Shown in pieces: positions 1 to 64,000 of a stretch of DNA of 64,000 bases. This stretch comes from Candidatus Poseidoniaceae archaeon. Lineage in GTDB: Archaea; Thermoplasmatota; Poseidoniia; Poseidoniales; Poseidoniaceae. The notes under the pieces were generated by a model that worked only from the letters and a program-made list of their open reading frames with translations, searched no databases and had not been told where the DNA came from. The DNA is taken from assembly GCA_938030705.1 (NCBI GenBank), contig CALHIR010000025.1, positions 17,259 to 81,258 of the forward strand, read 5' to 3'. Within the stretch, counting starts at the first letter, position 1. Every line of letters begins with the position of its first letter. Position numbers and translations under genes: made by a program.

Positions 1-99
1 CCGTTCGTGAACCCAGACGTCTCGAATTTGTGGAATCCACGCAACGATTCCCAATCCACCGGCAACAAGGCCGATGGCTTCAATCCACATCGCTGCCAT
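1..99 (-). CDS. PQ-loop / SemiSWEET-like membrane protein, N-terminal fragment truncated by window edge
   Basis: Reverse-complement translation from CAT at 97-99 gives MAAMWIEAIGLVAGGLGIVAWIPQIRDVWVHER; G-x-x-A-W-I-P-Q-I-R is a PQ-loop signature. Not in the ORF track (too short, edge). Confidence 0.6.
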   Translation of the reverse strand, partial: MAAMWIEAIGLVAGGLGIVAWIPQIRDVWVHER

Positions 100-124
100 G
101 GTGTGGGCCCCGTTGCAAAGCGTT

Positions 125-1057
125 TCAAGGCTTCTCAAGGGTTTGACCTAATCCATCGTTCAGCGACGGCGTGGAGAGGTTGAGTGAAGCCACGGTTGAC
201 CACGGAATGTCTTCAGGACTTTTTTGTCCGACGACATGCATTTTCAGGGATTTTCCGAACGGTAATTTTGCTTCAATATGGCGCTCGCCAGCGTGGAGGT
301 TGAGTTGACTCGGCGGGGCCGTGAACAGCGAGAGAAAACCTCTGGGATGGACCACTGAACCTTTCAATGGCGCCTTTCGACCTTCTTGCCATTCGGCGAT
401 AGCATCACCCAATCCTAAGTCCAAGACATCGCCTTTGCACATCAATCCGCCGTTTAATTCGACCTCATCCCAGGTGCCAAAGCCCTGCAAGGTTTCCAAC
501 AAGGCTTCGTTGAGTTCCCCGGGGTTTTCGTCTTCAAGCAGGCCGATGAACCCCGCTTCGTCTTTGACAATGCTGCCCAATTCCATCACGTTGGGTGGCC
601 AGTCCAAGTTGCGGTTGGTGAAGGCCAGCACGACCCTTACATCCACCTCATCGTCGTTGCCAACCCGTTCGTTGTGCATGGCAACAAGCATTCTGGCCTT
701 ACGAGCAATGCGCTGGTTGACCGTGCTGTGGTTGTGGGTGGTTCCGTTTTTCCGATGTTGAATAAATTCCTCTTCGGCGTTGATTTCAAACGAACCGGAC
801 CAGTGTTTTTGTTCAACGACCAACATGGTGTTTCCGCCGACAAGCACCAGGTCGATTTCTCGCTTTCCTCCTTGCTCGGCATCGGGGATACGAACCGATT
901 CAAAGACGTGCCAACCGTTTTTCTTTCCAGCCGCACGGCTGATCTTCGCCAGTCGCTGCTCCGCTAATTCCCCTGCTCGGTGGATTTCATCCGGTGGGTG
1001 ATGACGCCGTCGTTCTCGCCACCATGAAAATCGCTGAGAGAGTTTCATGATGTTCAC
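125..1057 (-). CDS. NERD (nuclease-related) domain protein
   Basis: EQRLAKISRAAGKKNGWHVFESVRIPDAEQGGKREIDLVLVGGNTMLVVEQKHWSG matches the NERD core pattern (EIDLvlv...lvVEqKhw). Confidence 0.7.
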   Translation of the reverse strand: MNIMKLSQRFSWWRERRRHHPPDEIHRAGELAEQRLAKISRAAGKKNGWHVFESVRIPDAEQGGKREIDLVLVGGNTMLVVEQKHWSGSFEINAEEEFIQHRKNGTTHNHSTVNQRIARKARMLVAMHNERVGNDDEVDVRVVLAFTNRNLDWPPNVMELGSIVKDEAGFIGLLEDENPGELNEALLETLQGFGTWDEVELNGGLMCKGDVLDLGLGDAIAEWQEGRKAPLKGSVVHPRGFLSLFTAPPSQLNLHAGERHIEAKLPFGKSLKMHVVGQKSPEDIPWSTVASLNLSTPSLNDGLGQTLEKP

Positions 1058-1842
1058 CGCAGGAGTTCATCCACGCTGTTGACGATGATGGTGGGCCGTT
1101 GTTCTGCCCCGTTGGGAAGCGCTTCCACATCGGCTTGCGTCGCTTCTCCTGAAAGAACCAGAATCCCGACAACACCCGCCCGCGTGGCCATAGCCATGTC
1201 TGTATACAATCGGTCGCCAACCATGGCGCAACGCCCGGGCTTCAAGCCGAGCGCATCGATCTTGTGAAGGATCATCCCGGCGTTGGGTTTGCCCGTAATG
1301 TGGACCGGGTCAACGCCCGTGGTCGCCTTGAACATGGCCAGATAAGCACCGACATCCGGTAAGCCACCATCGGGGCTGGGGCACACCATGTCGGGGTGGC
1401 TGGCGACGAGCGGCACGCCTGCATGCATGTGAATACTGGCTTGAGCGATTTTTTCATAGGTCAATTCGGTATCGTAGCCTAACACCACAAACTCCGGGTT
1501 TGCACTTCGGGTTTCCACACCAATGGCTTCCAACATGCTTCGCATGCCCTCAGTGCCAACCAACCATGTCTTCGTGATGCTGTTCTTTTGCAGCCATGCG
1601 AGCAGGTCGTGGGTCGAAAGCAACACGTCTTCTTCGGTCGCTTCTAACCCAAGCGCATGGAGTTTCGTGAGGTATTGAGTTACGGATTTTGAGGAATTGT
1701 TGGAGAGGAAATAGCGTTGAACGCCCTGTTCTTTGCAACGCTCGAGAAAGGCTTCAGCTCCTTCAATCAGGTCGCCGCCGAGGTAGATGGTACCGTCAAG
1801 GTCAAGGAACACGGCGTCAATGCCCGAGAGGGTGGCGTCCAT
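1054..1842 (-). CDS. HAD-superfamily phosphatase, NagD/4-nitrophenylphosphatase type
   Basis: DAVFLDLDGTIYLGGDLIEGAEAFL, FLSNNSSKS, MVGDRLYTDMAMATRAG: HAD motifs. Confidence 0.85.
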   Translation of the reverse strand: MDATLSGIDAVFLDLDGTIYLGGDLIEGAEAFLERCKEQGVQRYFLSNNSSKSVTQYLTKLHALGLEATEEDVLLSTHDLLAWLQKNSITKTWLVGTEGMRSMLEAIGVETRSANPEFVVLGYDTELTYEKIAQASIHMHAGVPLVASHPDMVCPSPDGGLPDVGAYLAMFKATTGVDPVHITGKPNAGMILHKIDALGLKPGRCAMVGDRLYTDMAMATRAGVVGILVLSGEATQADVEALPNGAEQRPTIIVNSVDELLR

Positions 1843-1851
1843 GGTGCGACC

Positions 1852-3231
1852 TTAGAACATCAAGGTCTTGAACATGAACCATGGAGAATGGAGGTTTTCC
1901 TGCGCTTCTTTGCTGGCGATCATTTCCGTCATCATTTCTTGAATGGCTGGTTTCTTTGACGCTTTCCCAACAAACCAGTTCAAAAGCCAAGCTCGCCGGC
2001 TCATTTTTTGCATGCGGAAAGAATTGGTTAATTCAGGGCCCAGTGCTTTCCAAAGGGCTTCTTGGTAGGCCTCCGGAGATTTCCCTTCCATGATGTGGTT
2101 CGCAGCCATTTCACCGCTTACCAATGCGTTGCCAACCCCCTCGCCACTGAACGGGTCAACCAGCGATGCAGCATCGCCGACCAGGAAGATGCCGTTGCTG
2201 GAGGAACGACGTGGTTGTTTGCTGGCTTTTTTCCTCGGTGAGCCGAACGGAAGTTGCCATCCTTTTCCAGTCCCTGCGATCATGGTCGCTTCAGCAAACC
2301 GTTCTTTGAACAAGGGGTGTTCAGCAATGACTTCGGCTTGGAGGGCTTTGAGTTTCTTGGATTGTTTATCGAGCAAGGACATGACCATGCCAATGCCGAC
2401 GTTCACCACGCCTTCCGCTACCGGGAAGAGCCAGAAATAACCGGGGATGATGGTGTCCACGAAGTGAATTTCAATATCACCGACATTGGCTTCACAGCCC
2501 TTGACACCGCGCCAGTATTCGCGGTAGCCCGCACAGTAGTGGTCGCGGTCCATCATGGGTTCTTCGTAGGTCGCTTCGAGCATGGATTTGGCGACAGGAC
2601 AACGATACCCCGCAGCACCGACGATGTTGGGGGCGTGGAATTCCAATTCTTCCCCGTTTCGTCCGCCCACACGCACCACCACGCCACGAGCGTGGCGTAA
2701 TGCGCCGCTGCCCTTCCCCGGGTCTTCGCCGCCCTTTCCGTCGTCGTACAGCACGTCTCGAACATCGCCGCCTTGAATCACCGCTCCGCCGGCGTCCCGA
2801 ACGAGTTTCTGGACTTGGTCAAAGAGGAGGTGGTCAAATTGCTGTCGAGGCAGCGAGTATCCGGCTTCTAATCGCTGGACATCTTCCTCAGGAAGCGCCA
2901 CACGAACGCTGTGGCCTTTGGGTGAGGAAAAGACAATTCCCGTCACTCGGAAGTGAGGGGTTGATTCCAACATCTCCTTAACGCCAAGAGCTTTCACATG
3001 GCTGAGTGATTTTCCACCCACGGCATCGCCGCAGATTTTGTCCCGAGGCCACGTCTCTTTTTCGATGAGCAAGACGCGTTGTCCTTCCATCGCCAAATAA
3101 CCAGCAGCGGCGGAACCCCCCGGGCCTCCACCCACCACGATGCTGTCGAAGGATTCGCCGGATTTTGGGGCTGGGCCGGATTCAATGGGTTGCTTCCACA
3201 CAACGTCCGCTCCGGTTCGTGGCTCGCCCAT
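1852..3231 (-). CDS. Geranylgeranyl reductase family FAD-dependent oxidoreductase
   Basis: FDSIVVGGGPGGSAAAGYLAMEGQRVLLIEKETWPRDKICGDAVGGKS and FLVGDAASLVDPFSGEGVGNAL, typical of the GGR family. Confidence 0.85.
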   Translation of the reverse strand: MGEPRTGADVVWKQPIESGPAPKSGESFDSIVVGGGPGGSAAAGYLAMEGQRVLLIEKETWPRDKICGDAVGGKSLSHVKALGVKEMLESTPHFRVTGIVFSSPKGHSVRVALPEEDVQRLEAGYSLPRQQFDHLLFDQVQKLVRDAGGAVIQGGDVRDVLYDDGKGGEDPGKGSGALRHARGVVVRVGGRNGEELEFHAPNIVGAAGYRCPVAKSMLEATYEEPMMDRDHYCAGYREYWRGVKGCEANVGDIEIHFVDTIIPGYFWLFPVAEGVVNVGIGMVMSLLDKQSKKLKALQAEVIAEHPLFKERFAEATMIAGTGKGWQLPFGSPRKKASKQPRRSSSNGIFLVGDAASLVDPFSGEGVGNALVSGEMAANHIMEGKSPEAYQEALWKALGPELTNSFRMQKMSRRAWLLNWFVGKASKKPAIQEMMTEMIASKEAQENLHSPWFMFKTLMF

Positions 3232-3272
3232 GGTTTTACTGGGCCATGGGCGCTCTTTGAGGCTATGGATGG

Positions 3273-4304
3273 ATGAGGCTCAAACACCATCACCCTCATG
3301 ACCCGCAGGCCACTGCGAAGAGCATGAATGGCGAAACCGTCCAAGCGACCACGTCGTTCCAACCTCAACGGCGAAAGGCCGCCATGGTGTTGTTGAGCGT
3401 GACCCTCATTTGGGGCGCCACCTTCATTTGGATGAAACAAGCCCTCAACGCCTTGGAGGTTGAACTCGAAACCTTCGGGACGTTTCCCGTGGTCGCCCTC
3501 CTCGTTGCACTCCGTTTCCTCATCGCCATGGTGCTCGTCCTCGCCTTTTTTCCAAAAGCCAGAGCCGGCCTCCGTTCTCCGTCCATTTGGAAAGGAGGAG
3601 GGGTTCTTGGAGGGCTCATGCTCGTCGGTTTCGTCAGTCAAATGGTGGCCTTGAACGACATCAATCCATCAACATCAGCATTTCTGACGTCGCTGTACGT
3701 TGTCATGACGGCCTTGTTGACCATGCGTATGAGCGAGCACCCTCCGCGGAGGGCACTTTACTGGGGCGTGTTGATGGCTACGGTGGGCGCCGGGTTCATC
3801 GAAGGCCCCCCGCATCTTTCCTGGGGCTGGGGTGAAATTGTCACGGTGGTCTGTGCCCTGTTCTTTGCCTTGCACATCATTTTCACGCAGAAATTGACCC
3901 TTGAACTCGACCCGCTTATGTTGACCCTGACCTCGTTCATCGTGGTGGGCTTTGGTTCACTTGCTCTCGCTCTCGTAGGGGGGGGAGGTCAAACCGTTGG
4001 CATGATCGCCGATGTCCTGAGCAGAGAGGGCGTCATCCTTCCAGTCTTTTTGCTAGGCCTGGGGGGTTCGTTCTTCTGTTTGGTTGCGTTGAACATGTAC
4101 CAACGGCACATGCATCCAGTGCAGGCCGCCATCATTTACGCCTTTGAGCCCGTTTGGGCTACAGTGTTCGGTTTGGGGATTGGACTTGTCAGTTGGTCTT
4201 GGTGGATTCTGTTTGGTGGTGGCGTGCTTTTGTTAGGGAACATTCTGGTGGAAATAACATCCCCCGACGAGGATTCTCAGCCTTCACCTGAACCTTCACC
4301 GTAG
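3273..4304 (+). CDS. EamA/DMT-superfamily transporter
   Basis: About 10 hydrophobic segments, LIWGATFIWMKQAL start, FEPVWATVFGLGI end typical of EamA repeats. Confidence 0.8.
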   Translation: MRLKHHHPHDPQATAKSMNGETVQATTSFQPQRRKAAMVLLSVTLIWGATFIWMKQALNALEVELETFGTFPVVALLVALRFLIAMVLVLAFFPKARAGLRSPSIWKGGGVLGGLMLVGFVSQMVALNDINPSTSAFLTSLYVVMTALLTMRMSEHPPRRALYWGVLMATVGAGFIEGPPHLSWGWGEIVTVVCALFFALHIIFTQKLTLELDPLMLTLTSFIVVGFGSLALALVGGGGQTVGMIADVLSREGVILPVFLLGLGGSFFCLVALNMYQRHMHPVQAAIIYAFEPVWATVFGLGIGLVSWSWWILFGGGVLLLGNILVEITSPDEDSQPSPEPSP

Positions 4305-4348
4305 AATGGTTGAAGGGGCGGTTTTCGTTGGTTGAACCGGAGAAGCGT

Positions 4349-5527
4349 ATGGGTGAGAAAAAACAACCGTCGCGTTTCGCCACCGATGCCGTTCACAGTG
4401 GCACGCAACACATCGGTGATGCGGTTAACACACCCATCTTCCAATCGTCAACGTACAAACTGACGGATGAACGCTATGCTGGTTGGGCGGCAGGAGCCCA
4501 ACATACCCTCCTCTACGCTCGCCTTTCCACGGTGAACTCGGACGCAGTCGCTCAAAAATTAACGGCCTTGGAACAAGGCGAGGACGCTGAAACGTTTGCT
4601 TCGGGCATGGCCGCCATCTCGACCACACTGATGTCGTTGCTCAACCAGGGCGACCACATGGTGGCGAGCGCCGACGTCTACGGTGGCACTTACGGCCTCT
4701 TGACAGAAGAACTTCCTCGGTTCGGCATCTCCACGACCATGGCCGATATGCGGGACGCTTCGTCCTATGAAGCCGCCATCCAAGAGAACACCAAAATTCT
4801 CTACATTGAGACACTGACCAATCCCGTCCTCAAGGTCTGCGATATTGAAGCGATGGCGGATGTGGCAAAACGGTACAATCTCTTGCTCATCATCGACAAC
4901 ACCTTCGCTTCTCCCTGGGGTTGCAAACCGCTGACCATGGGCGTTGACCTTGTCATCCATTCCACCACCAAGTACCTCGGTGGTCATTCAGACATCATTG
5001 GAGGGGCCGTTATTGGTTCCAAGGAACTGATCGCACAAATTTTCATGCGCAAGGTTCACTTCGGTGGGAGCCCTGACCCGCACAGTTGTTATTTGCTTGA
5101 GCGGGGCATGCGAACCCTTGACGTTCGAATGCCTCGGATTTGTCAAAACGCTGAAACATTGGCTCAGCGGCTTGAACAACACGTTGCCATTGAGCGAGTT
5201 TATCATACCGCCATGGAGAGCCACCCCGATTTTGAGGTGGCCAAACGCATCATGCCAAACGGTTCTGGGATGATTGCCTTCGTCGTCAAGGGTGGCGACG
5301 AGGCCGCTTTGAAATTCATGGGTCAACTGGATCTCATCTACGAGGCAACCAGTCTCGGTGGTGTGGAATCGCTCATCGAATGCCCGTTCAATTCCAGCCA
5401 TATGTTTGTGCCAGAAGACGTGCGTGTCGAAGCGGGCGTGGTCCCTGGCTTTGTCCGTTTGAGTGTTGGCATCGAAGATGTTGAGGACCTCTGGGCCGAT
5501 CTTGAAGGGGCTCTTTCCTCCTCGTAA
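4349..5527 (+). CDS. Cys/Met metabolism PLP-dependent enzyme (cystathionine gamma-synthase/lyase family)
   Basis: TDAVHSGTQHIGDAVNTPIFQSSTY; FASGMAAISTTLMSLLNQGDHMV; LVIHSTTKYLGGHSDIIGG (PLP lysine). Confidence 0.9.
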   Translation: MGEKKQPSRFATDAVHSGTQHIGDAVNTPIFQSSTYKLTDERYAGWAAGAQHTLLYARLSTVNSDAVAQKLTALEQGEDAETFASGMAAISTTLMSLLNQGDHMVASADVYGGTYGLLTEELPRFGISTTMADMRDASSYEAAIQENTKILYIETLTNPVLKVCDIEAMADVAKRYNLLLIIDNTFASPWGCKPLTMGVDLVIHSTTKYLGGHSDIIGGAVIGSKELIAQIFMRKVHFGGSPDPHSCYLLERGMRTLDVRMPRICQNAETLAQRLEQHVAIERVYHTAMESHPDFEVAKRIMPNGSGMIAFVVKGGDEAALKFMGQLDLIYEATSLGGVESLIECPFNSSHMFVPEDVRVEAGVVPGFVRLSVGIEDVEDLWADLEGALSSS

Positions 5528-5542
5528 AAGGGGCGTCGGGCA

Positions 5543-7291
5543 TCAAGAACTTCCTGTTGTTGTTTTGAGGTCCTGGAACGACGATCTCCATGCGTCTTGA
5601 AGTTCAGCGACCTCTTCTTCTTCCGCCGCAATCAATTGCTTTCCAATCGACCAGAGTTCGGTGGTCGGAACGGCCCACACTCCACCCCGGTCGCGAGCGT
5701 TGTTTTCGAAATGCCATTCCTGTCCACCCGAACGGCCCACCGCTACCAGCCAAGCCCACGCTGCGGCTGCTTCGTCCAACGAGGCGTGTCGCGCTGTCGC
5801 TTTTCGTTCAACGGAGCCCATGCCTTGGGTCAGGCCGGCCACGATGTACGCGTGAATGAGGCCCGCGGCCATTCCTGCGCTTTCTTGCGAAGGGAAGCGA
5901 GCTTTCTGTTGAGCGAGGGCTTTGGCTTTGTCCAAACCCTTGAGGAATTTCCCAAACGGTTTCGGGGCGTCTCGCTGTTCTTTCCAGATGGTGTCCGCGT
6001 CGCCGCCTTCCAGGCCGAGAATGGCCAAAGCCTCACAGCCATGAGTGGGCCAAAAGGCAGCGAGGACATCGCCGCATGAGGCGGTTTTCATGATACGAAT
6101 GCACCGTTCTTCGCGCTGTTCAGGGCTCCCTTTGGCCTCAATACGCAACCCAATGCTCTCTTCTTTAGGATCGGCGATGGCGAGGCGGAGGATTTCTGCG
6201 GCGAGCAACCGTTCTTCGCTTGAACCACCGAAGGATGCTAACGCGTCTTCGAGGTCATGGATGTCATCGCCATCAAGCCACCTTTCCCCGACGAGAAGCC
6301 CCTCGTCGATGCTTTCCATCACGGTCTGTTTCATGGCCGAGGCCACGATACCCTCGTTCATGGTGAGTCCCTGCCAGGCGTCGATCACCTTCTTGATTCC
6401 GTCAAGGCATGTTTGGGGGAGCGCCTTGTCTTCCGGCCACCCTTCCGGCGTCCAGTGAGCGTCCATGGTGAGGATGGAGGGGAGAAGGGGCGGGAGCATG
6501 GACAAAGCGAGATGGTGAACAAACGGAGCATCCTTCTTCGAGAAGGTTTCAACAGCGTCAAGGCCCAAACCGACCACAGGGCCATGATGGAAGCGCAAGG
6601 CAATGTGGCCGATGTCCGAAGCGTGGCCTTCAACGACGCTCTTGGGGTCCAATCCCTCCGTCGTCCACACGGTACGCCCTTCGATTTTGGTGCTCATCAA
6701 ATCAAACCTCGAGCGCTTGAGGACATCGCTCAACCATTCTTCGGGAGGGTTGGGGTTGGGTCCGGTACAAACGAACCCTCCATCCCAACTGAAGAAATGC
6801 ATGCCTCGGCGAGCGTGGTCCTCCCACGGAAGCATACGCAACGTGAGGTTGGCATAGTTTTGGATGCCTGCAAGGTAGCCAGGTTTCCCATCACCTCGGC
6901 GGACATACGACCCCGAACCAAATGACGAGGAATTGAACTGACCCACCATCGTGAATTGTTCATCGTGAGATGCATGAAGGGAGCCTGCGAAGGCTTTGGA
7001 TACATCGTCACCTCGCTTGGCCATCATTCGCTTTTGCAACCATTTCAAATCGTCCTTTTTCTTGATGATTCGTTCGATTTCAGCAAGCGTTTTTGTCACC
7101 GGGTCGGTGCGCCCCCATCGTAGTTTTCCGGAGAACATCATGGCTGGCAGGTGGCTGCGAGGGTTTTCCCGGAATTGACCCAACTCACGAGCGAGTTTTT
7201 TCGCCGTCGCTTCATTGGCTTGTTTGGTGCCCCGCATCCTCGCCTTGGTCTTTTTTTGACCGGGAAATTCGACTTTTGACGGCGCTGCCAT
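5543..7291 (-). CDS. Hypothetical protein, 582 aa
   Basis: Long ORF, coding-like composition; no family recognised. Confidence 0.7.
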   Translation of the reverse strand: MAAPSKVEFPGQKKTKARMRGTKQANEATAKKLARELGQFRENPRSHLPAMMFSGKLRWGRTDPVTKTLAEIERIIKKKDDLKWLQKRMMAKRGDDVSKAFAGSLHASHDEQFTMVGQFNSSSFGSGSYVRRGDGKPGYLAGIQNYANLTLRMLPWEDHARRGMHFFSWDGGFVCTGPNPNPPEEWLSDVLKRSRFDLMSTKIEGRTVWTTEGLDPKSVVEGHASDIGHIALRFHHGPVVGLGLDAVETFSKKDAPFVHHLALSMLPPLLPSILTMDAHWTPEGWPEDKALPQTCLDGIKKVIDAWQGLTMNEGIVASAMKQTVMESIDEGLLVGERWLDGDDIHDLEDALASFGGSSEERLLAAEILRLAIADPKEESIGLRIEAKGSPEQREERCIRIMKTASCGDVLAAFWPTHGCEALAILGLEGGDADTIWKEQRDAPKPFGKFLKGLDKAKALAQQKARFPSQESAGMAAGLIHAYIVAGLTQGMGSVERKATARHASLDEAAAAWAWLVAVGRSGGQEWHFENNARDRGGVWAVPTTELWSIGKQLIAAEEEEVAELQDAWRSSFQDLKTTTGSS

Positions 7292-7379
7292 ATCGTTCCC
7301 TCACCAGGAGGGGCTTGGTGGTGGGGTTTGAGACCTTCGCGTGAAAGGGCTCATGTTCACCCTCGGGGTGGTCTCCCTC

Positions 7380-8231
7380 ATGCCGACGGTCACCTTGCTT
7401 GGAATCGCCCAAGACGGCGGGCGCCCTCAGCCCGGTTGTCAACGAGCATGTTGCGCCGACCTCGGCCCAGAGGATGTCCAGCACCCAGTCAGTCTGGGAA
7501 TCGTCGACGAACATGGCGAAGGCCACCTCATCGAAGCGACCCGAGCTCTTGGCGAACAACTCCGCAGGTGGGGGCACCCTACAATGCGCTCGGTGTTGCT
7601 TACCCATGCGCACTTTGGGCACGTGGACGGGTTGGGGTTGTTTGGCCGTGAGACCTTGAACGCCTCCGGTCTCCGCCTCTATGTTTCTCCATCCATGGAG
7701 TTGCTGATCGAGCGGACCCCGCAGTGGTCCTTGTTGCTTGAACAAGGCGTCTTTTCCGTGCAACCCATTTCATCCGGGACCGTTCATCCGTTATCCGGTC
7801 ATGTTCGGGTTGAACCGATTGCCGTCCCGCATCGCGCAGAGCTCTCTGACATGCACGCCTTTGTTGTTCGAGGGCCGAACCGCTCCCTCCTTTTCCTCCC
7901 CGACCACGATCGATGGAAGGACACGCTGGACCATCACGGCGCGGCCACCATTCGTGAATGGTTGGCTCAGTTAGGCGTTGATGTTGCGTTGGTCGACGGC
8001 ACGTTTTGGAACAGCGATGAACTCTCGGGACGTTCGCAACTGGAGGTCCCCCATCCTCCCGTGGCCGAGACATTGGAACGCTTGGGTCCACGAACTGAAG
8101 ACGACCCCGACATCATTTTCATTCATCTCAATCACACCAACCCGCTCTATAACGAAACATCAGCACAACATCAGGCGGTGCTGGAAATGGGCTGGAAGGT
8201 TGGTCAGCAGGGCATGACCTTCACGCTGTGA
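7380..8231 (+). CDS. PqqB-like metallo-beta-lactamase-fold hydrolase
   Basis: VTLLGIAQDGGRPQPGCQRACC and LLTHAHFGHVDGLGLFG; resembles PqqB-type MBL proteins. Start taken at internal Met (ORF opens at 7341). Confidence 0.75.
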   Translation: MPTVTLLGIAQDGGRPQPGCQRACCADLGPEDVQHPVSLGIVDEHGEGHLIEATRALGEQLRRWGHPTMRSVLLTHAHFGHVDGLGLFGRETLNASGLRLYVSPSMELLIERTPQWSLLLEQGVFSVQPISSGTVHPLSGHVRVEPIAVPHRAELSDMHAFVVRGPNRSLLFLPDHDRWKDTLDHHGAATIREWLAQLGVDVALVDGTFWNSDELSGRSQLEVPHPPVAETLERLGPRTEDDPDIIFIHLNHTNPLYNETSAQHQAVLEMGWKVGQQGMTFTL

Positions 8232-10329
8232 GCGGGGTCATCCCGCTGGGTTGGAACACCAGCATCGTTAACGTGACCGTAACCGTTTCGCTGTTGTCGT
8301 TGCCAATTGGATTGCCTTCGTTGGTGTTGAGGGCCACGTCCATGGTCATCGTTCCCATCATTTCAGGAGCCTTTCCAAGCATGGTGAGGATGTCGATGAG
8401 TTCGCTTTCCGTTCCGTTCAGCGTGTAATCGCCCAACCCTTCGTTGGCGAATTGGTTGAGGTCGGTGTTCGGCCGGATGCTGCCAACCACGGTGGTGGTG
8501 TCGCAGGCCGTGGTGGATTTCATGCTGTCATCGCTTTCCGAAAACGGGCCGGCCAGCCCACTGTAATCGGGCGTCGTCACTACTTCATCGCACACGGACG
8601 TGATGGTTTCACCGGTGTCAGAATAGGTAATGCTGAGTTCCGCGATCAACACGGCCGTCATGGTTTCGTCGATCATGACTTCGAAGGTTTGCGTGTCGCC
8701 ATCGGAGAGCGTCAGGGTTTCCGATTGGGTCCATTCACTGACCGTGTAGGTCAATTGATACGGGGTATTACCGGAAGAGGCCGAATCCTCGGGGGCCATG
8801 GTTTGGTACGTCCCCTCCAGGGCGCCAAAGAGCACCAGGATGACCACGGCACCGATGGTAGCGGTGCGTTGCGTTGGGAGGCGGTACCGTCCAAGCGGGC
8901 TGGGGTTGGAAGCCTCGCGCTTCCAACAGAGGATAAAGTGGGTGGCAAAGGCCGAACTCATGGCGGGAATGGACGGGAAAATATCCTCGCCATAGCCGCT
9001 AAAACTCCATACAATGACCGCACTCAACGCTGCAATCATCATCCAAATCGTGTGTTCTGTATCCGGTTCGTATCCCATCATGCGAATGAGCAGCAACGGG
9101 ACGAAGATGCCGCCCAGGCCGTAAACGGCGAGGACGACCAGAGCAAAGACGGAATCACCGAATCCAGGAAATTGTTGGCCGACCAGAGCGATGAGGGTGA
9201 CAAGGACGGCGATGACCAGAGTGACGATTTTGGTGGTTTTGTGCTCTTGACTCCATTCGGGTTTGACGTCGTCGGTGATGGCCGCCGTACACGCCAATAC
9301 TTGGCTGTCGGCGGTGGACATGGTTGCGGCGAAGATGGAGGCGAGGATCACGCCGGCGAGGAAGGGGTTGAGCACTTCCATGGCGAGCAGCGGTAAACCG
9401 TCCTGCGCTTGCGAAGCATCGAGGTCGAGGAAAATAGCTCGACACGCCAGACCGATGATAAACATCAGTGCGATGAAAGGCGTTTGCCAGACGAAGAACC
9501 AGATCGCTGCTTGCTTCCGGTCTTTGTCGTCTTTCAACGTCATGACACGGGATACGACTTGAGGTTGACCTGCTACACCAAGCCCGCCGAGGAAAAAGGC
9601 CCCAATCCATAACGTGACACCGAAGGTAAGGTCGGCAGGGAAGAGGTTGACCATGCCGGGGTCAACGTCCTTCAGCGTGTTGTGCAGCCCGGAGAAGCCA
9701 CCAACCTCTGAAACGGCCACATAACATAGAATGGTCGAACCGACGATCATCACACAGGATTGTGCAGCATCGGTCCAAATCGACGCCCGAATGCCGCCTG
9801 CGTAGCAGTAGGCGACAACCAGGACAAAGCCAATGAGGATACCAACCACCTCCGACCAACCGAGCATGGCCCGGAGGGCGACACCACCCGCTACAAGTTG
9901 TGCCGCGGCGTAGATGGCGAGAAACACAACCGACAGGACGGCAGCAAGTTTTGCCTCGGGCGCTCCGGTGGTTTTGGAAACCAAGGAGGACAGGGAACGG
10001 ACGCCACGCTCATTCCCTTCCTTTTGGATAAATTTGTAGAGCCAAATCCATGCGACAGCTTGCCCGAGGGTCGAAACCAAACCAATCCAGATACCTGAAT
10101 AGCCCTGCACGAAAATGAACCCGATGAAGCCGATGAACATGTAGCCGGAGTTCCACGTACTCACGGCGCTGAGGGCTGCGAGGGCGGGATGCATGCCCCG
10201 GCCGGCCACGAGGTAGTCGTCCGTGGTGTCCTGTTTGACCCGCATGGAGGCAAGGCCAACGCCCGCAAAGAACCCCATGAACAGGAGGAACGAAAGAAGC
10301 AAGACGATTTCGTCGGACAGACCAAACAT
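8221..10329 (-). CDS. Sodium:solute symporter (SSS) family with ~190-aa C-terminal extension
   Basis: Multiple TM segments; DDYLVAGRGMHPALAALSAVSTWNSGYMFIG; STADSQVLACTAAITDD motif; hydrophilic Thr/Ser-rich C-terminus. Confidence 0.85.
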   Translation of the reverse strand: MFGLSDEIVLLLSFLLFMGFFAGVGLASMRVKQDTTDDYLVAGRGMHPALAALSAVSTWNSGYMFIGFIGFIFVQGYSGIWIGLVSTLGQAVAWIWLYKFIQKEGNERGVRSLSSLVSKTTGAPEAKLAAVLSVVFLAIYAAAQLVAGGVALRAMLGWSEVVGILIGFVLVVAYCYAGGIRASIWTDAAQSCVMIVGSTILCYVAVSEVGGFSGLHNTLKDVDPGMVNLFPADLTFGVTLWIGAFFLGGLGVAGQPQVVSRVMTLKDDKDRKQAAIWFFVWQTPFIALMFIIGLACRAIFLDLDASQAQDGLPLLAMEVLNPFLAGVILASIFAATMSTADSQVLACTAAITDDVKPEWSQEHKTTKIVTLVIAVLVTLIALVGQQFPGFGDSVFALVVLAVYGLGGIFVPLLLIRMMGYEPDTEHTIWMMIAALSAVIVWSFSGYGEDIFPSIPAMSSAFATHFILCWKREASNPSPLGRYRLPTQRTATIGAVVILVLFGALEGTYQTMAPEDSASSGNTPYQLTYTVSEWTQSETLTLSDGDTQTFEVMIDETMTAVLIAELSITYSDTGETITSVCDEVVTTPDYSGLAGPFSESDDSMKSTTACDTTTVVGSIRPNTDLNQFANEGLGDYTLNGTESELIDILTMLGKAPEMMGTMTMDVALNTNEGNPIGNDNSETVTVTLTMLVFQPSGMTPLTA

Positions 10330-11220
10330 TCACTCACCTCGCTTCCAACGAAGGACGGCCTTCTCTTCAACCTCACCCGTGCCTGCGGGAAAGACAAGAC
10401 AGTTTAGACGACCGCCTTTTTCTTCGGAGAGGACGCCGAGGGTGGTGGCCACGATGGCTTGCTCGGGTGTACCCATGTCAGCACACAAGATTACGGGAAT
10501 GTCGTCGAAGTTTTGTTGGAGGTAGCGTTTCGTCGCCATCTGCTGGAAGGCGAGACGGGCGTCATCCTCAGCGGGCGGTTCATCCGCCGTTTCCTGTAAT
10601 TTTTCCCACATGAGGCGCATGGAGTGAACGGCATCTACCGGCTGCATGGGGCGTTGGTCGCCGGTCCCCAATCCCGTGGGGTCCAAATCCAACAGGGCCA
10701 GCGTGTGGAGATTTTGTTCCCAATTCGAAGCCACGACCTCCAGGGGGGAAGTCGCAATCCACCGGCCGTAGGGGTAGGTGAGCGTGGTTTGACGTCCGAA
10801 TTTGTAGTTTGATAGACCGACGGCCCCGGTGACGACCGACGTGATGGAAATGCCATGAAAGACACGACATTCAACGCCAAACTCTCGAGCACGAAGCTGG
10901 AGGTCAACGTGGGTTGTTGCTTGGAGCGGATCGCCCACCACCAGAAGCGCCACAAGCGACGCTTTGGCGAGGGCGAAAAGCTCGTCGGGTTCTTCAACTT
11001 CAGGCCGCATGACGCGTTGAACGGGGCCGATGACCGCTTCAAGACGAACCAATTCCTCTTCTGGCCAGAGCGCCGTGTAGGCTTCGTAGCGTCGGTGTTT
11101 GGCTTGGGTCGCCGCATGAATGGCTTCTTGCGTCATCCCTTCCAGATGCCCCATCCCCATGCCGACCAACAACAACCCCGTTTCAGGAAGGGAAGGGGAT
11201 TGGGAATCACTGGCCGCCAT
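10330..11220 (-). CDS. dphB: Diphthine synthase
   Basis: LLLVGMGMGHLEGMTQEAI...YEAYTALW; VVGDPLQATTHVDL; GISITSVVTGAVGLSNYKFGRQTTLTYP. Start chosen at internal Met (ORF opens at 11259). Confidence 0.88.
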   Translation of the reverse strand: MAASDSQSPSLPETGLLLVGMGMGHLEGMTQEAIHAATQAKHRRYEAYTALWPEEELVRLEAVIGPVQRVMRPEVEEPDELFALAKASLVALLVVGDPLQATTHVDLQLRAREFGVECRVFHGISITSVVTGAVGLSNYKFGRQTTLTYPYGRWIATSPLEVVASNWEQNLHTLALLDLDPTGLGTGDQRPMQPVDAVHSMRLMWEKLQETADEPPAEDDARLAFQQMATKRYLQQNFDDIPVILCADMGTPEQAIVATTLGVLSEEKGGRLNCLVFPAGTGEVEEKAVLRWKRGE

Positions 11221-11257
11221 GCTCAAACCTCCGAGACGCTTGGACAGGGCGAGGGCC

Positions 11258-12349
11258 ATGCGTCATTTGAGCGTGCCGAGCGAGCAGACACAGGCGTGGT
11301 TGCAGCGATGCAAGGCCAACGGCTGGCTCGCTCAGTCCGGCGTGGTCGAGGTCGACGAACGCCACCGCGGTCTTCCTCTCAACGAGGCTGCACCGGCAGA
11401 AGGCGATGATTGTTGGGAGGGTTTCCTCCATGTCGAGATTGAACCAAGAACACGAGGGCCGACCCACTGGACACACCATCTTCCCGCCCCCCTTCAGGCC
11501 CTTCCTGAATCCACGTGGCCGAGTTCGTATGAAACGCAAGGCGACGTCCTTATTTTCAAACTGGATGAGGCGTCAGAACCCCATGCACACGCCATCGCAG
11601 AGGCCATGCTAAAACAGATGCCCAACGTTCGTATTGTATGCGCGGATGCGGGAGTCAAAGGAGATTTCCGCGTACGTGATCTCACGCCCCTTTTGAGCCG
11701 CGACGGAAGCACAGTGTCGGCAACCAGGGTTCGAGAACACGACCAAGTGGTCGATGTTGACCCCGGTGAAGCGTATTATTCCGCAAGGCTTGCTCAACAA
11801 CGCAAGAACACCTACGATGAAGTGCAAGCGTTCCAGCAGCATTTGGGCCGCCCCGTGGTCGTTGCCGACCCTTACGCCGGTGTCGGTCCAGCCTTTGTCT
11901 TAATGTTGAAGCACACCGGCCTTCTCCAAGGGTATTTGGCTGGAGACTTGAACCCTAAAGCCGTTGATTTAATGCGAAAAAACATCGCCCGGTGGACACG
12001 AAAGAACAGCACCAATTTCAACCCGTCCACCGTGGTGTGCAAAGATGCCCGAGCGTGGAAGAATGAGCCGGAACTCAGCGGGCGAGCGGACGTGATTTTG
12101 GTCAACTTGCCCCACGACAGTTTTGAACACCTTCCCGACCTGTTTCCGCTCTTTGTACCTCAGGGCGAAGGTTTGCTGCGCGGGTGGGCCATCATCGAGC
12201 GAACCTCGCTTGATGGACGAGTTGAGCAGTTGGAATCACTGGTCAGGGCGGCCGGCGGTACACCCCACGACGCCCACGTCTTGGAAATCAAAGACTTCTC
12301 TACGACCCGTTGTTTTGTTCTGTTTCAGACCCTTATTGCATGGGATTGA
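11258..12349 (+). CDS. Trm5-like class I tRNA (guanine37-N1)-methyltransferase
   Basis: VVVADPYAGVGPAFVLMLKHTG (SAM motif I), NLPHDSFEHLPDLFP (NLP motif), archaeal Trm5-like N-terminus. Confidence 0.8.
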   Translation: MRHLSVPSEQTQAWLQRCKANGWLAQSGVVEVDERHRGLPLNEAAPAEGDDCWEGFLHVEIEPRTRGPTHWTHHLPAPLQALPESTWPSSYETQGDVLIFKLDEASEPHAHAIAEAMLKQMPNVRIVCADAGVKGDFRVRDLTPLLSRDGSTVSATRVREHDQVVDVDPGEAYYSARLAQQRKNTYDEVQAFQQHLGRPVVVADPYAGVGPAFVLMLKHTGLLQGYLAGDLNPKAVDLMRKNIARWTRKNSTNFNPSTVVCKDARAWKNEPELSGRADVILVNLPHDSFEHLPDLFPLFVPQGEGLLRGWAIIERTSLDGRVEQLESLVRAAGGTPHDAHVLEIKDFSTTRCFVLFQTLIAWD

Positions 12350-12361
12350 AGCGTTCACTTG

Positions 12362-12511
12362 ATGAAGCACCGCTTGCTGGCCCATGCCATGAAGACCGTC
12401 GTAAAGTGCGAATGCGGGGCAAGCATCGACATCGCCGGCGCAACACCGCGAAAAGACGGCATCAAAGTTTGGTGTCGTGTGTGCGGAACCGTCACCGTTC
12501 ACCAACGTTGA
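12362..12511 (+). CDS. Small zinc-ribbon protein (49 aa)
   Basis: Manual translation MKHRLLAHAMKTVVKCECGASIDIAGATPRKDGIKVWCRVCGTVTVHQR*; CxC...CxxC. Below the ORF-track size cutoff. Alternative start at 12389. Confidence 0.55.
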   Translation: MKHRLLAHAMKTVVKCECGASIDIAGATPRKDGIKVWCRVCGTVTVHQR

Positions 12512-12590
12512 AGGGGCCACGAGCGACTTCACGCTGGGTCATCGGCATGTTCATGGTCGTTCCTCAACCACATCCAAGCGAGTGAGCGAC

Positions 12591-13184
12591 ATGTCTGAAA
12601 CCCCTCTCGTGATTGATGTTGTTGACAACGGTGGCCAATGGACTCACCGTGAATGGCGCATGCTTCGCTACCTCAAGGTCGACACCCAGATCATCGACAA
12701 CACCACGCCCGTGGATGAACTTCGTCAACTGGACGGCCTTATCCTCTCGGGGGGCGCGGCGCGGGTAGGCCTGACCGGTGAACTCGGCAACTGCGGGGCG
12801 TTCCTTGAACTCGACATCCCCATTCTCGGCATCTGCGCAGGCCATCAATTCATGGCGCGCCACTACGGTGGCGATGCCCGCGAATCACCTGAGCCGGAAT
12901 TCGGAGCGATGGAAATTGAATTGGTCAACGGCGGCGGGATGATTTTTGCAGAGACAAACCCAACACAAACGGTGTGGGAGTCACACAACGATGAGGTTCA
13001 CGTCGTTCCCGACGGCTTCTTCATCACCGCCAGCAGCCCATCGTGCAAGGTCCAAGGCATGGAAAACGAGGCTGGCGACCGTTTTGGTCTGCAATTCCAC
13101 CCCGAAGTGAACGATTCGGAATTCGGGAAGGAGATGTTTGAGAATTTTGTGGCCGTGTGCCGAACTCGCCGGGATGAATCCTAA
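12591..13184 (+). CDS. guaA: GMP synthase glutamine amidotransferase subunit A
   Basis: LVIDVVDNGGQWTHREWRMLRYL; LGICAGHQFMARHYGG; LQFHPEVNDSEFG; class I GATase. Confidence 0.85.
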   Translation: MSETPLVIDVVDNGGQWTHREWRMLRYLKVDTQIIDNTTPVDELRQLDGLILSGGAARVGLTGELGNCGAFLELDIPILGICAGHQFMARHYGGDARESPEPEFGAMEIELVNGGGMIFAETNPTQTVWESHNDEVHVVPDGFFITASSPSCKVQGMENEAGDRFGLQFHPEVNDSEFGKEMFENFVAVCRTRRDES

Positions 13185-13229
13185 AGCCGGACATTGGTTA
13201 TGTACTGTTGACATGGATAGGTTGGTGCC

Positions 13230-14303
13230 ATGTCAGACAAGAGCAAGCGAGACCTCGGCCAGTTTTTCACACGAGATTCTGTTTGGCTGCGCTCTCACAT
13301 ACGAACCCACATCGAAACCCTTCGTGAACGGTATACCGTGTGCGTTGACCCGTTTGCAGGCGACGGCCATCTTCTTGAAGTGGCCGAAGAATTGGGGTTT
13401 CATGTTCGTGGCCATGATATTGACGAGAGCATATGTGCCTCCAAGGAATGGGGAGATCCAAACGATTCTATTCGCCGAGTTATCGTTCATGATGGAGCCT
13501 TTGTCCTGACCAATCCACCTTACCTCGCCAAAAATTCGGCTAAGCGAATGAAGTCCTCCATGGTTGAGTATTTTTCTCCGGGGTTCATACCCACGCTTGA
13601 CGATTCACGGTTGAATGTTTTAGATGACTTATTCAAACTGGCCATTGAGCAAACCATAACAAAATACGATGATTCAATTTGGATCGTCCCTGAATCTGGC
13701 ATTCAGGATTTGGATGACTTGCCGCATTGGAAAGACCGACTTCATTCGGTTACGATTCTCGAGGATAATCCGTTCGATGATACAGAACACCCCGTCTGCG
13801 TCATGATTTTCTCAACATCAAACCCCCTAAAAGAGGTGTGGAAAAACGACACGCTCCTCGGCACATACGATGAGATTCGGCGCGTTCACAATCAAACTGC
13901 AAAAGGGCCATCCAATTTGACCCACATGAAATTCAACGCACCCGATGGAACGCTCGGCTACCGAGCTGTCGACGGAACCCGAGAAGACGGAAGCATGCGC
14001 ATCAAATTCTGTCGGGGCGAGGAATTGGGTTATGACCGTAGCAATATCAAAGTGAGCAGCCGGCATTTAACCTACATTGAAATTGAACTTGAAGGCGACC
14101 TGCTCGACAGAATCATTGCGGATGCGAATCAACGCATCAATGCTTATCGGGAAGCCACGCATGATGTCTTTTTGACGGCCTTCATGGGAAACACAAAAAC
14201 AGGCGAACGGCGCAGACGTCTTGACTACAAACTCGCTCGAAAAATCTTCAACGAAGCGTTTAGAAGCCAAATCAATAAAGGTGGACTGAGGGATTACGGT
14301 TGA
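13230..14303 (+). CDS. DNA adenine (amino) methyltransferase, putative Type II modification subunit
   Basis: LGQFFTRDSVW (motif X), VDPFAGDGHLLEVAEELG (motif I), FVLTNPPYLAKNS (motif IV NPPY). Confidence 0.85.
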   Translation: MSDKSKRDLGQFFTRDSVWLRSHIRTHIETLRERYTVCVDPFAGDGHLLEVAEELGFHVRGHDIDESICASKEWGDPNDSIRRVIVHDGAFVLTNPPYLAKNSAKRMKSSMVEYFSPGFIPTLDDSRLNVLDDLFKLAIEQTITKYDDSIWIVPESGIQDLDDLPHWKDRLHSVTILEDNPFDDTEHPVCVMIFSTSNPLKEVWKNDTLLGTYDEIRRVHNQTAKGPSNLTHMKFNAPDGTLGYRAVDGTREDGSMRIKFCRGEELGYDRSNIKVSSRHLTYIEIELEGDLLDRIIADANQRINAYREATHDVFLTAFMGNTKTGERRRRLDYKLARKIFNEAFRSQINKGGLRDYG

Positions 14304-14845
14304 CTGCGAAATTCAAACACATTATTCCGGGCAAAAAAATGACCAAAGAATGGCGAACAAAAATCATCGGCGGTGGAAAGCCAATGGGGGGAGCAATCTC
14401 ATCAAGAGCAGAAGAATGGCAAAGAATGTGCTTGGAAAGAATTACAGGCGAAGAATGCACCAAAACAAATCTACGACTAAATCTTGAAACGCATAAACTC
14501 AAGAAAGTCACTCGACCGAGCAACGAACCTGATGAATTTGAATGGACGGAGGATTTTGATGGCGAATTTTTTGTCGGAAAAACGAGATACCTCGTCAATT
14601 TCAAAATGATCGTTGGGACAGGTGGCGTGCAAACTCGTTCAATGAGAGAGGTTTACCATTTCATCAAGTGCCAAGAATCTTATCTGAAATCATCAGGCGA
14701 TAAGCACACGAAATTTCTAAACATCCTTGATGGAGACAGTGTCGGTGCAAAAATGGCCCCTATGAGAAAGGCGTGTTCGAAAACAGGCTCGAAGAAAATT
14801 TTCATCGGTGATACCCATGAAATTAAGAAAATTTGGAAATTTTAA
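14300..14845 (+). CDS. Candidate Type II restriction endonuclease partner of upstream methyltransferase
   Basis: TTG start overlaps the MTase stop (ttga); FEWTEDFDGEFFVGKTRYLVNFKMIVGTGGVQTRSMREVYHFIKCQ is PD-(D/E)xK-like (D...[N]FK); A-rich composition shared with MTase gene. Confidence 0.5.
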   Translation: MTAKFKHIIPGKKMTKEWRTKIIGGGKPMGGAISSRAEEWQRMCLERITGEECTKTNLRLNLETHKLKKVTRPSNEPDEFEWTEDFDGEFFVGKTRYLVNFKMIVGTGGVQTRSMREVYHFIKCQESYLKSSGDKHTKFLNILDGDSVGAKMAPMRKACSKTGSKKIFIGDTHEIKKIWKF

Positions 14846-14920
14846 ACACGCGAGACCCTTGCGTGAGAGGGGAATTGCGCAGGAATAGAGTTAATATGGA
14901 CAGAACGGCACACTGACTTG

Positions 14921-17900
14921 ATGTCCACTCTGCGTAGAACGACTCCCGGCCTGCTTGTGACCCTGCTTTTGCTTACGGCACTGTCTCCAATTGCCACGGT
15001 CCAAGCCGTTCCCGATGAGGCATCAGAGTACTATTACGGGGTCGAATACGACTGGTCAAGCCTTGACAGCGACCTGCAAAACGTAACCGGCTTGGACATC
15101 CAAACATTGTTCACCGAAATCATGGCGGACGCCGATGATGCAGGGTTCAACCTCGACCTTGGTCAGTTGACCACAGGCGCATCCAATGTTTACGTCCACC
15201 AAACCGAGGACATCACGCCTCAAACCATCCAGGACTTGGACGGCAACGACGTTCAAGTATGGAGCCGCACCAGCGACGTGGTACTTCGCCACGGCCTGTT
15301 GTCCAACGCCGTCATCATGACCGACTGGTCGGAGACGACCTTCGGCAGCGAGCCCACCGGCTTTGACATCGACGTCATCGCCGAAGCAGAGAACGTCCTG
15401 ACCGTTGACATGCTCTACACCGAATACCTCAACGACCAGTACCAACTCGTCGGCGCAGACATGGACATTGACATGACCGTTGGCAACGACATGAACCTCG
15501 GCATCGACATCACCCTCGAGGGTGACGGCGAGGAGCTCAATGTTGACTTCGACACCGGCATGGACTTCAGCTACTCCATTGCTTCTCAAGCCGAGTGGCG
15601 ACTTGGCAACCCCAGCCCCATCTACGTCACCGCTGCCTCCAACGACCGAACCGTTTGGGAATGCGTTGAGGAAGGCGACACCGTGGGTGTTGACGATGGT
15701 TGGGACGATGCCGAGGTCTACGACATGTGCGGCATGATCGACGGCTCCTACATCGGCTCGGCCGACTACAACGTCTACCTGACGGGCCTACCCATGGAAG
15801 AGTTTGGCTTCGATGCAGGTCAGTTTGACATCAGCATTAGCGACGAACTCACCAGCGAAGGCGACTACGAAGGCGAGGCCAACATGGACGATGTCTCGTT
15901 CAGCATGCGCACCGACGAACCACTCGAGGTCAACCTTGGAGACGGTAACACGCTCGATGTCACGGCCTGTGATACATGCCCGCCTGGCAACCCTGTCATG
16001 TTCATCATGATGGGCAATGTCTTGCTTCACGCCAGCGAATCCTTTGGCGAAGCGGTGACTGAAGACTTTGAGGCCGAACTCGAAGACTCGGTGGGTGAAC
16101 TCATCGAAGACTGGTTTGGCATTGACGACGATGGCGACATGGAGGAGTACGACGATAGCGATAACTGGTTCATGTGCGACAGCGGTGAGATGATTGAATC
16201 TTGGAACGTCAATGACGGTGATGAAGATTGCAAGGACGGTTCGGACGAAGACGACCTCTACCTGCGTGGCGGTACCACCCAAGATTGGAATACCGGCGAG
16301 GAACACTACGCCTTCAACGGCCGTGTAGATGCTACCAGCCTCGGTCTTGAATCCGATGCAACCATTGAATGTTATAGCGAATGGGATGGCTACATGGAGT
16401 TGCCAGTTGGCGATGTCAACGACGGCTATGACGACTGCGATGACGGCTCGGATGAGTACGACAACGGTCTCACCAGCACCTATGTCTGCTTGGATGGTTC
16501 CGAGATTTCCTTTGAACTCGTTAACGACGGCACGGCGGACTGCGCTGACGCTTCCGATGAACCCGTGGACAACGAAGGCGACTGGTACAACTGCGCCGAT
16601 TACAACGGCGCCGTGCCCTGGCAGTGGGTCAACGACGGTACTGCGCAGTGCGATGACGGCAGCGACGAATACAATGCCGCCGAGAGTGATGACTTCTATT
16701 GCGAAGACTGGTCGACCGTTTCCTTTGATCTCGTGAACGACGGCACCGAAGACTGTGCTGACGGCTCGGACGAAGGCGAGGGCATCTACTTCCTGATGGA
16801 CGTCTACATGAATGACGGCGAGGGCGGTGTGATCGCTTCCGGCGATGACCTTCTGCTCTGCGCTGCCTATCACTGCGACGTGTCCTTTAGCGTTGATTCG
16901 GGCTACATTCAGGTCGGTACCGAGGTACCAGCCGATATGGAATACGGTGAGAACACGATGTGTGCCGGTGGAAGCATCGCTGCTCCCGACGGCACATCGC
17001 TGGTCTCCGCTGTTGAAAATTGCGACTCGACATGGACTGGACCCGAAATCCGAGACTGGGAGAGCAACATGAACAACGAGGGTGACAACACCCTCCGTGT
17101 CACGGCGGGTGCAGGCACCTGGAGCGGTGAATACGACGACATCACGATGCATTGGGCCGTTTCCGATGCCGATGGCGCGGTTGTTGACCAGGGCAGCGTT
17201 GCTTTCAGCGATGAGTCCGAGGTCTACGCCGAGAACATGGTTGACATTGCTGGTGAGGGCGAATACTGTCTCTCCGTTGAATTGGTAGAGAACGGCGAGA
17301 CCGAGCCCTTTGACGCCTACGAAGACTGCATGACCGTTGAAGACGGCCCCGAAGTCAGCGAGCGCATGGAAAAGATTGTCGGCGCATTGGCCGATTCTGG
17401 CCTCAGCAACGTGCTGGAGAACTTCGGCAGCAACCTTGAGATGACCTTCCAAGAACTTGACGAGAACTACGAAGTGCCCGTCTTCCCCTACGCCGACGGC
17501 ATGTGGGCGCCTCTTTGGAGCAACGAGCACGCCACCATCGTTGGTGTTGGCGTGTACGCTTGGGATGAGGACGGCAACGGCTACGTCATCGCTGGACCGG
17601 AAACGACCGGCTACAGCCAGGACCTGCCCATGACCTTCGCCAGCATCCGCTACATCACCGGTGTTCCCGCACAGGAAGCCCAGGAGGCGATGGCTGAATT
17701 TGATGACCTCGAAGACATCGTTGATGTGGAAAATCACGACCTTACCGAACTGGCCAATGACCTCGAAGCCGCTGGTGCCGACACGTCCGACCTTGGTCTG
17801 GGAGACGAAACCACCGATGACGGTGAGGACACGCCTCCAACCGCTGAGGAAGTTGCCGAAGACGCAGGTCTTCTGCCCTTTGTATCTCCACTCACAGTCA

Positions 17901-17956
17901 TCGCACTCATCGGCCTTGCCGCTGTTGCAGGTAACCGACGAAGCGAGAACGAGTGA
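14921..17956 (+). CDS. Large secreted/surface-anchored acidic protein with LDLa-like repeats
   Basis: Signal peptide (LLVTLLLLTALSPIATVQAVPDE), five to six C...VNDGxxDCxDGSDE repeats, C-terminal TM + RR anchor (VIALIGLAAVAGNRRSENE). Confidence 0.85.
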   Translation: MSTLRRTTPGLLVTLLLLTALSPIATVQAVPDEASEYYYGVEYDWSSLDSDLQNVTGLDIQTLFTEIMADADDAGFNLDLGQLTTGASNVYVHQTEDITPQTIQDLDGNDVQVWSRTSDVVLRHGLLSNAVIMTDWSETTFGSEPTGFDIDVIAEAENVLTVDMLYTEYLNDQYQLVGADMDIDMTVGNDMNLGIDITLEGDGEELNVDFDTGMDFSYSIASQAEWRLGNPSPIYVTAASNDRTVWECVEEGDTVGVDDGWDDAEVYDMCGMIDGSYIGSADYNVYLTGLPMEEFGFDAGQFDISISDELTSEGDYEGEANMDDVSFSMRTDEPLEVNLGDGNTLDVTACDTCPPGNPVMFIMMGNVLLHASESFGEAVTEDFEAELEDSVGELIEDWFGIDDDGDMEEYDDSDNWFMCDSGEMIESWNVNDGDEDCKDGSDEDDLYLRGGTTQDWNTGEEHYAFNGRVDATSLGLESDATIECYSEWDGYMELPVGDVNDGYDDCDDGSDEYDNGLTSTYVCLDGSEISFELVNDGTADCADASDEPVDNEGDWYNCADYNGAVPWQWVNDGTAQCDDGSDEYNAAESDDFYCEDWSTVSFDLVNDGTEDCADGSDEGEGIYFLMDVYMNDGEGGVIASGDDLLLCAAYHCDVSFSVDSGYIQVGTEVPADMEYGENTMCAGGSIAAPDGTSLVSAVENCDSTWTGPEIRDWESNMNNEGDNTLRVTAGAGTWSGEYDDITMHWAVSDADGAVVDQGSVAFSDESEVYAENMVDIAGEGEYCLSVELVENGETEPFDAYEDCMTVEDGPEVSERMEKIVGALADSGLSNVLENFGSNLEMTFQELDENYEVPVFPYADGMWAPLWSNEHATIVGVGVYAWDEDGNGYVIAGPETTGYSQDLPMTFASIRYITGVPAQEAQEAMAEFDDLEDIVDVENHDLTELANDLEAAGADTSDLGLGDETTDDGEDTPPTAEEVAEDAGLLPFVSPLTVIALIGLAAVAGNRRSENE

Positions 17957-18876
17957 ATCAAAAGGAAGAACGGAGAGGGGCAGCCGTGTTGCCACGGCCA
18001 TCTCCTCACCGTGCCTTTGGCATCATCCGTTTGTCCGTGACCGTCCTCTTGGCAATTCACGTGTTCATCTCCGCTTGGCTGGTGGCCACAGCTGAAGGTG
18101 TCTACACCGAAGGCAAACCCGCTCCAACCGAGGCGCACTCATTGATTGCAATCGATAAAGATCAAACCATTATCGACGTAGAGATCAAACAGGCTACGGC
18201 TTTTTTCTTCTATGCGCTAGAACGAGACAGCGACGCATCGGTTCCAGTGAACGATACGACGCCTCCAGATGAGTCAGGCAGCGGTGATGAATCGGAGGCC
18301 GAAGACGAGCAAGGAAGGGATGAAGACCGAGCATGGCTCTCCATTGGCCGACAATCGATCAAATTCGGATTGGTCTTTCTCGTTCTTAGCGAGGTGCTGA
18401 TGTTGTCGTCCTTTGTCTGGCGTCATCACGTTCGTTCGTTGGCCTTCCTGTGCACGCTGGTCGCGTTTTCGGTTGTTTTCCCAGCCTGCTACATGTTGGA
18501 GTTGAGCGGTGGCGGCGATGACGAAGAGGATTCTACGGCTACCAACACCCCGGGGGCAAACATTGAGACGGTTTCCTTCGTGCATACCAACGCCTCCTCG
18601 GACTTCTCATTGATTTGGTTGGGAGTCCAACTAGAGGCCGATTTTTCGGGTTATGATCTGGGATTGGTTGAGCCAAACAACCGGACCTCGGTCGCTCAAC
18701 AGGTTCCCGCAAACGGAAGTAAAGATGCGAATTCATTCATCGCCTTTGAGTCTACATTTGAGATTGAGTTAGGAAAAAACCTCAACGCACTCCTTCTTTT
18801 GCCGTTCATGTGGTACCTATTGCCTGCTTTATCAATCGGAAAAAACGCCCCTACCATCAACGAAGAAGATGAGTAA
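17953..18876 (+). CDS. Membrane protein, unknown function
   Basis: Four predicted hydrophobic segments with an acidic extracellular loop; start overlaps preceding stop. Confidence 0.7.
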   Translation: MNQKEERRGAAVLPRPSPHRAFGIIRLSVTVLLAIHVFISAWLVATAEGVYTEGKPAPTEAHSLIAIDKDQTIIDVEIKQATAFFFYALERDSDASVPVNDTTPPDESGSGDESEAEDEQGRDEDRAWLSIGRQSIKFGLVFLVLSEVLMLSSFVWRHHVRSLAFLCTLVAFSVVFPACYMLELSGGGDDEEDSTATNTPGANIETVSFVHTNASSDFSLIWLGVQLEADFSGYDLGLVEPNNRTSVAQQVPANGSKDANSFIAFESTFEIELGKNLNALLLLPFMWYLLPALSIGKNAPTINEEDE

Positions 18877-18879
18877 AGG

Positions 18880-18954
18880 TGGCGCCCACTCCGGGAATTG
18901 AACCCGGGTCGCAGGAATGACAATCCTGCATGATAACCTCTACACCAAGCGGGC
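18880..18954 (-). tRNA. tRNA-Asp (GTC), CCA encoded
   Basis: Reverse complement GCCCGCTTGGTGTAGAGGTTATCATGCAGGATTGTCATTCCTGCGACCCGGGTTCAATTCCCGGAGTGGGCGCCA; 7-bp acceptor, anticodon loop TTGTCAT, T-arm GGTTCAATTCC. Confidence 0.95.
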
Positions 18955-19008
18955 AGTTTCAAGCCTTCCGGGTCGCAACCGCTATTTAAGCCGCGCCTTG
19001 TGGGTTAA

Positions 19009-20418
19009 ATGGGTGCCACCATGGCTAAACCGAAAACTTCTGCAGAAAAAGCACGGGAGGATGAAGAACAATCCCAACTTGATAACATGCTGGGCGGCGC
19101 ATTTGGGGGCATTGAATCGCTCGAGGCGCCGACAGGGGATGTCGACACACCAACCGAAACCATCGAAGAACCGGATTCAGAATTACCAGCCGACGCGACC
19201 GAGGGCCCGACCGGCCCCCCCACAGGCCCACCTACGGGTCCACCTTCAGGCCCTCCATCCGGCCCCCCGACAGGTCCACCTTCAGGCCCTCCATCCGGTC
19301 CTCCGACAGGACCGCCCTCGGGTCCTCCATCCGGCCCCCCATCAGGTCCCCCTGTGCCTTCACCCGACGATACCGGTCAGGAAGCATCACCGGTTGAAGT
19401 TGAACAAAAACCCGAAACAACCGAGCCGGAACAAGCCGAACCTGAAGCACTTGAGCCCGAAACAACCGAGCCGGAAACACCTGAGAACGTGATTGCCGAA
19501 GAAGGCGCGGGCCAAACCTCTGAGCCCGAGGCGATTGAAACCGAACCTCCTGCGAATGATGAAGCAGAAACGCTCGACGAAGCCCCCGAGAAGGCTTCCG
19601 TAGCAGAAGAACACCCCCCCTCGACCAAACCGGCGGAGACCCCCTCTTCCCCCGGTGCCCTCGACCAAACGGCCCTCGACCTTCTTGCTGAAAAGGAAGC
19701 GGAACTTGAACGTCTTCACATGGAAAACGCTCGCCTTCGCCAATCCGTGGTCGGGGCAACGGAAGTCATTGAAGAATTGGAAGAGCCGCCCATGCCACCG
19801 CTGGTGGAAGACAACATTGTCATCCCTGCTTACATCGTTTCAGACTTTGTCCGCCTTGGCCGCCAACTCGATCGGGAACATTTGGTCAGGGCCACCATGG
19901 GCTCTTTGGCGATGATTCATCCAGAGCAACCCGGCGTAATGATTTCTACACGCCACATGGTCACGCTCCCCCGAATGAACGAGCGCAGCCTTTGTGCAGC
20001 CCCCCTCGGGTCCACTTCCCCACGAGGCGCCCCTTCCGATTGGCACGCCCTTGAAGTCGTGCTCGCCTCGGTCTCCATGGTCACCGGGGGTCCTGCTGCG
20101 GTGATTCACATGCACGGGCCGCATACCACCGCCGCCAGTTGCGAGAAAGACCTCGTTTTGCTCACGCCTATCGATGAACTTGGAAAACAACACATCGGCA
20201 AGATCATCATTGTTGATCCGGACCCTGAACACCCGGAAGACTACCTCCGCCAAGTGGCCGAAGCGCTCAATCAAGGTGGAATGCGGTGTGTCGTAGTTCG
20301 CGGCAACGGCGCTTATGCTGTCGGTGCGGACTTTGACCAAGCCTGGGCTAACGCAGCTATGGTGGAACACAGCATGCAGATCCACCTCCTTGCGCGACAA
20401 GCGAACCTGAAAACTTGA
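19009..20418 (+). CDS. Pro-rich (GPPS/T)n protein with C-terminal class II aldolase/adducin-like domain
   Basis: N-terminal acidic/Pro-rich region; C-terminal ...GGPAAVIHMHGPHTTAASCEKD...RCVVVRGNGAYAVGADFDQAWANAAMVEHSMQIHLLARQ resembles class II aldolase core. Start may be 19021. Confidence 0.65.
   Translation: MGATMAKPKTSAEKAREDEEQSQLDNMLGGAFGGIESLEAPTGDVDTPTETIEEPDSELPADATEGPTGPPTGPPTGPPSGPPSGPPTGPPSGPPSGPPTGPPSGPPSGPPSGPPVPSPDDTGQEASPVEVEQKPETTEPEQAEPEALEPETTEPETPENVIAEEGAGQTSEPEAIETEPPANDEAETLDEAPEKASVAEEHPPSTKPAETPSSPGALDQTALDLLAEKEAELERLHMENARLRQSVVGATEVIEELEEPPMPPLVEDNIVIPAYIVSDFVRLGRQLDREHLVRATMGSLAMIHPEQPGVMISTRHMVTLPRMNERSLCAAPLGSTSPRGAPSDWHALEVVLASVSMVTGGPAAVIHMHGPHTTAASCEKDLVLLTPIDELGKQHIGKIIIVDPDPEHPEDYLRQVAEALNQGGMRCVVVRGNGAYAVGADFDQAWANAAMVEHSMQIHLLARQANLKT
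19204..19353 (+). repeat. In-frame tandem repeat encoding (G-P-P-T/S)n, 12-nt period
   Basis: Direct reading: GPTGPPTGPPTGPPSGPPSGPPTGPPSGPPSGPPTGPPSGPPSGPPSGPP. Confidence 0.95.
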
Positions 20419-20566
20419 CGACTTCATATACTCTGAAGAGTGTATGATTTCGGAAGTGAGTGCAGTGTCCGGTTTCAGTTGTGATGGCGACAAATTTCTC
20501 TGTTGGGAGAAAGAAGTCGTTTCTTCATATACTCTGGGACAATCACTCTATCAAAGGTGAACACAC

Positions 20567-21421
20567 ATGGACCAAAATACGAAATTTGACGTTGAAATTG
20601 CAGACGCATCTGGACATTCTACCGTTCAGATGACACAGACCGAAATTGCCGAGAAGGCCTCCCAAACCCAGGGCTCCTGGGTGTTCGTGAACAACCAACT
20701 TGTCAGCGCCGCTGACATCGCTGACATGAATTTGGAAGCAGGCAGCCGCATTCGTTTGATGCCTGGCCTCGTTGGTGGCCAAGACGCCCCTACCTTCGAT
20801 GTGGAAATCGCCGACGCAACCGGGCACTCCACCGTGCAAATGACCCAAGACGAACTCGTCGAGAAAGCCGGCCAGACCCAAGGCTCTTGGGTGTTCATCA
20901 ACAACCAACTCGTCAGCACTGCAGAACTTGCCAACATGAACTTGGACGCAGGGAGCCGCATTCGCTTGATGCCCGGCCTTGTTGGTGGCCAGCACCCCCT
21001 TACCTTCGTCGTTCAAATCACCGACCAATCTGGCCATTCCGAAGTTGTCATGACCAAGGCTCAGATTGTTGACAAGGCTACCCAAAACAACGAGTTGTGG
21101 GTCTTCGTGAACAACCAACTCGTCAACACCAATGACCTTGCTGAGATGAACATGGAAGCAGGCAGCAGCGTTCGTATGGCACCCGGTATCATCGGTGGCC
21201 AGGACGCCCCTACCTTCGACGTGGAAATTGCTGACGCAACCGGCCACTCTACCGTGCAGATGACCCAAGACGAACTGGTGGAAAAAGCCGACCAAACCCA
21301 GGGATCCTGGGTTTTCGTGGATAACCAACTCGTCAGCACCGCTGAAATCGCCAACATGAACTTGGAAGCAGGCAGCCGCATTCGCTTGATGCCCGGCTTG
21401 ATCGGTGGACGTGCCTGCTGA
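20567..21421 (+). CDS. Four-repeat beta-grasp/ubiquitin-like (ThiS/MoaD-like tail) protein
   Basis: 284 aa = 6 aa + 3 x 70 aa + 68 aa; each unit FDVEIADATGHSTVQMTQDELVEKA...WVFVNNQLVSTAEIANMNLEAGSRIRLMPGLVGG; SD-like AGGTGA upstream. Confidence 0.85.
   Translation: MDQNTKFDVEIADASGHSTVQMTQTEIAEKASQTQGSWVFVNNQLVSAADIADMNLEAGSRIRLMPGLVGGQDAPTFDVEIADATGHSTVQMTQDELVEKAGQTQGSWVFINNQLVSTAELANMNLDAGSRIRLMPGLVGGQHPLTFVVQITDQSGHSEVVMTKAQIVDKATQNNELWVFVNNQLVNTNDLAEMNMEAGSSVRMAPGIIGGQDAPTFDVEIADATGHSTVQMTQDELVEKADQTQGSWVFVDNQLVSTAEIANMNLEAGSRIRLMPGLIGGRAC
20585..21421 (+). repeat. Four tandem 210-bp coding repeats
   Basis: 70-aa unit repeated in frame; units 2 and 4 near identical, unit 3 most divergent. 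Confidence 0.95.
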
Positions 21422-21426
21422 ATCCC

Positions 21427-21630
21427 ATGATGGGCGATTGGTCATTCGGCGAAGAAGCGATTCTCATTGAGAACCTCGAACTCGGCCATGATATCGAGTT
21501 GATTTCCGATGTACTCATGAGAGCCCCTTCGGACGTCGCCTTGAGGATGATTCATCTCTATCAAAACGGCTCCCTTGTCGTGATGGCTGAGGCTACTTTT
21601 GATACGCTGGTCAAACGGATTGGGGAATGA
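21427..21630 (+). CDS. Small protein of unknown function between Ubl-repeat gene and rpoP
   Basis: 67-aa ORF, tightly packed same-strand; no family recognised. Confidence 0.5.
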   Translation: MMGDWSFGEEAILIENLELGHDIELISDVLMRAPSDVALRMIHLYQNGSLVVMAEATFDTLVKRIGE

Positions 21631-21676
21631 AAGGTTGAAAACGGGATGCGAAGTCGCGAGCATTGGAGAGAGAACT

Positions 21677-21826
21677 ATGGTTGAACTCGTTGACTACAAG
21701 TGCGCCAACTGCGGAAACCTCGAATCGTTCCACCGAGAGCGAAACGGGATCAGCTGCAAGGCTTGCGGTTCCCGCATTTTCATGAAACTCCGCCGCCACG
21801 GCACCAAGCGCCTGAACGCTGAGTGA
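21677..21826 (+). CDS. rpoP: DNA-directed RNA polymerase subunit P (Rpb12-like)
   Basis: MVELVDYKCANCGNLESFHRERNGISCKACGSRIFMKLRRHGTKRLNAE; CxxC...CxxC RpoP signature. Confidence 0.85.
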   Translation: MVELVDYKCANCGNLESFHRERNGISCKACGSRIFMKLRRHGTKRLNAE

Positions 21827-21865
21827 GCCAAATCGCTCGCAGAGTTCAAAGACCATGGACCGGTC

Positions 21866-23032
21866 TTGTCGTTCATGACCGTGTGGCTTGAGCATTACAA
21901 GCCCGTGCTGTTTGACGACCTGTTGACCTCAGAGCAAGTCATTGACGCTCTCAAACATTTGGCCCTCCAAGCCAACCCTCCTCATCTTCTTCTCTCTGGC
22001 CCGTCCGGTTGTGGGAAAACGGCCGCGCTTCAACTGGTCTGCCGCCAAGTTCTCGGCCCTTCATGGCGTGCGACCACGCATATCTTGCAAGCTCGTGATT
22101 TGCACAAAACGTCAGGGGCCATGGCCAAGTTTGAGGGCTTTCTTCGTCCGGAAGGAGCTGGTTCGGAAGATACGCTCGCCGGCCGCACCAGTCTCGACGC
22201 TTTCGACCACAGCATCAGTGCCAGTGCTGACGCTTCACCCCCGCCGGCCGGAGAGGAATCCGCTGCTCCTCAAGCGGGGTCCTTCGCAGCGGTCTCCCGT
22301 ATCATCATCATCGAGGATGCTGACTACTTGGGCCATGCACGCCAATCGTATCTCCGTCGGATGATGGAGGAGAGCAGCCGAAGTGCCCGCTTCCTCTTCA
22401 CAACGCACACCCCCTCTCGGATTATCGAAGCCCTGCGAAGCAGAACACAACACGTTCGCATGCCCTCGCTCACCCGTTTGCAAATCGAACAACGACTCGA
22501 GTACATCGCGGGGGAGGAAAACCTCCAACCTGCAGCAGGTGTATTGGGCGATATCGCCCACGTGGCAAACGGCAATTTGCGAAAAGCGGTCTTCACCTTC
22601 CAACTTCTTGCCCAGCGTCATCTGCTCAACGACCGGAAAAATGTCCAGATGCTCATGGCCAACTCAAGCCGACGAGAAGTCCAGTTGGTTCTCGAGGAAG
22701 CCCTTCGGGGCCGGGTCCACGAATGGAAATGGGAGCGCCAGGGTGAGAAAAACACGCGCGTACTCAAAGGGGCCATGGGGGCACTCGACCAGATGATGGC
22801 CAACCACGACCTTGACGGCAGGGGGATGGTCGACCGACTGCATCACTTCCTTGTCGCAGGCCGCACTCATTATCCAGAACCCCTCTTGGCGGATCTATTG
22901 GTCGCCGTTTCCGCCTGCGACCTGAACCTGCAACGGTCGGCTCAACAACGGATTCAACTTGAGGAATTACTCCACCGTTTTGCAGAGGTTGGGGAGAAAC
23001 ACCTCCGCTCCACACCAACGCAACCGTCTTGA
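21866..23032 (+). CDS. Replication factor C small-subunit-like clamp loader AAA+ ATPase
   Basis: WLEHYKPVLFDDLLTSEQVIDALKHLALQANPPHLLLSGPSGCGKTAALQLVCRQVLG; IIIIEDADYL; RFLFTTHTPSRIIEALRSRTQ. Confidence 0.85.
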   Translation: MSFMTVWLEHYKPVLFDDLLTSEQVIDALKHLALQANPPHLLLSGPSGCGKTAALQLVCRQVLGPSWRATTHILQARDLHKTSGAMAKFEGFLRPEGAGSEDTLAGRTSLDAFDHSISASADASPPPAGEESAAPQAGSFAAVSRIIIIEDADYLGHARQSYLRRMMEESSRSARFLFTTHTPSRIIEALRSRTQHVRMPSLTRLQIEQRLEYIAGEENLQPAAGVLGDIAHVANGNLRKAVFTFQLLAQRHLLNDRKNVQMLMANSSRREVQLVLEEALRGRVHEWKWERQGEKNTRVLKGAMGALDQMMANHDLDGRGMVDRLHHFLVAGRTHYPEPLLADLLVAVSACDLNLQRSAQQRIQLEELLHRFAEVGEKHLRSTPTQPS

Positions 23033-23055
23033 AAGGTCGCACATCAGCCCTTGTT

Positions 23056-23132
23056 GGGCGTGTAGCACAGCTGGATAATGCATCGGCCTCCTAAGCCGAA
23101 GATCGCGGGTTCGAATCCTGCCACGCCCGCCA
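23056..23132 (+). tRNA. tRNA-Arg (CCT), CCA encoded
   Basis: GGGCGTG...TCGGCCTCCTAAGCCGA...GGTTCGAATCC...CACGCCCGCCA; anticodon loop CTCCTAA. Confidence 0.95.
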
Positions 23133-23185
23133 TTTTTTGGATAAGAGCCATAATCAGGCGCACCCCCCCAAGGCTTGGGGATGAC

Positions 23186-24697
23186 ATGGCCGACGAAGCC
23201 TTTGATGCCAATGCGGTTCTCCCAGATCCCTACGGCCAAGGATTCGCTCGGGTTGAAAATCCGATAGAACGAACCGTCGAAAAATGGCAACAGCAAGAGA
23301 TGCTGCGGCTGCGGTTTGGAAAACTTGCCCGCCACCCTGCGACCATGACCATTCGTTTGTTTTTCGGTGCAAGCGTTGCGATTGTAGCCTTGCTTTCCGT
23401 AATTCTACCAACCCTTGCTCCAGCCAATCCAGGTTATGTGGTTCTGTTTTGGTTACTTCCGTTGTTGATTGGGACGGTACCGCCCCTCCTCGCCGGTGAA
23501 TCCATGTGGCAGGCCATTCAAGCCCGTATTTCTCTCCGAGAAATCGATGAACAAGGCCACGGGGGGAAACTTTCCCTCCGTTCACAACCAGGAATGGACC
23601 GGATTTTAGAGGGGTTGACCGATGTTCGGCGGCACAACACGGTCAACATCCTGTTGGCCTTTAGCACCGTGTCATTGCTCGGGTTGGGCACGGCTTTGCA
23701 ACAAGACTCCTTGGTTTGGAATCTTTCATTTTTGGTCTCGATGACCCTCGGTTTTGCTCATTCCTTCCATTCCTTTTTCACATCGGATTCTGTTCGTCAG
23801 CAAGGCGACCAGATGCCATGTTTGGTTCACCACGCCCCGACCCATCACCCAACTCAACTCGGTTCAATTTTGGGTGAGTTAATTGTGCTGCACCTGGACC
23901 CTGACCTCTTTCTTGACTGGCGCTCTTGGCTTGATGATTTCAGAAAAAGCGTGCTGCCTGGATACGATAAAGACCAGTCGTGGGAGCGCGTGCTCTACAT
24001 TCTCCACCTCAACGCCAAAGGTGATTTGAGCGACAGTATTGCCATGGGTGAACTGAGTGAATTCATTCGTCCTGACGCCATCAACGACGTCCTGTTGGAT
24101 GAGGAAGCGAAATTTAACTGGCGGTCTCTGCAGCGTTTATTGGCCCATGCACGCGTCTGGCAACCCAGCGCTTTCCGACTGCTTGAACGGCTCCAACTGG
24201 ACCTTCTCTCCGGCACACCTGCCATGCTTCGCTCACCGTGGCGGATGGACGTTGCACTCGACCCAGAATGCGATGAAGGAACCGGGCACCTGTTCATCGC
24301 GCTCAACAACCAAACCTTTCAGCAAACCGTGGCGAGGATAGAGGTTATTTGCCCGGGCGGGGAACCCTTTGCCCGAGATCATCGGTTCGATCTTCAAGCC
24401 TGTCCCCCCCCTCGTCAGGCGGTCAGTTTGAACGCCGAGGGCGAAGACGATGCTTTGGATTGGGTTCCTCGCTACCTCCAGCAAGGCGTTGTTCTTTGGC
24501 TCGGCGTGGCATGGCCTGAGCACGACCAAACCGAGCGATACGTGCAAGTGATTTTGCGGGATGAGGACGGCGTGGTCATCGAATCCCGCGTCCTGCGCAC
24601 CATCGTGAAACGAAAATCAAGTTTCCAATTACGGAAAAAGAACAACGCCCTTGAACGCGCTCGAGCTTGGGCCACACGCCCTCTGCCCAAGGCCTGA
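23186..24697 (+). CDS. Membrane protein, unknown function
   Basis: Four hydrophobic segments in N-terminal half; long soluble C-terminus. Start set at MADEAF downstream of the tRNA (ORF track start lies inside the tRNA). Confidence 0.65.
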   Translation: MADEAFDANAVLPDPYGQGFARVENPIERTVEKWQQQEMLRLRFGKLARHPATMTIRLFFGASVAIVALLSVILPTLAPANPGYVVLFWLLPLLIGTVPPLLAGESMWQAIQARISLREIDEQGHGGKLSLRSQPGMDRILEGLTDVRRHNTVNILLAFSTVSLLGLGTALQQDSLVWNLSFLVSMTLGFAHSFHSFFTSDSVRQQGDQMPCLVHHAPTHHPTQLGSILGELIVLHLDPDLFLDWRSWLDDFRKSVLPGYDKDQSWERVLYILHLNAKGDLSDSIAMGELSEFIRPDAINDVLLDEEAKFNWRSLQRLLAHARVWQPSAFRLLERLQLDLLSGTPAMLRSPWRMDVALDPECDEGTGHLFIALNNQTFQQTVARIEVICPGGEPFARDHRFDLQACPPPRQAVSLNAEGEDDALDWVPRYLQQGVVLWLGVAWPEHDQTERYVQVILRDEDGVVIESRVLRTIVKRKSSFQLRKKNNALERARAWATRPLPKA

Positions 24698-24796
24698 AAC
24701 GCCCGCCCAGCACCGCAGGCCCCCAGTTTCTGCTTGTGGTGGAAGCGCGCACCTTATGGCGGTCCTCTGCTTCGCCAGCCACAGGGGAGTTTCAGA

Positions 24797-26416
24797 ATGG
24801 AAGCATGGGATGTCATTGTGCTTGGAGACGGGCCCGCTGCACTTCATGCCGCTGCCGAAGCAGCGAAATCCGGTGCAAGCACCTTGATGATGTCAGCAAC
24901 CGGTTTGGGTAACCCGGGAACGAGTTCGCTCGAAGGTTTATCCGCCCCCATCCAGGAATCAAATAACCGCAGCCACCGGGAAGACACGATTCGCTGCGGT
25001 GCTTTCCTTTCCGATCAAGACGTGGTCGCTGAAACCACAGCCGGCGCCATCAAGGTCGTTGATTTGCTCGAGCGACGCGGCCTCAATTTCCGACGAGACC
25101 AACAAGGTCTGCCAATGGTGCGAAAGGCTCCCGGCCACCAGCAACCACGCACCGTGGATGCTGGAAGTGCAACGGCGCTCGGCCTCCAACAACTCGGTGA
25201 AGAGCAGTGCATGCGCCATGGTGTTATCCGCCGCGGTGACCAAGTCCCGTTGACCCTTGTCCATACCAACCAGTCCGTGGAAGGGTTGGTGGCTGTTGAC
25301 ATGGTGAACGGAAAGGTCATCGGTCTCCAATGCAAGGCGCTTATCGTCGCTGACGAGGGCTTTGAAGGCGCTTTTTCCTCTGGCGTGGTGGGCCTTGGCA
25401 TGGACATGGTCTTCCGAACAGGTGTCGCTCTGCGAGACATGGAATTCATGACCCATCATCCACTGACCATCAAAGGCACCAACCTGTTCCTGCCCTCGGG
25501 TCTTCTTCTCGATGGGGCCCAATTGCACGAAGCCTCGGGCCCCGCCATCGATGTTGGTGGTCAATCCTCACTGGAAATCGTGGCCTCACTCTCAGCGGCC
25601 GTCAATCCCGTTTTGGACGCTCGAAACATGGGACTCAGTGCTTCATGGTGGGGCTCCCTCTTCCGCTTGGTCAAGCAGCGAACGGGCATTGACATGAACC
25701 GGCAAACCGTGCCGTTGGAGCCCGCTGTGGGCCATACCTTGGGGGGACTTCCCGTAGATGGAAACGGCCGATGTGTGGTTGGCGCATGGTCTCGCTGGTT
25801 CACCGGCCTTTATGCGGCCGGTGGTGCAGCCTGTACGGGCCTTCACGGTGCAGCACCGTTGGTAGGAAACCGTCTTCTCGACACCCTCGTTTCAGGGACA
25901 GCGGCTGGAAAGCACGCTGGAGAATGGGTTACAAGCCGCAAGTTCAGCACCACCACCGGCCTTGAGACGGCGCTGGAAGAGGCCGAAGCTGATGTTTCGG
26001 CCATGATGGAATCCGGTGAGGCCACGCACGTGGTCCGCTGCGGCACGGTGATGGCCAACCTCCACAGTGCACTCGCCTCAACCCCCACCTTCTCGTCCGA
26101 CTCCATGACCAACCTCCAAAACAAATTGGAACAGATCAGCGTCACGGCCGAATCGCTTCACATCGACCAGCCATCATTGATTGCGAACACCAACCTCCTC
26201 GAAGTCTTGCGAACGCAAGCCGCCGTGCGGATGGTCTTGGCATCCGTCCAGAGCGGGTTGGCTCGAGAGGAATCCAGAGGGTCGTTTACCCGAGAAGATT
26301 TCCCGGAAGCCAACGATGCCTTCCTCCATCACATCACCGTTGACCAAGAAGGCAACACTGGTACGCTTGCGGTCAAGAAAGGAGCGGGCGGCCACTGGGT
26401 TCTCCCTCCACAATGA
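24797..26416 (+). CDS. FAD-dependent oxidoreductase, succinate dehydrogenase/fumarate reductase flavoprotein-like
   Basis: WDVIVLGDGPAALHAAAEAAKSGAST; AVGHTLGGLPVDGNGRCVV; LYAAGGAACTGLHGAAPLVGNRLLDTLVSGTAAGKHAGE. Confidence 0.75.
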   Translation: MEAWDVIVLGDGPAALHAAAEAAKSGASTLMMSATGLGNPGTSSLEGLSAPIQESNNRSHREDTIRCGAFLSDQDVVAETTAGAIKVVDLLERRGLNFRRDQQGLPMVRKAPGHQQPRTVDAGSATALGLQQLGEEQCMRHGVIRRGDQVPLTLVHTNQSVEGLVAVDMVNGKVIGLQCKALIVADEGFEGAFSSGVVGLGMDMVFRTGVALRDMEFMTHHPLTIKGTNLFLPSGLLLDGAQLHEASGPAIDVGGQSSLEIVASLSAAVNPVLDARNMGLSASWWGSLFRLVKQRTGIDMNRQTVPLEPAVGHTLGGLPVDGNGRCVVGAWSRWFTGLYAAGGAACTGLHGAAPLVGNRLLDTLVSGTAAGKHAGEWVTSRKFSTTTGLETALEEAEADVSAMMESGEATHVVRCGTVMANLHSALASTPTFSSDSMTNLQNKLEQISVTAESLHIDQPSLIANTNLLEVLRTQAAVRMVLASVQSGLAREESRGSFTREDFPEANDAFLHHITVDQEGNTGTLAVKKGAGGHWVLPPQ

Positions 26417-26445
26417 AGAAGGACATCGGGGCCAACCGATTGGTT

Positions 26446-26871
26446 ATGGCCACGCTGTTTGAGAAGATTCTCTCCGGCGACATCCCCTCCCATCGTGTAG
26501 CGAAGGGCGAAGGATGGTACGCCTTTCTTGACATCTTTCCTCGCCGAGAAGGTCACACGCTGGTGATTCCAAACCGGGGCGTGCAACGCCTCGCCGATTT
26601 GACGCCGACAGAACACACCCAACTCATGGAAGGGGTCATTCGTGTGCAATACGTGCTTGGTCAGCGCTTTGGCACCACGGATTTCACGGTTTGTGTACAT
26701 GACGGGCCGCTCGCCGGGCAAGAAGTTCCTCATGTCCACATCCATGTCCTCCCAAGAACCGAAAACGACGGCGGCTCTACCCTCGTAGCCATGTGGCCCC
26801 GAACAGAACATGGGGAATCGAACCATGAGGCTCTCGCCTCACTTGCAGCAAGCCTTCAGGAAGTGAAGTGA
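26446..26871 (+). CDS. HIT family protein
   Basis: MATLFEKILSGDIPSHRV...YAFLDIFPRREGHTLVIPNRG...QEVPHVHIHVLPR (HxHxH). Confidence 0.92.
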   Translation: MATLFEKILSGDIPSHRVAKGEGWYAFLDIFPRREGHTLVIPNRGVQRLADLTPTEHTQLMEGVIRVQYVLGQRFGTTDFTVCVHDGPLAGQEVPHVHIHVLPRTENDGGSTLVAMWPRTEHGESNHEALASLAASLQEVK

Positions 26872-28463
26872 TGGCAGAAAAAATCGCCGCCGAAGAAGAA
26901 ATGGTGCACAACGGCGAACCCCTCCCCGTCCTTTCTGCCTCTGCAAAGAAGATGAAAATTGACAAACTGCTCAACGCTCCGCTGCCTACCTACGACTCTT
27001 CCGTCCCCGGCTCGTTTCTTTGGACCAAAATCGCCTTCTGGATGTGCCGCCGAGTCTCCAGTGTACAATTTCGAACCACAGCCTCTTCCTCGACAACCTC
27101 CCTTCAGGTCGCCAGCCCCGGAGCCATGTGTTGCGGTTGGCACACCAACGGCCTGATGGACCCGCTTGGCATCTTCCTCAATCACCCCAAAGAATTCGTT
27201 GTTGGCGCTCGCCATGATTTGGTCACCCGGCCGCTTCTGGGGTGGTGGACCCGCCGCCTGGCTGTTCAACCCGTTGTGCGGAAGGCCGAACTTCTCCGAG
27301 GCGGTTGCACCGAAGAGGAAGCACTTCACCTCAACGGGCGTTCGCTTCTTGCTCTGTCAAGCGGCGTTGCGCACGGGTTTGGGTGCGTCCTGTTTCCCGA
27401 AGGAACAAGCCACAGCCAGTCTTCCATGCTTCGATTCAAAACCGGGCCGGTTCGGACGGTGCTCGCGGCGGCAGCTCTTGCCAAGGCCAAGGATCTCCCT
27501 CTCCCTCACTTGGTTCCTGTCGGTCTCCACTTCAGGCGGAGAGAACGGTTTCGCACAGACCAATACGTCGAATTTGGCGACCCCATCGTCTTGGACGACG
27601 ACATGATCCCAGCGGCCATGGTCGAGGCCGTGAGCGATGGCGGTTGGGTGGAGCCCCCGGTGGAAATCGTGCACCAAATCAGAGATCAACTCCAGGACCG
27701 CCTGCCCAGCATGACGCCAAACACGTCCACATGGGAAGAGCACCGTGCCCTCCACCTGGTCGCTCACGTGCAAGCCCGAGCGAAGGGAGAGCATCTCCCC
27801 AATTGGCCGTCTGAGGTTCATGCTGCTCGGAACGCCCGGGACGAGTGGCCGGGCCATCATGCGACGTTTCCTCCTGAGCCGCTGTCAGGCGAGCGATTTG
27901 AACGCGCTTCTGAGGCCGCTGAAATGCTGGAAGCAAAAGGGTTGGACGGACGCGACCTCGGCCGGGAAGGCAGGGTGTTGCGACGGGCGAAAATCAGTCA
28001 CCTTCCGTCCGCTATCCTCTCTCTTGCGATTTTCTTTGTGCTGTTACCGTTCTCTTTGACCTCCCTGGGCCTTCAGGTCGCTTTAGGGCGCTTGCTAGGC
28101 GATTCAACCGATGAGGGCCTTGACGCAAGAACCAGCTACCAGTTTTTGGCGGCCTTTTTCGGCTCCCTCCTCGTATGGCCCGTGGTCGCCTTGGGATGGA
28201 CATCGTTGGTTTGGTTCAATCACGGGGCCATCGGCGACCTTCTGGGATGGGCCGACGCGTGGTTATACCTCGGCACGGCTTCGCCAGCAGCAGGCCTTTT
28301 CTTGGTCTATCTTTTCTGTTTTCCAGTGTTCTGGGCCAGCGGAAAATCCTTCGCAGGGGCGTGGGATGTGTGGGTCGACACGAGGAAGTCATGGGTGCGT
28401 TGGCGCTTCCCATCTGATGAGAAATCGCGCCTGAAAACCCTCCTTTCTGAACTCACTCCCTAA
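26868..28463 (+). CDS. PlsC-like lysophospholipid/glycerol-3-phosphate acyltransferase-domain protein
   Basis: CGWHTNGLMDPLGIF, FPEGTSHSQSSMLRFKTGPVRTVLAAA, HLVPVGLHF: acyltransferase blocks; C-terminal TM segments. Confidence 0.75.
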   Translation: MMAEKIAAEEEMVHNGEPLPVLSASAKKMKIDKLLNAPLPTYDSSVPGSFLWTKIAFWMCRRVSSVQFRTTASSSTTSLQVASPGAMCCGWHTNGLMDPLGIFLNHPKEFVVGARHDLVTRPLLGWWTRRLAVQPVVRKAELLRGGCTEEEALHLNGRSLLALSSGVAHGFGCVLFPEGTSHSQSSMLRFKTGPVRTVLAAAALAKAKDLPLPHLVPVGLHFRRRERFRTDQYVEFGDPIVLDDDMIPAAMVEAVSDGGWVEPPVEIVHQIRDQLQDRLPSMTPNTSTWEEHRALHLVAHVQARAKGEHLPNWPSEVHAARNARDEWPGHHATFPPEPLSGERFERASEAAEMLEAKGLDGRDLGREGRVLRRAKISHLPSAILSLAIFFVLLPFSLTSLGLQVALGRLLGDSTDEGLDARTSYQFLAAFFGSLLVWPVVALGWTSLVWFNHGAIGDLLGWADAWLYLGTASPAAGLFLVYLFCFPVFWASGKSFAGAWDVWVDTRKSWVRWRFPSDEKSRLKTLLSELTP

Positions 28464-28501
28464 AGGGTGCATTCAAACGGGATGAAGTACTGGAAGGCTA
28501 C

Positions 28502-29137
28502 ATGACGCCTGACGAGACCGTTGACCTACTCAAGCAATGGCTCAATGACGAACGCCTTCAGGCCAAAGCACAGAATGACCCGCGGGCCCACGCCCATTTT
28601 CTGGTTCGTTATCCAAGCGGCAAGCAGGGCCATATGTTTGCTATCGTCGTGCCCAAAGACAGGGATTTGGTCGCCGTGTCTAGCATGACTCGAGTCGATG
28701 AAGGCCAACAGAAAGAAATGAAAGACCACATGGACGACGAAGACAGCGATTGGGCAGAATGGATCCATGAAAGTCGCCTTCATCTCATACGCACCGGCGT
28801 GGACTGGGTGATTCACATGGGGCACAAAGACGACAAGAAACCCGGGCCTCTTCAAGCGTTTAACGTGAGCCTTCCCATTTGGTTTGACGGCCTGACAAAA
28901 CATGAATTCATGAACAGCCTTCGTCGTTTGTGGCTTGCCAAACTCGCCTTGATTCACGAAATCAAATATTCCTACGGCCCAGGTGTCGGGAAAGCCGGCC
29001 CTGTCGATGATTGGGCGAAATCGAAACCGATGAATGACGGACAGCAGTCGGCCAAAGAATCTCGTCCGACAGCAGAAATTGAATTTGACGAAAAGATGTC
29101 GTTTGGTTCAGGATTTGACCCCACAGAATGGGCTTAA
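28502..29137 (+). CDS. Hypothetical protein, possibly DUF2299-like
   Basis: MTPDETVDLLKQWLNDERLQ...HFLVRYP...HMFAIVVPKDRDLVAVSSMTRV; weak family impression. Confidence 0.6.
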   Translation: MTPDETVDLLKQWLNDERLQAKAQNDPRAHAHFLVRYPSGKQGHMFAIVVPKDRDLVAVSSMTRVDEGQQKEMKDHMDDEDSDWAEWIHESRLHLIRTGVDWVIHMGHKDDKKPGPLQAFNVSLPIWFDGLTKHEFMNSLRRLWLAKLALIHEIKYSYGPGVGKAGPVDDWAKSKPMNDGQQSAKESRPTAEIEFDEKMSFGSGFDPTEWA

Positions 29138-29275
29138 TTTGGCAGAATTCCACCATCTTGCCTCCACGGTATCACCTACGATACCCATGCCGCAAACCCA
29201 CGAAACATGACCGATAGGGAGCGCGGTTAAGTATGATTAGAGACACGAAAAAATGTTGAAGTCCGGGGTATACCT

Positions 29276-32200
29276 ATGAACCAGAAAATCAAATCCGTTA
29301 GCCTAGCGTCCATCATGGTCCTTTCCGTGATGTCCTCGCTCCTTATCGCCTCCGTGTCGGTCAGTGCCAGCACGGTGGTCATCACCGAAGCCATCCAGAT
29401 TGTAGATGGCGGGACATCGTCCGATTCACAGACCGCCGTCGGTTCTGACAGTTCCGGCAACGTGCACGTTGTTTGGACCCGAAACAACCTCCACCTCTAT
29501 TATTCCATGATTTCGCCCCGTGGCGAGACGCTAATTGATGCGACCCAAATCACCAACGCCGGACTTCACAAGATTTGGCATCCTGATCTCGCCGTCGACG
29601 AATTTGACCGAATTCACGTCGTTTGGGCGGACAAAGCCGGTCAACATGCCATCATGTACACCGCCCTTTCCCCTTGGTCTGCTCCCATGGACGGCATGGC
29701 CTCCGACGACGGCACCATCACCGCCATCGACGATTCCATCATCTCGCGCCGCTCCCAAAACCGAGACTGGCCTGCCCTTGACATCGATAGCCAAAACAAC
29801 GTCCACATTGTTTGGCAAGACAACTACGACGAACTTGGCCGTTTCTTCAATCAGCCCCAAATCTACTACTCCATGATTCAGCCCGACATTGGCTCTGGTG
29901 CCATCATCACCCTCTTTGATGACACCCTCTTGACGCCCATCATCGGCCACAAAGGTCACCCCGATGTGGTCGTTGACGCCAACGATTACGTCCAAATCGC
30001 TTGGGACGACACCCGTGGCGGAAAGGTGGAACTGGCCTTTATCGTCGATACCTCGGGCTCCATGTATTCCGAGTGGGCTGACATCTGCACCGTTATTTAC
30101 GGCGGCAACTTTGCCTCCGGACCTTATTTCCAAGGCATCAAACCCATGCTTGAAGAAGGCAACATGACCGTTTACGAGACCATCTATGGTTTGGGCAACA
30201 CCCTCCCCGGTGCAGCAAGCTCAGGAAACTGTCAGGGCTACAACCAGAATACCGGCCCTCGAACCACGCCGCTCGGCCAAACCCCCGGCGACGACTCCGG
30301 CGGTATCCGCAAACTTCCCGGAACCATCTACAACGGCAACACGTACTCCGGTTATTCCGGTGAAGACTGGGGCCCAGGTTCTAACTGGGCCTGTTTGTCG
30401 TGGAAGGACTCTGCTGGAAACGTTCCCGGCAACCCTCCTACGCAATCGGACCACCGCTGGAACCCCAACGCCACCAAGATCGTGATTCCTGTTTCAGATG
30501 AAGGTCCAAAGGACGGCGACCCGTCTCAGCAAGCCGATGACAAAGCAGCCATCCAAGAAGCACACGACAACTGTTTGTTGGCTGGCGTGATTCCAGTCGG
30601 TCTCTACGGTCAAGGCTACGGCGGTGCAGGCAACATCCAGTCTCACTTCATGGATCTGGTGCAGTGCCCCAACGGCATCGTTTCGACCCAAACTCGAAAC
30701 TGCCCCGGCAACACCCTTGCCAACACCGACGCCGGCGGGCAAGCCTACGAATTCCCTTCAGGCTCGGGTACCAACCAAATGGCCCTTCTCGTCGAAGCCA
30801 TGGTCTACATTTCAACCAACAATTCGCGTGAAATCTACATGTCGGTCCTCGACCCCTATGCCAAGATGAACAATGACCCCAGTTTCACTCCTGGATTGCC
30901 CGGCCACTCTGCACAGGGCGGCAACTACGCAGAAGACACCGGTGCTGGTGCTGACGGCCACTTGGTGGTCGTCAACGACACCCGCGTCACCATCGACGAC
31001 GCTTACTCATTCCACCCCTCCATCGGCGTTGACCAGCAAGGCAACACCCACATTGCGTGGATGGACGGCCGCGACTATGGTTTCGAGAAGGACGTGAACT
31101 ACGAGGTGTACTACACCAAACTTCGCCTCCAAGGTGCCGGCGCTTGGGACGGGGCAGATGAAGGCCTCTCCACCTACGCCATCAAGAAGATCAACGACAC
31201 CCCCATCTCCAACGTGGAAGGCAAGAACGGCCTGCCCCCTGCCTCGCCTTATGCAGGCAACTCCGTCTTCCCGTCCTTGTTGACCGACGACCAGAACAAC
31301 ATCCACATTGCGTGGGTTGATTCCGGCAACCTTTCGGCGAACGAAGAGATTCTCTACACCCGATTGAACCAAACCGACCTGACCGGCGATGGCCTCACGG
31401 CCCTTGACCCCTGGGAAGCCGTGGCAGTGACCTCTTGGAATTCCAACAAACTCGGGCCAAACAGCGGCCGTCAACCGGCCATCGGTATGCCGCCGGCCTT
31501 CTCGAACGACTTGGGAAGCGGCGCACACATTGCGTGGTCCGACACCAACAAGTGCGGTGATGACGGTAACAACAATCGGTTCACCATCTGTTATTCCCAC
31601 GTTCTGACCGGCCAAGTGGACGTTGATTTTGACGAAGGCGAGACCTTCTATCACGTCATTGAACCCGGACAACAGACCATCTACAACATGACGATGAACA
31701 ACTCAACACCCGGTCCCAAGGACCTGGTCGCTGACACCTACGGCTTGAACATCTCTGGCGTACCGATGAACTGGACAGCGAACCTCTACTTCGCCTCCAA
31801 CCACTCGAGCATCTTCCCAGACACACCGATTTTCCTCGAAGGCGGTGAAGACATTCGGTTCTATATGCGAGTGCAGGCCCCGTCCATCTACCAAGCAAAC
31901 GGGGACGAATTAGCTGAAATCCGTATTACGGCACAGTCCTACAAGGACCCAGCCATTCAGAACGACATCATCACGCTGACCTTGATGGACGTGGTTCACG
32001 GCATCAACCTCGACACCTCGCACAGCATGGCGGATATTGAGCAGGGCGACACCGCCATCTTCTCCATTACCATCACCAACACGGGTAACGTGCACGACGC
32101 CTTTGTCTTCTGGGATCCTAACAGTCTCGAAGGGCAGCAAGAATGGCTCCTCCCGTTCGGCTGGCAAGTGAACTTCCCGATTCGGGTGGAATTGGACCCT

Positions 32201-34306
32201 GGCCAATCGGTCACCAAGAACCTCGAAGTCTTCGTTCCGACCACGGAAGACCCCGGGGCCTTCGTCATTTACGTGAAGGGCTGGTCAGAGGGCGAACCCA
32301 TCAAGTCAGTGGAAAAAGGCACCTATGACATCCTTGAATTGGGTGTGTTCGTGTCCATCCGTTCCACCGGCAACATCGTGTTTGCTGTGGACGACCGCTC
32401 TGAACAAATCAAGCCAGGTGAGTGCGCAGACTACAACATCAACGTGACCAAGAATTTCGATTCCGGTGAACTCGTGTTCGCAACCCCAGGTGCTCCAGAA
32501 GCCAAGCCAGACGGCATCGCTATGGATGCATGGCGAGAAGAAAACTGGGTCGTCATCGTTGACTTCGCCAACGCCACAGGTTCAGCTGACGCTGGCGACG
32601 GGCTCGGCGATCCTATTGCCTGGACCATTCCAGGTACAGCCGATAAGATCACCAAGCGTGTCACCGTCCATGTTTGTGCTCCTGAAAACGCCACGGCCGG
32701 TCTCGGCCCTGCCATCACACTGAAGGGCTACCTGGACGGCTATCCACGTATTTCGGATTCGGCCATCTTGTCCACCAACGTTGAGCACGTGTTTGCTCTC
32801 GATGCGGGCGTTGATCCCGATGTTGGCACCTCGATGAACGTGAACCCCGGCGAAAAGATTTCGCTGCCGATCACGGTCACCAACGACGGAAACGGTCCTG
32901 ACCGCTTTGACTTCCGTCTCGCACGGGTCACCGATGCATTCGGCGTCGATGTCATCTGGGACATCGAAATTCCTCGAGAGACGTTGCAGGAACTCTCCCC
33001 TGACACCTATCAAGCCTTTGAGGTCATGATGAACGTGCCAAACAGAGTCCCAGCAGGCGAATACACCGTTGTGTTGCAAGCCTTCTCAGAGGAAGTCTAT
33101 CCCGATGCCAGCGGCCGAGAAACGCGGATTCGAGACACCATCGTTTTGGCGGTGTCCGTTGACGAGTTCCACGACATGCAAATCTCGATGGATTCAACCG
33201 TTGACAATGCCGTGAAGACTTCTGCCCCAGGAAAGATCGTTCGGTTCACGTTCAACGTGACCAACAACGGCAACGTTCCGGATGTTCCAACTCTAAACAA
33301 CCACACCGCTCAGCGAGACGGCGATTCTCTCCTCTGGAATGAGTTGCCCGGCATGAGCGTGCTCAGCTCCTGGGATGTGGACTGGTTCATCATGCGGCAG
33401 GTCAGCGCTGACCTCATCGTGGAGGAATCCTGCATGTACATGCAATCCACGGCCTCCTCTTTCCCAGAGGATGCTTGCGTTTACCTCGAAGATATCGACG
33501 AATGGCGTCTTCCCGAGATGGCCCCGTACGAAACCATCACCACCGTTGCTGCAGTGAAGATTGGCACGGACGCCAAGCTTGACACACGAAACATTGGCCT
33601 GAAGGTCGTATCAATGTACGGCGATATGGAAAACGACGGCGACCATGACGATTCTCCAGAATGGGATGGCGACAACTATGATTCAAACGAATTCATTGTC
33701 ACCCTCCGATTGCGAGCACCAAACCTTGAGATCAAGGAAATCATCATGCCCCCTTCCACCTCAAGCGAAGTGGACACGACGATTCCAATCGGCATCATCT
33801 TGCAGAACACAGGTAACGTCCATGCGACCGACATCGAAATCGTGCTTTGTGAATACGATGACGTGAACGATGCCGACATCATGAAGGAAATCCGTGAAAA
33901 CGGATGCGAGGAAGAGCGTGTGGTCATGCGTCAAGTGGTCGGTGCCCTGTTGGCTCCAGACGACACCGAGGATGCGAAGGAAATCGAACTCTACCTGCTC
34001 TACCCGGTTACCGCCGGAAGCAAGGGGGTTTACGTGGTGGTTGACCCGATGAACGAAATCGTTGAGTCCGATGAGAAAGACAACGTCAGGCCCATTCCAG
34101 AAGCTCTTGAGTCCAACAGCCCCATGATCGACTTGGCAAAAGAGGTCGTTGGAAAGACCGCCTTGCCGTTCGCCGTCATCGTGCTGACCATTGCCCTCCT
34201 GGGTGTGGTCTACTTGGTCGGTAAGGGCCGACGCGATGAAGTGAACAAGCGACTTGCTGAACAATCCTCGTTGGTCACTGTGCTGGCAGACGAAGAAAAC
34301 CTCTGA
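29276..34306 (+). CDS. Giant surface protein: beta-propeller-like repeats with inserted VWA domain, CARDB/NPCBM-like repeats, C-terminal TM anchor
   Basis: Signal peptide; repeated D..xNxHxxWxD motifs; LAFIVDTSGSMYSEW (MIDAS); repeated NxGNVxD blocks; C-terminal LPFAVIVLTIALLGVVYLVGKGRRDE. Confidence 0.85.
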   Translation: MNQKIKSVSLASIMVLSVMSSLLIASVSVSASTVVITEAIQIVDGGTSSDSQTAVGSDSSGNVHVVWTRNNLHLYYSMISPRGETLIDATQITNAGLHKIWHPDLAVDEFDRIHVVWADKAGQHAIMYTALSPWSAPMDGMASDDGTITAIDDSIISRRSQNRDWPALDIDSQNNVHIVWQDNYDELGRFFNQPQIYYSMIQPDIGSGAIITLFDDTLLTPIIGHKGHPDVVVDANDYVQIAWDDTRGGKVELAFIVDTSGSMYSEWADICTVIYGGNFASGPYFQGIKPMLEEGNMTVYETIYGLGNTLPGAASSGNCQGYNQNTGPRTTPLGQTPGDDSGGIRKLPGTIYNGNTYSGYSGEDWGPGSNWACLSWKDSAGNVPGNPPTQSDHRWNPNATKIVIPVSDEGPKDGDPSQQADDKAAIQEAHDNCLLAGVIPVGLYGQGYGGAGNIQSHFMDLVQCPNGIVSTQTRNCPGNTLANTDAGGQAYEFPSGSGTNQMALLVEAMVYISTNNSREIYMSVLDPYAKMNNDPSFTPGLPGHSAQGGNYAEDTGAGADGHLVVVNDTRVTIDDAYSFHPSIGVDQQGNTHIAWMDGRDYGFEKDVNYEVYYTKLRLQGAGAWDGADEGLSTYAIKKINDTPISNVEGKNGLPPASPYAGNSVFPSLLTDDQNNIHIAWVDSGNLSANEEILYTRLNQTDLTGDGLTALDPWEAVAVTSWNSNKLGPNSGRQPAIGMPPAFSNDLGSGAHIAWSDTNKCGDDGNNNRFTICYSHVLTGQVDVDFDEGETFYHVIEPGQQTIYNMTMNNSTPGPKDLVADTYGLNISGVPMNWTANLYFASNHSSIFPDTPIFLEGGEDIRFYMRVQAPSIYQANGDELAEIRITAQSYKDPAIQNDIITLTLMDVVHGINLDTSHSMADIEQGDTAIFSITITNTGNVHDAFVFWDPNSLEGQQEWLLPFGWQVNFPIRVELDPGQSVTKNLEVFVPTTEDPGAFVIYVKGWSEGEPIKSVEKGTYDILELGVFVSIRSTGNIVFAVDDRSEQIKPGECADYNINVTKNFDSGELVFATPGAPEAKPDGIAMDAWREENWVVIVDFANATGSADAGDGLGDPIAWTIPGTADKITKRVTVHVCAPENATAGLGPAITLKGYLDGYPRISDSAILSTNVEHVFALDAGVDPDVGTSMNVNPGEKISLPITVTNDGNGPDRFDFRLARVTDAFGVDVIWDIEIPRETLQELSPDTYQAFEVMMNVPNRVPAGEYTVVLQAFSEEVYPDASGRETRIRDTIVLAVSVDEFHDMQISMDSTVDNAVKTSAPGKIVRFTFNVTNNGNVPDVPTLNNHTAQRDGDSLLWNELPGMSVLSSWDVDWFIMRQVSADLIVEESCMYMQSTASSFPEDACVYLEDIDEWRLPEMAPYETITTVAAVKIGTDAKLDTRNIGLKVVSMYGDMENDGDHDDSPEWDGDNYDSNEFIVTLRLRAPNLEIKEIIMPPSTSSEVDTTIPIGIILQNTGNVHATDIEIVLCEYDDVNDADIMKEIRENGCEEERVVMRQVVGALLAPDDTEDAKEIELYLLYPVTAGSKGVYVVVDPMNEIVESDEKDNVRPIPEALESNSPMIDLAKEVVGKTALPFAVIVLTIALLGVVYLVGKGRRDEVNKRLAEQSSLVTVLADEENL

Positions 34307-34314
34307 GCAAGTGT

Positions 34315-35061
34315 TTACTTGGACCTCGGTCCAAGGTACCAGCGGAGCTCCGTATCAAGCGGAGCGGCGATGACTTGGCCTGACCGACGAGCGATTTGCT
34401 TCTCGAGGCGTGTGCGCAAGGTAGTGATGACCTCACCAACATCGGGATGGCCAGCGAGCTCTTGCTGTACCAGCGAGGTCAGATCAATTCGATTCCCTGT
34501 CGCTTCCACCATGCTCTGAATGATGCTTCGCTCCTCATAGGACGTGAAATCGGTTTCAACTGCCGCAGAAACGCGCTGACGAACATGCTGGTGCAACGAG
34601 ATGAGGGCGTCCCTCTGGGCGTCCAATTCTTCCATGACCGAAGCGAGCGTACGCATGTGCGATAGCCCCTCGGCCACGGCGATCTTCTTCCGCCCGCTCA
34701 AAGACTCGGCAATTGGAATCGAAGCCTCAGGGAGGTTGGTGGACAATCGCATTGGACCGCCTGCGGGAAGTTTTCTCTCCTCACAGCGAAACAAATCCGG
34801 TCCAATATCCACCTGGATCGAGATGGCTCGCTCAACAGCGTAGATGGTTCGGGGCGGGCCTCCCTTTTCTGAGGGAACTTTGTTTTTGGACACCATGCCT
34901 CCCTTCTCCAATTCCTTGAGATGTTTGACCACTGCGGGTTGGCTCACACCGATCAATTCGGACAATTGCATCGGGTAGTGAGGTTCCCGAGCCAACCGCT
35001 CGAGGATTTGTCGCCGTGTTTTGTTTTGCAAGAGATACAAGGCCTGATCGAGTTCGGTCAT
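34315..35061 (-). CDS. ArsR-like winged-HTH transcriptional regulator
   Basis: TELDQALYLLQNKTRRQILERLAREPHYPMQLSELIGVSQPAVVKHLKELEKGGMV. ORF opens at 35106. Confidence 0.85.
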   Translation of the reverse strand: MTELDQALYLLQNKTRRQILERLAREPHYPMQLSELIGVSQPAVVKHLKELEKGGMVSKNKVPSEKGGPPRTIYAVERAISIQVDIGPDLFRCEERKLPAGGPMRLSTNLPEASIPIAESLSGRKKIAVAEGLSHMRTLASVMEELDAQRDALISLHQHVRQRVSAAVETDFTSYEERSIIQSMVEATGNRIDLTSLVQQELAGHPDVGEVITTLRTRLEKQIARRSGQVIAAPLDTELRWYLGPRSK

Positions 35062-35115
35062 ACTTCTCAACCCGAGGTTGGGTAGTGCCCCCTCCTCTAT
35101 GAACACACCGTTTCT

Positions 35116-36159
35116 TCATTGGTCGTCCCAATCTTTCCAAGCCTTGCTGGGTGCTGCGGATTCGGTTTTGCTCGTTTTCCGTGCAGGTGCGGCCGATTTT
35201 CGCTCAACCGCTTGGGGTTCTGCCAACGGCACACCTTCATCCCAAGAGGCGATAGCGGCGGCGTTTGCAGCATCTTGGATGGCTTCTTCCGCACTGGTTG
35301 TTTGATATCGTTCGGTTTTGGCATGCTCGTGTGCCCCCTCAACGTCCCCTCGCATCAACGCATAGACTTGCTCTGTGGTCAGCAGGCTGCCGGCCGCCAC
35401 GTCGTTTAACCCGTCAACGAATTCATCGGAGGGCTGATGTTCAGCCGTATCGGCAAAGGGCGGTGCGACCGCCGGTTGGGACGGTACGGTGGCGTCCGGT
35501 TGGTTGAACAGCGTGGGGTGGTCGGGGTTAAGGTCGGTAATGGGAATCAACTTCCCGTCTTCACCTACCATCATGACACGAGGGCTTCGGCTCGGTTTGG
35601 AGGCAAAATACACAATGAGCGCTAGGGGGGTGGTCAATACGCCCAAACAGCACATGGCGCCGCCCAACAACAAGCTTGTTGAGCCAAAGAGCTCATCTCG
35701 CATCTCATCGACGGAGATGAGCCATCCCGTGGTTTCTTTTGTGCACTCGGAACATTCGATGACCAACGCGTGCTCGCCAGAGGCGTTGATGTCCCAAGAA
35801 GCAAGTTCCACCAAGCCCACGCCATCGCTGGTCATGGGTTGAAAATCAAGCAAGCATTTCTTTTCTTCCAAGGGCTCGCCGACCAGGGAAGACCCTTCGA
35901 CTTTGTACAAACGAACCGTTTTTTCGGCGCCGTCATCGGTTTGGTAGAATCGGTAGCATTCCTCGTCCAATATTCCCGTTGTAAACGTCCCGTTGCCGTC
36001 GTAAGCGCCTTGGTGTTGTTCACGAGGGTCCATCACGTCGCTGATGGTCGAGGCTTGACTTTGCATCAAAATGGCTCCAAGCAACAGCATGACGCCACCT
36101 GCAATGGCAAGGCGAAACGCCCAAGGCGAACGCTTGGCAGGCTCGGGTGCTTGCATCAT
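35116..36159 (-). CDS. Membrane protein, unknown function
   Basis: Two TM segments with extracellular and cytoplasmic low-complexity parts. Confidence 0.65.
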   Translation of the reverse strand: MMQAPEPAKRSPWAFRLAIAGGVMLLLGAILMQSQASTISDVMDPREQHQGAYDGNGTFTTGILDEECYRFYQTDDGAEKTVRLYKVEGSSLVGEPLEEKKCLLDFQPMTSDGVGLVELASWDINASGEHALVIECSECTKETTGWLISVDEMRDELFGSTSLLLGGAMCCLGVLTTPLALIVYFASKPSRSPRVMMVGEDGKLIPITDLNPDHPTLFNQPDATVPSQPAVAPPFADTAEHQPSDEFVDGLNDVAAGSLLTTEQVYALMRGDVEGAHEHAKTERYQTTSAEEAIQDAANAAAIASWDEGVPLAEPQAVERKSAAPARKTSKTESAAPSKAWKDWDDQ

Positions 36160-36201
36160 GTCTTTCCAGACCCTCTTCCTCCATAAGGCTCGCTGATGGC
36201 G

Positions 36202-37299
36202 TCATGCAAGTCCCAATTCTGCCAGTTTTTCCGGCAGATAGGTATCGGTGACGAAATCTAAACCGTATTTTGCAAGGGATTGTTGTTCAGCCTTCTTGCC
36301 GAGTTCAAGCATCATGTTGATCTGTTCTTGCCACCATCCATCGGCGAACCTCGGATCAGAAAGTTCGGCCTTCAGCGCATCAATATCTCTCGGTGAGAGG
36401 TCATCGCTTGGCAAGTCGTAGGCTTCGATATCGCCAGCGGTTATGCCGAGGTAACTGGCTGATGGGGTGGCTAAATACTCGGAAATGTGCGCCGTCTTGA
36501 TGGCCCCATAAGCGATGGAGGCGAAGATGCGGAAGGACCACGGGTCGCCGTCGAGGAAGACGACGACAGGCAAATCCCATTCTTCGCTCATCCGCTTGAG
36601 GATACGGCGGGTTGAACGAGCTGGTTGCCCTTTGAGGTGGACCAAGCCACAGTTGAACGCCTCATCAAATCCGTTTTCAATAAGGCGGTCAAACATACCA
36701 CCGGTCTCGATGGCCATGATGAAACTGATGTCATGTTCAAGCAATTCGATCTTCTCTTCCTCTACGTTGTAGGGTACGCCGTACCCCGAATCACCCACGT
36801 CGTCTCTGGCGTTGATCCGCATCCATTCGCCTCGCCGGTTGCGCTCACGAAGGGTCAAGTTTCCAATCATCCGGGCACCGTCTTCTTCAGGTCGGAGTTT
36901 GAAATCTTCACGCAAGCATTTTGTGACGACTTCCAAGTCCTCAGCGAGGTTGTTTGACTCGTTTTGTGAAGAGAATTTTCCAAGCCCCCACCCTTCTGAA
37001 ATGTAATACATTTCTCTCAAGGTGGACGATTTTCCAGCGTCGATCATTCCCTCAATGAATTCAACCACGTGGAGGGCTCGCAACAATTGCTTGGCTGAGC
37101 CAAGGCTTGTCGCATCTCGGACAGACCGTTTCTTGCCGTACTTGTAGACGCCCAATTTTTCATCAAAGCCGATGTTGCTCTTCGTTCGAACGGGCAGGGT
37201 CATCGTCGGAGGCTCGCCCTTGACGATCTTGTCGTACATTTCTGCCACGACTTCGTGCAGGGCTATCTTGGTCTCTTCAGGCGTATGGCTCGCTGACAT
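36202..37299 (-). CDS. top6A: DNA topoisomerase VI subunit A
   Basis: TSLGSAKQLLRALHVVEFIEGMIDAGKSSTLREMYYISEGW; IMAIETGGMFDRLIE; VVVFLDGDPWSFRIFASIAYGAIKTAHISEYLATP (Toprim). Confidence 0.95.
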   Translation of the reverse strand: MSASHTPEETKIALHEVVAEMYDKIVKGEPPTMTLPVRTKSNIGFDEKLGVYKYGKKRSVRDATSLGSAKQLLRALHVVEFIEGMIDAGKSSTLREMYYISEGWGLGKFSSQNESNNLAEDLEVVTKCLREDFKLRPEEDGARMIGNLTLRERNRRGEWMRINARDDVGDSGYGVPYNVEEEKIELLEHDISFIMAIETGGMFDRLIENGFDEAFNCGLVHLKGQPARSTRRILKRMSEEWDLPVVVFLDGDPWSFRIFASIAYGAIKTAHISEYLATPSASYLGITAGDIEAYDLPSDDLSPRDIDALKAELSDPRFADGWWQEQINMMLELGKKAEQQSLAKYGLDFVTDTYLPEKLAELGLA

Positions 37300-39386
37300 C
37301 AGGCATCACTCCCATAGCCCATCAGGGTTTGTTGTCCACCGCTCTTGGGCGTTTCATCCTCTTGTGAAGGAGGGGCGGCCGGGTCGGTTTCTTCTTCCTC
37401 GGCCCCCTTCTCTGAAGGTTCTTCGTCGTCTTCTCCTTCTTCTCCTCGAGATTCTTGCCGGCGAATTTCTTCCAGCAGTTTTTCATCCATCTTGGAGGCT
37501 CCAATGACTTCCTGGCTTCCTCGGTAAAAGACATCGGTCTCCGTCCAATCTCCTTTCTCAAGGCCGGATAGCGAGTACGTGATGGTGTAGGTGTGACCCG
37601 GTTCTAGGGTGTCGAGTTTCCAAGCCCAAACCCCAGTCGCTTCTTTGCGGCCACCCGTTTGGTTGCCTTCCATGACGGCGCCTTCCCGTTCCGGCCATGA
37701 GGCCAGCAAGGTGTAGGCCCGTGCTCTGGAGGTGTAGTTGAACAGCGTGATCGAGACATCAGTTTGCTTCGTTTCCTTGTTCCAAACGGTGGCGCTCTCG
37801 GCGATAACGGCCCCCATGATTCGGGTGATGGAGCCAGCGAGGTCGGGCACGGGTCGATTGAGAATGGCCGCCGATTTGGCGGCAATGGCGGGAATGATGT
37901 CGTTGACCAACTCAAACTTCTCTTGCACTTTGACCATCTTTTTCTTCTTCTCAAGGTGCTTGCGAAGTCCGCGCCCCATCTCCAACATGGCCTTTCGAAC
38001 CTCATCCATCACTTCGGCATTATCGGCCAGCGCCTCTTTGGCTTCCGAAGTGAATTGGACGTTGGTGCTGGCAAGGTGAACCAAAATGGCGGCAGGGCCC
38101 TTGGGGACGCCTCGTCCACCCGCTTGATCAAGACCGTATTGGCGCCAATCCACCGATTCAATGGCCTTCGTCAGCAAGCACCCGCCTTGTTGGTACATCA
38201 ACGGCACACGGTTAGCGAAGCGGAGCACTTCCACCGGCTTGTCGGCCGCCATACCATCGCCGAAGATGAGGCCGACTTCGACCTGGTAGGGGTTGCCCTG
38301 AGAGACGGTCGGCACCCGCGTCATCGTCGTAACAAACCGAGAATCGATGGTTTTTGACAGTCCCTTCTTGATCAACAACTCCTCAATGGGCGAAAGGCAA
38401 TTCGTCGGCGGGTTCAGCAGCTTGACGACCTTCCCGTTGAGTTGACGTTCGCCTTGGAAGGCCTCCAATAACGCCCGAATATGGTCCGGTTTCATCGATT
38501 TTGGTTTCGCCTTCTCTTCAATTTCCGCTGCCGCCAAGAGTTCCTTGGCTGCACGGGAAGAGACCCCTGAGAAATTTTTGTAGAGAAAGGAAGTCATTCG
38601 AGTGTCCGTGGATTCCGTGCACATGCGCTGAAGCGTACCGAGGTGAATGCCGTGCGGGTGAGGCTTGATGCTCTCAACTTTTCGAGGGAGACGTTCGGTG
38701 ACTCGGGCCCAGTGATGCACCTCGCCATCGGGGTCGACAAAGGTAATTTCGGCGTGGGGGTTGACGATACTCGTCATCCGCAGGTACTGGTAAACGCTCT
38801 GGCGGCCTCGCTGATATTTGGCTTTCATTCGGCAGGTAATTTCGAGGCCGTGTTCCTTTAGTGTTCCATCGGCGTTCTCCCAAAGTTCCCGCCCTTCATT
38901 GGTCTTCGTCGCCTTGTTTTTGCGAGTATCCAAGCCAATGTCAACCGTTGCAGCTGAAGTTTCCGTGGCGATTTTCGACCGAACATGTGTTTTCCGCCCG
39001 GTGGTCAGTTGGCTGTACATGACGACGCCGGTAATGCCGATGCCTTGCTGGCCACGTGATTGTCGTATGGCGTGGAACCGTGAACCAAACAGCAACTGCC
39101 CGAAGACTTTCTCGATGCTGCGCTTTGGGATACCGGGCCCGTTATCTTCTGTCTGAAGTTCGATGATGTTCTTCTTATCGTCGATTTTGGTGATCTTGAC
39201 TTTGATCTCGGGGAGGATTCTCGCTTCTTCACACGCGTCCAGGGAGTTGTCAACGGCCTCCTTGACCGCTGTGATAAGGGAGCGAGTCAAGGAATCGAAG
39301 CCAAGAAAGTGTTTGTTCTTCTCAAAAAATTCTGAAATAGCGACTTGCTTCTGATTTTTTGCCATGCGTTCTGCTGTGCCTGCCAT
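37299..39386 (-). CDS. top6B: DNA topoisomerase VI subunit B
   Basis: AVKEAVDNSLDACEEA; ELQTEDNGPGIP; FGQLLFGSRFHAIRQSRGQQGIGITGVVMYSQLTTG (GHKL ATPase). Confidence 0.95.
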   Translation of the reverse strand: MAGTAERMAKNQKQVAISEFFEKNKHFLGFDSLTRSLITAVKEAVDNSLDACEEARILPEIKVKITKIDDKKNIIELQTEDNGPGIPKRSIEKVFGQLLFGSRFHAIRQSRGQQGIGITGVVMYSQLTTGRKTHVRSKIATETSAATVDIGLDTRKNKATKTNEGRELWENADGTLKEHGLEITCRMKAKYQRGRQSVYQYLRMTSIVNPHAEITFVDPDGEVHHWARVTERLPRKVESIKPHPHGIHLGTLQRMCTESTDTRMTSFLYKNFSGVSSRAAKELLAAAEIEEKAKPKSMKPDHIRALLEAFQGERQLNGKVVKLLNPPTNCLSPIEELLIKKGLSKTIDSRFVTTMTRVPTVSQGNPYQVEVGLIFGDGMAADKPVEVLRFANRVPLMYQQGGCLLTKAIESVDWRQYGLDQAGGRGVPKGPAAILVHLASTNVQFTSEAKEALADNAEVMDEVRKAMLEMGRGLRKHLEKKKKMVKVQEKFELVNDIIPAIAAKSAAILNRPVPDLAGSITRIMGAVIAESATVWNKETKQTDVSITLFNYTSRARAYTLLASWPEREGAVMEGNQTGGRKEATGVWAWKLDTLEPGHTYTITYSLSGLEKGDWTETDVFYRGSQEVIGASKMDEKLLEEIRRQESRGEEGEDDEEPSEKGAEEEETDPAAPPSQEDETPKSGGQQTLMGYGSDA

Positions 39387-39528
39387 GGGCGTTCACCTCC
39401 CCCGGTCCTCCTCCGTCTTGATGACGTCGGGCCGACAGATGACCTTCTCCGTTCTTTGAGGGATTATAATCTCCTTAGGCGTTACAGCATGAACATTGCC
39501 GAAATCGGGACACAATTTCAACTTCCAC

Positions 39529-41517
39529 TCAAGCGAACAGGCTCGGTGTCCAGATGCTGATGTGCCCGGTGAACGCTGAGGCAGCGACCGTTAACGGGCT
39601 GGCGAGGTAGAGTTTCCCCGGTCCAGAGCGGCCTTGGAAGTTTCGATTGATGGCGGATACGGTCACTTGCTCGGGCGTAATGGAGACGCCGGGCCCAGCC
39701 CCGATGCAGGCGCCACAACCTGGGTCAATGAGTTTCACACCGACTTCCAAAAAGAGGTCATGCCATCCCATCTGTTCGGCCAAGTCTTTGACCTGACCAG
39801 AACCGTATTGAATGTAGAAATCCACGCCCTCTTTCACTTTGAGGCCTGCATCGCTGGCAGCCTTGCACACCTCAGCGTAATAGGCGATGTCGTCGGCTTT
39901 GCCCGCCGTACAGGAGCCACCGTAGGCGATGTCGACGGCCACTTGCCCAATATCGGCGATGTTGGCTCCGTTGGTGGGGTCGCTTGGAATGCCTTGGTTG
40001 GGGTCGCCGGGATGAGCCACCATTGGTACGATGGTGGAGAGGTCAATCGTGTGGACGCCCCCGTCGTAATGAGCGCCCTCGTCTGGAGCGGCTATTCGGG
40101 TGCGTTGCTCTTTCTCGGAGAGGTGCGGTTGTGATTTGAGCATCCACGCAAGGAGCGCATCGTCGGCTTCGCAGATGCCGGTGCGGCCGGAACATTCGGT
40201 GGCCATGTTGCACAGCGTTGCTCGCTCGTCGATTGAAAGCGAGGCAAGTCCAGGGCCGCCGAATTCCATGCTTCGGTTCAACGTCAATTCCTTTCGTGCG
40301 TGGTCGGCCAGAATAGCGAGGATGACGTCTTTGGCGGTGCAGCCGTGGTGAAGTTTACCGACGAGCTCAAATCGGATGGATTCAGGAACCTTCACGAACG
40401 TGAAACCAGCGCTGACGAGGTTGGCATATTCGGTGGCACCAACGCCCCACGTGAGGGCGTTTGAGGCACCGCCCATACACGTGTGGGAATCGGTTGCCTG
40501 AATGAAATCACCGATCTCAATGAATTCTTCACGAGCCACTTGGTGGCAGATACCTGGTGAGACCCCGTCAACGGCAGAATAGTCCCGTACACCCGTGTGT
40601 TGCTGGAAGGCAATTTGTAGGTCCCGGAGGGTCTGGACTTTGTGCATGAACGGCACAAATTTCGGGTTGTGCTGGGCGTAAAGCAAGTGGTCTTCGAAGA
40701 CCGCAAATTTGCTGGGGTTGGGCAGCGTGTACGTTTCGCCGTACTCCTCTTGGAGGAAGGTGTGGACCTGCGCCGTGGTGAATTCGTGGGAATAGCCGCC
40801 CTGAACTTGTGCAATCACCGGGTCGCCGGGTTTGACACACTGTCCCTCAGGCTGACTCACCAAGTTTCGACTGATGATGTGCTCAGCCATGGTCATGGGC
40901 CGTGGTGGCGTGTTGAGGGGGGCGAGTTCAAGCTCGCCGGACTTCAAGGCCTGTGCAAACGGGAACAGACCGCCGTGCTCTACAATGAGTTGTGTGACCG
41001 GGTCGTATTTTGCGGTGAAGGTTGACAACGGAATCGATTCACCGTCTTGCAATTGCTTGAGCATGCTGTGGTCGCCCATCAACTGCCCGAGGTTGATGTT
41101 GTTTCGTTCGTGAATGGGAGCGAAGGAGGCAGCGATGACGATGCTGATACCAGCCCAACGCTCGCATTGGGCGGCCGTTTCCCGGCTTGAACCGGTGCCT
41201 TTGCGCTGGCCTGAAACGATGACCTCGAAATTACCGTCCTTGAGGGCGTTTTCACGGAACACGCGCAAACCGTTGTGCATCAAGCCAGCGTAAGCGTTCT
41301 TGGCAATTTCAGCCGGGTCGTGGTCAAAACACACCCAAGCGGGCGTCATCACGTCGGTGTTGATGTCGTCAAGGAGGTCGTCGACGGTCAAATCTTCCAT
41401 GCGGAGGTCAAGCCCGTCGTAGAGTTGTTTTTTGATGAGGTCCAAGTCCTTCGTCAAGAAAAGAACCCGTTTTCCGGGCGTTAGGGCGATGTGTTCTGCC
41501 GGTTTGTTGTCTCCCAT
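39529..41517 (-). CDS. Aconitase/3-isopropylmalate dehydratase family, swivel domain fused N-terminally
   Basis: N-term INTDVMTP...VSGQRKGTGSSRETAAQCERWAGISIVIAASFAPIHERNNINLG (swivel); C-term TDSHTCMGGASNALTWGVGATE, PGCGACIGAGPG (Fe-S cluster). Confidence 0.88.
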   Translation of the reverse strand: MGDNKPAEHIALTPGKRVLFLTKDLDLIKKQLYDGLDLRMEDLTVDDLLDDINTDVMTPAWVCFDHDPAEIAKNAYAGLMHNGLRVFRENALKDGNFEVIVSGQRKGTGSSRETAAQCERWAGISIVIAASFAPIHERNNINLGQLMGDHSMLKQLQDGESIPLSTFTAKYDPVTQLIVEHGGLFPFAQALKSGELELAPLNTPPRPMTMAEHIISRNLVSQPEGQCVKPGDPVIAQVQGGYSHEFTTAQVHTFLQEEYGETYTLPNPSKFAVFEDHLLYAQHNPKFVPFMHKVQTLRDLQIAFQQHTGVRDYSAVDGVSPGICHQVAREEFIEIGDFIQATDSHTCMGGASNALTWGVGATEYANLVSAGFTFVKVPESIRFELVGKLHHGCTAKDVILAILADHARKELTLNRSMEFGGPGLASLSIDERATLCNMATECSGRTGICEADDALLAWMLKSQPHLSEKEQRTRIAAPDEGAHYDGGVHTIDLSTIVPMVAHPGDPNQGIPSDPTNGANIADIGQVAVDIAYGGSCTAGKADDIAYYAEVCKAASDAGLKVKEGVDFYIQYGSGQVKDLAEQMGWHDLFLEVGVKLIDPGCGACIGAGPGVSITPEQVTVSAINRNFQGRSGPGKLYLASPLTVAASAFTGHISIWTPSLFA

Positions 41518-41759
41518 GCCTCCCCCTCAGGTCTGTTCAAGGGCCATTCGTTCATAATCGGTTCGGGCAACATTTGTTCGGCACGCAATCCAAACTCTTC
41601 CGGATGAAAGCGGACACACATGGCGCGTCATGAGTGACAGCACACACCGCTGGTGGAACGGCTCGGATTGGCAAAAGGTCTGAATGCTTGGAATTGAATC
41701 CAAGGGCACCCTCCATCTCGGCCCAAAACGCTCAAAGAGGCCGGAGCGAAGGTAGGTGC

Positions 41760-42995
41760 ATGAGCGCCCGCCGCCTCTTTGCCGCAGTGCGGGATCTCGA
41801 TCCGCCAGGGGGCGGTGCGGAGCGTTCTTTGGCTGCCCTCTTGAACGGTATTGCGGTGCCGGGACCAACCCTGGAAACCGCCCCAACCTACGTACCAATG
41901 ACGCCCGCCGCCGACGCTCCGACACATCCTCCATGGACGGTTCATGCCTTTGCGAGCAAAGACCGAGGCGACCCAATCGGTCTGCTTCACGCCCAAGTGG
42001 ACTTCACCACCACCGACCTCCCGATCGAGGGTTTCTGGTCGAAAGTGGCCTGGGGCTTGCGAGAACGAAAGGGTGGGATGAGGCGCAGAAAGTGGGCCCA
42101 TAACCTCCACATCGGCCGACGGAGTCCACAATTTGCTGCTCGTGTTGGTGCATGGTTGGACAGGCAGGAGCATGCGGGCGGTATCGGCCTGACCCAACTC
42201 GAGTGGGCGCCGGGCGCTGCCCAAGCTTTCACCGCCCGGGGCATACCTTACATCATGTTCGTTCGGGATGATACGGCGTTTCGCCTCGAGGAACGGTTTC
42301 GGCCCGTGATGGAGGGGGCCGCTCTCGTGTGTGCGGCAGGCGAAGGCTTGCTCGCTGATATTCGCTCCCGGTTTGCCATTCAAAAAGGCCACAGCGTGCC
42401 GCTGCCGATCGATTTTGCTGGCCGTTTCGGGAGCATGGAGGACGTGAACGCCTTGAGATCGGTCGAGCAGGCAAAGCGACCCGATGGAGCACCGCCCACC
42501 ATTGGGATCATGGTCGTCACTCCGGAGAAGGGGTTACGGATGTATCAACGACTCTTACCGAAGTTGTTTGAGCGCTGGCCGGAGGCAGAAGTCCACATCG
42601 CAGGCGGGAGTGCCTACCCCCAAGAACTCGCTCATCACCCCAACGCGCGTGTGTTGGGGCACGTGGACGCTGCGACCTTCTTTGCCAGCATTGATCTGCA
42701 CCTCATTCTCTTCGAGACCACCGGATCGTGGGGGCGCGTCATTGGCGAAGCTGGTCTGTTCGGGGTCCCAAGCGTCACCTCGGACGTAGGCTCGCAAAAG
42801 GAAGCCTTGGGCAAAGGAGGTATTCTGGTGGACGACGGCCATGACGCTGATGCTGTCATCGATGCCTTGAGGGCCGTGTATGACGACCGAGAGCGGTACG
42901 GTGCCTTGGCGCGAGAGCACATTCGAATGGTTGACCACCGACGATCCGTGGCGGCCTTCCGCAGTGGACTTGAGGAACTGTTCGAAGACCTCTGA
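41760..42995 (+). CDS. Glycosyltransferase, group 1-like
   Basis: MSARRLFAAVRDLDPPGGGAERSLAALL; VTPEKGLRMYQRLLPKLFERWPEAEVHIAGG; ETTGSWGRVIGEAGLFGVPSVTSDVG. Confidence 0.8.
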   Translation: MSARRLFAAVRDLDPPGGGAERSLAALLNGIAVPGPTLETAPTYVPMTPAADAPTHPPWTVHAFASKDRGDPIGLLHAQVDFTTTDLPIEGFWSKVAWGLRERKGGMRRRKWAHNLHIGRRSPQFAARVGAWLDRQEHAGGIGLTQLEWAPGAAQAFTARGIPYIMFVRDDTAFRLEERFRPVMEGAALVCAAGEGLLADIRSRFAIQKGHSVPLPIDFAGRFGSMEDVNALRSVEQAKRPDGAPPTIGIMVVTPEKGLRMYQRLLPKLFERWPEAEVHIAGGSAYPQELAHHPNARVLGHVDAATFFASIDLHLILFETTGSWGRVIGEAGLFGVPSVTSDVGSQKEALGKGGILVDDGHDADAVIDALRAVYDDRERYGALAREHIRMVDHRRSVAAFRSGLEELFEDL

Positions 42996-43106
42996 GCCGC
43001 GACGGTTGCGTCCATTGGACCTCAATTTCCCACGGCGGCATAAGGTGAAATCACAAGATGATGAGCTAGGCCATGGCCCGAATAGGTGATTCACTCGATG
43101 AGGTGT

Positions 43107-43721
43107 TCAGGCGCTGCCTTCTCTTCTCTCATCTTCAAAGACGGAGTCTCGAGCCCGTTGCATGGCTTCGTCACTCGTGAACCAGAACGTTGGCGTTTCA
43201 CCGAGGTCAGCATCCCATCGTTGGACTGCACGTGCAAACATTTCGCCCTCCGTGTATCTTTCGCACCACTTGAGGTACCAGTCTGCTTGAGCCATCATGG
43301 CATCGTCACCTGCAGCGGTCCGCTTCAGCGTTTCTGCTTGCAAGGCGATCATCATCGCCCAGTTCGGAGAAAGGGCATAGGTAACATACGGATTGCGTTC
43401 CATGTCAACACTGCGCCACTCAGTCCAAAGAGAAAACACTTGATCGTAGAGGTATCCAATCATCAAAACAGCGAACATCACCGAGAAGAAAATGACGGCC
43501 AAACCAATGTAGGTCGAGGGGATGGAAGCAATCGAATCTGAGAAGCAAAAACCAGCATCACACTGGGAAGAAAATCGCCACGACACATAGGGCCAAACAA
43601 GCAAGGTGATGGTTGTGCCCCAGAGCAGGAGGCTGACAACCGCCTGGCTCATTTGCATTCTCCAATATTGACGCATCACCCACTTTCGGAAAAATGAGCC
43701 ACTTTCCGTAGCATCAGGCAT
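43107..43721 (-). CDS. Membrane protein, unknown function
   Basis: Two TM segments; coding-like composition. Confidence 0.6.
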   Translation of the reverse strand: MPDATESGSFFRKWVMRQYWRMQMSQAVVSLLLWGTTITLLVWPYVSWRFSSQCDAGFCFSDSIASIPSTYIGLAVIFFSVMFAVLMIGYLYDQVFSLWTEWRSVDMERNPYVTYALSPNWAMMIALQAETLKRTAAGDDAMMAQADWYLKWCERYTEGEMFARAVQRWDADLGETPTFWFTSDEAMQRARDSVFEDERREGSA

Positions 43722-44083
43722 AGTATCAACTCATGCACAAGCCAACCCTTCAAGAACCCCACCGATGATTTTTGAGGAAAGAGACGGGTGTTTGACCCTC
43801 GAGCACGCTCCCACCCTCTGCCAAAACCAGTCATCACTCCTCGCCGGAGACATGAACTTGATTCATTCCGTTCGGGAGGCGTTTTGAACGGCCATCAAAG
43901 CGGCCCAAGCAAGACGCTCAATGGCGTCCACCTTCAACCGAAGCGATTGAATATGACTACCTTGGCATGGAATTGATTGACATGGCTGTTGGAAGACCTC
44001 TGAACGATTCGAGGCAACGCAATACAGCTCTGCGCTCTTGACCAGCGTGTGGGCACACCATGAAGTTCAACTGAGGGTTTGAC

Positions 44084-44923
44084 ATGCTTCGAGCGTTTTA
44101 TTGGCGACTTAATCTTGGTCTTAAGAAAATAAAATCAAAGCGACTTCGTCGTAAACTCGGCCACAACATCAAAGCCATCATCACGCACAGTGAAAACGGT
44201 TTATTCGCTGTCGATCCCGAGGACCTCGAGGTGGGCCAAAAGTTGCGTTTGGGTGGCTTTGGTATTGAAGAAGTGGAACGGTTGAAGAAATTCATTGATG
44301 ATAAATCAAAAGTCTTGATCGTCGGAACTCACATTGGTTCATTAGCCATACCCCTTTCACACCATTGCCATGAAGTAACGGCGATTGAAGCCAATCCGAA
44401 GACCTTCGAATTATTGGAAATAAATCTTCAACTCAACAACGTGAACAACATTACACCGCACAATATTTTTGCGAACGACGTCCCCGAAAAAGTGGAGTTT
44501 TTACTCAACACCGTCAATTCAGGCGGTAGCAAGAGGAAACCAAAAACGAGCAATTTCATGTATGATTTTGATAACCCAGATATCATCGAGTTGGAATCTC
44601 ATAGACTTGATGACTATTTGCCCGACCATGATTATGATCTCGTTCTCTTGGACATCGAGGGGTCCGAATACTTTGCAATGAAAGGCATGGAAGACATTCT
44701 ATCTCGGTGCAAAACATTGGTTGTTGAGTTCCTACCACACCATCTCAGGAACGTCGCAGGTATTGACGTTGACACGTTCCTGTCGGTCTTACCTGGTCAT
44801 TTTACCAACTTTAAACTGCCAGATAACAAACAAGAACACGACATTTCAGCAGTCAAAACCGTCCTTCAGAAAATGTACGACGCAAACATCGGCGAGGATG
44901 GAATCATCTTCACCTCGAATTAG
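44084..44923 (+). CDS. FkbM-family methyltransferase
   Basis: VLIVGTHIGSLAIPLSHHCHEVTAIEANPKTFELLEINLQLNNVNNITPHNIFANDV; YDLVLLDIEGSEYFAMKGMEDIL. Confidence 0.85.
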   Translation: MLRAFYWRLNLGLKKIKSKRLRRKLGHNIKAIITHSENGLFAVDPEDLEVGQKLRLGGFGIEEVERLKKFIDDKSKVLIVGTHIGSLAIPLSHHCHEVTAIEANPKTFELLEINLQLNNVNNITPHNIFANDVPEKVEFLLNTVNSGGSKRKPKTSNFMYDFDNPDIIELESHRLDDYLPDHDYDLVLLDIEGSEYFAMKGMEDILSRCKTLVVEFLPHHLRNVAGIDVDTFLSVLPGHFTNFKLPDNKQEHDISAVKTVLQKMYDANIGEDGIIFTSN

Positions 44924-44980
44924 AAATTAATTCTACCCCAACGGCTCAACATTATAGCAACCAGCCCTTTCACATAACAC

Positions 44981-46216
44981 ATGGCTAACCGTCAAAGAAA
45001 GCGCCTTTTACTCGTGAAAGGCTCTTTTGAGCTGTTCGGCGGAGGAGAAAGAGATTTGATCAATAATCTCGAAGCCTATTCCAAATATTTTGACCTAAGT
45101 TTTGCAACATTACATCCGAATAAAGAACTCATTGAGAAATTAAATGAATTGAATATCCCCCTCTTTTCTCCAGTGAGCAATTGGTCTTACTCGCGTGGAA
45201 TATTTTCAGAAATCTTCGCAAAATCCTCCAAAAACGCCTCTAAAAAATGGTACGGCATGCTTTCTTTAACAAAACAAGGCGTCGGTTTGAAGACATTATT
45301 TTCTAACATTGATGCCGTGAACATAACAACGGGAATGGCCTCGTTGGAAATCCTTCCACTGATACCGAACAACCTTCCAGTTCATACGCACATGCTTGAA
45401 CCAAACCGAGGTTTACACAGCAACGATCTCCACTTTGATGTCGATGGGACGCCCAAACAAAACCTCAGATTAACAAATTTCTTTTTGGCAAAACAGAGAA
45501 GAAGAGATGAAAAATTCGTGGACCTCGCTTCCAAGCGAGGGAAAATCAGTGGTAATTCGAAAAACACATGCGAGAGAATCAAACAAGTCCACGGCGCAGA
45601 ATCTGATTTTCTTTACCCCAGCATCGACCCGAAGCTTTGGCCGATAAAACCAACAAAAGATGAAGACTGGGCGTCCGTAAAAAAAGAATTTGACCTGGTC
45701 AAAAACCAGTACGTCATCACCATTGGTCATGCTATTTTTGCCAAAGGTCTGTGGAATATGATCACAAAACTGCGTCATTCTGATTTGCAAATTGTCCAAC
45801 TCGGCGGAGGGGTCAATGAAAAACACATGGAGCACGCCAGAAAAAATAACGTAGCATTGAAACCTCTACCAAGGGTCTCCCAAGCGACCATTCGGGCGTT
45901 GATGAGAAACGCGAAGGCGATGGTGAGTCATGCCATCAACGAACCCTTTGGCTTAACGCCTCCCGAAGCCTATTTCGTCGATTGCCCGGTCATCGTTTCC
46001 AATCAAGGGGGGTTCAGAGAAACCGTTGTTGATGGGAAAACAGGACGCTTGATGAATGAAGGTGATGACTGGATTTCAGCCATCGATGAAGGGCATAAAA
46101 ACAGAAAAGAATGGTGTAAGGCTGGTCGAGAACACATCCAAAAAATCGATCTCACGCCAGAAACTCAAGCGAGGAAAGTTTTCGAATTATTCAATTCGTA
46201 TTTTGAAGAGGAATGA
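44981..46216 (+). CDS. Glycosyltransferase family 4-like
   Basis: LVKGSFELFGGGERDLINNLEAYSKY; AMVSHAINEPFGLTPPEAYFVDCPVIVSNQGGFRETVVDGKTGRLMN. Confidence 0.82.
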   Translation: MANRQRKRLLLVKGSFELFGGGERDLINNLEAYSKYFDLSFATLHPNKELIEKLNELNIPLFSPVSNWSYSRGIFSEIFAKSSKNASKKWYGMLSLTKQGVGLKTLFSNIDAVNITTGMASLEILPLIPNNLPVHTHMLEPNRGLHSNDLHFDVDGTPKQNLRLTNFFLAKQRRRDEKFVDLASKRGKISGNSKNTCERIKQVHGAESDFLYPSIDPKLWPIKPTKDEDWASVKKEFDLVKNQYVITIGHAIFAKGLWNMITKLRHSDLQIVQLGGGVNEKHMEHARKNNVALKPLPRVSQATIRALMRNAKAMVSHAINEPFGLTPPEAYFVDCPVIVSNQGGFRETVVDGKTGRLMNEGDDWISAIDEGHKNRKEWCKAGREHIQKIDLTPETQARKVFELFNSYFEEE

Positions 46217-46302
46217 CCACGAAAGAACTTGAATCATTCAGATTACAATGGCTCGCAGTGGGCTTTGTCATAGCCGGCCCTATGATTGGGCATCTCATCT
46301 GA
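46213..46302 (+). CDS. Possible 29-aa single-TM peptide
   Basis: ATGA overlap with GT stop; MTTKELESFRLQWLAVGFVIAGPMIGHLI*. Below ORF-track cutoff. Confidence 0.35.
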   Translation: MTTKELESFRLQWLAVGFVIAGPMIGHLI

Positions 46303-46321
46303 GGAAGCCCCTCAATTGACT

Positions 46322-47515
46322 TCAACGTTCGCTGAGTTTTGCTGCAAGACGAAGAGCGATGTTTTCACCCACGTCCGAGCAGGAGGCCGTACCACCAATG
46401 TCGTAGGTGAGCATCTTACCCTCTTTCAAGTGGTCCGCAACGCTCTCATCGATGAGGCGCCCGACGGCAATAAGGTCGTCGTCGTTGTTCTTTCGGCCCA
46501 AGTAATCCATCATCATCTGAATGGAGTTGATGGAGGCGATGGGGTTGACTTTGTTTTGTCCAGCGTGTTTTGGGGCGGAGCCGTGAACCGGTTCGAAGAA
46601 GGCGTGGTCGTCGCCAATGTTCCCTGATGCAGCCATGCCCATGCCGCCTTGAAGAACAGCTCCAAGGTCGGTGGAGATATCGCCGAACATGTTGGAGGTG
46701 ACCACGGTATCGTAGTGCTCTGGGGAACGGGTGATCCACTGCATGAAGGCGTCGATGTAGCCGTAATCAGCTTCCGTGCCGGGGTACTCTGAAGCGACAT
46801 CGTCAAAGGTGGAGCGGAAGAGTTGGCAGCCGCGTGTGACGTTGGATTTGTCGATGCATGACACGCGTCGAACCCCGTCTGCAGGGGCACCGTTTCGAGT
46901 CTCTGCGATTTCAAAACCCATCCGAATCAAGCGTTCCGAGCCGTTTCGAGAAATCGGGCGCGGGTCGTAGGCGACTTCGCCGTCCAATCCGGGGAAGGTC
47001 ATGGGTTCCGGCTCGTATTCTTCCCGCCCTTGTGCTCGGTCGGCTGAACGGCGGAGGAGGGCGTGGTAGAGGCCCTCCGTGTTTTCTCGCAGAATGGTCA
47101 TGTCGACCATGCCCGGCTCCCAGATTTGGCGGAATCCACCGTGGATTTTGTGCGGGACGCCCTCGTAGAGTTTGATGGGGCGGACATTCGCATAGAGGTC
47201 CAGACCGCTTCGAAGTCCGAGAATGACCGAGCCACCGGCAAGGTCTCCGTTTGGAAGGCGAGCACCAGGATAACCAATGGCGCCCAAGAAGATGGCGTCG
47301 GTTTCGTTCTTACAAAAATCAAAGGAACCCTCAGCCCATTCTTCTCCTGTGGCTTTGTAGTGTTCTCCCCCGCAGGGAATAACGGTTTGCGTAAAACCGT
47401 GGTTCGAATGCTCCTGAATGGTGTCAAGAATGCGTTGGGCTTCAAGCGCCACTTCTCGACCCGTCCCGTCGCCTGGCAGAACCGTGATGCGATGGTCACT
47501 CATACCTCCTCGCAC
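46322..47515 (-). CDS. Isocitrate/isopropylmalate dehydrogenase family
   Basis: ITVLPGDGTGREV; ANVRPIKLYEGVP; ENTEGLYH; NMFGDISTDLGAVLQGGMGMAASGNIGDDHAFFEPVHGSAP. Confidence 0.9.
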   Translation of the reverse strand: MRGGMSDHRITVLPGDGTGREVALEAQRILDTIQEHSNHGFTQTVIPCGGEHYKATGEEWAEGSFDFCKNETDAIFLGAIGYPGARLPNGDLAGGSVILGLRSGLDLYANVRPIKLYEGVPHKIHGGFRQIWEPGMVDMTILRENTEGLYHALLRRSADRAQGREEYEPEPMTFPGLDGEVAYDPRPISRNGSERLIRMGFEIAETRNGAPADGVRRVSCIDKSNVTRGCQLFRSTFDDVASEYPGTEADYGYIDAFMQWITRSPEHYDTVVTSNMFGDISTDLGAVLQGGMGMAASGNIGDDHAFFEPVHGSAPKHAGQNKVNPIASINSIQMMMDYLGRKNNDDDLIAVGRLIDESVADHLKEGKMLTYDIGGTASCSDVGENIALRLAAKLSER

Positions 47516-47675
47516 ATAGCGCTTCTACATGAACGCGACCCTTTCCAAAAAAAGAAAAAACGACTGGGAATGAAGAGGCGCCCGGGGTGAAGAACGGAGA
47601 GAAACAAGCCAAAACCGGGCATCTCGGTCAAGAGCAAGGGGATGTTTCATAGGCTGTCATGTGAGAAGAAAGACC

Positions 47676-48326
47676 ATGGCAGACGAGCATAAAAACAGCC
47701 AAGAACGGCGTGTTTCGCTCAAGGATTTGCCGTCCGAGGTGCACCAACTCGCTGATGCCATGCTCGGCGTCAACCCCCAGTGGAACGTTCACGATTGGTT
47801 GGTGGAGCAGGCCAACATGGCCATGGACCTCTTGGCGATAGACCTCTTGAGAGAGAAGGTGATGGTCGACCAACGACTGCAGCGACTTGAGGACCTTGGC
47901 CGACGCTTGGAGCCAACTGAGGTATCATCGCAGGAAAACGATGACCCTCATCAGCGAAACTTGTTTGATTGCTTTGACCTCAACGAGCCCCACGCCCTGC
48001 GGGGACTGGGCGAACGGGCCACGGAGCTTCCTCTGGAAGCAGAAATAAACGCCGAAGACCATCACCCTTCGAACATCTTTCTTGACCTCTTACCTGACGC
48101 AAACACCGACGACCCCCTCTTGGCCATTGCTTGCCAGTCGATCGTCATGTGCATCGAGCAGGAACTGGCCAACGGCGAACCCGTTGCGACCCTCCAAGCA
48201 ATTTTTGATCACACCCGTTCATCCAGTATCGAGGACAACGAAACCGACGAGGCGCTTGACCACCTCCTTACGACCGGGATGGTGTTAGAGGTGGACGACG
48301 ACTGCTTCATTCTCCTTTCATCATGA
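47676..48326 (+). CDS. Hypothetical protein
   Basis: ORF with coding-like acidic composition; no family recognised. Confidence 0.6.
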   Translation: MADEHKNSQERRVSLKDLPSEVHQLADAMLGVNPQWNVHDWLVEQANMAMDLLAIDLLREKVMVDQRLQRLEDLGRRLEPTEVSSQENDDPHQRNLFDCFDLNEPHALRGLGERATELPLEAEINAEDHHPSNIFLDLLPDANTDDPLLAIACQSIVMCIEQELANGEPVATLQAIFDHTRSSSIEDNETDEALDHLLTTGMVLEVDDDCFILLSS

Positions 48327-48384
48327 AGGGAGCCCGGAGCAGTCCCAACGACCGACTTTATTGAAGGTACATCCATGTTACACC

Positions 48385-48993
48385 ATGGGTATCGTGCGTT
48401 CGGTGTTTTGGGGAAGTGTGGCTTGGTTTTCTGCAACAGCGATGTTGGTGCATCCGGAAATGGCCCTTGGCCTTGCCATCGTGGTGGCCTTTCTTTCAGA
48501 GTCGACCCATCATGGCTCGGAACTCCGGAGGGTGCAACGAGACGGACGAGCGTTATCCAACCAACTTCGGGCTGCGAATCACCAAGTTGAGGACCTGCAG
48601 CGCGCTTTGACCAGAAGGCACGTTGAGTTGAACAACGCCATTGAAGAATTGCATCGAAGGGATGCGGTCGGAAGCCCAGCAGCCCGGGAATTGTTGAAGC
48701 GGCAGGAGGAGGCGATGACGGCCGCCTCAAACGCCCTTGAAGCCCGGTACGAACGCAATGATGTCGTTTTCAACAGCATGGAACGATTGCTCAACCTGCA
48801 GGTAGAACAAACAGCCAACATGCAACGGGCGATGAGCGATCTGATGCAACATCTCATCTCTCAGCCACGTGGCCATTTCACCATGCGAGACAGCGTCCTG
48901 GTCAGCGAAGGTTCGGGCCAAGACGGTCACTTGGTTGACACCTTTGCTGAAGTGAATGCTTGGTTGTCCGAAGAAGCGGCACCTTCACTTTGA
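48385..48993 (+). CDS. Membrane-anchored coiled-coil protein
   Basis: N-terminal hydrophobic segment then heptad-like ELRRVQRDGRALSNQLRAANHQVEDLQRALTRRHVELNNAIEELHRR. Confidence 0.55.
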   Translation: MGIVRSVFWGSVAWFSATAMLVHPEMALGLAIVVAFLSESTHHGSELRRVQRDGRALSNQLRAANHQVEDLQRALTRRHVELNNAIEELHRRDAVGSPAARELLKRQEEAMTAASNALEARYERNDVVFNSMERLLNLQVEQTANMQRAMSDLMQHLISQPRGHFTMRDSVLVSEGSGQDGHLVDTFAEVNAWLSEEAAPSL

Positions 48994-49012
48994 GAGACTA
49001 TCTCCGGGGACC

Positions 49013-49324
49013 ATGGCTGGGAAGAAAGAGGGTGCGCAGCGTATTCTCGATGCAAAAGCCTCGGCTCGCAAGGTGCAACAACGTTTGATTCCGGCAGGTG
49101 GGGGGATTGTCCTTCTTGCTATCGTCGTGGCCTTCCTCACTCGATGGGAATTTGGTTTGGCCACCCTGCTGATGTGTGGCCTGCTGTTCCAATACGCCCT
49201 CGAACGGATGAACACCATCGTGGAAGCCAGCATCGCTAATGGTCTCAAGGACATGGGTTGGGAGGCCGGGACCGAACTTGACGATGAGGCTTTGGAAAAA
49301 ATCCGAACCATCGCAAACCGCTAG
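49013..49324 (+). CDS. Small membrane protein
   Basis: Two TM segments, LIPAGGGIVLLAIVVAFL and FGLATLLMCGLLFQYAL. Confidence 0.55.
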   Translation: MAGKKEGAQRILDAKASARKVQQRLIPAGGGIVLLAIVVAFLTRWEFGLATLLMCGLLFQYALERMNTIVEASIANGLKDMGWEAGTELDDEALEKIRTIANR

Positions 49325-49333
49325 GTGGTGGCC

Positions 49334-50047
49334 ATGAACACTAAGGCCGTGATTGAACACTTCTTCGTTCAAGAGCGAACCCGTCAGAAGAAAAGGATCT
49401 TGCTCGTTTGGGCCGTGGTCATTCTCACCGACATTTGCGTCCTTTTCGCTTACCTCGAAGGCGTGGAGGTGGTTCGGATTCTGCAATACCTGACGGTTCC
49501 CCTGGCCATCTCTTTGATCACGATGTTGGTTTCTTCCCGCCAGGCCAAAACATTGCAGCGCAGACTCGGCCTACTGTTGGACAGCATCGAATTTGGATGG
49601 GAAGAGTTGAACGGGCTTGACTTAAACGAAAAGGAAGCTGACCATCTTCATCATGCTTTTGCGGCGACCAACATCGGCCGCATCGCCACCAATGCGTCCT
49701 ATCTCCGCATCCGGGGAACGGATGAGAAAGGACCTGCATTTGACAAGACGGAGGTGGACGTGAACCCAAACGGAGTTCGGGTGGACCCTTCGCTGCACGA
49801 AGCAGATTATGAGGGCCTTGAGGACGCATTGAGAATTTCGGAACAACTGGTTGAGGAAGCGAATCAACATTACGCCGAAGAGGCGCAGCGCCAGTGGCGT
49901 ATTGCCGAGCAACGTGACACAGATCTTGTCGAAGCCGGCGTTGACCGTCTGGGAGATTTGGTCGCCAGCGGATGGTTTGAGCAAAACTCGGAAGACGGGG
50001 CGCTTTCTGCGTTGATGGAAACCGCTGAAGACAACGACCCGACATAA
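49334..50047 (+). CDS. Membrane protein, unknown
   Basis: Two TM segments near N-terminus, acidic C-terminal helix-rich region. Confidence 0.55.
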   Translation: MNTKAVIEHFFVQERTRQKKRILLVWAVVILTDICVLFAYLEGVEVVRILQYLTVPLAISLITMLVSSRQAKTLQRRLGLLLDSIEFGWEELNGLDLNEKEADHLHHAFAATNIGRIATNASYLRIRGTDEKGPAFDKTEVDVNPNGVRVDPSLHEADYEGLEDALRISEQLVEEANQHYAEEAQRQWRIAEQRDTDLVEAGVDRLGDLVASGWFEQNSEDGALSALMETAEDNDPT

Positions 50048-50082
50048 GCACCTTCTAAAGCCGTCTCTTTGTGTTTCCACCT

Positions 50083-50829
50083 ATGACGATGAAAGCCATC
50101 TTGGTGGCGGGGGGCCACGGCTCGCGTCTTCATCCGTTCACTCAATACACCCAGAAAACGCTCTTGCCGCTTCACAACCGCCCGGTCATCGATTATGCCT
50201 TGGGCACCATCCGGCGCGCAGGTATCAAAGACATCACCATCATCTCCAACCGTTTCGTCGGTCAAATCGCAAGCCATGTTGGCCAGGGGCTGGAAGGGGA
50301 GCGAATTCACTACGTGATTGAGGAGGAACCACTGGGTGTTGCTCACGCGCTTAGTTTGGCCCGGCCCTACAACGAAAACGCTCGTTTGATGGTTTATTTT
50401 TCCGACAACATCACCACCATCGAATTTGATGGGCATGTGGCTGATTTTACCGCCTCGGACACGCCACCGGGCTGTTTGTTGATCGCTCGAGAGGAAGCGC
50501 ACCCGGAAGCCTTCGGTGTCGCCGTTATGGACGAGCACGGAAAAATCTGCGACATTGTTGAGAAACCGGTCGATCCTCCCTCGAACCTCGCCATCGGGGG
50601 CATCTACATGTTCGATGAACGGTTCTGGGGCTACCTTGACGCCGCCTCAAATGAACGAGGTGAAGCCTTTTCCATCTCGGATATTACCCGAACCTATGTC
50701 AAGCAAGGTGAGGCTGATGTGCTCTCCGTTGGCGAAGAGACTTGGGTGGATTGCGGAACACCAGATGCGCTCCTGCAAGCCTCTATTATGGCCAAAGATG
50801 GAAAATTGAATCCAAACCCATACCGGTAA
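50083..50829 (+). CDS. Sugar-1-phosphate nucleotidyltransferase (RmlA-like)
   Basis: MKAILVAGGHGSRLHPFTQYTQKTLLPLHNRPVIDYAL; MVYFSDNITTIEF. Confidence 0.88.
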   Translation: MTMKAILVAGGHGSRLHPFTQYTQKTLLPLHNRPVIDYALGTIRRAGIKDITIISNRFVGQIASHVGQGLEGERIHYVIEEEPLGVAHALSLARPYNENARLMVYFSDNITTIEFDGHVADFTASDTPPGCLLIAREEAHPEAFGVAVMDEHGKICDIVEKPVDPPSNLAIGGIYMFDERFWGYLDAASNERGEAFSISDITRTYVKQGEADVLSVGEETWVDCGTPDALLQASIMAKDGKLNPNPYR

Positions 50830-50844
50830 GAAGGAGGACATGTT

Positions 50845-51669
50845 ATGAAAATCGGAATCATTGGCGCCGGCATGGTCGGTGGAGCGATTGAACACTGCTT
50901 TGGTCACGCCCACGAACTCTTCGTTCACGACCCCGCCCGAGGCACCGAACTCAGCGACGTCATCAACCACGTTGACATGGCCTACATCGCAGTTCCTACC
51001 CCTCCGCATCCCGAAACGGGTGCTTGCGATACGACCATCGTCGAAGAGGTACTTGATGCCCTGCCCGACGGGTTCATCGCCGTCATCAAGAGCACCGTGG
51101 TTCCAGGCACCACGCAACACTACCATGAGCGGTATGGCCACCTCAAGATCGCGTACTCCCCCGAGTTTTTGGTGGAACGACGACGATTGGAGGATTTCGC
51201 CAATCAAGACATTCTTGTCGTGGGCACCCATCACAGCGAGGTCGCCAAACTTGTATTCCAACACCACAAAGAGGCTGGTGTCATGCGAAAAGAGCAATTT
51301 TTCCAAGTGACACCGACCCAAGCCGAACTGGTAAAGTACACCAAAAACACGTTTTACGCGCTCAAAGTCACCTTTGCCAATCAAATGTACGACATTTGCG
51401 AGGGCATGGGTGAGGATTGGTACGCCATTCGAGACATCATCACGGCAGAACAAGCCCAACCCATCGGCCCCTCGCATCTCGACCCTATCTTTGGCCTGCG
51501 CAGGGGCTTTGGTGGCAAGTGCCTGCCAAAGGACAGTTCTGCCTTGGGCGTGCTTGCGGATGAACTCGGCGTCAAGTACGCCATCATGGATGCGATGCAA
51601 GCGGATAACGCTGTGCTCCGGGACATGTTGACGGGGAAACCCAGTGACGTGGTTACGAATGACGACTAG
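50845..51669 (+). CDS. UDP-glucose/GDP-mannose dehydrogenase family, short form
   Basis: [81 protein letters not shown]. Confidence 0.85.
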
Positions 51670-52111
51670 GGCCTTCACCTGGCTTGACCAACAAGTCCCC
51701 CGCGGTTCGCTTGTCCGGTTCAGCATCGCTGGCGGGTTTAACAGCGCCATTTTCTATGGGGGGTGGGCCTGGCTTTTGGCTGCTTTTTCAACCATCGACA
51801 TCCGGATATTGTGGGGCGTATGCTGGGGCATAACCGGGGTGATGGCTCATTATGTGCATCGCTGGTTCACGTTTGACAACCGAAAACCTGTCTCATGGAC
51901 CCTGCTGACGGCTGTTCCGGTTTACACCTTGAGTCTGGTGGGGTCAAGTGTTTCCATCGGCTGGTTGGCCGAAATGTTTCCGGAGGACGTTCGGGTTCTC
52001 GGCATCTTGAATTTGCTCGCATGGGGTCTCATCGTGTGGTTGATGATGCGGTTTTGGGTGTTCCAGTACGCATCTACAACGCATGTGTCTCCAACACATC
52101 AAGGGGAATAA
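51659..52111 (+). CDS. GtrA-like membrane protein
   Basis: [33 protein letters not shown]; four TM segments. Exact start uncertain. Confidence 0.65.
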
Positions 52112-52520
52112 TGTCCAGAGCTCGTTGGTGTGTGGCCTCTAAATCCACCGGGCAACCCATGCCGGCGTTCACGGCCAACAACCAGGTTCGGGCGCAAACG
52201 CACCAGGAGTCCCCGGCTTTCAATCCTGGAAAATTGAATCGTGGCGCAGGTGTGATGAGGTCGTTGCCCATGTCCTTCGCAAATTGAAGAAAATCATCGG
52301 TCAGGACGCAGCAAACGGTGTGCGAACCACGATCGTTGTCGTCGGTGTTGCAACAACCGTCTCGAAACCATCCCGTCAAAGGCGATTCTGAACACGGCTC
52401 CAGTTCGGTTCCCAAGACGTTCACGCTGGGGTGCATGGCCACGAGACAGGGCGCGCGTCCTATCAACGCTTGTTCGAGGCACTTCAACGGGTTAACCGAC
52501 TTTTGATGCGCTGCCACCAC
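52074..52520 (-). CDS. DUF2237 family protein
   Basis: NVLGTELEPCSESPLTGWFRDGCCNTDDNDRGSHTVCCVLTDDFLQFAKDMGNDLITP...FPGLKAGDSWCVCA, characteristic DUF2237 pattern. Confidence 0.85.
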   Translation of the reverse strand: MVAAHQKSVNPLKCLEQALIGRAPCLVAMHPSVNVLGTELEPCSESPLTGWFRDGCCNTDDNDRGSHTVCCVLTDDFLQFAKDMGNDLITPAPRFNFPGLKAGDSWCVCARTWLLAVNAGMGCPVDLEATHQRALDIIPLDVLETHAL

Positions 52521-52852
52521 GAGGTTTTGGGGCGCGCTTCTGCCCGACCAAGAAGGACATCAAGCCCCCCCTCACGCTCAAGGTTGAGCAAGTCGTCAAA
52601 GCCGCCGATGTTTTGACCACCGATGATGATCTGTGGGACCGTTCGTGCACCGGCTGTCGCCCGGGCATACGCTCGTTGAACGGCCGGGTCGTTTTTCAGC
52701 CGCCGCTCTTTGTAGACAACGCGCTTGGTGTCAAGAAGTTGCTTGGCCCGGACGCAAGCAGCGCAACCGCGCCCGGTCCAAACGACCACCTCCGGTTCAG
52801 GGTTGACCATGGCCCTCGGTCCCCACGAGAGGGCTTCAAGATTGGGGGCCAT
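52484..52852 (-). CDS. Glutaredoxin-like protein
   Basis: VVVWTGRGCAACVRAKQLLDTKRVVYKERRL...GARTVPQIIIGGQNIGGFDDL. Confidence 0.85.
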   Translation of the reverse strand: MAPNLEALSWGPRAMVNPEPEVVVWTGRGCAACVRAKQLLDTKRVVYKERRLKNDPAVQRAYARATAGARTVPQIIIGGQNIGGFDDLLNLEREGGLDVLLGRAEARPKTSWWQRIKSRLTR

Positions 52853-52904
52853 GGGGGGATTTTATCCGTTGGGTTCATTGGGAAGAAGCGCGCAAACGGT
52901 GGTA

Positions 52905-53336
52905 ATGCTACCCGATACGGTTCACAGACTCCCCCGAGAAGAACGGTTTGCTTACGCCCGCCTATTGGCCTTCATGGCACGAATTGACAACGAATTGACC
53001 GTGGATGAAATGGCCATGTTCGAGCAACGCTTGGGAACAGCACTGCTTTCACCTGGCCAACGGGACTCCATCCGAGCCGCCCTCAAGAACCCGCCAAGCC
53101 TCGAGGAGTGTCTCAGAGACCTGTCCGGTGAGGCCGGGCGCCTTGCTCTCCGAGATGCGGTCATGATGGCTGCGGCCGATGGAACAGTGGATGAAGACGA
53201 ACGCGATGCACTCGAAGATATCTCCGAGCATCTAGGTTTGAGAGAAGAGGCCGTTGAAGAACTCCTTAACTGGACCGTCAAGGGCTACAAATGGATGAAA
53301 GAGGGGTACGAACTCCTGGACACGCTTGAGGAATGA
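52905..53336 (+). CDS. TerB-like (tellurite-resistance-family fold) protein 1
   Basis: RFAYARLLAFMARIDNELTVDEMAMFEQRL...LRDAVMMAAADGTVDEDERDALEDISEHLGL. Confidence 0.65.
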   Translation: MLPDTVHRLPREERFAYARLLAFMARIDNELTVDEMAMFEQRLGTALLSPGQRDSIRAALKNPPSLEECLRDLSGEAGRLALRDAVMMAAADGTVDEDERDALEDISEHLGLREEAVEELLNWTVKGYKWMKEGYELLDTLEE

Positions 53337-53342
53337 GCGAGC

Positions 53343-53765
53343 ATGTTCCCTGATGGGATGATCCATCGTTCTTCTCAAGAGCGAATGCGATACGCACAGG
53401 TTCTGGTTTACATCGCCGCTGCAGACGGCGCCCTTGTACGGGAGGAAATCGCCATGATCGAGGCGATGATGGGAAAAGCCATGATGCACCCCGAATCAAG
53501 AATCACCGTACGGGCTGGATTCGAACAACCCATCCCGCTCGAGCAATCCATCGTTGACGTTGAACCGGAATTTGCTCAGGTCATGCTGCGGGATGCAGCG
53601 TTGGTTGCGGCGGTTGACGGCGCTTATGACCGGAAGGAACTCGCAGCCCTTCGAAAGATTGCAAAAGCAGGAAAAGTCTCTCCCGCTCAACTTTCCGACC
53701 TCCTTGATTGGGTCTCGGAAGGGTGGAATTGGTTCGAGAAAGGTGTTGAAATTTTGGTCAAATAA
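53343..53765 (+). CDS. TerB-like protein 2 (paralogue of preceding gene)
   Basis: RMRYAQVLVYIAAADGALVREEIAMIEAMMG...LRDAALVAAVDGAYDRKELAALRKIAKAGKV. Confidence 0.65.
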   Translation: MFPDGMIHRSSQERMRYAQVLVYIAAADGALVREEIAMIEAMMGKAMMHPESRITVRAGFEQPIPLEQSIVDVEPEFAQVMLRDAALVAAVDGAYDRKELAALRKIAKAGKVSPAQLSDLLDWVSEGWNWFEKGVEILVK

Positions 53766-53829
53766 TGACCGTTTTCCATCCCTTCGTGAAGAGACATCTT
53801 CAAAGAGAGAAAGCCGTCCCGTCGGTTTG

Positions 53830-55833
53830 GTGGGGACATTGCAAAACGGGGTTAGTGGATGGTACGCACGCTTGGACCGATGTCTCGATAATCGCGACCA
53901 ACAAATCGATATTTGGTTGAGCACTTGGGAGAAGTCCCTTCGTTCATTCCAACCCATTGCGGCCCTGCTTCCCGAAGACTGGCCTACGCTTCCTGCCAAT
54001 TTGTTGACTGACCCCGGTCATGTGTTGGACCACCTTCTTGCTCGTCACGATGCCGAGTCCGACGGACGTTCTCCTCGAGGCGCCCACCCCACGCCACCGC
54101 GTTTGGCTGACGCTGTGATTTGCTCTGAGATGAAAGACAACCTCGTGAACCCAAAAAAGCCCGTTCAACAATCCAACTTCCTCATGAGCAATCTTCCGCC
54201 CGGTTTCCGCCAGCACGTTGAGCAACTCAACCTTCCCAAAGCGACTCAAGACAGCGATGGCAACGACGACGACGAGCGGAAAGCGGTCGAACACGACAAG
54301 CGGACGCTCAGCGGCATTCCGCTCCCGGTCGCCGATACGGCCTGTGGCGGAGGGTTGTTCCACGCTCGTCTCATCAGGCGACACGCTGACGCTCACGAAG
54401 ACGCAGACCCGGCCTTGCAAAAGGAAGACACGCGCCGTTTATTCTCCAACATCCAACTGCTTGATGTTGACCCGTTGGTCGTAAAGAGCACAAAAACCCG
54501 GCTTTTGTTGGAATCCATTCGCCACGAGCTCGTGAGTTTTGGACCCGAAACTCCAGGAAAAATTTCGCGAAAGGAAATGGAAACCCTGCTCGATGCGGGC
54601 GTTCAACAGGGCGACGCTCTGCAGGGCGAATGGCCGTGGACCTCAGCACCGGAATTGGTGTTGACCAACCCACCTTGGCTGCGCATCAAAGATCGCTTCC
54701 GAGGCATGGAAGACGGCAGCCAACTCCGCAAAGAATTGGGTGAACGCCTCCGAAATTTGACCGATAACGGCACGCCCCGCTTCTCCACAATGCGGGGCAA
54801 CGTCAACCTCTACCGGCTCTTTATTGAACGGAGCCTCCAGATTTTGAAAGACGGGGGCCGACTCCGTATCATCGCTCCCGACAGCCTTCTTCGAGAGCAA
54901 TCTTCACACCCGCTTCGTGAATTGCTCGTGAAACACCACGGATGGACCCACGCATGGGCCATTGAAGAGGCCAACCTCTTGTTCCCAGGCATGACTCAAG
55001 GCGTCGTGGTGCTCGGCATCACGGCCAACGGGGAAGCCCCTGTTCTCAACTTACACGGCCCCATCACGCGCGCCGATCTGCGCAAGGAAGGCGAAGGCCT
55101 TTCGTCCCGTGTCCCGGTGTTTCAACTGAACGAAGAGCGATGGACTTCATGGGCGCGCAACACATGGGCAGTGCCACGACTCCCGCGAGACCGTGTAGAG
55201 CGCTCGCACACCCTCAATGTGCTCGACCGACTTGCTGAACTCCCGCGATTGAGCGATGAAGAGCATCCGCTGACCACCAATCAACGACAAGTTCGGGTTC
55301 GCGTTGGAGAAATCGACCAAACGGCACACGCCAAGAGCATTGAAACATGGGTCAAAGGGAAGCGAAGCCGTCCCTTTATCCGTGGCGTCCACTTTTCAGA
55401 AAGTGAGGACGGGCGCGTGTTCATTCGCCATCCCGCTTTCCGCACCGACATTCCCTCTCGAGCCAGTGAACGTCAATTGGCCATGTGGGTGGGTGATCAG
55501 CACACGGCTCATGGTCCACGTTTGGCCTGCCAAGCCATCGTCAATGCACACCAAGAACGACGATTGCGCTGGGCCGTTATTCCAGAAGGGAGCGTTTTGG
55601 GCAACAGTGTGAACCACATTGAACTTCACGACGATATTCAGGCGCGCCTCGTGGAAGATCACACCACCATCGAAGGAGGGCTTCAGTGGCTTTGTGAGCA
55701 CCTCAACAACAACGACCTTGACGAGTGGGCACGGGCCTGGGCCGCCAATAACAACGTCAACAACTACGAGTTGGAAATGTTGCCTGTGGAATTGCCGGAT
55801 TCATTTCCGCAATTCGGCACTCTCACCCCCTGA
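53830..55833 (+). CDS. Large DNA N6-adenine methyltransferase, Eco57I/Type IIG-like
   Basis: VADTACGGGLFHARLIRRHA (motif I), LVLTNPPWLRIKDRF (motif IV), LRIIAPDSLLREQSSHPLRELL; C-terminal region could be a TRD. Start uncertain: the ORF opens at 53554 and the first plausible GTG after TerB-2 is 53830. Confidence 0.75.
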   Translation: MGTLQNGVSGWYARLDRCLDNRDQQIDIWLSTWEKSLRSFQPIAALLPEDWPTLPANLLTDPGHVLDHLLARHDAESDGRSPRGAHPTPPRLADAVICSEMKDNLVNPKKPVQQSNFLMSNLPPGFRQHVEQLNLPKATQDSDGNDDDERKAVEHDKRTLSGIPLPVADTACGGGLFHARLIRRHADAHEDADPALQKEDTRRLFSNIQLLDVDPLVVKSTKTRLLLESIRHELVSFGPETPGKISRKEMETLLDAGVQQGDALQGEWPWTSAPELVLTNPPWLRIKDRFRGMEDGSQLRKELGERLRNLTDNGTPRFSTMRGNVNLYRLFIERSLQILKDGGRLRIIAPDSLLREQSSHPLRELLVKHHGWTHAWAIEEANLLFPGMTQGVVVLGITANGEAPVLNLHGPITRADLRKEGEGLSSRVPVFQLNEERWTSWARNTWAVPRLPRDRVERSHTLNVLDRLAELPRLSDEEHPLTTNQRQVRVRVGEIDQTAHAKSIETWVKGKRSRPFIRGVHFSESEDGRVFIRHPAFRTDIPSRASERQLAMWVGDQHTAHGPRLACQAIVNAHQERRLRWAVIPEGSVLGNSVNHIELHDDIQARLVEDHTTIEGGLQWLCEHLNNNDLDEWARAWAANNNVNNYELEMLPVELPDSFPQFGTLTP

Positions 55834-55943
55834 TGGTGCATGAGGTGGGATTTATTTTCCGAATCCCCGCGTTTTGAAACCTATAATTTATAGCACAGAC
55901 CCCGCTAGAACCAGATGCGCACTCCTTGGAGGATGAATGAAGA

Positions 55944-56525
55944 ATGGGAGTTCATCCAAAAATTGGTATCACTGGATTGCCGCGAAGCGGTAAATCTGCG
56001 GTGATGGAAAAAGTCCTTGATATGCTGATGGACGAGCGCCAGCGCGAAATCTCTCTGCGAGGAGGATCGACCGAAAACCCCATTTTGGGCGGCGTTCGAA
56101 CAGAACCCTTGCTTGAAAATGGAGAACGAATGGGTTACAAAATCATCGATATCGTTTCGGGTGAAGAAGGCATCATCGCCCACAAAACCATCGACTCCCG
56201 CCTTCGTGTTCTGGGATACGGAATTGATACCGAGGCGTTGGATAGGGTCGCTCTTCCCGCCATTGACCATGCTCAACACCACTGCGAAGTGCTCGTTATC
56301 GATGAAATCGGGAAATTCTCTGTTGAGTCGGAAGCCTTCGTACAGGCCGTTCGCTCCGCATTGGAGGTCGACATGCCCACCCTGCTCACCCTTCACAAGA
56401 AAAGCCGCCATCCTCTGCTTCAGGATATCCGACGACGCGACGATGGACGGATTCTCGAGGTCACTCCCGTGAACCGGGCGTTGTTGCCTTACAAGATTCA
56501 CAAACTCATGCGAGAAACGTACTGA
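55944..56525 (+). CDS. Nucleoside-triphosphatase, THEP1 type
   Basis: KIGITGLPRSGKSAVMEKVLDML (Walker A), CEVLVIDEIGKFSVESEAF (Walker B); THEP1-like spacing. Confidence 0.85.
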   Translation: MGVHPKIGITGLPRSGKSAVMEKVLDMLMDERQREISLRGGSTENPILGGVRTEPLLENGERMGYKIIDIVSGEEGIIAHKTIDSRLRVLGYGIDTEALDRVALPAIDHAQHHCEVLVIDEIGKFSVESEAFVQAVRSALEVDMPTLLTLHKKSRHPLLQDIRRRDDGRILEVTPVNRALLPYKIHKLMRETY

Positions 56526-56527
56526 GG

Positions 56528-56920
56528 GTGGGCGCCCTGCATCGGTTGATTGATGGGGCAATGTGCGCTCGCCTGTTCATGCACCCACCAAGTGTAGCCG
56601 TTGAACGCCTCCTTTACGGGACGGGTGTCGGTCTGTTGCTTGGCCTTGGATTCGGACTCCAATCAGGTCGAACACTCGGCGCCAACCCTCCGGTGATGCA
56701 ACTCTTCCTCGCTGCCGCCGTGTTGTGCTTTGTTTTGGGTTGGATGTTGGGCAACGGCACCGGACCGCTGGCTCGTTGGTTTTCCTACGAGACGGAAGAC
56801 GACATGGCCCGGCGCATTCGCGAAGAGATTGAAGAAGTGCATCGCTCAGAGGATGTGACTTCCAAGTGGGCGGAACTGGAGGCCAAGGTTCTCACCCATG
56901 ACCTCGGTGAAGAAGCGTGA
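56528..56920 (+). CDS. Small membrane protein
   Basis: Two TM segments; short spacing after THEP1-like gene. Confidence 0.55.
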   Translation: MGALHRLIDGAMCARLFMHPPSVAVERLLYGTGVGLLLGLGFGLQSGRTLGANPPVMQLFLAAAVLCFVLGWMLGNGTGPLARWFSYETEDDMARRIREEIEEVHRSEDVTSKWAELEAKVLTHDLGEEA

Positions 56921-56978
56921 TGCTGGCATCGTAGGGTTGATGTGCATTCATCACTTGGTTTGATTCAGAGGCGAGACC

Positions 56979-57362
56979 ATGAGCGAAGTCCCCGAAGGAT
57001 TGTACTACACCAAAGAACACGAATGGATGCGAGTTGAAGGCGACACCGTCACCATCGGCATCACCGACCACGCCCAAGACATGCTCACCGACATCGTTTA
57101 CATTGAACTTCCAGAAGAAGGTGATGTGGTCGGCGACATGGGCGAATTTGCGGTGGTTGAATCCGTGAAATCCGCATCCCCCATTTTTGCCCCACTCTCC
57201 GGGACCATCACCGCCGTTAACGTGGAACTTGATGATGCCCCCGAACTCATGAACACCTCGCCCTACGGTGACGGTTGGATCGTGAAGATGACCCTCGACA
57301 ACCCCGACGCCGTATCTGGATTGATGGACGCTGCGGCTTACAAAGCTGAAATCGGCGAGTGA
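56979..57362 (+). CDS. gcvH: Glycine cleavage system H protein
   Basis: GLYYTKEHEWMRVEGDTVTIGITDHAQDMLTDIVYIELPEEGDVV...AVVESVKSASPIFAPLSGTI (lipoyl Lys). Confidence 0.95.
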   Translation: MSEVPEGLYYTKEHEWMRVEGDTVTIGITDHAQDMLTDIVYIELPEEGDVVGDMGEFAVVESVKSASPIFAPLSGTITAVNVELDDAPELMNTSPYGDGWIVKMTLDNPDAVSGLMDAAAYKAEIGE

Positions 57363-57904
57363 GTCCGTTGACGGCCACTCCGTTAACGCTCTATGTGGAC
57401 GGCTCGTGCCTTGGTAATCAAAACGTGGATGCGTCAACGCCAGCCTCATGGGGTTTGGTCGTGGTCGTGGGGGATTCTGGCCTCGGCAAAGGGTCGGGCG
57501 AACTGCACCACGAAGAAGCGGGGCCTGTCATCACTACGGCTGGTGAGGGCGGTTTCATCGGCGCAGAAGTCGGGTCAAACAACACGGCTGAATTGAGTGG
57601 ATTTGCCGCCGCTCTTCGATGGCTTTTGATGGAAGGAGGTGAGGAAGCGGCCATCATCCGGGCCGATTCCACCTATGCGGGAAACCTTGCCAGCGGCGCA
57701 TGGAAGGCGAAGGCTAATCGCGAATTGGTGGCCCATGTTCAGGCGCTGTGGACCGAGGTCGCGAGCCTTCGCCCGCTCTCTTGGTCCCATGTGAAGGCGC
57801 ACCGAGGCCATCGATGGAACGAACGTGCCGACCACTTGGCGGCACGCCACGTCAACGGTGAACCTCCCGAGCCGCTGTCCTTTTGGAAACCCGGTCAGCG
57901 CTGA
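57359..57904 (+). CDS. rnhA: Ribonuclease HI
   Basis: TLYVDGSC; NNTAELSGFAAALRWLL; IRADSTYA; SHVKAHRGHRWNERADHLA: D-E-D-D catalytic set. GTG start overlapping gcvH stop. Confidence 0.85.
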   Translation: MSPLTATPLTLYVDGSCLGNQNVDASTPASWGLVVVVGDSGLGKGSGELHHEEAGPVITTAGEGGFIGAEVGSNNTAELSGFAAALRWLLMEGGEEAAIIRADSTYAGNLASGAWKAKANRELVAHVQALWTEVASLRPLSWSHVKAHRGHRWNERADHLAARHVNGEPPEPLSFWKPGQR

Positions 57905-58764
57905 TCTTTGAGCCGTTCTTCTAACCAAGCTCGCATGTCATCGCTGTAATCTGCGCGACGCAGGGCGTGGTCAACTTGCGCTTTCAACCAAAGAAGGGGG
58001 GCGCCAGAATCGTACCACTGTGTCCCGTCAAGAACCAAGCCGTAGAGCGCCCCTTCGTTCATCCAATGTTGTTGCAGAGCAATGCTCTGTAAGTCTCCAT
58101 GGTCTTCGTAGGTGTAAGTTTTCAACAGGGCTTGGGTGTTGGCGGGAAAGACGTATCGGCCGCACAACGCAAGGCGACTGGGGGCGTCTTCACGCGATGG
58201 TTTCTCGGCCATGGAGACGATGCGGTGCCCGTCCATGCCGACAATGCCGTAGTTCTGAATATCGTTTTCTTCTACTTCCATGAGCCCGACCGTCGCATGA
58301 CCGTGCAGGTGAAAAGCGTCAACTAAACGCTTGGAAGCGGTGGATGGTGCATAGGATTCGGTCGAGGTGTGCGTGTCCATCAGCAGGTTATCTCCGAGCA
58401 TGACCAAAAAGGGTCCATCCACGGCGTCAAGTGCTGCCTCAATGGCGTTACCAACGCCTTTTGGTTCGTGTTGAATGTGAATCTGAACGTCAAGCCCTAC
58501 GGTCGCGTGAAAAAGCGTTTCATCCAAATGGGCCTGCAGCCCATGAAGGTCTCGACGATCGTTTAACCAAGGCTCGAAGGATTTGGTGGGCGATACCACG
58601 ACATGGAGGCGCTGAATGTTGGCTTCCTTGGCTTCCATGATGAGATGCGTGAGGAGCGGGACGTCGACCAACGGGAGGGACTCCTTTGGTGAAAAGGCAC
58701 TGATCGGGAACATGCGGGTGCCAAGACCGGCCGCCACCAACACGGCGTCACGAACCACGTCCAT
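57895..58764 (-). CDS. UTP-glucose-1-phosphate uridylyltransferase-like nucleotidyltransferase
   Basis: MDVVRDAVLVAAGLGTRMFPISAFSPKESLPLVDVPLLTHLIMEAKEANI; MLGDNLLMD. Confidence 0.85.
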   Translation of the reverse strand: MDVVRDAVLVAAGLGTRMFPISAFSPKESLPLVDVPLLTHLIMEAKEANIQRLHVVVSPTKSFEPWLNDRRDLHGLQAHLDETLFHATVGLDVQIHIQHEPKGVGNAIEAALDAVDGPFLVMLGDNLLMDTHTSTESYAPSTASKRLVDAFHLHGHATVGLMEVEENDIQNYGIVGMDGHRIVSMAEKPSREDAPSRLALCGRYVFPANTQALLKTYTYEDHGDLQSIALQQHWMNEGALYGLVLDGTQWYDSGAPLLWLKAQVDHALRRADYSDDMRAWLEERLKDQR

Positions 58765-58816
58765 GCACTCCCTGAGAAGGCACAGGCTTTCAAGCGTGAG
58801 GCTCCTGCACCGCTTG

Positions 58817-59230
58817 ATGGACCGAAACGTGACGCTGGGCCTGCTGCTAGCGGGTGTTGTGCTCGTCGGCCAGAGTTTCACCACCCTCGCTCCAGCCGGC
58901 CCGTGGGATTCAGACTCCTTTACTCGCGGCGTGCTCGGCCTTCTGGGGCTTGTCCTCCTCTACCTTGCATGGTTCAACCAGACCTTCGGATTCATTGGCG
59001 TCGCACCCACGGTTGACCGTTGGCAATCGCCAGCGACCACGTGGTTGAGGGTGGTGGTGTTCGGTTTGGCTTGTTTGGTGCTCACCCGTATCATCCGCCT
59101 GGTTGACGAGCGGGGGGTTGTGCCGGAGCCAGCCGGTTTGTTACTCGCGCTCGCTGGCGTTTTAGCGCTCATGAACGGCGGTTATGTGTGGCTCATCACC
59201 TCAGGGCCATTGGCCGATGAGGAAGAGTGA
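58817..59230 (+). CDS. Small membrane protein
   Basis: Four hydrophobic segments; MDRNVTLGLLLAGVVLVGQSF start. Confidence 0.6.
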   Translation: MDRNVTLGLLLAGVVLVGQSFTTLAPAGPWDSDSFTRGVLGLLGLVLLYLAWFNQTFGFIGVAPTVDRWQSPATTWLRVVVFGLACLVLTRIIRLVDERGVVPEPAGLLLALAGVLALMNGGYVWLITSGPLADEEE

Positions 59231-59232
59231 GT

Positions 59233-60729
59233 TCAATCCTCAAGAGAGCGAAGGGCATCGTCCAAATCGGGCAGCCTTTCGGGCGTTTGCATTTGAGAAA
59301 CGTGAACAGAGCGCTCTTCGGTGGTGGGCTGCTCACCCGCCCCATCCAGCCAGGCCTTCCATGCATCGCAACGTTCGGGGCGGCGGAGAACCAGAGGCTC
59401 CCAGAGAGGTTCGAGGTCCGCACCGGCTTCATTCAGCGCTTTGACCTGGGAGGCAAAGTGGTCTGGAGCCACCTCTTCCATGCGCAAGAGCAACTCTCGA
59501 AGACGGGTCCGAACAACTTCATCGCCATCCTTCCACAATTCTTGGAACACCCCGCGTTGGTCGCTGGGGTCAAATTCAATGTATTCTCGGAGGTTGGGAA
59601 CCAAGTTTCGCCGAACGATGGCGAGGGGGTGGTCAACCAGTTGACGGAGACGGTCCGCCCACTGTTCTTTGTCGAGGTATTTGACGTCGCCAACGGTTGC
59701 ACTCGCTGCGGCGAGAACACCCTCATCTTCGGATTGCAACATGTCGTCGAGAAGGGGCAAAGCGTCCCATGTCAAACGTCGGAAAAGGCGCGTCAACACG
59801 TCCGCCATGGCGCGGCGCACCAACTTCTCTTCTCGCTGATGAAGACGAAGCGCGAGTTGGTGTCCAAAATCTCGGTCAGCCTCGATGGCCTTAGCCAGGC
59901 ATAAGGTGACCTTGTTGGCGACCTCGCCAACAGGATCGGCGGCCCGGCGCAACAGGAGCTCCTTCAGACCGAGTGGCTCGATCAGCGGTTGACGTTCCAA
60001 CAAGAGACGGACCCACTCGAGCAGGAGAAGGCGTCGGTCCAAGTCGCCACCTTCCAACCGCTCAAGGACCCAGCGTGCCGCTTCAACACCGCGCTCGTGA
60101 GCGACCACGGTGTTGGACATGCGTGGAACGACGGCGTGGGGGTTCCAATCCATGTGTTGAGGGCCTGCATCAGGTTGGGTGTGCCACGTACCGGGGCGCT
60201 CGGCCAGGGCAATGGATTCCACGAGATGGTAGCCCTGATGGACGGGTTGACCGTACGGGACGGTGGAAAGGCCGTTAAGCAGGGCGATGCTCAACCACCA
60301 GCGATCGGTGTTGGGGGCGTGCGGGTCGAAAGCCTGAGCTAACCAGTCGGTTGCAATGTGAAACAACAAACGGTGAGCCACATCGTCCAATCGACGACGG
60401 AGCCACTTTTGATGAATCTCAAACGGGTCGTCGCTGAGGTTCATGCGATGGGGAACGATCAAATCCACCACGGTGTTGAGGTGGCGGTCAAACATCCCGC
60501 GATCAACGTTGAGAATGCCGAGACCTTCTTCGAATAAGCGATGGGGAGAGGTGGGCGGTATGGCTGGAAAATCAGGGTCGCTCATGGGCGGCTCCGGAAG
60601 CGGCCACGCTTCGGTTCCACGCTCAAGCGCCTCAACCAATCCGGTAGCGACGCGCTCAAACGCCTCATCGGAAATTTTTGTCCGGCTCTTGCTCACGCTG
60701 TTCACTCCCAATCCTGCGTTCCACTCCAA
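59233..60729 (-). CDS. HEAT/armadillo-like repeat protein
   Basis: Repeated helical units (e.g. ADPVGEVANKVTLCLAKAIEADRDFG, VRRAMADVLTRLFRRLTWDALPLLDDMLQSEDEGVLAAASATV). Confidence 0.55.
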   Translation of the reverse strand: MEWNAGLGVNSVSKSRTKISDEAFERVATGLVEALERGTEAWPLPEPPMSDPDFPAIPPTSPHRLFEEGLGILNVDRGMFDRHLNTVVDLIVPHRMNLSDDPFEIHQKWLRRRLDDVAHRLLFHIATDWLAQAFDPHAPNTDRWWLSIALLNGLSTVPYGQPVHQGYHLVESIALAERPGTWHTQPDAGPQHMDWNPHAVVPRMSNTVVAHERGVEAARWVLERLEGGDLDRRLLLLEWVRLLLERQPLIEPLGLKELLLRRAADPVGEVANKVTLCLAKAIEADRDFGHQLALRLHQREEKLVRRAMADVLTRLFRRLTWDALPLLDDMLQSEDEGVLAAASATVGDVKYLDKEQWADRLRQLVDHPLAIVRRNLVPNLREYIEFDPSDQRGVFQELWKDGDEVVRTRLRELLLRMEEVAPDHFASQVKALNEAGADLEPLWEPLVLRRPERCDAWKAWLDGAGEQPTTEERSVHVSQMQTPERLPDLDDALRSLED

Positions 60730-60737
60730 TGTGAAAC

Positions 60738-61670
60738 TCAGATGTCCAGTTCAATGTTCAGGTTTTGGATGAGTTCCTTGTACCTGTTTCGGATGGTGAC
60801 TTCGGTAACACCGGCGACTTCGGCGACTTCGCGCTGAGTTCGTCGCTTTCCACACAACACCGAAGCGATGTAAATGATGGAAGCGGCGATGCCGGTTGGT
60901 CCACGACCACTGGTCAATTCTTTCTCTTGGGCGGCCTTGATGAGTTCGTAGGCTTTGGCTTCAACGTCAGCATCAAGACCCAATCCGGAACAGAATCGTG
61001 AGATGTAATCTTCGGGGCCGGTTGGCATGATCTTCATCTTCAGTTCACGCACCATGAATCGGTAGGTTCGACCGATCTCTTTGCGACCGGTACGAGAGGC
61101 CTGTCCGATTTCGTCCAGTGTTCGTGGAACACCGCACTGGCGGCAAGCCGCATAGAGGGAAGCAGCGGCCACGCCTTCGATGGAACGGCCTCGAATCAAG
61201 CGCTTGTCGACGGCTTTCTTGTAGTTCACAGCCGCAGCTTCACGAACGGACTTCGGGAGTTCAAGGCGGCTGGCCATGCGGTCGAGCTCAGCGAGCGCCA
61301 TGGCGAGGTTGCGCTCGGTGGCGTTGCTCACTCGGCTTCGCTTCTGCCACTTGCGCATGCGGTAAAATTGCGAGCGGTAACGAGAATTGATCGTTTTTCC
61401 AGAATAATCCTTGTTTTGCCAATCGATGTCCGTGGACAGACCCTTGTCGTGAAGCATCACGGTCATGGGCGCACCGGTACGGGCACGCTGGTCGCCCTGT
61501 TCGGGGGAAAAGACACGCCATTCAGCGCCCTGGTCGATGACGTTGTCTTCCAAAACCAACCCACAGTCGTCGCAGACCACTTCGCCACGGGTTTCGTCTC
61601 TCGAGAGCGATCTGCTACCGCAGTCGCTGCATTTCACAATGTCTTCCACTTGTTGTTCATCCATGTTCAT
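60738..61670 (-). CDS. tfb: Transcription initiation factor IIB
   Basis: [45 protein letters not shown]; two cyclin-like repeats; [17 protein letters not shown]-terminus. Confidence 0.95.
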
Positions 61671-61894
61671 CCCTCAACAGTTCACATCGAAGTGCGAACC
61701 TATTTAATCCCTTTTGACATTGGTATTTATACTTGATGATGTCATGTTGATTAAATATTTTTCATGCCACCGAGAAACATAAGGTGGCGAGTGATTCGAA
61801 CCACTGCGAACCCTTTGATGAGGCCAAAACGAATCAGTGGGTTTGTGCATTCACCCTATGATTCGTTTGAAGAACGATTGAATCAGAGGTTGGT

Positions 61895-62134
61895 TTAATC
61901 AAAAAAAGAGAGGACCGTCTCAATAGTTTTCGGAAGAGCCATCAATGCGAACGCAATGATTAGAATCGTAAAAAATTGTTTTGTAGACATTTCATCTTCC
62001 TTATCTTCCTCTTTCATTTTCTTTGAACGCTTCATCTCGTAGGATATGGCCCATAAAATGAACAAAACAAAAGCAATCACTCCAATGATTGGTATAATGA
62101 TGATTGCAATAAAGGCAGCGCCCTCATTTGACAT
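61895..62134 (-). CDS. Small membrane protein
   Basis: 79 aa with two TM segments separated by a charged linker. Confidence 0.5.
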   Translation of the reverse strand: MSNEGAAFIAIIIIPIIGVIAFVLFILWAISYEMKRSKKMKEEDKEDEMSTKQFFTILIIAFALMALPKTIETVLSFFD

Positions 62135-62376
62135 TGGTTAATCGTGCAATTGCCAAGATATAGTCATGATTACACTTGGAATCACATATGTCCGAATCAG
62201 AGGGGGCCGTCTGCTTAGTCATCGTACCTAATGTAGACTAAACCAAGGTCTGTGCTCTTTGATTTTCGAGTTCTCTTCTGGAATACAGAAACTTGGTTTC
62301 AGCAGGGCATTATTGCCAAGACTAGAAGTTCCCCTTGCATCATTTGATTTTTATATCAAGGCACGGAATTATCGCT

Positions 62377-64000
62377 ATGGGCGACAAGGTGCTGAGAGCA
62401 GTTTTCCTCAGTTCTTTGATGATGATTCTATCACTGTCGGTAGGTATGCCACTGCTGAATGAATTGAATGAGAGTAACACGACATTGAATTCAGATTCTC
62501 AACCTCAAGACAGTGCATGGAATGTTGAAGTGTTTCCCATATCCAACAGTGATTGTGAGTCGATTGATCTTTCCTCTGAAATCACATACCATACTTGTCG
62601 GTCTACACACCCCGAGGCCGGCTCATTTTACGCTGTTTTTGATGGCCAAAAAATGAATTATTTCAACGACGCTAACTTCGGGGATCGCGCCCTTGAGAAT
62701 CATGCCATAACGCTGGACCAAAACGGGCATGTCCATTTAGCCTATATCTCGAAGACGTGGGTGACCTATGGAAGCGATCCTTTGGGTGCTGGCTACGAAG
62801 TCCACAGCGTTCATTACGCTTATTTTAACGGCATGAGTTGGGAGAATCGAGTTGTCATTTCCGATTCAACAGAAGAACGTTCATGGTGGGCTGAGAGTTT
62901 CGGTTCGCTTCAATTGGCGGTTGAAACCGGTGTTCAAGTCCATTTGACATACGTCCATCGACTCGACGAAGGAAGCATTGTTGATCATATCAAGCATTGG
63001 AAATTGGAAAATGAAGAAACGGTGAACATCACAATTGCATCAACGCCTTGGAATGGCAACGAATTAACTCCCACATTCTTGGAAATGAACCCTCAAGGCA
63101 GATTGTACCTGACATACTACAACAATGATGGCTTGGCACTGATGGTCAAAAACCCGAACACAACAGCATGGTTTGGGAACGAAATTGACATCGCAAGTGA
63201 AGTTGCTCTCCCAATGTGGTCTGATGATCGTCGAAGTTTTGCTCCCCATTCCTCCGCATTAGGATTCAATGAACAGCTCCACATTTGTCATTACGATACG
63301 GAAAATGAATCACTCATGTACACCACCAATCTAACCTCCTTGACTCAATTTGCATCAAACGGAGTTCCCATTCAATGGTCAACCACGACCATCAGTGCGA
63401 ATTCGTCAATTCAAACGGGAATGTTGTGTTCCTTGGAGGTTGATCACAATGGAGATGTCCATCTGTTTTATGGACGCCACAATGACACTACATCTGCTCT
63501 AATGCATGCAGGTCTTCACGACGGTTCTTGGTATTTGAGCGAACTTTACAACGGGCACGAATGCGAACAAAATGGCCTCAGTTGCTCTACCGGTTCCTTG
63601 CCAATTTATTCTGAATCCAAGGCACACGTACGGGCGGGCAATGAAATGTTACAAATCAGCCTGGACGAGAACTATGAGAATCGAACCGATTATGATAATG
63701 ATGGAATGGTCAATCGTGATGATGCTTTTCCGTTTGATGACAGCGAACAGTCAGATCATGATTTGGATGGTATCGGGGACAATGCAGACATTGATGACGA
63801 CAATGATGGCGTTGATGACCTTACAGATCTGTTTCCATTCAACGAACTTGAGCAGATTGATAGTGACGGAGACGGAATCGGAGATTATGCTGATTTAGAC
63901 GACGATAACGACGGATATGCCGATGAGACAGATATGTTTCCGATGGATTCTACTGAAAACAATGACACGGATTACGATGGAATTGGAAACAATGCCGACA
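62377..64000 (+). CDS. Secreted protein with propeller-like repeats and C-terminal thrombospondin-type-3-like calcium repeats (3' truncated by window)
   Basis: Manual reading of frame 1 from ATG 62377: signal peptide MGDKVLRAVFLSSLMMILSLSVGMPLL...; DNDGMVNRDDAFPFDDSEQSDHDLDGIGDNADIDDDNDGVDDLTDLFPFNELEQIDSDGDGIGDYADLDDDNDG. Missing from ORF track because no stop in window. Confidence 0.8.
   Translation, partial: MGDKVLRAVFLSSLMMILSLSVGMPLLNELNESNTTLNSDSQPQDSAWNVEVFPISNSDCESIDLSSEITYHTCRSTHPEAGSFYAVFDGQKMNYFNDANFGDRALENHAITLDQNGHVHLAYISKTWVTYGSDPLGAGYEVHSVHYAYFNGMSWENRVVISDSTEERSWWAESFGSLQLAVETGVQVHLTYVHRLDEGSIVDHIKHWKLENEETVNITIASTPWNGNELTPTFLEMNPQGRLYLTYYNNDGLALMVKNPNTTAWFGNEIDIASEVALPMWSDDRRSFAPHSSALGFNEQLHICHYDTENESLMYTTNLTSLTQFASNGVPIQWSTTTISANSSIQTGMLCSLEVDHNGDVHLFYGRHNDTTSALMHAGLHDGSWYLSELYNGHECEQNGLSCSTGSLPIYSESKAHVRAGNEMLQISLDENYENRTDYDNDGMVNRDDAFPFDDSEQSDHDLDGIGDNADIDDDNDGVDDLTDLFPFNELEQIDSDGDGIGDYADLDDDNDGYADETDMFPMDSTENNDTDYDGIGNNAD

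What the first reader, a model, noticed from the sequence alone, without database searches (positions are those of the whole stretch)
16165..16785. LDL-receptor class A-like calcium-cage repeats in an archaeal surface protein
At least five repeats of the form [MY]xCx(8-16)-[DV]VNDGxxDCxDGSDE occur (VNDGDEDCKDGSDE, VNDGYDDCDDGSDE, VNDGTADCADASDE, VNDGTAQCDDGSDE, VNDGTEDCADGSDE). They match the acidic C-terminal half of LDLa modules (CDGxxDCxDGSDE) but keep about two Cys instead of six. The LDLa calcium cage is best known from animals, so a minimal two-Cys archaeal form may be an independent or ancestral version used in adhesion or ligand binding.
Basis: partly seen in the sequence, partly recalled or inferred. 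Interest (0 to 1): 0.65.

Follow-up and report, generated by a model that had tools for sequence, protein, structure and literature searches.

The report
Stripped-down LDL-receptor modules in marine archaea
A surface protein of an abundant ocean archaeon carries five small calcium-binding modules of the kind found in the animal LDL receptor, trimmed from three disulfide bonds to the single bond that ties the module to its calcium site; this is a previously undescribed (as far as I could search) prokaryotic variant, probably used for sticking to or catching things in seawater.

Summary
The CDS at 14918-17956 (+) encodes a secreted, C-terminally anchored protein whose residues 418-619 are five LDLa-type modules. 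Pfam PF00057 matches far above its cut-off (E=4e-14), the nearest solved structures are VLDLR, LDLR and glucosidase-II beta, and the AlphaFold model of three modules (pLDDT 88) retrieves only LDLa-containing chains among its 50 best Foldseek hits. The alignment is gapless: only cysteines 1, 3, 4 and 6 are missing. The two retained are C2 and C5, a bonded pair in canonical LDLa, and the acidic calcium ligands are kept. Among 178 distinct modules from relatives, found with a cysteine-blind profile, none has C3 or C4 and all have C5. The form is widespread in the order (56 genomes in the phylum sample, arrays up to ~30 modules) and was not found in the phylum outside the class. Bacteria, mainly Myxococcota, have canonical six-Cys modules and a four-Cys form lacking C1-C3. 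So this is best read as a derived, pairwise-trimmed LDLa homologue, not a convergent form. Adhesion or capture of basic ligands is inferred, not shown. It fails the six-cysteine criterion, so it is a new variant.

The parts
14918..17956 (+). CDS of the LDLa-bearing surface protein, 1012 aa (probable start ATG 14921)
   Evidence: orthologues in 38 of 59 relatives, 97 to about 30% identity
14921..15007 (+). predicted signal peptide (MSTLRRTTPGLLVTLLLLTALSPIATVQA)
   Evidence: Read from sequence; helix 9-22 in the model
15023..15970 (+). N-terminal domain of long antiparallel strands (aa 36-351), family unknown
   Evidence: Model, moderate confidence; no Pfam match
16169..16249 (+). LDLa-like module 1 (aa 418-444), C420/C438; cage D433, D437, D443, E444
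   Evidence: C420, G434, C438, D440, S442, D443, E444 invariant in 27 orthologues
16364..16456 (+). LDLa-like module 2 (aa 483-513), C485/C507, longer spacing (22)
16481..16561 (+). LDLa-like module 3 (aa 522-548), C524/C542
16586..16669 (+). LDLa-like module 4 (aa 557-584), C559/C578; Q replaces the second cage aspartate
16694..16774 (+). LDLa-like module 5 (aa 593-619), C595/C613; lies in the best Pfam stretch (589-619)
16787..17338 (+). Ig-like beta-sandwich region (aa 624-807)
   Evidence: Model pLDDT mostly 70-90; Foldseek hits to beta-sandwich-containing proteins such as GH2 enzymes and transglutaminases (which part of the query they cover is not printed)
17360..17692 (+). C-terminal mixed domain (aa 815-925), strongly conserved
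17870..17953 (+). C-terminal anchor LLPFVSPLTVIALIGLAAVAGNRRSENE (hydrophobic helix plus RR)
   Evidence: Sequence; helix 991-1006; a related LDLa array protein of the order ends in a PGF-CTERM motif

Best explanation
The five repeats are minimal LDLa modules homologous to, and most likely derived from, six-cysteine LDLa. Each keeps the beta hairpin, one disulfide (C2-C5) that ties the hairpin to the calcium loop, and the cage ligands; disulfides C1-C3 and C4-C6 are gone, with C4 usually Asn. They sit as an array on an outward-facing, C-terminally anchored protein of a Poseidoniales-like marine archaeon. Calcium in seawater would keep the modules folded and loaded, and the array presents acidic, partly aromatic faces that bind basic ligands, for adhesion to particles or cells or for capture of protein. 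Shown here: homology, register, cysteine pattern, predicted fold, distribution. Inferred: calcium binding, disulfide formation, direction of evolution, ligand binding.
For: PF00057 E=4e-14; PDB phmmer hits VLDLR 2.5e-9, LDLR 4.1e-9, glucosidase-II beta 8.4e-8; orthologue profile against LRP2 1.8e-72. AlphaFold of modules 3-5 pLDDT 88, hairpin plus short helix plus loop each; all 50 best Foldseek hits are LDLa-containing chains. Gapless register: C2(0), G+3, I/V+6, W/Y/F+10, N+12 in place of C4, D+13, G+14, D+17 93%, C5+18, S+22, D+23, E+24. Cysteine-blind detection: 178 modules, 0 with C3 or C4, 178 with C5, 143 with C2 aligned, 156 with all four cage acids. C1-C3, C2-C5, C4-C6 is the known LDLa bonding (PMC4861306). 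Calcium is required for native disulfides in LDLR modules (PMC4500599). Repeat number varies between orthologues and arrays reach about 30 modules in a lipoprotein with TSP3 repeats and a PGF-CTERM anchor. Mean net charge -8.9 per module. Genomic studies of the order infer particle attachment (PMC6461757, PMC6336850).
Against: No calcium, disulfide or ligand measurement exists. An aromatic at +10, the position I equate with the tryptophan that contacts viruses in LDLR-family complexes (PMC8550936), is present in only about half of modules. Module 4 lacks one cage acid. Some orthologues have one or no clear module by the motif, so the array is not essential to the host protein. The full-length model is poor over modules 3-5, though the dedicated model is good. 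The profile distance to bacterial four-Cys against six-Cys modules does not resolve the route (809 of 1000 bootstraps).
Confidence: 0.6

Rival explanations
1. Same LDLa-derived modules, but purely structural: calcium-stiffened spacers or a stalk that holds the N-terminal and Ig-like domains apart, with no ligand of their own.
For: Repeat number varies freely; aromatic at +10 is not conserved; long arrays occur next to TSP3 calcium repeats in the lipoprotein.
Against: Module 1 is invariant at C2, C5, S and most cage residues in orthologues down to about 30% identity, which fits either role; some proteins have a single module inside a small domain, poor as a spacer (L353).
Confidence: 0.3
2. The two-cysteine form is ancestral, and four- and six-cysteine LDLa were built from it by adding disulfides.
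For: The C2-C5 bond and cage are common to all forms; a 2-4-6 series can be read upwards as well as downwards.
Against: Within the phylum sample no genome outside the class has it; bacterial and animal forms share the six-Cys pattern; no two-Cys module among 64 gapless modules from the bacterial genome searches.
Confidence: 0.15
3. Convergence: an acidic Cys-containing calcium repeat that only resembles LDLa.
For: Acidic D/G/E-rich repeats are common in surface proteins of this order, e.g. TSP3.
Against: Cysteine-masked profile still gives 1.7e-22 against 0.15 for shuffles; hairpin positions, spacing and predicted fold all match.
Confidence: 0.04

Closest known systems
LDL-receptor class A module (PF00057), e.g. 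LDLR, VLDLR, LRP2/megalin
   Same: F-x-C hairpin, G+3, I+6, P+7, W+10, DGxxDCxDGSDE calcium loop, C2-C5 spacing of 18, tandem arrays on a cell-surface protein
   Different: Two Cys instead of six; C3 and C4 replaced (C4 mostly by Asn), C1 and C6 absent; archaeal anchor; no EGF or YWTD propeller domains found
Bacterial four-Cys LDLa-like modules of Myxococcota (seen in this work)
   Same: Lack C1-C3, have the DGxxIPxxW hairpin without C3
   Different: Keep the C4-C6 pair
PRKCSH / glucosidase-II beta LDLa pair (PF12999)
   Same: Second Pfam hit, sub-threshold in the window protein (24.7 against 34.9 bits)
   Different: Six-Cys modules in an ER enzyme subunit
TSP3 calcium repeats (PF18884)
   Same: Acidic calcium repeats in related surface lipoproteins of the order
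   Different: Different motif; not in the window protein

Membership tests
LDLa module (PF00057) | Scores above the curated Pfam cut-off | tested here: met
   53 bits against 24.1, E=4e-14, 4 stretches; single modules 21-24 bits
LDLa module (PF00057) | Six cysteines forming three disulfides C1-C3, C2-C5, C4-C6 | tested here: not met
   Only C2 and C5; 0 of 178 modules have C3 or C4. They are, however, a bonded pair in the canonical scheme (PMC4861306)
LDLa module (PF00057) | Acidic calcium-cage residues D+13, D+17, D+23, E+24 | tested here: met
   156 of 178 modules have all four; in the window four of five (module 4 has Q at +17)
LDLa module (PF00057) | LDLa fold (hairpin plus calcium loop) | tested here: met
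   Predicted only: pLDDT 88, Foldseek to LDLa arrays, best E=1.6e-4
LDLa module (PF00057) | Calcium-dependent folding and binding | not testable with these tools
   Needs protein; residues conserved
LDL receptor family (whole receptor) | LDLa cluster followed by EGF and YWTD propeller, cytoplasmic sorting motif | tested here: not met
   No other Pfam domain over cut-off; C-terminal tail is RRSENE

The most novel reading that the evidence does not exclude
A one-disulfide LDLa module is the standard calcium-dependent adhesion or capture unit of Poseidoniales-like archaea, expanded to arrays of up to about 30, and LDLa evolution runs by gain or loss of whole disulfide pairs around a fixed C2-C5 bond and calcium cage.
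Probability: 0.35. Interest if true: 0.7.

Novelty: new variant of a known kind. Interest (0 to 1): 0.55.

Why it matters
LDLa is a textbook animal module whose three disulfides are taken as essential. A natural one-disulfide form, abundant in a major group of surface-ocean archaea and accompanied by a four-Cys bacterial form, defines what the module minimally needs (one bond plus calcium). It offers a small stable scaffold and points to a concrete, testable surface-attachment system in organisms that have not been cultured. It also shows that 'thrombospondin' adhesion genes reported for this order (PMC6461757) can carry large LDLa arrays.

Tried and rejected
Archaeosortase search (PF09721) in the own genome: no match, but Haloferax in the control set did not ring either, so uninformative. 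Full-length AlphaFold model: moderate overall, poor over modules 3-5; replaced by a dedicated three-module model. Nearest bacterial source by profile distance: unresolved. Phage or viral source: no tblastn match in 50,697 phage records and no viral contig with the archaeal IPxxWVNDG signature; viral contigs with NDGxxDC carry a different protein. Papers: five searches found none describing archaeal LDLa; four MGII papers searched by term do not mention LDL, though some discuss adhesion by flagella, thrombospondin or flotillin. The library holds open-licence papers only. Gene neighbours gave no functional clue.

Full report
WHAT IS THERE. The window lies in a 2.0 Mb draft genome (G000, contig C25). 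The CDS 14918-17956 (+) starts at TTG with ATG as the second codon. It encodes a signal peptide, a beta-rich N-terminal domain, five LDLa-like modules at aa 418-619, an Ig-like beta region, a conserved C-terminal domain and a hydrophobic helix followed by RR. Related proteins occur in 38 of 59 relatives at E<=1e-20.

IS IT LDLa? Pfam-A gives PF00057 at 4e-14. phmmer of 16151-16900 against PDB sequences gives VLDLR 2.5e-9, LDLR 4.1e-9 and glucosidase-II beta 8.4e-8, with gapless single-module alignments. A profile built only from bacterial six-Cys modules scores 58 bits (2.8e-17); the best of 1000 composition-preserving local shuffles reaches 0.11, and masking every cysteine in the profile improves the separation (1.7e-22 against 0.15). 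So the non-cysteine framework carries the signal. AlphaFold2 on modules 3-5 with 38 aligned segments gives pLDDT 88 and a repeated hairpin, short helix and loop. The 50 best Foldseek matches are all chains or complexes with LDLa modules (megalin, VLDLR, LDLR, ApoER2, CD320, glucosidase-II beta, complement factor I). TM-scores are near 0.3 of the query, which I read as one rigid module superposing at a time.

WHICH CYSTEINES. In canonical LDLa counted from C2=0, C3 is +5, C4 +12 and C5 +18. The archaeal modules keep 0 and +18. With a cysteine-masked profile, 178 distinct modules from relatives were recovered: none has C3 or C4, all have C5, and C2 is present in all but two of those in which that column is aligned (the other alignments start after it). 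C4 is Asn in 90%. All four cage acids are present in 156. The LDLa bonding C1-C3, C2-C5, C4-C6 (PMC4861306) means the two survivors are one bonded pair; under random loss of four of six this has probability 3/15, so the fact fits but does not prove disulfide logic. In the orthologue alignment, C420, G434, C438, D440, S442, D443 and E444 of module 1 are invariant across 27 sequences down to about 30% identity; D433 is D in 23 and N in 4.

DISTRIBUTION. In a phylum sample of 293 genomes, 57 have PF00057 at E<=1e-4: 56 in the order and one in the same class, none outside the class. The same search in other phyla gave 15 of 96 (around Nannocystis, Myxococcota), 1 of 198 (around a Bacteroidales MAG, the seed itself), 3 of 120 (around a Neomarinimicrobiota MAG) and 1 of 299 (around an Acidiferrobacteraceae MAG, the seed itself). 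Other archaeal phyla were tested only through control genomes (none at E<=1e-3). A DNA scan for CDGxxDCxDxSDE returned over 118 bacterial contigs and no listed archaeon. That pattern demands C4, so it says nothing about two-Cys forms. These bacterial modules are about half canonical six-Cys and half a four-Cys form lacking C3 and, by inference, C1, since an upstream Cys there is usually the previous module's C6. Hence a 6-4-2 series by whole disulfide pairs around a constant C2-C5.

ARRAYS. The own genome has further LDLa proteins: a contig-end-truncated lipoprotein with TSP3-like repeats and at least 13 modules, and a one-module membrane protein. A complete 1597-aa relative (G140) has a lipobox, TSP3 repeats, about 30 modules (my count by eye; 14 by a strict pattern) and a PGF-CTERM motif (PF00057 E=2.5e-69). 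Orthologues of the window protein have from none to six modules by the strict motif.

MECHANISM. Shown: homology, register, cysteine pattern, fold prediction, surface signals, distribution. Inferred: C2-C5 disulfide and calcium binding. LDLR modules need calcium to reach native disulfides (PMC4500599), and seawater calcium of about 10 mM (own knowledge) should suffice. The cage ligand positions are taken from knowledge of LDLR LA5. Function: the modules are strongly acidic (mean net charge -8.9 over 27 residues) and about half have an aromatic at +10, the position I equate with the tryptophan that VSV, HRV and VEEV contact in LDLR-family modules (PMC8550936). I therefore favour calcium-dependent binding of basic ligands in adhesion or capture over a mere spacer, without proof.

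NOVELTY. Any Pfam scan would label these proteins LDLa, so the resemblance is not hidden. I found no paper on archaeal LDLa, and none naming a two-Cys form. Because a defining feature (six Cys) is not met, I file it as a new variant, not a plain member.

Noticed in passing
L172:6966-7895, L194:9137-9853 and about 70 more IMG/VR loci (L163-L241): AT-rich marine viral contigs carry a secreted Cys-rich LDLa-like protein (C1, C2, C3, C5, often C6, but Asn for C4: NDGWEDCVDGSDE), followed by DTIVETEYI repeats and a C-terminal end like a Bacteroidota sorting domain (GQAIREPxGLYIENGKIKYxIK). Looks like a phage-encoded secreted protein of Bacteroidota phages.
   Followed up: partly
L050-L062, L086-L091 and others: Myxococcota-type four-Cys LDLa-like modules lacking the C1-C3 disulfide, often in compact tandem arrays.
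   Followed up: partly
L355:2132-6922 (G140:C5): 1597-aa lipoprotein with TSP3 repeats, about 30 two-Cys LDLa modules and a PGF-CTERM motif; both an N-terminal lipobox and a C-terminal anchor signal in one protein.
   Followed up: partly
window 13230-14845: DNA methylase-like gene (weak N6_N4_Mtase match) overlapping an unknown 181-aa gene directly upstream of the LDLa gene; could be a restriction-modification pair.
   Followed up: no
window 20567-21421: 284-aa protein made of four similar repeats of about 70 aa (FDVEIADATGHSTVQMTQ...GSRIRLMPGLVGGQ); only weak, unrelated Pfam matches.
   Followed up: no
window 19009-20418: Class II aldolase/adducin domain preceded by a long GPPTGPPSGPP low-complexity linker.
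   Followed up: no
window 29276-34306: 1676-aa protein with CARDB and NEW3-type domains, probably another large surface protein.
   Followed up: no
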